From the IMG/VR virus record IMGVR_UViG_3300031974_001640, positions 1 to 28,171 of that record: DNA of 28,171 nucleotides; one strand, 5' to 3'. Made by a program: the position numbers and the translations under genes. Position 1 is the first letter of the stretch, and every line of letters starts with the position of its first letter. Origin of the DNA: a virus. Under the pieces are notes generated by a model. That model saw only the letters and a program-made list of their open reading frames with translations, was not told the origin of the DNA and made no database searches. Below, one piece after another: positions 1 through 28,171 of the stretch.

Positions 1-36
1 GAACCAGAGCCGGAACCAGAGCCGGAACCAGAGCCA
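1..36 (+). repeat. 12-bp tandem repeat coding for Glu-Pro pairs
   Basis: Three head-to-tail copies of GAACCAGAGCCG (the third ends in A) encode EPEP units. The array touches the window edge, so more copies may lie upstream. Degenerate copies of the same pattern continue to about position 90. Repeats of this type change copy number by slippage, which would alter linker length. Confidence 0.8.
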
Positions 37-153
37 GTTGTGACTGAGCCTGAACCCCAACCTGAGCCAGTTCAACCAGAGCCAGCAAAAGAGGCTGTAA
101 TAGAAACAGAGAAGAAAAGATCAAGAGGCTTACTCTTTAATAGGCGAAGATAA
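1..153 (+). CDS. C-terminal end of a Glu-Pro-rich protein (partial)
   Basis: The first base of the window is in frame, and 50 codons are read before a TAA at 151-153, so only the C-terminus is visible. It opens with alternating Glu-Pro pairs, continues as a Pro/Glu/Gln-rich stretch and ends in a basic tail (KKRSRG...FNRRR). Such (EP)n segments are usually extended, stiff linkers, as in TonB-like or virion proteins. That is general knowledge and does not identify this protein. The next gene starts on the last base of its stop codon (TAATG), which suggests translational coupling. Function unknown; the domain that would identify it lies upstream of the window. Confidence 0.75.
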   Translation, partial: EPEPEPEPEPEPVVTEPEPQPEPVQPEPAKEAVIETEKKRSRGLLFNRRR

Positions 154-485
154 TGAACTTACAAAATTTAGCAGATAAAATATCAGACAAAGCGCAAGAA
201 AAAAACAAGACATATGGCATTGATCCTCTTACTATTAGTATTATCATATCTATTGTGACAAATCTAATTAAATTATGGTGGGCTTGCCGAAATGAAAAGA
301 GTATAAGATCAGAACTTCAAAGACCTTCTTTGTTGTTTAAGCTATTACTAAAAAGAGAAATAAGAAAACAGGCACGAAGAGAAGATAGAGCCGCGCTGTA
401 TGGGGCATTTCTTGATGTCGCGCCTTCGTTGACGGAACAGGAAATTAATGAAATCATGAAAGAAATTGGAGATAAAAATGAGTGA
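153..485 (+). CDS. small protein with one predicted membrane helix
   Basis: This 110-aa protein is not recognised. A charged N-terminus (residues 1-23) is followed by a hydrophobic Ile-rich helix at about residues 25-45 (starting PLTISIIISIV), then a strongly basic stretch (KREIRKQARRED, about 66-77) and an acidic end. One membrane anchor with a basic cytoplasmic side is the simplest reading. The ATG overlaps the stop of the Glu-Pro-rich gene by one base, and the next gene begins 8 bases before this one stops. It belongs to a run of small membrane-type genes. A role in lysis (holin or spanin) or in the virion or membrane is possible, but nothing in the sequence decides it. Confidence 0.7.
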   Translation: MNLQNLADKISDKAQEKNKTYGIDPLTISIIISIVTNLIKLWWACRNEKSIRSELQRPSLLFKLLLKREIRKQARREDRAALYGAFLDVAPSLTEQEINEIMKEIGDKNE

Positions 486-747
486 GTTATTAAATTCATT
501 AGGTCCATTCCAGTGGGGAATGATTATATTTGCCATGATATTAGTTGGTCCGATTATCTTTGAAAAGATATTTGGCCTTAATATAGAAACGCCCAAGACA
601 ATAGAAGATAAAGACGAAAGCCTAGTCGAAGTGATTGAGTGCTGGGAAAGTCTCAAATCTAAATGCGAAAAACACGGACTTACACAGGCTTCAGAAGAAA
701 TTCACAAAGTCTTTCCACTGTTTGCAAAATCAAAGGATGTGCTATGA
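478..747 (+). CDS. small single-span membrane protein
   Basis: An 89-aa protein with a short polar N-terminus, a hydrophobic segment at about residues 12-29 (WGMIIFAMILVGPIIF) and a charged, helical C-terminal part with two Cys. The ATG at 478 is preferred over an in-frame TTG at 466 because GGAG lies at 468-471 with proper spacing to it. It overlaps the previous gene by 8 bases and the next by 4 (ATGA). Family not recognised. Size, single membrane span and neighbours would be compatible with a holin or other membrane accessory, but this is inference only. Confidence 0.7.
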   Translation: MSELLNSLGPFQWGMIIFAMILVGPIIFEKIFGLNIETPKTIEDKDESLVEVIECWESLKSKCEKHGLTQASEEIHKVFPLFAKSKDVL

Positions 748-1211
748 GTGATAATGCTAGAATAATCGCAGCTTTGATTCTTGTTGTCGTGGCAGTTTTT
801 GGTGAAAAAGTTGTAAACTTGGTCAAAGATGGGGTTGAAATTGTCGATGAGACTGTGTATACTATTACCGAACCATCTTTGGAAAACAAAGAGCTTGTTA
901 AGCCAATCACAGAAGTAGATATCACACCCGAAGACGCTAAATTGATTTCTGCATTTTATTTGGAATTAGCTGATGTAATTGACAAAGATGATACTATAAT
1001 AGAGTCTACAGGTCAGTTTAGAAACTTAAACACTTTTGCTGGCATACTACATTTCAACTCTGCTCTCTTAGGTAAATACGAATCCTTGGGGGAAAACATA
1101 GACACGGCTATTGCTGAAGCGATTGGGAAGCAAAGCGTGACTATGGACGACGACAAGAGGCAGGACTTGGTTGAAATTTTAAATGCAGTAGCTTGGAGCG
1201 CTAACCAATGA
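744..1211 (+). CDS. N-terminally anchored protein with an alpha-helical domain
   Basis: 155 aa. A short N-terminal hydrophobic helix (about residues 7-23, ARIIAALILVVVAVFG) is followed by a linker to about residue 60 and then a soluble, mostly helical domain (about 65-155). The ATG at 744 forms an ATGA overlap with the previous stop and has AAGGA upstream. The reading frame also extends upstream inside the previous gene, but that part has no comparable start signal. The C-terminal domain has a regular pattern of acidic and hydrophobic residues (for example ISAFYLELADVIDKD). It may face the outside of the membrane or be a secreted anchored domain. I do not recognise the family. Confidence 0.7.
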   Translation: MSDNARIIAALILVVVAVFGEKVVNLVKDGVEIVDETVYTITEPSLENKELVKPITEVDITPEDAKLISAFYLELADVIDKDDTIIESTGQFRNLNTFAGILHFNSALLGKYESLGENIDTAIAEAIGKQSVTMDDDKRQDLVEILNAVAWSANQ

Positions 1212-1390
1212 TTATACAAAAAATTCTAGATGTTCTTCTTGACAAATATGACATTGAAGAAGAAGATGTAGATAAGGTTAAGAAAATATTGGATAAGGTT
1301 AGCTTTACCAAGAGAGATGGCAAAGAGGTAATGGTTGTCAATATTGGCGAAGGCATCGAACTTTCTATAGTTCAAAAAGAAGAAAAATAA
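1208..1390 (+). CDS. 60-aa acidic unknown protein
   Basis: A 60-aa protein starting four bases before the previous stop (ATGA overlap). Residues 1-32 should form one or two amphipathic helices rich in Asp, Glu and Lys, and residues 33-55 look like a beta hairpin (KEVMVVNIGEGIELSIV). No cysteine and no membrane segment. It is the last member of the small-gene run before the ribonucleotide reductase. Function unknown. The continuous coupling from 153 onward is the main reason to trust it as a gene. Confidence 0.6.
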   Translation: MIIQKILDVLLDKYDIEEEDVDKVKKILDKVSFTKRDGKEVMVVNIGEGIELSIVQKEEK

Positions 1391-1423
1391 ATCAAATCAA
1401 TTTACATCTAAGAGGAACATTTA

Positions 1424-3616
1424 ATGTCTTTGAAATCTTTAATGGATTATACTTTTGTTAGTAAGTACGCACGTTGGATTCCAGAAAAGAAACGTAGAGA
1501 AACTTGGAACGAGGCAGTAGATAGAGTCAAGCAAATGATGCTTGAGCAGTATGCAGATAAATCAGAAGTCTTACCAGAAATCGAGTGGGCTTATGAACAA
1601 ATGCGCAAAAAGAAAGTTCTTGGCAGTCAGCGCGCTCTACAGTTTGGCGGTTCACCAATCTTTAAACACAATGCGCGCATGTATAATTGTATTGTGTCAT
1701 ACTGTGATCGCATAAGGTTTTTCCAAGAGTGCATGTATCTACTTCTGTGTGGATGTGGTACTGGATTTTCTGTGCAAAAACATCACATTGGTAAATTACC
1801 AGACCTTCTACCAAAAAAAGAAGGCAGCAAAAAGTATGTCATTCCAGATACCATTGAGGGCTGGAGTGATGCTGTTGGTATTCTTGTGTCCAGTTACTTC
1901 GACCAATTTCTAGGCCATGAACTATTTGAAGAATACAATGGAAAGAATGTAAACTTTGATTACAGCCAAATTCGTCCCGCTGGATCATATTTAAAGTCAA
2001 GCGGCGGAAAAGCGCCGGGGCCAGAGCCACTAAAGAAAGCTCTAGCAAGTATTAGAAAAATTTTAGATGAAGCATTAAAGAATGGACAAAAAAGACTCGA
2101 ACCAATTCAGGCATATGACATTGTTATGCATACTGCCGATGCTGTTATTTCCGGTGGTGTACGTCGGAGCGCTACTATTTGCGTGTTTAGTCCAGATGAT
2201 ACCGCAATGGCAACCGCAAAGACCGGAACATGGTTTATTGATAACCCGCAGCGTGGGCGGTCTAATAATAGCGCACTCCTTGTGCGCGATGAAACTACTA
2301 AAGAGCAATTCGCAGAGCTGATGAAGTCCGTCAAGGAGTTTGGCGAGCCGGGATTTGTGTGGGCAGACAGCACGGAACTGCTGGTTAATCCTTGTGTTGA
2401 AATCGGAATGTGGCCCGTTTGTGAAAAAACTGGCGAATCAGGATGGCAGGCATGTAACCTGTCAACCATCAACTGCTCCAAAATCAAGACGGAGCAAGAC
2501 TTCTTTGATGCTTGTCGCGCTGCTACAATCATCGGAACACTACAGGCAGGTTTCTCAAAGTTTGAATATCTTGGCGAAGCATCAGAGCGTATTATCGCGA
2601 GAGAAGCTTTGCTTGGGGTTAGCATGACAGGAATCATGGAGGCTCACGATATCTGTCTTGATCCAACAATCCAGAAGCGCGGCGCAAATATTGTCAAGAA
2701 AACTAACAAGAAGATTGCCGAAGCCCTTGGAATCAATCAGGCGGCACGTACTACCTGCATCAAACCAGAAGGTACATCTAGCTGCATTCTTGGAACATCC
2801 AGCGGAATCCACCCACATCACGCCAAGCGATACATTCGTCGCGTGCAGGCGAACAAAATGGAGCCAATTTACAACTATTTTAGCTCTATAAATCCTCGCG
2901 CCTGTGAAGAAAGCGTTTGGAGCAACAATGAAAGTGATGACGTAGTAGCTTTTTGCGTGGAGGTTAAGGATGGCAGTAAGACCAAAAACAAAGTAGATGC
3001 AATTCAACTGCTAGAATACGTAAAATCTACACAACAAAGCTGGGTATTAAATGGAACAAATCCAGAATTATGTACTCAGCCTTGGCTAAATCATAATGTT
3101 AGCAATACAATCAACGTCAAAACTGAAGAATGGACAGAGGTTGAAAAATATATTTATAAAAATAGAAAATACTTCTGTGGTATTTCTCTCTTGCCAATTT
3201 CGGGCGACAAAGACTACCCACAGGCCCCATTTACTACAGTTTATCTGCCAAGCGAGCAGGTTGCCCACTACGGAGACGCTTCATTGTTTGTGAGCGGTCT
3301 TATCGAGGTAGCTCTTACTCTCTGGGAAGACAACTTGTGGGCGGCCTGTGACAGCCTGATGGGTGTTGGAGAAAAGATTAAGGGCAACGGAAAGAAGGCT
3401 TGGAAAGAGCGATGCGAGAAATTCGCGGCCAAATATTTCGACGGAGACCTAAAAAAGTTGACATACTGCATGAAAGATGTGTATAATTGGAAGGAGTGGG
3501 TCGATATGAATAGAGAATACAAAGATGTTGACTTCACTAATGTTATTGAAGAAACTAATAATGTAAAGCCAGAACAAGAATGGGCATGTTCGGGCGGCAA
3601 ATGCGAAATCATATAA
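1424..3616 (+). CDS. nrdJ: class II (adenosylcobalamin-dependent) ribonucleotide reductase, monomeric type
   Basis: A 730-aa enzyme that makes deoxyribonucleotides from ribonucleotides using coenzyme B12. The radical-site loop is NPCVE (N322, C324, E326). Putative redox pair cysteines are C89 in MYNCIV and C344 in ACNLSTINC. The C-terminus ends in a C-x4-C swinging-arm pair (CSGGKC). Length and tail match the Lactobacillus leichmannii RTPR type (about 740 aa), so the substrate is probably an NTP; this last point is inference. AGAGGA at 1411-1416 sits 7 bases before the ATG. No second reductase subunit or radical-generating protein is visible, as expected for class II. The gene is separated by 33 bases from the small-gene run upstream and sits beside virion-type genes. 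It supplies dNTPs for the phage replication module downstream. Confidence 0.93.
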   Translation: MSLKSLMDYTFVSKYARWIPEKKRRETWNEAVDRVKQMMLEQYADKSEVLPEIEWAYEQMRKKKVLGSQRALQFGGSPIFKHNARMYNCIVSYCDRIRFFQECMYLLLCGCGTGFSVQKHHIGKLPDLLPKKEGSKKYVIPDTIEGWSDAVGILVSSYFDQFLGHELFEEYNGKNVNFDYSQIRPAGSYLKSSGGKAPGPEPLKKALASIRKILDEALKNGQKRLEPIQAYDIVMHTADAVISGGVRRSATICVFSPDDTAMATAKTGTWFIDNPQRGRSNNSALLVRDETTKEQFAELMKSVKEFGEPGFVWADSTELLVNPCVEIGMWPVCEKTGESGWQACNLSTINCSKIKTEQDFFDACRAATIIGTLQAGFSKFEYLGEASERIIAREALLGVSMTGIMEAHDICLDPTIQKRGANIVKKTNKKIAEALGINQAARTTCIKPEGTSSCILGTSSGIHPHHAKRYIRRVQANKMEPIYNYFSSINPRACEESVWSNNESDDVVAFCVEVKDGSKTKNKVDAIQLLEYVKSTQQSWVLNGTNPELCTQPWLNHNVSNTINVKTEEWTEVEKYIYKNRKYFCGISLLPISGDKDYPQAPFTTVYLPSEQVAHYGDASLFVSGLIEVALTLWEDNLWAACDSLMGVGEKIKGNGKKAWKERCEKFAAKYFDGDLKKLTYCMKDVYNWKEWVDMNREYKDVDFTNVIEETNNVKPEQEWACSGGKCEII

Positions 3617-3625
3617 GGAATTAAA

Positions 3626-4603
3626 ATGGCTGAATTAATTGTAAACGTTAACCCCGACTCTACCTACGAAGATGGCGACATCCTGTGTGCTTTCAATGAC
3701 AGAAATGTACAATGTACACATGCTCAACAGATTTGTCATCATCAACACGCTGGATTTACTAACGATGGCTTGCGCCCAGAAGGTAAATCTCTGGCATTTC
3801 TTGATTGTGTCTATCAGTATCGTTTTGAGCGCGTAAGTGCTACTCAGGTAAAACGTGTTGAAACCGACCATCTTGGAAATGTTTTAGCAGAAGAAACCTT
3901 TGGTAAGCCCGATATTGACGTAGATCAGTTCGTGGGTCGCCGTCTGAAGCACGCCAAGCACAGGATTTTTGGTACTCCGGGCGCAGAAATCTGGCATGGT
4001 GGGCGCAGCGACTTCTCTGAGGCTGCTGTTGCAAAGGCTTGGGATATTGTTCAGAATAATTGTGACTGCCGCAATACTCCCGGCCCATGTCCGTGTTGTG
4101 GGCAGGATCATACCCTGTGGCCGATGGGCAAGCTAGATGTTCGACATTTTCTGTGTACTCAGTTGGATAACTTCAGTGACGTAGAATCTGCTGCTATGAC
4201 TTCAGACTATAGCGCTACATTCCAAGCGGGCGATACTATTACTGATGCTGACGGCGGCGTAGTTACTCCAAGCTGGAGCGACGAAGGCTTATGGGAACAC
4301 CCCACTGGAGGGTGGATTTACACCAAAGACCCAGAAACAAACATCGTTACGGTTACTTTCAAGAAAAGAAACATGAAGGTTTCGGACTGGAGAACTACGG
4401 TTCTTGACACAATCCAGAAAACTGAAGCAGAAGTTCTTGATAGAAATGTTATGGTTGGACGAGAAGCCGTCTGTAACTGCGACATGGCTCCTTGGCTACA
4501 AGGAAACGATACTACTTACAAGGTTTTGGATCATGTTCCATTCAGCGATCCGACCGCCCTGCATAATAAACGTGACAATCGCCCCGGTGAGAGACTAGCT
4601 TAA
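3626..4603 (+). CDS. cysteine-rich protein, possibly structural
   Basis: 325 aa, family not recognised. Twelve cysteines and several histidines are spread along the chain, with a dense cluster NNCDC...GPCPCCGQDH near residues 145-160, CTHAQQICHHQH near 30-41 and VCNC near the end. This arrangement suggests bound Zn or Fe-S, or disulfides in an extracellular particle. AAGGA at 3615-3619 has good spacing to the ATG. The stop overlaps the start of the first beta-helix gene by one base (TAATG), so it is co-translated with probable fibre genes and may belong to the same virion structure, for example as an adaptor or assembly factor. That role is inferred from position only. Confidence 0.7.
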   Translation: MAELIVNVNPDSTYEDGDILCAFNDRNVQCTHAQQICHHQHAGFTNDGLRPEGKSLAFLDCVYQYRFERVSATQVKRVETDHLGNVLAEETFGKPDIDVDQFVGRRLKHAKHRIFGTPGAEIWHGGRSDFSEAAVAKAWDIVQNNCDCRNTPGPCPCCGQDHTLWPMGKLDVRHFLCTQLDNFSDVESAAMTSDYSATFQAGDTITDADGGVVTPSWSDEGLWEHPTGGWIYTKDPETNIVTVTFKKRNMKVSDWRTTVLDTIQKTEAEVLDRNVMVGREAVCNCDMAPWLQGNDTTYKVLDHVPFSDPTALHNKRDNRPGERLA

Positions 4604-6549
4604 TGGCAACAGTAACAAAAACTATCGGAACCGCAAGCCGTGATTATTCTACTATCACGCTGTGGGAAGCCGATCTAGATAATTTCTCAACAGTATACGC
4701 CAATGGAGACGACGCTGTTGGCGAATGTTATAATGATAGCGACTTTAATGAAGTGGTTAACATAGACGGCGGCGGAACCTCTATCACCGGACTAAATAGT
4801 ATCAAGCTTACCGTTGCTGAGGCAGACAGGCACGATGGAACAGCCGGAACTGGCGCCAGAATGGTTTATGATAGCAAAATACAGATGTATTCTGATAAAA
4901 ATATTGAAGTATGCTGGCTAGAAATAGACTGGGGTGGGACTAGCTCTGGCGGCAATCAGTTCTCTATAGTATATACCCATAACAATTCTTATCAGCAAAA
5001 AATCGCCAATATGCTGGTACATGATGCGCAGACTGCTTCTACGGGAAGAATGATTCAAGGTAAATATGGATATCTAACTGTTGCAAATAATATTATTTAT
5101 AATCTAACTCATACCAGCGCGTATAGAGCGTATGGAATATATGTAGATAGCTATAGACCATCTTACGCTTACAATAATACTGTACATAATATACAGTCAA
5201 CGCACCCCAATGCCGCATATACTTTTGGTATCCATATTGCATATTCTAATAATGTTAGAAATAATATAGTTACTGAAGTAGGTAGCGCGGTTTATTCTGG
5301 TTGTTTTGGAAATGTTGCTGCTGGAACTAATTCTAACAATATGTCCACAGACAATACTGCTCCCGGCCCAAACTCTCTAACAGAAGTAACGGCATCCGCC
5401 CAGTTTGTTTCTGTTGTTGCGGGCGCGGAAGACTTGCATCTCGCAACAGGATCAGAGGCAAGAGGCGCGGGCGCTAATCTTGGTTCCGCCGGTGATATTG
5501 TTCAATCTGATATTGATGGCGTATACAGAGGTTCGGTTTGGGACATTGGGGCTGACCAAACCCCAGCTACGGTTACTAAGACTATTGGCTCTGCGGGGAG
5601 AGATTACAGTACGATTGGTTTATGGGAAGCAGACTTAGATACCCAAGGTGTATACGCTAATGGAGATAGCGTGGTTGGAGAATGCTATAACGATAGCACG
5701 TTTACCGGTGGGGCTAACATTAACGGTGGAACAACAGTGGGATTATCTTCTGTAACACTATCTGTAGCAGAAGGCGAAAGGCATGATGGCACATTAAATA
5801 CTGGTGTAAAAATAAAACCAGCTTATATTATTGCTGGACGATTAATAAATATATCTAGAGACAATCTTACAGTAGAATGGCTAGAATGTGAGGTTAATGG
5901 AGCTTCTACATATGCCCACACACCGGCTATTGCTTTCAATATATATAATAGTAATAATAGTGCTAGATATCTTGTTTTAAAAGGGGAAAACAAGGTGTAT
6001 CCCGCTCAAACCCCTTATCTTGCCGTTGTGGGCGGAAACAATAATATTTTACACAATAACATTGTCTATGGAACAGCAAACGGAAATAATGGAGGCGGAA
6101 TAGCGGATAGCTATCGGGCATGTAGCGCCTTTAACAATACCATATATGATTGCAATTATGGATATAAGGCTGCTTCTGCTGATCAAAATCAACGCACAAT
6201 AAAAAATAATTTATCTATTGGTAATAATGTGGATTTTTATCCGTCTACTGTAACTGTTGGTTCTAGCAGCAACAATGCTTCTTCCGACTCAACGGCAACA
6301 GCGTTTGGTGGATCAGATCATGTGACAGGAGCTGTGACAGAAGATCAATTCATCTCTATTGTCGCGGGCGCGGAAGACCTCCATCTATCAGGAAGTTCTG
6401 ACGCTATAGATGCTGGCGCGGACTTGACAGGAACCGTAGACGGTGTAGAATATGATATAGACGGACAGCTTCGTGCTGGCCTGTGGGACATCGGCGCAGA
6501 CGAATTATTAGGCGGACACATTAGAAGACTGCTACTAGGGATTGGTTAA
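4603..6549 (+). CDS. two-module beta-helix protein (probable tail fibre/spike)
   Basis: 648 aa made of two copies of a ~320-aa module (residues 1-321 and 322-648). Each starts with a cap containing IG-(T/S)A-(S/G)-RDYSTI-x-LWEADLD, a GECYND strand and a RHDGT-x-x-TG turn. A variable Asn-rich core follows, with short strand repeats such as NNIIYN or NNTVHN, typical of right-handed parallel beta-helices. Each ends with EDLHL...GA-x-L...DIDG...WDIGAD, a tail resembling the end of 'choice-of-anchor Q' beta-helix proteins. No signal peptide and no separate attachment domain; the module begins at residue 1. It overlaps the previous and following genes by one base. Likely a virion surface protein that contacts host glycans; a glycan-cleaving activity is possible but no catalytic site is identified. 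Confidence 0.75.
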   Translation: MATVTKTIGTASRDYSTITLWEADLDNFSTVYANGDDAVGECYNDSDFNEVVNIDGGGTSITGLNSIKLTVAEADRHDGTAGTGARMVYDSKIQMYSDKNIEVCWLEIDWGGTSSGGNQFSIVYTHNNSYQQKIANMLVHDAQTASTGRMIQGKYGYLTVANNIIYNLTHTSAYRAYGIYVDSYRPSYAYNNTVHNIQSTHPNAAYTFGIHIAYSNNVRNNIVTEVGSAVYSGCFGNVAAGTNSNNMSTDNTAPGPNSLTEVTASAQFVSVVAGAEDLHLATGSEARGAGANLGSAGDIVQSDIDGVYRGSVWDIGADQTPATVTKTIGSAGRDYSTIGLWEADLDTQGVYANGDSVVGECYNDSTFTGGANINGGTTVGLSSVTLSVAEGERHDGTLNTGVKIKPAYIIAGRLINISRDNLTVEWLECEVNGASTYAHTPAIAFNIYNSNNSARYLVLKGENKVYPAQTPYLAVVGGNNNILHNNIVYGTANGNNGGGIADSYRACSAFNNTIYDCNYGYKAASADQNQRTIKNNLSIGNNVDFYPSTVTVGSSSNNASSDSTATAFGGSDHVTGAVTEDQFISIVAGAEDLHLSGSSDAIDAGADLTGTVDGVEYDIDGQLRAGLWDIGADELLGGHIRRLLLGIG

Positions 6550-9404
6550 TGGCAACAATTACTAAATCTATTGGTACTTCCAGTCGCGATTATTCTACAA
6601 TCACGGCGTGGGAGGCCGATCTTGATAACACTGGAATCTACACCAGCGGCGATGATGCTGTTGGGGAGTGCTATAATGATACGGCATTTGATGAAAGTGT
6701 TGGTATAGATGGCGGTTCAACCGTTGGACTGAACTCTATAAAATTGACCGCTGCCAATGGAGAAAAACACGATGGTACAGAAGGAACTGGTGCTAGAATC
6801 GTGTCGTCTACTCAAATCATATTTATCGGAACGGGTGGAAGTGTTGATAAAACTATTAGCTTTATAGAAGTAGATAAAACAGCTGCTGCAAATGCTAATA
6901 TTACTATGGTCAGCCTAACTGGTTCAGCGGGATCTGGCGCGACTAATAATCTACACGCTTGTATTGTTCATGGTGCCGCAGTCAGCACTCAGAACTACAG
7001 AAGCTTGAAGGGGGTCGCAACAGGGTCCGTTGCTGGCATTACATATAATGTAACTAATAATATAGTTTATGATATTACTCACGCTTCGGGTGGGAACCCT
7101 GCGGGTATAACCACGGCCACTGGGAATATCTATATCTATAACTGCACCGTTCACGATATTACTGAGCCGGGAGGAACTACAGGTTCGTGCTTTAGCGTAA
7201 CATGCAACGATTTGAGAAACTGTATTGCTACAGATTGTAGTGGAAACGATTTTGCTACTGGCACCATTTCTGGTACAGAAAGTAACAACTTATCGTCCGA
7301 CTCAACCGCTTCTGGCACAGGTTCTCTAACGGGCAAAACAGCCGCCAACCAATTTGTGTCCACGGTCGCGGGATCAGAAGACCTCCATCTTCTATCTACG
7401 GCGGATGCCGTAGGCGCGGGAGTAGACCTCGCCACAACCAGCGTAGACATCAATGGCAGTGACCGCAACGCCCTCGCCGCCACCGTTTGGGACATCGGCG
7501 CGCACCAATATGCTTCCACGGCAAGTATCGGAACAAGTAGCCGCGACTACTCCACTATCGCGTTGTGGGAGGCGGATTTAGATGATACGACTATCTATGG
7601 GGCTGGAGCAAATGCGGTTGGTGAGGTGTATAACGATTCATCGTTTACCTTTTCATCTGCAATCACTATAGATACTAACGTCACACTGTCTTCAATAAAA
7701 CTTACCGTACCGAAATCTGAGCGACACGACGGAACGGCTGGAACTGGCGCAAAGTTAGTACCAGCACCAGCAAGCCTTTACGCGAGTCACTGTCTAATAA
7801 TAGAAGATCCAAATGTAAGAGTAGAATTTTTAGAATTTGAATTTGATCAATTTGCTGGATATGATGTGTTTGGCATTTGGTTGAGAATCAGTAGAGGCGC
7901 CACAAATTGTGATGTTAACGGATGCTTATTTCATTCTTTAGAAAGTGGTTCTGTTTCACCAGCGCTTGGTGTTTATGTTCAATCCAATGTGACAGACACA
8001 AGAGTTCATAATAATTTCTTTATTACTATGGGCTACTGTATAAGAGCGTCTTATGCTGGATATGCATATATTTACAATAACACAGGTTATGGCTCTAGCA
8101 TAACCAATAGATCGCGAGTTGGTATTGATTATATTAACTTCTCTAGTAATGTTGATATACGTTCTAATATTATGGCTAATTTCCAAACCGCCGATATAGA
8201 CACAGGGTGGACGATCTCGCCAACAACAAACGCCACAAGCGATAGTTCTGGACAGACAACGGGAATAACTGCCTCAGATCATTTTGTTTCTGTTGTGAGC
8301 GGTAGCGAAGATTTACACTTACTTGCTTCATCCTCTCTTAGGGGCGCTGGTCAGGATCTAGGAAGCGATTATGCGATAGATATAGACGGCACAAACAGAG
8401 ACGCTTTTACTGGAACCACTTGGGACATTGGCGCAGATCAAGTCTATATTACGGCAAGTATCGGCACTTCATCGCGCGACTACAGCACTATTGCGTTATG
8501 GGAAGCGGACTTGGACGACACAAGTTTGTATACGAGTGGGGACGATGCGGTTGGTGAATGTTATAATGATAGTACTTTTGCTCTAACTGACCATATAACT
8601 CTCAGAGGTGGAGGCGTAGTCGGACTGAGCAGTGTTACAGTAACAGCCGCTCAAGCAGATCGCCACGATGGAACGGCAGATACTGGAGTTAAGATAACAT
8701 TTAATGCATTTAAAGCCTTTTACGCCGAAGCGGGGAAAGATGCATCAACAAGAATACCAACAATAGTAGAATGGTTAGACATTGACGGCCAAGGATTTAG
8801 TAGAACATTTTTGATTGCATTTTATGACAACACTTTAAACTCAGCACTAAGAAATTGCATAACTAGAGGTCCGGGAGATCAGGTTAACGCATATTTACAA
8901 TCATATAACAACATAGCTTACGGAAGTAGTGGCGGATTTTTAACTAATGTGAACTTTGGAAATAATAACGCTAATCAATACAATAATACTATTCACTTAC
9001 CTGTTGCTTACCGAGTGACATATATTGGCATTGGAACTGTGAATATTAAAAACATTTTAGCAACATCAGATAATCCTCATCCAACATACGGCTTATTTAG
9101 CGGAGATTACTTGTCATCTGCTAACAATGCCAGCAATATATCCTCTGACGGAACTGCTATCGGAACTAATTCAAAAACAAATCAACCAGTCTCAAGACAA
9201 TTCGTGTCCACACTGAGCGGTAGCGAAGACTTACACCTCATATTCAAATCCGCCGCCATTGACGCTGGCGTAGACTTAGGAACAACGCCCGATGGTGTTC
9301 AGTACGACATCAACGGCAAAGACAGAGATACAGAAAATAGTATTTGGGATATTGGCGCACATGAGTATGGCGACAATGTTATATTTGGACTTTTAAGAGT
9401 ATAG
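6549..9404 (+). CDS. three-module beta-helix protein (probable tail fibre/spike)
   Basis: 951 aa with three copies of the module of the preceding gene, starting at residues 1, 322 and 634. The caps are nearly the same in all copies (IGTSSRDYSTI-x-x-WEADLD at the start, GSEDLHL and WDIGA(H/D) at the end), while the middle of each module differs strongly. The second module has GEVYND where the other four have GECYND. The core strands carry short Asn-rich turns (VTNNIVYDI, YIYNNT, NIKNIL), as in parallel beta-helices. The start overlaps the previous stop by one base, and the gene ends just before dut. With its two-module neighbour it probably forms repeated subunits of a host-contacting appendage. 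The fold assignment is by pattern; the function is inferred. Confidence 0.75.
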   Translation: MATITKSIGTSSRDYSTITAWEADLDNTGIYTSGDDAVGECYNDTAFDESVGIDGGSTVGLNSIKLTAANGEKHDGTEGTGARIVSSTQIIFIGTGGSVDKTISFIEVDKTAAANANITMVSLTGSAGSGATNNLHACIVHGAAVSTQNYRSLKGVATGSVAGITYNVTNNIVYDITHASGGNPAGITTATGNIYIYNCTVHDITEPGGTTGSCFSVTCNDLRNCIATDCSGNDFATGTISGTESNNLSSDSTASGTGSLTGKTAANQFVSTVAGSEDLHLLSTADAVGAGVDLATTSVDINGSDRNALAATVWDIGAHQYASTASIGTSSRDYSTIALWEADLDDTTIYGAGANAVGEVYNDSSFTFSSAITIDTNVTLSSIKLTVPKSERHDGTAGTGAKLVPAPASLYASHCLIIEDPNVRVEFLEFEFDQFAGYDVFGIWLRISRGATNCDVNGCLFHSLESGSVSPALGVYVQSNVTDTRVHNNFFITMGYCIRASYAGYAYIYNNTGYGSSITNRSRVGIDYINFSSNVDIRSNIMANFQTADIDTGWTISPTTNATSDSSGQTTGITASDHFVSVVSGSEDLHLLASSSLRGAGQDLGSDYAIDIDGTNRDAFTGTTWDIGADQVYITASIGTSSRDYSTIALWEADLDDTSLYTSGDDAVGECYNDSTFALTDHITLRGGGVVGLSSVTVTAAQADRHDGTADTGVKITFNAFKAFYAEAGKDASTRIPTIVEWLDIDGQGFSRTFLIAFYDNTLNSALRNCITRGPGDQVNAYLQSYNNIAYGSSGGFLTNVNFGNNNANQYNNTIHLPVAYRVTYIGIGTVNIKNILATSDNPHPTYGLFSGDYLSSANNASNISSDGTAIGTNSKTNQPVSRQFVSTLSGSEDLHLIFKSAAIDAGVDLGTTPDGVQYDINGKDRDTENSIWDIGAHEYGDNVIFGLLRV

Positions 9405-9413
9405 GAGAAAGAT

Positions 9414-9932
9414 ATGGAACATCATCCAGATGAACTAGCAAGAATTAAAATGCTTGACGAAAGCAGAATCACATCTTCCCTTCCGGGAAATATCAAACCT
9501 TGGAACGGTCATCCTGTGCCAGTTAAAAAACTAGACCCGGCGGCCACAGTTCCAACTAAAGCAAATGACACAGATGCGGGCTATGATCTCTATGCTCTTG
9601 AGGACTCTGAGATCGGGGCTAACAATCATAAATTAATTAAAACAGGTATTTCTATGGCAATTCCCAAGGGTTATGTGGGGCTTATTTGGCCGCGCTCTGG
9701 GCTTGCCTACAAACATGGTCTTGACGTATTCGCGGGGGTGATTGATGCTGGATATAGAGGTGATGTTGGCGTGCTTCTTTATAACTCGCGCCTAGAACAT
9801 TATAAAGTAAACAAAGGCGACAGAATCGCCCAAATATTATTTCAGAAGGTTGAGGACTTTGACTTGGTGGAAACCGATAATCTAGACGATAGCGCCAGAG
9901 GTGTTGGCGGATTTGGGAGTAGTGGTGTATGA
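9414..9932 (+). CDS. dut: dUTPase (deoxyuridine triphosphate nucleotidohydrolase)
   Basis: 172 aa. It hydrolyses dUTP to dUMP and pyrophosphate, keeping uracil out of phage DNA and feeding dTMP synthesis. All five motifs of the trimeric dUTPase family are present: DAGYDLYA (54-61), PRSGLA (93-98), GVIDAGYRGDVGVLLYN (108-124, with D111 and Y114 in the uracil pocket), GDRIAQILF (135-143) and the glycine-rich RGVGGFGSS (162-170). About 35 extra residues precede the usual start of the fold. AGGAG at 9403-9407 gives the start. The stop overlaps the next gene by 4 bases (ATGA). It works in the same pathway as the ribonucleotide reductase at 1424 although the two are separated by structural-type genes. 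Confidence 0.95.
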   Translation: MEHHPDELARIKMLDESRITSSLPGNIKPWNGHPVPVKKLDPAATVPTKANDTDAGYDLYALEDSEIGANNHKLIKTGISMAIPKGYVGLIWPRSGLAYKHGLDVFAGVIDAGYRGDVGVLLYNSRLEHYKVNKGDRIAQILFQKVEDFDLVETDNLDDSARGVGGFGSSGV

Positions 9933-11344
9933 CAGTTCCTTTTGACGAGCCGAACAGTAGGATATTTTGGGCCTGCCAAGGCGTATTCGTAGAAGAAAGA
10001 AACACGGAGGCCGGAAATAATGGCAACCCAACCGGCGCAGAATTTCTGACCGGAGTTCAAAGTGTTGGCGTTTCTTCAGATGATCCATCTACGTCTTTAT
10101 TAGACATAGGAAGGCATCAAAGGTCTTACACTCACTATGGGCAGCAGACTAAAGAAATAACAATTAGCCGCGTTTTAAACAAAGCCTCAGATACATTTTA
10201 TAAAGTTTCTCCCTCTCAATACGGAAGCTATAAGAACAGCCATATTCTTCATGTCGAGAACTTTGGCTCAAAAGGAGCTAAAAATTCCACCGGTAAAACA
10301 TTAAGAAATTATGATATAACAATACTATATGGATCAGATAAGTTTTCGCAACTAGGGGCGGGAAACGCCGTCACGCTGCCAGACCCTGATGCCAATGATA
10401 TCATTTCTGTTAGTTATTTAAACTGTCTAATAACAAACATAAGTTATTCTATGGGCGTTGATAGAGTAGAAGAAACGATTACGCTAACAACTAAAAACTC
10501 CAAGTATAACAATGACTATTCGACCCTATCTGATTACAATTTACCTACTGAGTGGACAACCGCTGCGACCAAGAAAGAGGCAACTATTACTTTTGACGAT
10601 GGAGCCGCGACTAAAAATGCAACAAATAAGGTTATAAATAAGACTTATTCTGACGTAAACGTTACTCCGCCCAAATACAAATATCAAGAAGGAAACATAC
10701 TCAAAAGACAAGACTTTGATTTTCTTTTAGAAAACTATGGACATTCTAAAATTCCGCTAGAAGTAATACATTTGTTCAATTTTAATCCACCAAAAGAAGA
10801 AGGTTTTAATAGTGAGATAATTGACCCAGAATTGCAAATTTTAGGAATACAATCTATAGATATAGACATTTCATTTAGCTATACAAGCCTAGAAGATATA
10901 GGAGAATGGAGAGGGTCTATAGAAGGGAAAGAGCATGAACAAAATAGATGGCAGGTTCTCGATCTACCAATATCAATCAACTGTTCTTTTACCGGAACAC
11001 TGAGAAAAGCCATGCCATATAATGAATTCTTGCCGTTTAATAGGTTTAGAAATGTTGACACCATATATACCGCAAACCTTGGAAAACCTGAATTTAGAGA
11101 TTGGCAAGAAACAGATAGAGAAATAAGAATTGTAGCAAAAGGATTAGGACCACCAATAACGACACAGGAATATTTCATTTGGGATTTGGGTACTAAAAAT
11201 TATTTAACCTCTATAGAATATACTGGCGGTGACGCAGGAGGTGGAAATGTAGAAGCAACCATAAGTTATTCCAATCAGTATAGCGACTGTGTTATAACAA
11301 AAAACACAAGCGTTATAGACCTACAAAATGATGGCCCTTATTAG
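9929..11344 (+). CDS. beta-rich protein, probable virion (tail-tube-like) protein
   Basis: 471 aa, strand-rich and Asn/Thr/Ser-rich, with no membrane segment or enzyme motif that I can see. Residues about 40-90 contain FLTGVQSVGVSS then ISRVL, and the middle contains LRNYDITILYGSD, then YLNCLITNISYSMGVD and VEETITLTTKN. This style resembles phage tail-tube and major tail proteins, where a surface loop is followed by paired long strands. A second domain (about 240-471) includes IDIDISFSYTSLEDIGEWRGS. It overlaps dut by 4 bases and follows the fibre-like genes. Virion component is likely from composition and location; the tail-tube assignment is tentative, and a baseplate or fibre-associated protein is the main alternative. 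Confidence 0.6.
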   Translation: MTVPFDEPNSRIFWACQGVFVEERNTEAGNNGNPTGAEFLTGVQSVGVSSDDPSTSLLDIGRHQRSYTHYGQQTKEITISRVLNKASDTFYKVSPSQYGSYKNSHILHVENFGSKGAKNSTGKTLRNYDITILYGSDKFSQLGAGNAVTLPDPDANDIISVSYLNCLITNISYSMGVDRVEETITLTTKNSKYNNDYSTLSDYNLPTEWTTAATKKEATITFDDGAATKNATNKVINKTYSDVNVTPPKYKYQEGNILKRQDFDFLLENYGHSKIPLEVIHLFNFNPPKEEGFNSEIIDPELQILGIQSIDIDISFSYTSLEDIGEWRGSIEGKEHEQNRWQVLDLPISINCSFTGTLRKAMPYNEFLPFNRFRNVDTIYTANLGKPEFRDWQETDREIRIVAKGLGPPITTQEYFIWDLGTKNYLTSIEYTGGDAGGGNVEATISYSNQYSDCVITKNTSVIDLQNDGPY

Positions 11345-11355
11345 AAACGGCAACT

Positions 11356-12027
11356 ATGACAAAAAGAAATCCAAAAAAGTCTAAGTCAGAAAACGCTCCT
11401 CAAAAACTAAAAATTGTCGAACCTCAAACAAAAAACCAAAGGGATTACATAAGAGCTATAGCGGAAAACGACATCATATTTTGTACTGGCCCATCTGGGT
11501 GCGGCAAATCTTATATCGCTGCGGGAGTGTCATCACAAAAACTTCATTATGACGATATTGATTCTGTTATTATAACAAGACCGCTTGTATGCACAGGAAA
11601 AGATATCGGCTCGCTTCCCGGAGAGCTAGGAGAAAAAATAGCACCTTACCTCATGCCAATGCAAGAAAACTTAAAAAACTTTCTAGGGCGAGCTTTTTAT
11701 GGGCAATATTTTAATGCTGGACGTATAAGATATTTACCATTAGAAGTTATGAGGGGTAGCACGTTTGACAATGCCTACATGATTCTTGATGAGGCGCAAA
11801 ACTGTAGCTTTGAACAGATTAAGATGTTCATAACCAGAATGGGAAAGAACTCAAAAGTCTTAATTAATGGCGATGTCAAACAAACTGACCTAAAATTCCA
11901 AAGTGGGCTTGCAAAATGTGTCGATAGACTCTATAATATAGAGGGCATTGGTGTTTGTCAGTTAACTAACCAAGACATCCAAAGAAATGGAATACTTGGG
12001 AGGGTATTGACAGCGCTGGAAGATTAG
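11356..12027 (+). CDS. phoH: PhoH-like P-loop ATPase
   Basis: 223 aa, covering the ATPase domain of the PhoH family. Walker A is GPSGCGKS at residues 45-52 and Walker B is YMILDEAQN with D145 and E146. The family hallmark VIITRPLV, followed by a GKDIGSLPG(E/D) segment, lies between them, and a sensor-like INGDVKQTDL follows. PhoH proteins are common in large phages and belong to a helicase-like ATPase group; their exact job in infection is not settled. The start has only a weak ribosome binding site, 11 bases after the previous stop. A Lys-rich N-terminal tail of about 20 residues precedes the domain. Confidence 0.92.
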   Translation: MTKRNPKKSKSENAPQKLKIVEPQTKNQRDYIRAIAENDIIFCTGPSGCGKSYIAAGVSSQKLHYDDIDSVIITRPLVCTGKDIGSLPGELGEKIAPYLMPMQENLKNFLGRAFYGQYFNAGRIRYLPLEVMRGSTFDNAYMILDEAQNCSFEQIKMFITRMGKNSKVLINGDVKQTDLKFQSGLAKCVDRLYNIEGIGVCQLTNQDIQRNGILGRVLTALED

Positions 12028-12053
12028 TAATAAAGACTTTTATAGGGAAAAAT

Positions 12054-12677
12054 ATGAATTTAATTTTTGACATAGGGGCTAATGAAGGAAGGTTTACACA
12101 AAAATGTTTACAGGAATATTCTGGATGTAAGGTTATTTGCCTAGAGCCAAACCCAGAGCTAGCAATTAAAATTACAGAAGAATTTAGCCCCTATAATGTT
12201 GAAGTGCTAGACTATTTGGTTTCTACTAATTCCGATGAAGAAGTAGATTTTTACATTTCTAATGCTCACACAATATCCACCGCTAACTTAGACTGGATAT
12301 TTAAATCTAGATTCTCTCATAATCACGTTTGGTATAAGCCGATCAAAAAGAAAACTATCAACCTAGACAAACTAATAGAGACGTATGGAAATCCAGATTT
12401 AATTAAGATTGATGTAGAGAATTATGAATTAGAAGTTATACAGGGATTGTCCAGTAAGCAAAAGAAGATTTGTTTTGAATGGGCGGAAGAAACTTTTGAA
12501 AATACTCATCAGGTCTGTTTACATCTAAAAAGTTTAGGTTATGATAGTTTTGGATATCTAGACGACGACATATATTTAAAAGAACCAGAGGCTTATACCC
12601 CGCTGGAAGATATGGATATATACAATAATATAATAAAAGAAAGAAAGTCAAGATTTGGTATGATATGGGTAAAGTAA
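12054..12677 (+). CDS. FkbM-family SAM-dependent methyltransferase
   Basis: 207 aa with a Rossmann-type methyltransferase fold. The SAM-binding motif I is FDIGANEGRFT at residues 5-15, the acidic residue after strand 2 is E31 in CLEPNP, and LIKIDVENYELEVIQGL is the FkbM signature around residues 122-138. FkbM enzymes usually O-methylate sugars or small molecules, so a target on a glycan is plausible. AGGGAAA at 12044-12050 precedes the ATG. The gene stands between PhoH and a run of small genes, with 26- and 38-base gaps on either side, the loosest spacing in this part of the window. With two glycosyltransferases downstream it suggests the phage modifies sugars on host, virion or DNA; the substrate cannot be read from sequence. 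Confidence 0.85.
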   Translation: MNLIFDIGANEGRFTQKCLQEYSGCKVICLEPNPELAIKITEEFSPYNVEVLDYLVSTNSDEEVDFYISNAHTISTANLDWIFKSRFSHNHVWYKPIKKKTINLDKLIETYGNPDLIKIDVENYELEVIQGLSSKQKKICFEWAEETFENTHQVCLHLKSLGYDSFGYLDDDIYLKEPEAYTPLEDMDIYNNIIKERKSRFGMIWVK

Positions 12678-12715
12678 TCCAATAGGACATACATAAAAGA
12701 AAGAGAGAAGGATTT

Positions 12716-13057
12716 ATGCCGTTATATGATTTTGAATGTGAGCCTTGCGCATATTACACAGAAATAAGACAAGGACCAGATGATCCCGATACTCATGCCT
12801 GCCCGCTATGCGAACAGCAGACATTGAAAAAGGTTTTTATTAATGCGCCATCAATTAGTATTGTTGGAGAGCCTTCTAGTATAGGTCATTTAGCAGATAG
12901 AAACACTAAGAAAATGGGCAGGTACGAGATCGAGGACAAGAATAAGAAAAACAACATCAATCAAGACAAGGAAGCTATTAAAACAAAAGCTCTTCGTCGC
13001 AAAATCAACTCCATGACTCAAGAACAAAAGATGAAGTGGATTAAGGAGGGTGATTGA
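12716..13057 (+). CDS. FmdB-type zinc ribbon protein
   Basis: 113 aa. The N-terminus MPLYDFEC is the usual opening of FmdB/CxxC-CxxC regulatory-type zinc ribbons. Cysteines C8, C11, C29 and C32 form two C-x2-C knuckles. The remaining two thirds is a Lys-rich, polar, probably helical tail (EIEDKNKKNNINQDKEAIK...) that could bind nucleic acid. The ribosome binding site AAGGA lies unusually close (3 bases) to the ATG. The gene ends in GGAGGG-TGATTGATG, where its last codons form the ribosome binding site of the next gene. The role of phage FmdB-like proteins is not established; transcription or nucleic-acid binding is the common guess. Confidence 0.75.
   Translation: MPLYDFECEPCAYYTEIRQGPDDPDTHACPLCEQQTLKKVFINAPSISIVGEPSSIGHLADRNTKKMGRYEIEDKNKKNNINQDKEAIKTKALRRKINSMTQEQKMKWIKEGD
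13043..13049 (+). promoter_or_regulatory. strong Shine-Dalgarno site inside the end of the upstream gene
   Basis: AAGGAGG, a perfect anti-16S match, lies 7 bases before the ATG at 13057. It overlaps the last Lys-Glu-Gly codons of the zinc ribbon gene. This fixes the start at 13057 rather than the in-frame TTG three bases upstream. Confidence 0.8.
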
Positions 13058-13302
13058 TGCATAGTCTAGATGCTGGGCGACCAGATATTCCAAGAGCCGA
13101 GTGGCCTCATCATGCTACTGTTACCATGAAGATAGATGTTAGAAAAATGAACAGCGATGGGTCTTTAGACCATAGCGTTCTTGGTAATGAAATATTAAAA
13201 AAATATAATATGACCAATAAAGCACAAATATGTATTTCCGGCGCAACGGAAGCAGACTGTATACAAAACCTAAAACAAATGTTGGAGAAGTTGAATGGCT
13301 AG
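13057..13302 (+). CDS. 81-aa unknown protein
   Basis: A small protein that is not recognised. After a short polar N-terminus (MHSLDAGRPD) the chain alternates strand (ATVTMKIDVRKM), helix (VLGNEILKKYN), strand (KAQICISGA) and helix (ADCIQNLKQMLEKL). This suggests a compact alpha/beta fold of a single domain. Its start is set by a perfect AAGGAGG and overlaps the upstream stop by one base (TGATG). It overlaps the next gene by 8 bases. No catalytic motif. Its neighbours are other small unknown genes ahead of the recombination block. Confidence 0.7.
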   Translation: MHSLDAGRPDIPRAEWPHHATVTMKIDVRKMNSDGSLDHSVLGNEILKKYNMTNKAQICISGATEADCIQNLKQMLEKLNG

Positions 13303-13642
13303 ATGGGAAAACGAAGATGTTTCTGGCATGGGTATTCCAGAGCCGATTCGATCAGAAGTAAAATACCTTAATAAAGAAGGCAGAAACTGCAACGACGAAA
13401 GATACGCATACACCAAAACTATTTCTACAGCTATGCCAGACAAAACCACTTTTACAAAACACTATATAAGATTCAATAGGGGAGAGTTTGTCGATCCACA
13501 TTCTGTCGATATAATGTTTAAATCAAAAACGCCAGAATTTAAAAAGGTTTCAGAGGCTTGCTATAATTTATACAAGAAGTATCTGATTACCAAAAACCGT
13601 TTATATTTTACTAGGTCTAGAAGATTGTACATGGAGAATTAA
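13295..13642 (+). CDS. 115-aa basic unknown protein
   Basis: Not recognised. The protein is basic, especially in the last 40 residues (LYKKYLITKNRLYFTRSRRLYMEN), where Arg, Lys and Tyr are enriched, so contact with nucleic acid is possible. The middle reads as strands (TTFTKHYIRFNRGEFVDP) followed by a helix. GGAG at 13284-13287 with 7-base spacing supports the ATG. The next gene begins on the first base after its stop. It is part of the uninterrupted small-gene run from 12716 to 14880. Confidence 0.7.
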   Translation: MARWENEDVSGMGIPEPIRSEVKYLNKEGRNCNDERYAYTKTISTAMPDKTTFTKHYIRFNRGEFVDPHSVDIMFKSKTPEFKKVSEACYNLYKKYLITKNRLYFTRSRRLYMEN

Positions 13643-13951
13643 ATGAAAAAGGGACCACTTTCTAACGAAGAAAAAAGCTATATTGAAGAAAACCTAGAAA
13701 TGGATGTCAAAGAATTGGCAGGGTCTATGGATAGGTCTATCAAATTAGTCAAGGCGCACGTAGACAAACAGTCCGCACCAGAGCCTAAGCCAAAAGAAGA
13801 TTCAAAAACGATGCAGCTACTAGCAAGAAATGCAGAGAGGGGCGTTGTTGTTATGACCGAATCTGCCTCATCTCACTTTGACGAAAACAGAACAAGGTCA
13901 AAGCTGCCAAAAAGATACGAAGGAATGATTCACAAAATCAAGGAGGACTAG
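13643..13951 (+). CDS. small protein with a helix-turn-helix-like N-terminus
   Basis: 102 aa. Residues 1-42 (SNEEKSYIEENLEMDVKELA, then MDRSIKLVKAHVDK) have the spacing of a helix-turn-helix: an acidic first helix, 'MDVKELAGSMDRS' as the turn and start of the recognition helix, and a basic helix end. A Pro/Lys linker (EPKPKEDSK) leads to a second part with LLARNAERGVVVMTESAS and a basic C-terminus. This is compatible with a small DNA-binding regulator, but the motif is read by eye. GGAG at 13633-13636 supports the start. Its last codons form a perfect AAGGAGG for the next gene. Confidence 0.7.
   Translation: MKKGPLSNEEKSYIEENLEMDVKELAGSMDRSIKLVKAHVDKQSAPEPKPKEDSKTMQLLARNAERGVVVMTESASSHFDENRTRSKLPKRYEGMIHKIKED
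13940..13946 (+). promoter_or_regulatory. strong Shine-Dalgarno site at a gene junction
   Basis: AAGGAGG lies 6 bases before the ATG at 13953 and overlaps the terminal Lys-Glu-Asp codons of the preceding gene. It supports the start at 13953 over the internal ATG nine codons later. Confidence 0.75.
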
Positions 13952-13952
13952 T

Positions 13953-14468
13953 ATGATTTGCCAAACAAGAGATGGCTACATGAGAAAGCTGATTGCCACC
14001 GATCTTATGATTAGCTGGAAAATTGTTCTTACAGACGGAACGGCTGTTTATGGCGATTATGACAGGCCGGGGCTTGATAATCCTTGGTTTAGGTTAAAAG
14101 ATCACTGTAAACAAAACAATGTTGTTCCAAAGAGCGTTGAATTACATATGTTTGGCGCTCCCAAGAAAGTGTTTTTTGAAAATGAAGACGGGCTTGATGG
14201 TCTACTTGTAATGAGAGGCATGGCAAAAGATCAGTCTATGGACGGCAGCCATTCCCAATCTTTTCAAACGTTGACCGTCTCTCTATTAAGAGATGACTGT
14301 TCTATGATTGATGTCGCCAAATACACTTGGCCTTTCAATGAATTTGAAAAAGATAGAGATGTTAGAGTGTTGACAGAAGAAAACTTGAAGAATATGATAT
14401 TTAAAAATGGATCAGAAAAACTCAAACACCCAAAAGTACAAGAGCTTATCAACGGGACAACCGTGTAA
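13953..14468 (+). CDS. 171-aa conserved-looking unknown protein
   Basis: Not recognised. The N-terminal half reads as a beta-rich domain (ISWKIVLTDGTAVYGDYDRPG, with NPWFRLKDHC following, then KSVELHMFGAPKKVFF). A loop GLDGLLVMRGMAKDQSM precedes a second strand pair (LTVSLLRDDCSMIDVAKYTWP), and the last 40 residues are helical and charged. The start has a perfect Shine-Dalgarno. The C-terminal 62 bases overlap the next gene in another frame, the longest overlap in the window. No enzyme motif. Its position just ahead of the RecA-like gene hints at a replication or recombination link, by neighbourhood only. Confidence 0.7.
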   Translation: MICQTRDGYMRKLIATDLMISWKIVLTDGTAVYGDYDRPGLDNPWFRLKDHCKQNNVVPKSVELHMFGAPKKVFFENEDGLDGLLVMRGMAKDQSMDGSHSQSFQTLTVSLLRDDCSMIDVAKYTWPFNEFEKDRDVRVLTEENLKNMIFKNGSEKLKHPKVQELINGTTV

Positions 14469-14880
14469 CGCTGCGCAATATGCGGCGGAGCTTGTCTGTC
14501 TTAGAAAAAGAGAAAGAGAAAATTGCGGAAGTTTAGAGTTTAAGTTTTGGAACAAGTCACAGAAAGATGAGTACCAAACTCAGATTCGTGTTGCCTCTAA
14601 TTTGATAAGTAAGTATAGTGAGCGTGCGCTTATTAGATATTTAAATAGCCCAAGTGGTAATAACATTTACGCCTTGGGCTTTCTTCATAAAAGTAAAAAG
14701 TTTGTATTAACTCTAAAATTTGTTGAAAAGGGCGTTAAGGAATTCCATAATAAACTTGAACAAGAAGACAAGCGCGAAAAGAAAGTTATTGAGGCGCCGG
14801 AGGGCGAGTACAAACCAAAGAAACCTAGAGGCAGAAAGAGCCTTTTTTCAAAGATAAGGAAGATAGATGGCAAAGACTAA
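14407..14880 (+). CDS. 157-aa basic unknown protein upstream of the recombinase
   Basis: Not recognised. The core (about residues 20-115) is helical and ordered, with motifs such as AAQYAAELVCLRKRE, EFKFWNKSQKDEYQTQI and ALGFLHKSKKFVLTLKFVEKG. The C-terminal 40 residues are a Lys/Arg/Pro-rich tail (KPKKPRGRKS) likely to touch nucleic acid. It overlaps the upstream gene by 62 bases and the recombinase by 14. Its stop lies inside recA, so the two are probably made together. Two Cys near residues 20 and 31 do not form a CxxC pair. A recombination accessory role is possible but not shown. Confidence 0.7.
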   Translation: MDQKNSNTQKYKSLSTGQPCNAAQYAAELVCLRKRERENCGSLEFKFWNKSQKDEYQTQIRVASNLISKYSERALIRYLNSPSGNNIYALGFLHKSKKFVLTLKFVEKGVKEFHNKLEQEDKREKKVIEAPEGEYKPKKPRGRKSLFSKIRKIDGKD

Positions 14881-15940
14881 AGACTGGAAAAAGCAAATTA
14901 CAGATAAGTACGGCGACATTCTTGTTTCTGGTACAAATGTATTAAGCAATAGAAAAGACTATAAGGTTTTATCAATTTCGCCAATGCTTGATATTGCTCT
15001 TGGCGGCGGAATCAAAGAGGGTTCGTGGCTCATGTTGTCGGGCGATCCAAAGTGTGGCAAGACGACTACAGCGATGCAGGTAGCAGCTAACGCGCAGAAA
15101 GATGGTAGACATGTTATCTATCTTGATGCAGAGGGCAGGCTTAAAGAAATGAACTTTGAAGTTCCAGAGCTTGACCCAGAAAAGATGACAATCATTCAAC
15201 CAAAAGATAAACCTATTCCTGCTGAAATCTTTTTGGAGACAGCATATAAGTATATGACTGACCCAGAATATCATGGAGCAGTTTTGATTGTTGACTCTAT
15301 CTCGTCTTTGATCTCCGAGAAAGAACTAGACGGCGACTTCTCTCCAACAAGGGCTGGGCTTCCTAAGATTCTCTCCATCTTTACCAAGAAGATGGGACAA
15401 GTCCTACCTAATCAAAGAGGATTGGTGATACTGATTACCCATACTATCTCGAACACTTCTGGAATGGGTGCTTCTAAGATGGCTGACGGAGGCAGAAAGA
15501 TTCAGTATCAGGCAGACACTAGAATGGAAGTCAAGAGCGGTGGAGAGAAAATTCCCGCCGTCAAGCCTTGGGCAGACGAAAGTGGCGAGATTATTGGTCA
15601 GCAAGTAAACTGGCGTATCCTCTGTTCCTCTATGGGTTCGCCCGGAGGCAACTGTCAGAGCTTTATTCGCTACGGAGAAGGCATTGATGAGTGTCAAGAG
15701 TACCTACAGCTGGCACAACAGCTTGCGCTTATTGACAGAAGTGGTGCTTGGTTTAAGTTGATGTTTATGCTTGAAGATAAAAAGCTAATGAAGAAACTAA
15801 ATCCAGACCTAGATGTTGAAGATGAAGCGGCCTGTATTAAAGCGTTTCAGTTTCAGGGTCAGCCAAAAGTATATAACTTTTTGAAAGAAAACCCAGAGTG
15901 CGTTAAACTTCTGGCAAAATCAATCAAGGAAATGCTATGA
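14867..15940 (+). CDS. recA: RecA/UvsX-type recombinase
   Basis: 357 aa. It forms filaments on single-stranded DNA and drives ATP-dependent homologous pairing, used by phages for repair and recombination-dependent replication. Walker A is GDPKCGKTT (59-67), the catalytic glutamate is E89 in YLDAEG, Walker B is VLIVD (139-143) followed by SISSL, and ILITH at about 190 matches the motif with the conserved end of the L2 strand. GGRKIQYQAD follows as in RecA. The first 30 residues are a short basic N-terminal helix as in RecA/UvsX. AAGGA at 14856-14860 gives the start. It overlaps its neighbours by 14 and 4 bases. It is closer in size to RecA/UvsX than to RadA; no zinc finger or LonC domain is present. 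Confidence 0.93.
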   Translation: MAKTKDWKKQITDKYGDILVSGTNVLSNRKDYKVLSISPMLDIALGGGIKEGSWLMLSGDPKCGKTTTAMQVAANAQKDGRHVIYLDAEGRLKEMNFEVPELDPEKMTIIQPKDKPIPAEIFLETAYKYMTDPEYHGAVLIVDSISSLISEKELDGDFSPTRAGLPKILSIFTKKMGQVLPNQRGLVILITHTISNTSGMGASKMADGGRKIQYQADTRMEVKSGGEKIPAVKPWADESGEIIGQQVNWRILCSSMGSPGGNCQSFIRYGEGIDECQEYLQLAQQLALIDRSGAWFKLMFMLEDKKLMKKLNPDLDVEDEAACIKAFQFQGQPKVYNFLKENPECVKLLAKSIKEML

Positions 15941-16368
15941 AAATAGAAATAGTCGGCCTTGATGCGAGGGGTTATATATGGACACCTCTTTCTGCCGCCT
16001 CCAAGAAAGGTGCTAGGTCAAAACTTCATGAAAAAGCACGAAAACTCCTTGAAGAGTTCTATCCTTATGATACGATACTAGAGGAAGTAACGCTTCCGGG
16101 AAGCAAAGACCAGTTTGGTGGCAAGTCTTTACGGGCAGACATGTTTCTTCCAGCTAGGCGCATCATTGTAGAAGTTCATGGCGAGCAACATTATAAGTTT
16201 AACAGTTTCTTTTTTAAGAGCAAGTTAGACTTTTATAAAGCAAAAGCCAGAGACTCAGATAAAAGAGAATGGTGCGACTTAAACGAAATAGAATTGATAG
16301 AACTAAATTATAATGAGGACATTGATGAGTGGAGAACAAAAATTAGAAGAGTTTCTTCAGACGATTGA
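15937..16368 (+). CDS. Vsr/PD-(D/E)XK-fold endonuclease
   Basis: 143 aa resembling small single-domain endonucleases of the Vsr/DUF559-type group. An N-terminal helix (RSKLHEKARKLLEEFYPY) is followed by LRADMFLPARRIIVEVHGEQHY, giving the likely metal ligands D68 and E79 with H81 in place of the usual Lys, and an upstream acidic pair E49/E50. DSDKREWCDLNEIELIELNY matches the 'D..R...L...gi..i.l' ending of that group. It may cut recombination or replication intermediates, or mismatched or modified DNA. AAGGA at 15926-15930 supports the start, and it overlaps recA by 4 bases. The fold call is fairly firm; the DNA substrate is not. Confidence 0.75.
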   Translation: MKIEIVGLDARGYIWTPLSAASKKGARSKLHEKARKLLEEFYPYDTILEEVTLPGSKDQFGGKSLRADMFLPARRIIVEVHGEQHYKFNSFFFKSKLDFYKAKARDSDKREWCDLNEIELIELNYNEDIDEWRTKIRRVSSDD

Positions 16369-16786
16369 TGACTGGATATCCTGCAAGGGCTTACCCAAAA
16401 TTGACCAGAAGGAAGATATTGAAGCAATTCTAAATATGCGCTCGCAAGAGATTAGCCATTTATCTGCAAAAGAATGTTTGGCTTATGCTTATGAACTATA
16501 TGCTTATGCTGATTATCTTGAGTCAGTAAAATCCAAAGAAAAAATAGCTTTAGACTGGGCAGATTCAAGTATTTGGTATATAATATCTAAGTCCTTGGAT
16601 GATTATGGTAATGGGTACACTAAGTGGGAGCAGAAGTATTATTCTGCAATTAAGGAAAACCCACTCGCTTCTGATATATTAAGAATTAAAAAACATGCAG
16701 AAGCTAGACTGTCTGTAATAGATGGTAAAGCAAGTAAAGTATTGAGAATGGCGGACACGCTAAGTAATTTGTCGAAAACTAGATGA
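16325..16786 (+). CDS. helical protein downstream of recA, possible UvsY-like mediator
   Basis: 153 aa, almost entirely helical. The ATG at 16325 has GAGG at 16315-16318 with 6-base spacing; the in-frame ATG at 16313 has no such signal. The chain has a short N-terminal helix, a central segment with ECLAYAYELYAYADYLESVKS and a C-terminal half rich in Lys and hydrophobic heptads (ASDILRIKKHAEARLSVIDGKA, then VLRMADTLSNLSKTR). Size, helical make-up and a place two genes after recA recall T4 UvsY, which loads UvsX on SSB-coated DNA. No reliable sequence match is seen by eye, so this is a hypothesis. It overlaps the nuclease gene by 44 bases. Confidence 0.65.
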   Translation: MSGEQKLEEFLQTIDDWISCKGLPKIDQKEDIEAILNMRSQEISHLSAKECLAYAYELYAYADYLESVKSKEKIALDWADSSIWYIISKSLDDYGNGYTKWEQKYYSAIKENPLASDILRIKKHAEARLSVIDGKASKVLRMADTLSNLSKTR

Positions 16787-16793
16787 GGTTATT

Positions 16794-17204
16794 ATGCTAG
16801 ATAAATTTATTGAATCGTTGACTGCGGAACAGAAGATGGCTCTTATTCAGAGCCTAAGTGATAGTATGGAGCCGCAAGAAAGAGAAGAGCCTGTAGTCGT
16901 AACTACACCCAAGCAAGAGTCGTCTCGTGATGTGGACTTGGATTTTAGTGTTACTAAGAATAAAGATCAGGTAAAAGCCAAAGCGCCAGTAACAGAAAGT
17001 AAAAGATTTAATAGTTTTACTGACGATGGAACAGAAGCCAAAGGTGCAGAATTTACTACGCCGGACGTTAAGCCAACAGAAAGAAGACGACCGCCGACTA
17101 AGATGGTTGAACAGAAATGCACCAAATGTCAAAACACTGTAAAGGTTCATCCAACTCACGCTAGGGACTGGTATGTTTGCGACAGGTGTATTGGTGGTCG
17201 CTAA
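16794..17204 (+). CDS. disordered protein with a C-terminal zinc ribbon
   Basis: 136 aa. An N-terminal helix of about 25 residues (LDKFIESLTAEQKMALIQSL) is followed by about 75 residues of polar, Pro/Glu/Lys-rich low-complexity sequence. A C-terminal zinc ribbon has C109-x2-C112 and C129-x2-C132. The helix may be a docking peptide and the ribbon a nucleic-acid or protein contact, an architecture seen in linker or adaptor proteins of replication and transcription. This is general reasoning and no family is recognised. GAGG at 16784-16787 precedes the ATG, and its stop overlaps the helicase start by one base, so a helicase-loading role would fit the position. Confidence 0.7.
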   Translation: MLDKFIESLTAEQKMALIQSLSDSMEPQEREEPVVVTTPKQESSRDVDLDFSVTKNKDQVKAKAPVTESKRFNSFTDDGTEAKGAEFTTPDVKPTERRRPPTKMVEQKCTKCQNTVKVHPTHARDWYVCDRCIGGR

Positions 17205-18667
17205 TGAAAAAGAACAAGCTACAAGATTTAGCATCTGAAAGAGCTGTGCTTGCAGCGCTGTGTCAGTATGGACTCGACTGCTACTTAGATATTGACTTTG
17301 TAGACAGCGATCACTTTACTGACGAGATGAATCAGGTGTTGTTTAGCTGTATTCATAAAACAATATCAGACAATGCAAAGGTAGAATTGACATCTATTCT
17401 ATCTTCCGCGAATAGTCTGGGCATTGGTGACGCGCTAAATAACAAAGAAGAGATGGGCTTTATTAGGTCGCTGTTTAATTTTCCAGTGAATCTAGAAAAC
17501 TCACAGATTCATGCTGCAAAAATAGCCAAGCTAAAGCTGGCGCGAGACCTAAAGAAAACACTTAACGGATGTCAGAAAAGTGTTGAGTCTATGACCGGCG
17601 AAGAAGATATTGTAGACCTTATTTCTATGGTAGAATCTCCTATCTTAGATGCCACATCTGCAATATATCAAACATCAAGTAACAAAACAGAATTTATTGG
17701 AGACGATATTGATGAATACTTGGACTTTCTTACAGAAAATGTGTCAGACTTCGTTGGAATACCCACAGGGTTTGCAAGATATGATGCTGCTATCGGTGGT
17801 GGTCTCCGTAGAAAATGCGTTGATCTAGTTGCCGCCAGACCTAAAGTTGGTAAGTCTATGTTCTGCGATGCCGTGGCGCTCAATATTTCCACGCAGGGCG
17901 TTCCTGTTCTTGTGTTGGATACAGAGATGTCAAAAGATGACCACCTAAACAGAATTTTAGCCAGTATTAGTGGTGTAGAAATCAACAAGATTGCAACAGG
18001 TAAATTCTCAGATAATGAAATAGACAAAGAAAAGGTGCGCGCTGCTTCTGAAAAGCTAAAAAATATTCCATATCATTATATTAGTATTGCAGGTCAGTCA
18101 TTTGATAATATACTTTCTATTATGCGGAAGTGGATTTATCAGCATGTCGGCTTTGATGAGAATGGTAGAACTAATGACTGTGTGATTATTTATGACTATC
18201 TAAAACTTATGAGTTCAGATGGTATTAGTGCGTCTATGCAGGAGTATCAGGTTCTTGGATTCCAGATTACTAAGCTGCATAACTTTATGGTTAAGTATGA
18301 TGTTCCATGTTTGAGCTTTGTGCAGTTGAACAGAGATGGTATCACAAAAGAAAGCACTGATGCGGTGTCTGGTTCTGATAGACTTATCTGGCTTTGTACG
18401 AGTTTTACAATCTTTAAGTTAAAATCAGATGAAGAGAAGGCCGAAGACAATCCTAAAAACGGCAATAGAAAATTGGTCCCCATTGTTGCCAGACATGGTG
18501 AGGGATTAGATGATGGTGATTATATCTCCATGAAAATGTTTGGCAGTATCGGACGTTTAGAAGAAGGCATGACTAGGAATGAAATCCATAACAATGCCAA
18601 ATCAAGAAGTGAAGGATTTGAAATAAATGAAGACTTTGACGCAGAATCAGATCTCAGCAGCGTGTGA
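17204..18667 (+). CDS. dnaB: DnaB-type replicative helicase
   Basis: 487 aa. It unwinds DNA at the fork as a ring and acts with the primase next door. The N-terminal domain (about 1-120) has the DnaB-like SERAVLAAL start. The RecA-like domain has Walker A ARPKVGKS (211-218), catalytic E241 in VLDTEMS, Walker B VIIYDYLK (D331), the FVQLNRDG segment and SGSDRLIWL near the end. The ATG at 17204, sharing one base with the previous stop (TAATG), starts at the conserved domain. An upstream extension of nine codons would read into the zinc ribbon gene. Ribosome binding is weak, so coupling is likely. It overlaps the primase gene by 41 bases. Walker A has a Lys where cellular DnaB has Gly-Met. Confidence 0.9.
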   Translation: MKKNKLQDLASERAVLAALCQYGLDCYLDIDFVDSDHFTDEMNQVLFSCIHKTISDNAKVELTSILSSANSLGIGDALNNKEEMGFIRSLFNFPVNLENSQIHAAKIAKLKLARDLKKTLNGCQKSVESMTGEEDIVDLISMVESPILDATSAIYQTSSNKTEFIGDDIDEYLDFLTENVSDFVGIPTGFARYDAAIGGGLRRKCVDLVAARPKVGKSMFCDAVALNISTQGVPVLVLDTEMSKDDHLNRILASISGVEINKIATGKFSDNEIDKEKVRAASEKLKNIPYHYISIAGQSFDNILSIMRKWIYQHVGFDENGRTNDCVIIYDYLKLMSSDGISASMQEYQVLGFQITKLHNFMVKYDVPCLSFVQLNRDGITKESTDAVSGSDRLIWLCTSFTIFKLKSDEEKAEDNPKNGNRKLVPIVARHGEGLDDGDYISMKMFGSIGRLEEGMTRNEIHNNAKSRSEGFEINEDFDAESDLSSV

Positions 18668-19646
18668 TGCGCTACGTGATTTTATTCCTGAAGTATTAGA
18701 CAGGCTTGATATTGAATATGTAGAGTATCCTAACAGGTACTCTTTTCCTTGTCCGGTTCATGGCGGCGACAATCCAGAGGGATGCTCTCTGTTTTTAGAC
18801 GGCGATGATGTTGTCGGAAACTGGAAGTGCTGGACTGCGGGATGCGATGATGAATATGCTAGAAATATATTCGGATTTATCAGAGGCGCACTGACCGCAA
18901 AGAAAGGCACAGAGGCCACTCTTGCAGAAACATACAAGTTCTGTGAGTCTATAGCTAAGGCGGAGCATGTAGAAGAAAAAGACCTTAATCCCGTAAAAGA
19001 GGTTAAGCTGCTTGATGTGTTCCTGAAACATTCTGTCGTTAATACTCCAACCCTATCAAGACAAGAAGTTAGATCAAAGATAGAAATACCGTGTAAGTAT
19101 TATATTGATCGCGGCTATACGCCAGAGGTGCTTGACTTATTTGATGTTGGCACATGTCTAGATAAAAATAGACCCATGTATAATCGTGCGGTTGTGCCTA
19201 TCTATGATGTAAATGATTGTTTTGTAGGATGTGTTGGTAGGTCGATATACGATAACATGCAACCAAAGTGGCTGCATAGCAAAGGCTTTAAAAAAGAACA
19301 TCTTTATGGGCTAAATATTGCAAAAGACCATATAATAAGGAATAGAACCGTATTTCTTCTAGAGGGTCAAGGCGATGTTTGGAGGATGCACGAGGCCGGA
19401 TACAGTAATTCGGTTAGTATTTTTGGCGCGTCCTTGACTGATGAACAATTAATATTGCTTGAAGAAATAGGAGTTATGAATGTAATCATACTAACAGACT
19501 ATGATGACGCTGGCAACAAAGCCGCGCAGCAAATCATTAAGAAATGCGGAAGAAGATTTAATTATTTACGGCCAACTCTTGACGCTAAAGATGTTGGTGA
19601 TCTATCTATTGAACAATTGCAAGAACAATTAAAGGCTATCTTATGA
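18627..19646 (+). CDS. dnaG: DnaG-type primase (zinc-binding plus Toprim)
   Basis: 339 aa. It makes RNA primers for the lagging strand. The zinc-binding head has CPVH (C42, H45) and C68-x4-C73. The Toprim core has the catalytic glutamate E246 in LLEGQGD and the DxD pair D291/D293 in LTDYDDAG. YNRAVVPIYD and CVGRSIYD at about 185-208 match the RNA-polymerase-domain basic region. At 339 aa it is shorter than cellular DnaG (about 580-600) and lacks the C-terminal helicase-binding domain, as in many phage primases. GAAGGA lies 10 bases upstream of the ATG. It overlaps the helicase gene by 41 bases and the next gene by 4. Interaction with the helicase must use other surfaces; the zinc ribbon protein at 16794 is a candidate partner. 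Confidence 0.9.
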   Translation: MKTLTQNQISAACDALRDFIPEVLDRLDIEYVEYPNRYSFPCPVHGGDNPEGCSLFLDGDDVVGNWKCWTAGCDDEYARNIFGFIRGALTAKKGTEATLAETYKFCESIAKAEHVEEKDLNPVKEVKLLDVFLKHSVVNTPTLSRQEVRSKIEIPCKYYIDRGYTPEVLDLFDVGTCLDKNRPMYNRAVVPIYDVNDCFVGCVGRSIYDNMQPKWLHSKGFKKEHLYGLNIAKDHIIRNRTVFLLEGQGDVWRMHEAGYSNSVSIFGASLTDEQLILLEEIGVMNVIILTDYDDAGNKAAQQIIKKCGRRFNYLRPTLDAKDVGDLSIEQLQEQLKAIL

Positions 19647-20452
19647 CTAAAATACTAGCATTTTCTGGCACTAAACAATCTGGCAAAAGCACATGCGCAA
19701 ACTTTGTACATGGCTATCAGCTAAGAGCTTTTAGAGTCATTAACAATTTTGCAATCACTGAGGGCGGTGATTTGCTCATACAAACAGAAAACAGTAATGA
19801 TTCTTATGGGCTGCTTGATATTAGCAGAACAGATGCTCAATTTGCTGACTGGGCTGGGTACAATATGTGGCCTTATATCAAGAAATATTCTCTCGCCAAC
19901 CCACTAAAGGCTATGGCTGTTGAACTCTTTGGGATCAAAGAAGAGCAGGTGTTCGGCACTGAAGAACAAAAGAATACAAAAACACATATCAGATGGCAAG
20001 ATATGCCTATGTCTATCGCAGAAAGAAAAAGAAGAAACAAAAGCGGCAACATGACCGCAAGAGAGTTTCTTCAGTTCTTTGGCACAGAAGTCTGTCGAAG
20101 GGTGTATAATGATATCTGGGCAGAAAGACTCTTGAAAGATATTGAAATCGAATCTTCTCTGCTTGCGGTTGTGGATGATGTTAGATTTACTAATGAAGTA
20201 GAGCTAATCAAAGCCGCTGGCGGAAAAATCATCAGGCTCAATCGAAAGCCGTTTTCCGACGACCATGCCAGCGAGACAGAGCTAGATGGATACGAAGGTT
20301 TTGATGCCGTCATTGAAAATCAAGACATGACCATTAATGAAACAAATCAAGAGATTATTAATTTACTAGAAAAATGGGGATGGCTTGGTGATGAAGTAGA
20401 ATTTACCAACGTTGAAGAGCCGTCAACAGGAATTCACACTATAAGGAGCTAG
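19643..20452 (+). CDS. deoxynucleoside monophosphate kinase
   Basis: 269 aa. It phosphorylates dNMPs to dNDPs to feed phage DNA synthesis. The Walker A loop is GTKQSGKST (9-17). The segment MTAREFLQFFGTEVCR (about 135-150) with NDIWAERL, then VVDDVRFTNEVELIKAAGG and IIRLNRKP, follows the layout of T4 gp1-type dNMP kinases. About 35 extra residues around 30-65 are unusual compared with the simplest members. T4 gp1 also accepts hydroxymethyl-dCMP, so a modified nucleotide could be a substrate, but this is not visible in the sequence. It overlaps the primase gene by 4 bases and is followed after one base by the Cas4-like gene. Confidence 0.85.
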   Translation: MTKILAFSGTKQSGKSTCANFVHGYQLRAFRVINNFAITEGGDLLIQTENSNDSYGLLDISRTDAQFADWAGYNMWPYIKKYSLANPLKAMAVELFGIKEEQVFGTEEQKNTKTHIRWQDMPMSIAERKRRNKSGNMTAREFLQFFGTEVCRRVYNDIWAERLLKDIEIESSLLAVVDDVRFTNEVELIKAAGGKIIRLNRKPFSDDHASETELDGYEGFDAVIENQDMTINETNQEIINLLEKWGWLGDEVEFTNVEEPSTGIHTIRS

Positions 20453-20453
20453 T

Positions 20454-21476
20454 ATGATAGTCACCTATATTAGGTCGTCTAGCTATGGTAATTATGATTA
20501 CTGTCAAATGCAGTATTTTATTACTTATGTCTTAGGACACAGATCGCCGTCTGGCAAAAAGGCACAGTTAGGAACGATGGTTCACAAGGTCATGGAGGTT
20601 CTTGCTGCTTGCAAAAAATGTCTTCAAGATAATCCAGAAGAAAAAACCTTGACGATCACAGATGATGCGCTTGGTGAAATAGAATTTACAAAAAGAAAGC
20701 TATACACTAAGAAGTTTGTAGACGATATTTTAGACCAAAGCTACGCTCATTATCAAAAAGACTGTATTCACAAGTATTATCCTGCCGATCTAAAGTTTTG
20801 TAAGAACCTTACAGAAAAAGCGCTAACATATAATGACGGCCAGTTCGACCCTCGCAACAGAGATGTCGTAGATGCAGAGCCTAATTTTGATTTGCCGATA
20901 GAAGAAGACTGGGCTAAGTTTGAATACGAAATGCCAGATGGAACTAAAGCAAATGGTCAGCTTGCAATTAAAGGTACAATCGACTTAGTGACACAAATTG
21001 ATGATGGTGTCATTGAGGTAATCGACTGGAAAACCGGACAGCGCAAGAACTGGGCAACAGGCGAAGAAAAAACTTACGAGAAATTGCTTGAAGATCCACA
21101 GCTGTTATTGTATAACTATGCTATATCTAGATTGTATCCAGATTACGAGCAGGCTATCATGAGTATTTTCTTTATTCGTGATGGCGGCCCATTTAGTATG
21201 TGCTTTGATAAGTCTGATCAAGAGAAGTTTTTAGATATGCTTAGAAAAAGATATCAACAGATACAGAAGAACACTAATCCGAGGCTTGTTTCTCCTACTA
21301 GACGTGACTTCAGATGTCAGAAGCTATGCCATTTCTGCAAAACAGATTGGCCGGGCGAAAACAAAAGCATGTGTCAGCACGTTGAAGACAAGCTAAGAAA
21401 AGAGGGCTATGACAAAACTGTTGCGGACTGTACTAGAGAAGGATTTGACATTGGATATTATGAGGCACCGGGCTGA
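20454..21476 (+). CDS. Cas4/RecB-like PD-(D/E)XK exonuclease with Fe-S cluster
   Basis: 340 aa. It probably resects DNA ends for recombination and replication. Signature residues are H44 in TMVHKVME, D177 in KGTIDLV, D191 and K193 in EVIDWKTG, and the Q216-x3-Y220 motif (QLLLY). C17, C288, C292 and C295 (plus C307) are arranged as in the Fe-S-cluster nucleases of the Cas4/AddB/RecB group. AAGGAG at 20443-20448 gives the start. No cas1 or cas2 and no repeats lie nearby, so it is a phage DNA-processing enzyme and not part of a CRISPR system. It sits between dNMP kinase and a glycosyltransferase, inside the replication operon. Exonuclease direction is not predictable here. Confidence 0.88.
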   Translation: MIVTYIRSSSYGNYDYCQMQYFITYVLGHRSPSGKKAQLGTMVHKVMEVLAACKKCLQDNPEEKTLTITDDALGEIEFTKRKLYTKKFVDDILDQSYAHYQKDCIHKYYPADLKFCKNLTEKALTYNDGQFDPRNRDVVDAEPNFDLPIEEDWAKFEYEMPDGTKANGQLAIKGTIDLVTQIDDGVIEVIDWKTGQRKNWATGEEKTYEKLLEDPQLLLYNYAISRLYPDYEQAIMSIFFIRDGGPFSMCFDKSDQEKFLDMLRKRYQQIQKNTNPRLVSPTRRDFRCQKLCHFCKTDWPGENKSMCQHVEDKLRKEGYDKTVADCTREGFDIGYYEAPG

Positions 21477-22357
21477 TGGCACAATTAATTGATATAAAAA
21501 AAGATTTTGACTTAGGTAACAAGATTCTACTTGACACTGCCGAAAGTCTTGCTAAACTACTTGATGACAGCTTTCGCGTTGTGGTTAAATATGATCTTCA
21601 AGATTATACATTTCCAAAAGACGGCAAGAAGCATATCTTGTTCTCGCTATCTAATGAAACGCATCAGTATCCAAGATACGTGGATGAAGAAAGCGTGTTT
21701 TTGATTTTTCACAACTACTCCATGTTAGATAACTGGGGATATCCTGTTGTAAATCATAAATTCTTTCCGCTTCCCGTGGGAACTTTTATTAATAATATTG
21801 AACAAAAGATAGAAGAGATTAAACCTATAGACGAAAGAGAATATGACTTCTGTTTTGTTGGTCAAATCTCGCAATATGGCACGAGAGATAAATTTCAGAA
21901 ATGCCTAGATGACATGATAGAGAAAACAGGAGATAAATACAAGCATTATGTAAAATATACTTCTGCTTTTGGAACAGGATTAGATCATCAAGAATATGTT
22001 GAGCTATTGAATAATTCTAAAATCTGCCTGTGTCCAACTGGAGCTTTTAGTGATGAGTCTTTTAGATTCTTTGAAGCTATTAAACTTGGCGCTTTTCCAA
22101 TGGTTGAAAGGCTTCCAAGGTTTTGGTATTACGAAAACGCCCCGTTGTTCTTTACAAAGTGGCAGTTCCTAGATAACCATCTGGAAGAATGTCTAAAATT
22201 AGTAAATAATAGTGATATTTCGGTGCTAACGAAGAACCTGTCTGACTATAATAATACGATATTGGAACCCGATAACTTGTCGCAAATTTTGAAGAAAATA
22301 ATTGATGAAAAACAAGAATACACCAATAAACTGCAAGACTCACTTCAGTCTTCTTAA
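21476..22357 (+). CDS. exostosin-like glycosyltransferase
   Basis: 293 aa. The region YVELLNNSKICLCPTGA...ESFRFFEAIKLGAFPMV (174-210) matches the exostosin/GT47-like nucleotide-sugar binding half of GT-B enzymes; E200 in FFEAIKLG is the likely ribose contact. The N-terminal half has a second Rossmann-like layout (KKHILFSLSNETHQ, then VFLIFHNYSM). At 293 aa it is short for a full two-domain GT-B enzyme. Acceptor and sugar are unknown. It is placed in the replication block, one base overlap after the Cas4-like nuclease and 53 bases overlap with the polymerase. Modification of DNA bases, of virion proteins or of host surface sugars are all possible. No signal peptide is seen, so it acts in the cytoplasm. 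Confidence 0.75.
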   Translation: MAQLIDIKKDFDLGNKILLDTAESLAKLLDDSFRVVVKYDLQDYTFPKDGKKHILFSLSNETHQYPRYVDEESVFLIFHNYSMLDNWGYPVVNHKFFPLPVGTFINNIEQKIEEIKPIDEREYDFCFVGQISQYGTRDKFQKCLDDMIEKTGDKYKHYVKYTSAFGTGLDHQEYVELLNNSKICLCPTGAFSDESFRFFEAIKLGAFPMVERLPRFWYYENAPLFFTKWQFLDNHLEECLKLVNNSDISVLTKNLSDYNNTILEPDNLSQILKKIIDEKQEYTNKLQDSLQSS

Positions 22358-23897
22358 AGGTTTTTCTAATCCAGACAGACTGGCAAAACTGTGCGCTTCA
22401 TATGGTTATGAGGCGTGCGTTCTTGCCGATATCAACACTCTTTCTGGCGCTGTGAACTTTCACCAAGCCTGCAAGAAAAACGATATAAAGCCCATTTTGG
22501 GATTAGATACTGAGCAGTTCTTACTTATTGCTAAAAATAAAGATGGGTGGCTTGACCTAATCAACTACTCGTCTGAAGAACAAAACATTGACACCCTTAA
22601 AAGAATAGCCGAAAATGGAAATATTCTCTTCATCACATCAGAAGATAACGCAGCTTACAAGAAGATGTGGGGCAAGAACTACTTTCATTACAATTATGTA
22701 GATGATGCTGTGTATTATTGCACTCAAGACGAGGCAGATTTGCATAGAATCATTCTATGTTCTGGCATGAAAACAAACATTCCAAAGGTTACGGCAAAGC
22801 TGCAAAAGGGTGAAGATTTTGAGAACAAGCATTTCTTTACAAGTGAAGACTATTGTCTGAAACAGCCACGCGATGTGAGCGACGACGAGGAAATGTTTGA
22901 TGCTATTGCTGCCTGCGAAGAATATGAAATTACTGGCAAGCCGATGCTTCCAGAGTTTGATGTTCCAGAAGGTTTTGATAATGATGAATATTTAAAAGAG
23001 TTGTGTCGTCATGGCTGGAAGTCTAAGCTAGCGCCAGCCGGAAAAGTAAAAGACCCAGTTCAAAGAGATATTTATCTAGAGAGAGTCAAGAAAGAGCTTG
23101 AGGTTATCTTTAAGGCCAATCTCAGTGGTTATTTTTTGATCGTCCAAGATATTGTCAATCATGTTAAAGATCGTGGCTGGATCGCTGGTCCGGGTCGTGG
23201 CTCTGCTGCTGGCTGTTTAATATCTTATTTGGTTGGAATCACAGAAGTTGACCCAATTGAATTTGACTTACTGTTTGAGAGATTTTACAATGAGGGACGA
23301 AACACCGAGGATCATGTTTCTTTGCCTGACGTTGATATGGACGTTCCGGCTGAACATAGAGACGAAGTGATTGATTACATCAAGGAAAAGTATGGAATTG
23401 ATAAGGTCTCTCAGATGGTAACGTTTGGAAAACTACAGGGGCGAGCCGCCATCAAAGAGGTGTTGAGAATCAATGATGCTGTATCATTCTCTGAGATGAA
23501 CGCTATTACCGACAGTATTCCAGACGAAGCTAAGATTTCTGACCAGCTAGAATTAATGGACGATAAGTCTATCATTAGATGGGCTTTAGAAAATGAATCC
23601 GAGGCACTAAAAAGTTGGTGTTACTATGATGAAGAAGGAAAACTTGATGGACCGCTTTCTCACTATTTTGAGCAGGCGATTAAAATTGAAGGAACTAATA
23701 AATCCCAAGGCAAACATGCTGCTGGTGTGATTATTTCAAAACATCCTCTCGCAGAAGTTTGTCCAATGGTTAAAGACAAGAATGGCAAGATGATTGCCGC
23801 GCTTGAAATGAATGACCTAGAGGCTATGGGTCATGTCAAGTTTGATGTTCTTGGAATTGACTTGTTAAGTAAAATTATGGAAATCTGTGAGGATTAA
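22305..23897 (+). CDS. dnaE: DNA polymerase III alpha subunit, N-terminal half (PHP and palm)
   Basis: 530 aa. This chain holds the polymerase palm. GPGRGSAAG is at residues 295-303, the catalytic pair is D342/D344 in LPDVDMD, SQMVTFGKLQGRAAIKEV follows, and the third catalytic aspartate is D514 in VKFDVLG. It stops right after that helix (KIMEICED), so fingers, HhH and OB parts are absent here. They are encoded by the gene at 24803. The N-terminal PHP region is degenerate: the usual HxH near the start is replaced by residues of NCKTHFSLLKG, and TDHGN by ADINT. The ATG at 22305 overlaps the glycosyltransferase gene by 53 bases. Two non-polymerase genes separate the halves. No intein residues are seen at the break, so assembly should be non-covalent. 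Confidence 0.92.
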   Translation: MKNKNTPINCKTHFSLLKGFSNPDRLAKLCASYGYEACVLADINTLSGAVNFHQACKKNDIKPILGLDTEQFLLIAKNKDGWLDLINYSSEEQNIDTLKRIAENGNILFITSEDNAAYKKMWGKNYFHYNYVDDAVYYCTQDEADLHRIILCSGMKTNIPKVTAKLQKGEDFENKHFFTSEDYCLKQPRDVSDDEEMFDAIAACEEYEITGKPMLPEFDVPEGFDNDEYLKELCRHGWKSKLAPAGKVKDPVQRDIYLERVKKELEVIFKANLSGYFLIVQDIVNHVKDRGWIAGPGRGSAAGCLISYLVGITEVDPIEFDLLFERFYNEGRNTEDHVSLPDVDMDVPAEHRDEVIDYIKEKYGIDKVSQMVTFGKLQGRAAIKEVLRINDAVSFSEMNAITDSIPDEAKISDQLELMDDKSIIRWALENESEALKSWCYYDEEGKLDGPLSHYFEQAIKIEGTNKSQGKHAAGVIISKHPLAEVCPMVKDKNGKMIAALEMNDLEAMGHVKFDVLGIDLLSKIMEICED

Positions 23898-24113
23898 ATG
23901 AACGCTACAAGAGAAGAGTATATGTCTGTGATTTTTTCTGGTTGCAGCATTGACTATAAAGATATTACGGTGTGTAATCTAGCTAATTATTATCCAAGAT
24001 TGGCAAGATCGAATGAATATCAAGTGTGGTCTGACCGATACGGGGAACATCACTTATTTAAAAATATCGACGACGCAGTTGATAAATTTTTGGAACTGAA
24101 AAAAAGGAAGTAA
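23898..24113 (+). CDS. 71-aa unknown protein between the polymerase halves
   Basis: Not recognised. The ATG directly follows the stop of the polymerase N half, with GAGGA at 23889-23893. The protein has an N-terminal helix (ATREEYMSVIFSGC) and a C-terminal part (YQVWSDRYGEHHLFKNIDDAVDKFLELKKRK) that reads as a strand pair plus a helix, a small alpha/beta unit. No catalytic motif and no homing endonuclease motif. Its only clue is the place: it lies in the gap of the split polymerase with the proofreading exonuclease, so it could help join the subunits or be a neutral passenger. Confidence 0.65.
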   Translation: MNATREEYMSVIFSGCSIDYKDITVCNLANYYPRLARSNEYQVWSDRYGEHHLFKNIDDAVDKFLELKKRK

Positions 24114-24114
24114 T

Positions 24115-24810
24115 ATGGCGAATTATCGTGACATTATTGTGTTTGACTTTGAAACCGGTGGAGCTAACCCCTACACATGTCAGCCAACGCAGATTGCTGC
24201 CGTGGCTATTCATGCTAGGAAGCTAGAGCTACAGCCGGGAGGCGTATTTAACAGCGAGATTCGCCCGATTATCGACGACGATAAGGCAATCAAAGCGGGT
24301 GTTGCACCGCTTGAAGACGAGGCTCTGCGGATCACAAGAAAGAACAGAGACGATCTAGCAAAGGCCCCGCTACCAAAGACCGTCTGGAAGAAGTTTGCGC
24401 AATTTTGCGACAAATACAACTTCAAAAAGACTAACTACTATGCGCCAATCGCCGCAGGATACAACATCAATGGCTTTGACATGCCAATCGTTGAACGCAT
24501 GTGTCAACAATATGGCCCTACTCATGCTAAGAATGGTAGACAGGGCATTTTTAATCCAATTTTTACCATAGATGTTATGCAGCATATCTACTGCTGGTTT
24601 GAAAATAACACAGAGGTAAAGGGTTATGGCATGGATTACTTGCGCGACTATTTTGGAATGAGTCAAGCTAGTAAAGATAATGCTCACGATGCGTTGCAAG
24701 ACGTTAAGGATACCGCCAATATCATGATTAAGTTCATGAAATTGCAAAGAACATTGTTGCATAAAGTTAAATTTGAAAAGACATTTGCGAACGGGGATAT
24801 TTATGTCTAA
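24115..24810 (+). CDS. dnaQ: DEDDh 3'-5' exonuclease (DnaQ-like proofreading subunit)
   Basis: 231 aa. It removes misincorporated nucleotides. Exo I is VFDFETGG (D11, E13), Exo II is AAGYNINGFDMPIVERM (D122) and Exo III is NAHDALQDVKDT (H191, D196), which makes it the DEDDh class of DnaQ/epsilon and PolC exonucleases. AAGGA at 24104-24108 sets the start. It lies between the two polymerase halves and overlaps the second half by 8 bases, so the three polymerase-related chains are translated together. It is close in size to cellular epsilon but has no clear C-terminal alpha-binding tail beyond about residue 205. This fits the degenerate PHP domain of the polymerase. Binding to the polymerase is inferred from arrangement. 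Confidence 0.9.
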   Translation: MANYRDIIVFDFETGGANPYTCQPTQIAAVAIHARKLELQPGGVFNSEIRPIIDDDKAIKAGVAPLEDEALRITRKNRDDLAKAPLPKTVWKKFAQFCDKYNFKKTNYYAPIAAGYNINGFDMPIVERMCQQYGPTHAKNGRQGIFNPIFTIDVMQHIYCWFENNTEVKGYGMDYLRDYFGMSQASKDNAHDALQDVKDTANIMIKFMKLQRTLLHKVKFEKTFANGDIYV

Positions 24811-26344
24811 TTTTGACATTAATAATTTTGAAGACGAAGAAGTTTGGGATTTGATTTGCGAAGGGCGCACAAAAGGTGTCTTTCAACTTGAATCTAGCCT
24901 CGGTAAACACTGGGCTAAAGAAGTAAAACCCAGAAGCATTAGCGAATTGGCGGCTCTTATTTCTCTGATTCGCCCCGGCTGTTTAAAGGCTTATACTGAT
25001 GGTAAGTCTATGACGCAGCACTATGCAGATAGAAAGAAGGGGATGGACCCTGTTGACTATCCAGATGACTCTCTGGAGCCAATCTTAAAAGAAACCTATG
25101 GGGTTTTGGTATACCAAGAGCAGAGCATGAAGATCGCCCAGCAACTAGCTGGGTTTGATCTTAAAGAAGCAGACTCACTTCGTAAGGCTATTGGTAAAAA
25201 GAAGGCTGGACTCATGGAAGAAATGAAACAGGTCTTCATGGATGGCGCAGAAAAGCAGGGTATCATCAAGAAAGAGGTAGCGGGTGAGATTTTCTCATGG
25301 ATCGAGAAGTCTAACCGCTACGCTTTCAATAAGAGCCACGCCGTTTCGTATGCTATTGATGCGTATTGGAGCGCATATTGCAAGTGTCATAGACTAGAAA
25401 AGTTCTATGTAAGCTACATGAATCGTTCCGACAGGAAGCCAAAGCCTGAGATCGAACTCAAGCAGCTTATTATGGATGCTAAAATGGCTGGCCTAGATAC
25501 TTATCCACCAAGACTTAATCACATGCATACAAATTTTATCCATGAAAATGGTAAGATTTATTTTGGTATGCGTCACATTAAGAATGTAGGCACTAAAGAG
25601 TGTGACAAGATCGAAGAGATTAAGAAAACAGAAGATATTACTACTTATACTTGGCTAGACTGTCTTGTTAAAATTATTCATAAGGGCAAAATCAATAAGC
25701 GTGCAGCAATCGCCATGATTTCTGTTGGCGCTTTTAACGGCAAGAACAACAGAGAGTCTCGCCAGAAAATGCTTTATGAATACGATAGCTGGAATAATCT
25801 TTCTGCAAGAGAAAAAGATGCTATTGCTGAAAATTACAAAAGCTCCCTAGCTTTGTCACAGTGTGTCGAGCTTCTGCCTGACTGGGTAAAGATTAACTCG
25901 CGGCGAGCAACCGCGATAGAGGATATCAAACAGTCTCTCATTTCACCATTTTATAGCCTAGATGACGACCCCGTTTCTATTGCAGACTATGAAATCAAGC
26001 TGATGGGGTGCGCTTTGACTTGTAGTAAGGCAGATTCTGTAAATATTTCCACAAATATGTGCAAAGATGTGTCCTTGGGTACTATAAGAGGTAAAGTAAA
26101 TCTTTCTGTAATGATCAACTCTATACGTACTTATAAAACTAAGAAGGGTAAAAACCCCGGCCAAGAAATGGCTTTTTTGTGTGTTGAAGATGCGAGCGGT
26201 GAACTAGATTCCGTTACAATTTTTCCCGACGCTTTTGCGAAATATAAAGATTTATTGATAGAAAGAAACACCGTCTTCTTAGATGGCGAGGTTTCCAAGC
26301 GAGATAAAAACTCGATTGTTGTAAATAAAATTATACAAGTTTGA
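24803..26344 (+). CDS. dnaE: DNA polymerase III alpha subunit, C-terminal half (fingers, HhH, OB)
   Basis: 513 aa. It begins with a short leader (SNFDINNFEDEEVWDLICE) and then VFQLES, the motif that in intact alpha subunits follows the palm after about 50 residues. LIRPGCLKAY, TYGVLVYQEQSMKIAQ, LRKAIGKKK and YAFNKSHAVSYA (173-184) are the fingers signatures. HhH-like sequence follows, then an OB-fold at about residues 415-513 (VNLSVMINSIRTYKTKKG..., LDGEVSKRD). The chain stops after the OB-fold, so the tau-binding tail of cellular alpha is missing, and I see no clear beta-clamp motif. The ATG at 24803 overlaps the exonuclease stop by 8 bases; an upstream in-frame start would lie deep inside that gene. 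With the 22305 product the two add up to about 1043 aa, close to an intact enzyme. Confidence 0.92.
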   Translation: MSNFDINNFEDEEVWDLICEGRTKGVFQLESSLGKHWAKEVKPRSISELAALISLIRPGCLKAYTDGKSMTQHYADRKKGMDPVDYPDDSLEPILKETYGVLVYQEQSMKIAQQLAGFDLKEADSLRKAIGKKKAGLMEEMKQVFMDGAEKQGIIKKEVAGEIFSWIEKSNRYAFNKSHAVSYAIDAYWSAYCKCHRLEKFYVSYMNRSDRKPKPEIELKQLIMDAKMAGLDTYPPRLNHMHTNFIHENGKIYFGMRHIKNVGTKECDKIEEIKKTEDITTYTWLDCLVKIIHKGKINKRAAIAMISVGAFNGKNNRESRQKMLYEYDSWNNLSAREKDAIAENYKSSLALSQCVELLPDWVKINSRRATAIEDIKQSLISPFYSLDDDPVSIADYEIKLMGCALTCSKADSVNISTNMCKDVSLGTIRGKVNLSVMINSIRTYKTKKGKNPGQEMAFLCVEDASGELDSVTIFPDAFAKYKDLLIERNTVFLDGEVSKRDKNSIVVNKIIQV

Positions 26345-26355
26345 AAAGGATTATT

Positions 26356-26682
26356 ATGAATAATTGCTCTTTTTTAGGCAAGCTCAAGGAGCCTGTCTAT
26401 TCTACTAAATCTAATGATGTTGACCTAGTTAATTTTGTTCTCGAAGTTGAAGAATATAGAAAAAATAAATCAGGTCAAAAAACCAGAAGAACAGAAAATC
26501 TAAACTTTGAAGCGTGGCATACAGCCGCAATCACTATCAAAGAGAAACTTCAAGTTAACGACCTGATCCTTGTAGAGTGTACGGCGAGAAGCAATAGAGA
26601 CGATAATGACTTCTGTTATTTCAGAGTTAATAGTTTTAAAATTTTTAACAAAGAACGCTACTCAACCGAATCGGATAACTAA
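26356..26682 (+). CDS. ssb: single-stranded DNA-binding protein
   Basis: 108 aa. It coats single-stranded DNA at the fork and during recombination. The sequence follows the bacterial SSB OB-fold: SFLGKLKEPVYSTKSN for strand 1, VNFVLEVEEYRKN for strand 2, NLNFEAWHTAAITIKEKLQV for the WgktAe-like segment, DLILVECTARS for the next strand and a closing FRVNSFKIF. The ATG at 26356 has AAGGA at 26346-26350; a TTG 15 bases upstream is in frame but lacks a site. It has no long flexible acidic tail (it ends KERYSTESDN), so partner binding through a tail is weaker than in cellular SSB, though Glu and Asp do occur at the end. It directly follows the polymerase genes. Confidence 0.85.
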   Translation: MNNCSFLGKLKEPVYSTKSNDVDLVNFVLEVEEYRKNKSGQKTRRTENLNFEAWHTAAITIKEKLQVNDLILVECTARSNRDDNDFCYFRVNSFKIFNKERYSTESDN

Positions 26683-28171
26683 TGAGAAAGAAGAAAATAT
26701 TGTTTGTTTCTGAGGCTTCTTGGCTTAGTACAGGATATTCTGTCTATACAAAAGAGGTGCTTAGTAGATTAAACCAAGTTGACGAATTCGAGGTTGCTGA
26801 ACTATCTTGTTATGCAGACAGGAGTGACCAGAGAGCCAAGAATGTTCCTTGGAAATGCTATCCTAATAAACCCCTACAGGATGATCCATCTTATCAGCTA
26901 TATAAGGGTAATCCAGTAGCTCAATTTGGAGATTTGTCGTTTAATCATGTCGCGCTTGATTTTCAGCCCGATATCGTGATGGATATTCGCGACTGGTGGA
27001 TGATTGAGTTTGAGCAGCGCTCGCCATACCGTGATTTTTTTCATTGGGCAATTATGCCAACGGTAGACGCTGAACCGCAAAATCCGCAGTGGATTAATAC
27101 ATATAATTCTGCTGAATCTGTATTTGCTTATTCAGAATTTGGTCGAGACACAATGATGCGTCAATGTGACAACATTGAATTTGTAGACGTTGCGTCCCCT
27201 GCGGCAAGCGCGAACTTTGCACCAGTAGCAGACAAGCGTAAGCATAAAGAAGAAATGGGGCTTTCTCCAGATAGTGTTATTTTTGGCACTGTCATGAGAA
27301 ATCAAAAGCGAAAGCTATACCCCGACCTTCTAGCTTCGTTTAAAAAAATACTAGACAGATCAGAACAAAACAATGTTTATCTTTATTGTCATACTTACTA
27401 TCCAGATGTGGGATGGGAGCTTCCACAGCTAATCCAAGAAAATGGGTTGGCTAGTAGGGTTCTGATGACTTACAAATGTAAAAACTGCAACAATATTTCT
27501 GTTGACTTTTTTCAGAATTCTGTTCAGGTTTGTAACAAATGTAAAAGTTTTACAAATCAGGTGGTCGGAATCAATAATCCTATTGACGAAGTAAGTCTTT
27601 CCAAAATCTACAATTTGTTTGATGTATATGTACAATATGCCAACAGTGAAGGTTTTGGTATGCCCCAGCTAGAAGCCGCGCACTGTGGTCTTCCTGTTAT
27701 TTCTACTTATTATTCCGCCATGCAATCTGTGATTGACAATATTGACGGATACGGTATCACGCCGCTGTCGTACTATAGCGAATGTGAAACTGGATGCAAT
27801 AGAGCCGTACCAGACAACGAAGCATTTGTTTCTCTGGCTTTTGATATGCTAAAATCACATAAAGAAAATCCAAACTTCTTTATTGAACAAGGAGAAAGAA
27901 TTAGGCAGAATGCAGTGTCCCACTATACTTGGGATAAAGCGGCTGACGCTTGGGCTAAACGATTCCATCAAGTAGAACTTAGAGATACTGCGGAAACGTG
28001 GCTGTCTCCACCAGACATCAAGCAACCAAAACAGGGGTTCCCAAAAGGCTTAAATAATCCAATAGATATTACTAACTATATTTTCCATCATGTATTATGT
28101 AAACCTCAATGGATCGGCAATCACATTTGGAAAAGAATGTTAAAAGACTTGACATTTGGATTTAAGTGTGA
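26682..28171 (+). CDS. GT-B glycosyltransferase with an inserted zinc ribbon (cut by window end)
   Basis: The reading frame opens at an ATG overlapping the ssb stop by one base (TAATG) and runs 496 codons to the window edge without a stop. The N-terminal part starts KKKILFVSEASWLSTGYS, a GT4-style donor/acceptor domain opening. The C-terminal domain begins near LSPDSVIFGTVMRNQKRKLYP, and E323-x7-E331 in EGFGMPQLEAAHCGLPVI is the GT-B nucleotide-sugar motif. Between them is a Cys4 zinc ribbon, C266-x2-C269 and C284-x2-C287, which is not normal for this family. The end of the protein is missing from the window. Sugar and acceptor are unknown. Its place after ssb ties it to the replication operon by location only. 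Confidence 0.85.
   Translation, partial: MRKKKILFVSEASWLSTGYSVYTKEVLSRLNQVDEFEVAELSCYADRSDQRAKNVPWKCYPNKPLQDDPSYQLYKGNPVAQFGDLSFNHVALDFQPDIVMDIRDWWMIEFEQRSPYRDFFHWAIMPTVDAEPQNPQWINTYNSAESVFAYSEFGRDTMMRQCDNIEFVDVASPAASANFAPVADKRKHKEEMGLSPDSVIFGTVMRNQKRKLYPDLLASFKKILDRSEQNNVYLYCHTYYPDVGWELPQLIQENGLASRVLMTYKCKNCNNISVDFFQNSVQVCNKCKSFTNQVVGINNPIDEVSLSKIYNLFDVYVQYANSEGFGMPQLEAAHCGLPVISTYYSAMQSVIDNIDGYGITPLSYYSECETGCNRAVPDNEAFVSLAFDMLKSHKENPNFFIEQGERIRQNAVSHYTWDKAADAWAKRFHQVELRDTAETWLSPPDIKQPKQGFPKGLNNPIDITNYIFHHVLCKPQWIGNHIWKRMLKDLTFGFKC

Follow-up and report, generated by a model that had tools for sequence, protein, structure and literature searches.

The window analysed here, a stretch of 28,171 nucleotides that makes up positions 1 to 28,171 of an IMG/VR virus record (IMGVR_UViG_3300031974_001640), carries a DNA polymerase III alpha subunit laid out as two genes, with the gene of an exonuclease between them (Table 1). 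All four frames (N chain, s71, exonuclease and C chain) are open. They are coupled, as the original prediction had it: the stop codon of the N chain adjoins the start codon of s71 (TAAATG), one base lies between the stop of s71 and the start of the exonuclease, and the C chain begins inside the exonuclease gene, with an 8-base overlap. The length predicted for the gap is likewise confirmed by the window coordinates. On the upstream side, the start of the N chain is found 53 bases within the 3′ end of a glycosyltransferase-like frame.

Table 1. Features of the polymerase locus in the window.
Feature	Position	Strand	Description
Glycosyltransferase-like ORF	21476-22357		upstream of the N chain
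Pol III alpha N chain	22305..23897	+	530 aa; PHP (apparently degenerate), palm, segment up to the palm/fingers linker
Gap separating N chain from C chain	23898..24802	+	905 bases
s71	23898..24113	+	71-aa orphan protein; open reading frame
DEDDh 3′-5′ exonuclease	24115..24810	+	231 aa; likely proofreading subunit
Pol III alpha C chain	24803..26344	+	513 aa; fingers, HhH, OB region

The N chain scores against two Pfam families, PHP (3.1e-13) and DNA_pol3_alpha (2e-71), and the structural matches of its model (pLDDT 78) are Pol III alpha chains (2hpi, 4iqj, 2hnh). All 55 representatives keep the aspartates that had been proposed as catalytic, D342, D344 and D514, and D346 as well; with the DNA_pol3_alpha match, the first three give this chain the palm of a C-family polymerase. 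Conservation is read throughout from alignment columns of these 55 representatives; motif patterns proved too strict (162/197 for the palm and 162/197 for the HDA motif of the exonuclease). The PHP part has a lysine at position 11 and an isoleucine at position 43 in the window, with histidine there in 33 of the 55 representatives, and no histidine at position 43 in any of the 16 rows of alignment A1. To judge by sequence, this PHP domain is degenerate or vestigial.

Fingers and HhH belong to the C chain (Pfam DNA_pol3_finger, 1.4e-46; HHH_6, 2.6e-11), whose profile aligns with E. coli alpha from residue 591 onwards, and the fingers residues R127, K128, K132 and H179 are present in 55/55 representatives. 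Its OB part receives no Pfam score in the window. NCBIfam alignments extend to residues 504-510, the model has a strand-rich region at 431-512, and in one relative (L030) an OB-fold family scored in this part, below its curated cut-off. The C chain model, too, finds its best matches among Pol III alpha chains, with a low TM (0.26-0.46 relative to the query), and the fingers of the lone model are weak, with blocks of 36-53 pLDDT. This weakness may mean that a partner is required, or merely reflect a shallow alignment (14 rows). In most members with a long N chain, the C chain carries an added Cys-x-Cys extension, which could help hold the chains together through metal.

Facing so degraded a PHP part (Lys 11, Ile 43), one might think that the phage relies on the polymerase of its host, and that the fragments are relics or have been repurposed, for instance as the N chain with the exonuclease only. 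Yet strong purifying selection acts on both chains (dN/dS of 0.037-0.056 for the N chain and of 0.036-0.044 for the C chain, the window being compared with five close relatives), the palm and fingers residues are invariant in 55/55 representatives, and we know of no use for fingers without a palm. Decay of this kind strikes us as quite improbable.

The motif KFDVLG stands 13 residues before the end of the N chain and VFQLES 25 residues after the start of the C chain; the break falls between them, in the palm/fingers linker, where the original prediction placed it. The exonuclease gene said to occupy this break is there as well, with a match to RNase_T. The same order, an N frame and a distinct C frame flanking the exonuclease, recurs in 385 of the 385 IMG/VR loci that show both sides of the junction (402 related loci were fetched, 17 of them without one side), in a census which, like that of bacterial dnaE, was seeded from split sequences, with five of its six scans covering the nearest 80 loci each, and which is not a frequency of intact genes farther out. 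An intact sister gene could lie farther out than the loci fetched. Outside the split loci, L582 and L530 are intact. These 385 loci contain 225 distinct exonuclease sequences, and a quick tree search puts all 55 split representatives together in a single clade (SH-aLRT 100). A C-family DNA polymerase is ordinarily a single polypeptide; the window and all these relatives have two frames instead, so that we are dealing with a two-gene form and not with an ordinary DnaE.

A read error, a frameshift or a bad assembly join in an ordinary gene might mimic such a layout, and lone frame breaks exist in a few relatives: in the N chain of L219, L378 and L440 (on the same contig), in the C chain of L112 and in the exonuclease of L388. 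At the window junction this is ruled out by the 385 relatives, taken together with the intact controls: dnaE is in one frame in 80/80 bacterial loci and in 70 of the 71 other phage loci from the same collection that could be read (81 loci, 10 without one side). That an artefact produced the arrangement is next to inconceivable. Of the observations named beforehand as speaking against the split, two could be followed: the first, a read error or assembly join, is excluded by loci all broken alike, and the second, an intact gene in related phages, was met in not one of the 385 fetched relatives that could be read. The split arrangement is common to the whole phage assemblage and fixed in the loci seen.

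Might the two chains be rejoined afterwards, either through a split intein placed at the junction or through splicing of the gap at the RNA level? Genuine split inteins are indeed present elsewhere in these polymerases, between FNK and SH of the C chain (L032, L033, L131) and between GRG and SAAG of the N chain (L236); the intein_Nterm model TIGR01445 scores above its cut-off in L032, L033 and L236, and the case of L131 was read by eye. Inside the C chain, L032 and L033 have the layout of a fractured gene, with a nuclease scored in L032 only. The ends at the junction itself are of another kind: no intein-like tails were found at the N ends and C starts of the 34 first-set loci, out of 35, that are readable at both (L034 has a truncated C frame), nor at the further N and C ends read by eye. 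Rfam gives no match in the window between 22000 and 26700, with E up to 1, and in 10 relatives its sole match at gathering score is a tRNA in Rossellomorea phage phiT1. Furthermore, the gap carries protein genes, and its length in relatives goes from 651 to 4867 nt. Rejoining is therefore very improbable. The original prediction had set this break apart from the cyanobacterial split site and had seen no intein in it, and it was right on both counts: the window chains end and start without intein tails, FNKSH is intact in the C chain, and it is the palm/fingers linker that is broken. We accordingly reject for the window junction a cyanobacterial-type DnaE with a split intein and a fractured gene (split intein plus homing endonuclease), and also a gene interrupted by an intron, as Rfam finds no self-splicing intron in the gap.

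What, then, does the exonuclease do there? Its matches are RNase_T (Pfam, 3.7e-14) and phrog_192, a DNA polymerase exonuclease subunit (PHROG, 1.4e-23). Residues D122, H191 and D196 are present in 55/55 representatives, D11 and E13 in 98% of them, which makes up the D-E-D-D-H catalytic set of DEDDh proofreading exonucleases. The curated epsilon model PRK06309 is not passed, at 22.5 bits for a cut-off of 245, and by its sequence the protein would be at best a distant, phage-type member of the DnaQ/epsilon-like family. It ends with a C-terminal tail, K-x-K-F-x-x-x-F, which is kept in most relatives (F220 0.89 and F224 0.87 among the 55 representatives). With a dN/dS of 0.007-0.015 (window versus five close relatives), it evolves more slowly than the other three genes.

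The gap also admits other guests. HNH-like genes, a methyltransferase or UDG have been inserted in it in some relatives; the C gene stands 2.0-3.9 kb away from the exonuclease in 3 of the 225 distinct loci, so that tight coupling is not essential; and a contig that may be a sister of the split clade, L581, is broken in the same linker with RNase HII in the gap instead of the exonuclease. These facts, together with the low epsilon score, would suit a situation where the N and C chains polymerise together and the exonuclease is a separate nuclease, involved in degradation of host DNA or in repair, and merely clustered with them. We see this as rather unlikely: the exonuclease is present in every two-sided locus and evolves more slowly than its neighbours, its phrog_192 match is to a polymerase subunit, and where the C gene is far away (L357, L360, L404) the tail past the catalytic domain is retained. 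As for the small s71 protein, it has no match in Pfam, PHROG or NCBIfam. It was detected in 94 of the 225 distinct loci and not in the other 131, and is hence not a core part; its dN/dS is 0.14-0.19 (five pairs).

The phages that carry the split polymerase are environmental and uncultured, with contigs up to 224 kb. All 15 large related contigs have one Pol III palm, with Pol A in 0/15 and Pol B in 0/15; another polymerase could have been missed, as these large relatives are not certified complete. No beta clamp was matched in 12 relatives (PF02767) or in 20 (PF00712), which leaves processivity unexplained.

The account that we favour, and hold to be probable, is that of a C-family replicative polymerase made of two non-covalently associated chains, with a proofreading subunit of its own. 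The catalytic palm, with a vestigial PHP, would come from the N chain, the nucleotide-binding fingers and the HhH and OB parts from the C chain, both being expressed from a single closely packed gene cluster that is presumably co-transcribed. As only the palm/fingers linker is altered, the two most likely fold onto each other with no covalent bond restored. By analogy with gp43A/B of Aeromonas phage 25 and with NrdA of phage Aeh1, they would be active as a polymerase. The DEDDh exonuclease from the gap would most likely be an epsilon-like proofreading subunit, perhaps docked via its C-terminal KxKFxxxF tail. A three-chain enzyme (N, C and exonuclease) is plausible; for a four-chain enzyme that includes s71, nothing speaks beyond synteny and purifying selection. 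It is tempting to go further, and to see in the fission a functional architecture: an obligate three-subunit replicase, where the exonuclease is anchored by its tail on or close to the break between palm and fingers, and where the gap would be a cassette exchanged between lineages (exonuclease here, RNase HII in L581) that couples the polymerising and proofreading parts. We regard this more ambitious idea as doubtful.

Bacteria replicate their DNA chiefly with Pol III alpha, whose palm and fingers share a single chain in all 80 bacterial genes that we checked. A large environmental phage assemblage appears to use separate chains, suggesting that one continuous chain is not a requirement even for an enzyme this central. 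Halves that can be expressed separately would help studies of C-family catalysis and give biotechnology a natural split polymerase. We have here a case of gene fission fixed in an essential enzyme, and a proofreading-type gene inside the very polymerase that its exonuclease may serve is a clear case, open to test.

How does this compare with known systems? The cyanobacterial DnaE that Caspi is said to have described in 2003 is from the same enzyme family and also in two genes, but its break is reportedly in the FNKSH region and sealed by protein trans-splicing, whereas that of the window lies at the palm/fingers linker, with no intein seen. Fractured genes, in which a homing endonuclease accompanies split inteins, were reportedly described by Dassa in 2009; the layout of the C chain in L032 and L033 is similar to these, that of the window junction is not. 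In E. coli, alpha is one chain and not two, and epsilon is not encoded within dnaE. The Pol III core of that organism has a separate exonuclease, epsilon, as its proofreading subunit, and the metal site of PHP is substituted in Proteobacteria, according to the excerpted text of PMC3919608. Closer to our case, an isolated phage, Rossellomorea phage phiT1 (gp20/gp18, PV767480), also has its C-family polymerase interrupted within the palm/fingers linker, with 29-36% identity, but its gap holds a 49-aa gene and no exonuclease. Joining phiT1 to the split clade is not rejected (p 0.566, 28 rows), and joining it together with L581 gives p 0.131 (33 rows); its membership is neither supported nor rejected.

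Replicative polymerases in pieces already exist in the B family: the gp43A/gp43B split is found in a few T4-like phages, and intact relatives exist. In Aeromonas phage 25 the two chains co-purify and are active as a polymerase, with a homing endonuclease gene associated with the split, and Aeromonas phage 44RR is split likewise, as told in the accessible part of PMC2988022. The NrdA ribonucleotide reductase of phage Aeh1 is split by the homing endonuclease gene mobE, and functional (PMC2988022 and PMC3653736, in the passages available); this is also fission by insertion with both pieces functional, but in a different enzyme and in one phage. The window locus resembles these genes in pieces in that its fragments are conserved and have no splicing element. 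The gp43 insert, as far as those passages describe it, is a homing endonuclease gene or untranslated sequence, whereas ours is the gene of a proofreading-type exonuclease. In titles and abstract openings of the openly licensed literature, we met no report of a phage whose Pol III alpha is interrupted by the gene of an exonuclease. With splits of B-family phage polymerases already known, what is new here is a split in the C family, widespread, fixed in the loci seen, and with an exonuclease gene in the break.

The window is a virus record 28,171 bases long. The genes studied here (see table) encode an N chain of 530 residues, s71, an orphan protein of 71, an exonuclease of 231 and a C chain of 513. 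Pfam recognizes PHP and DNA_pol3_alpha domains in N, DNA_pol3_finger and HHH_6 in C, RNase_T in the exonuclease and no family in s71. In PHROGs the two chains behave as consecutive parts of one family, phrog_405 (1190 positions), their best stretches being 246-612 for N and 627-1067 for C, and the exonuclease matches phrog_192, DNA polymerase exonuclease subunit. Tested neighbours are mainly replication genes (DnaB-type helicase, primase, dNMP kinase, PD-(D/E)XK nuclease, SSB, from Pfam and PHROGs), with a glycosyltransferase-like gene among them. The window also encodes, at 4603-6549 and 6549-9404, two large proteins of repeated modules, with a start reading 'IGTSSRDYSTI.LWEADLD' or similar, that match nothing in Pfam.

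Location of the split polymerase genes in the window
Feature	Position	Strand	Basis
Four neighbouring ORFs: N, s71, exonuclease, C	22305-26344	+	open frames

The break is situated past the third palm aspartate and ahead of the fingers. Aligned with Pol III alpha of E. coli, the N profile reaches residue 564 and the C profile begins at 591; the tail of N and the head of C make about 18 residues where E. coli alpha has 26, so that little has changed beyond the linker, in keeping with the original prediction that almost nothing is lost there. Single-chain AlphaFold models both find Pol III alpha as best match: that of N (pLDDT 78) with a TM to query of 0.66-0.72 against E. coli and Thermus chains, that of C (pLDDT 72.5, fingers poorly confident) with a TM of only 0.26-0.46 over 14 matches with E up to 0.001.

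This organization is shared by all readable relatives fetched. A first search gave 36 loci, 35 of which (L002-L036) follow the order N, s71, exonuclease, C, with 56-100% identity in N (L034 stops within C, and C itself is interrupted in L030, L032 and L033); the last one, L037, is a remote single-frame gene of the C family. Walking outward with alignments led to 402 viral loci, the window's own L001, L037, named phages and bacteria being excluded. Both sides of the junction are present in 385 of them (17 lack one side), and in every one of the 385 N and C have a frame each and the exonuclease gene lies between them, which confirms and extends the predicted palm/fingers split with an exonuclease gene in the gap. 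None of these 385 relatives has an intact gene; as five of the six scans reached the nearest 80 loci at most, this applies to the near relatives seen. Since many loci share a contig, a better count is that of 225 distinct exonuclease DNA sequences (a cut copy counts separately): a start of the C frame is possible inside the exonuclease gene in 147 of these loci, and s71 is detected in 94. The gap between N and C has a median of 909 nt in the relatives, with extremes of 651 and 4867. Extra genes lie in the gap of L008, L009, L032 and L034, between exonuclease and C in L011, L015, L021 and L024, and also in L016 and L032; by eye some are HNH-like nucleases, and Pfam identifies an endonuclease VII-type gene in L015 and a methyltransferase in L016. 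In L206 a UDG gene separates N from the exonuclease.

Bacterial dnaE, used as a control, is a single frame in 80 out of 80 cases (the nearest of the genome collection, at 27-32% identity). The phage collection holds 1,325 records matching N and 1,270 matching C, all below 60% identity, and 8 matching the exonuclease at 24-26%. Twelve of 13 named phage records are unbroken at the junction, the remaining one being the isolated Rossellomorea phage phiT1, broken in the same linker, the gap holding a 49-aa gene (L410:3986-7268). Other phage dnaE lineages are represented by 81 viral loci (including L037), of which 71 have both sides. A single frame is kept in 70 of these, and the viral contig L581 is the exception, with a palm/fingers linker break (L581:99-4533) whose gap holds RNase HII, a zinc-ribbon-like protein (below the Pfam cut-off) and a 110-aa gene. 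In a tree of 85 rows, obtained by a quick search, the 55 representatives of the split clade stand on one side of a branch with SH-aLRT 100. phiT1 is placed outside it, a forced grouping not being rejected (p-AU 0.566); holding phiT1 and L581 together with the clade is not rejected either (p-AU 0.131). The support for L581 as neighbour of the clade is 82, below the starred level. Read cautiously, these sequences suggest for the exonuclease clade one old fission, possibly shared with L581, which may be its sister.

Breaks at other places were also encountered. The dnaE gene of Bacillus phage Jayan (L412) is broken inside the palm, where that of Bacillus phage PS1 (L411) is intact, and Tenacibaculum phage Larrie (L038) has two CDS with a palm-internal break and odd extra tails at it. 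The matches of families phrog_13169 and phrog_7513 to N end near residue 335-338, that of phrog_12219 begins at 340, and these limits hint that the palm is also broken in other phage polymerases. Bacillus phage vB_BpsS-140 (L418) has an unannotated Pol III alpha frame at 2038-5642 that, by eye, appears to shift in its N-terminal half; G022, the 206-kb contig of L425, has two Pol III finger domains (55229-55684 and 201284-201742).

Inteins do exist in the polymerase of some relatives. Split-intein halves break C at FNK|SH in L032:4191-7020, L033:3620-7053 and L131:8922-11775, with TIGR01445 above cut-off for the N half in L032 and L033, the halves of L131 being read by eye; in L032 and L033 a nuclease-like gene of 298-302 aa (a weak DUF559 match in L032, by eye in L033) lies between the halves. 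In L236:1802-4090 (same contig as L475), intein halves break N at GRG|SAAG with a gap below 100 nt. Contiguous in-frame inteins occupy RPG|C in the fingers of L030:5093-7246 and L033:3620-5023. Some relatives thus have a polymerase made of three separately encoded pieces. At the junction itself none of the N tails or C heads read carries an intein half, as originally noted for the window.

Several features would fit a working enzyme. All 55 representatives keep D342, D344, D346 and D514 in N, R127, K128, K132 and H179 in the fingers of C, and D122, H191 and D196 in the exonuclease, whose D11 and E13 are found in 98% of them. Pairwise dN/dS between the window and five close relatives, two of which yield almost identical values, is 0.037-0.056 for N, 0.036-0.044 for C, 0.007-0.015 for the exonuclease and 0.14-0.19 for s71, rough values since synonymous distances are near or above 1. 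Fifteen contigs of 80-154 kb each encode exactly one Pol III palm, and no Pol A or Pol B. Two scans for a recognizable beta clamp gave 0 of 12 and 0 of 20 relatives, so that the phage may use the clamp of its host or an unrecognized one. Among 20 large proteins scanned in G001, a related 80-kb contig, one has matches to tail tape measure families, consistent with a tailed phage.

The branches differ in detail. N is long (570 aa or more) in 86 of 197 unique members and short in 111, the window included; 82 of the 86 long-N members have a Cys-x-Cys extension at the head of C, against none of the 111 short ones. By eye, a different orphan of 58-60 aa replaces s71 in long-N L219, L220 (4018-4194), L224 and L236. 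At N positions 11 and 43, which we take to be PHP metal positions, the window has Lys and Ile; His is there in 33 of the 55 representatives, and alignment A1 has no His at 43 in any of its 16 rows. Past its catalytic domain the exonuclease has a tail in which K217, F220 and F224 are kept in fractions 0.75, 0.89 and 0.87 of the 55. It persists in L357, L360 and L404, where the C gene is 2-4 kb away, so that overlap of the genes does not by itself explain it. The tail has exceptions, as L223, L444 and L484 depart from it. A role for this tail might be to dock the exonuclease to the polymerase, in the manner of epsilon and alpha in E. coli, where the epsilon binding site is described on the PHP domain (PMC3919608).

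A non-covalent two-chain C-family replicase is, with good confidence, the most probable mechanism, and the exonuclease is probably its dedicated proofreading subunit. The arrangement is notable for being widespread, in every readable relative fetched, with the halves of a replicase active site on separate chains. We found no published report of it in the openly licensed literature. A 2024 survey counts 947 PolC-type polymerases in 18,382 tailed-phage genomes, and the sole passage with the word 'split' in its accessible text deals with tree cutting (PMC11348598). The nearest working models are the gp43A/B polymerase of Aeromonas phage 25, likewise split, with chains that co-purify and show activity (PMC2988022), and the split NrdA of Aeh1 (PMC2988022, PMC3653736). 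From these the window polymerase differs by its family, its spread and the gene in its gap; to these known split phage enzymes is added a probable split C-family replicase.
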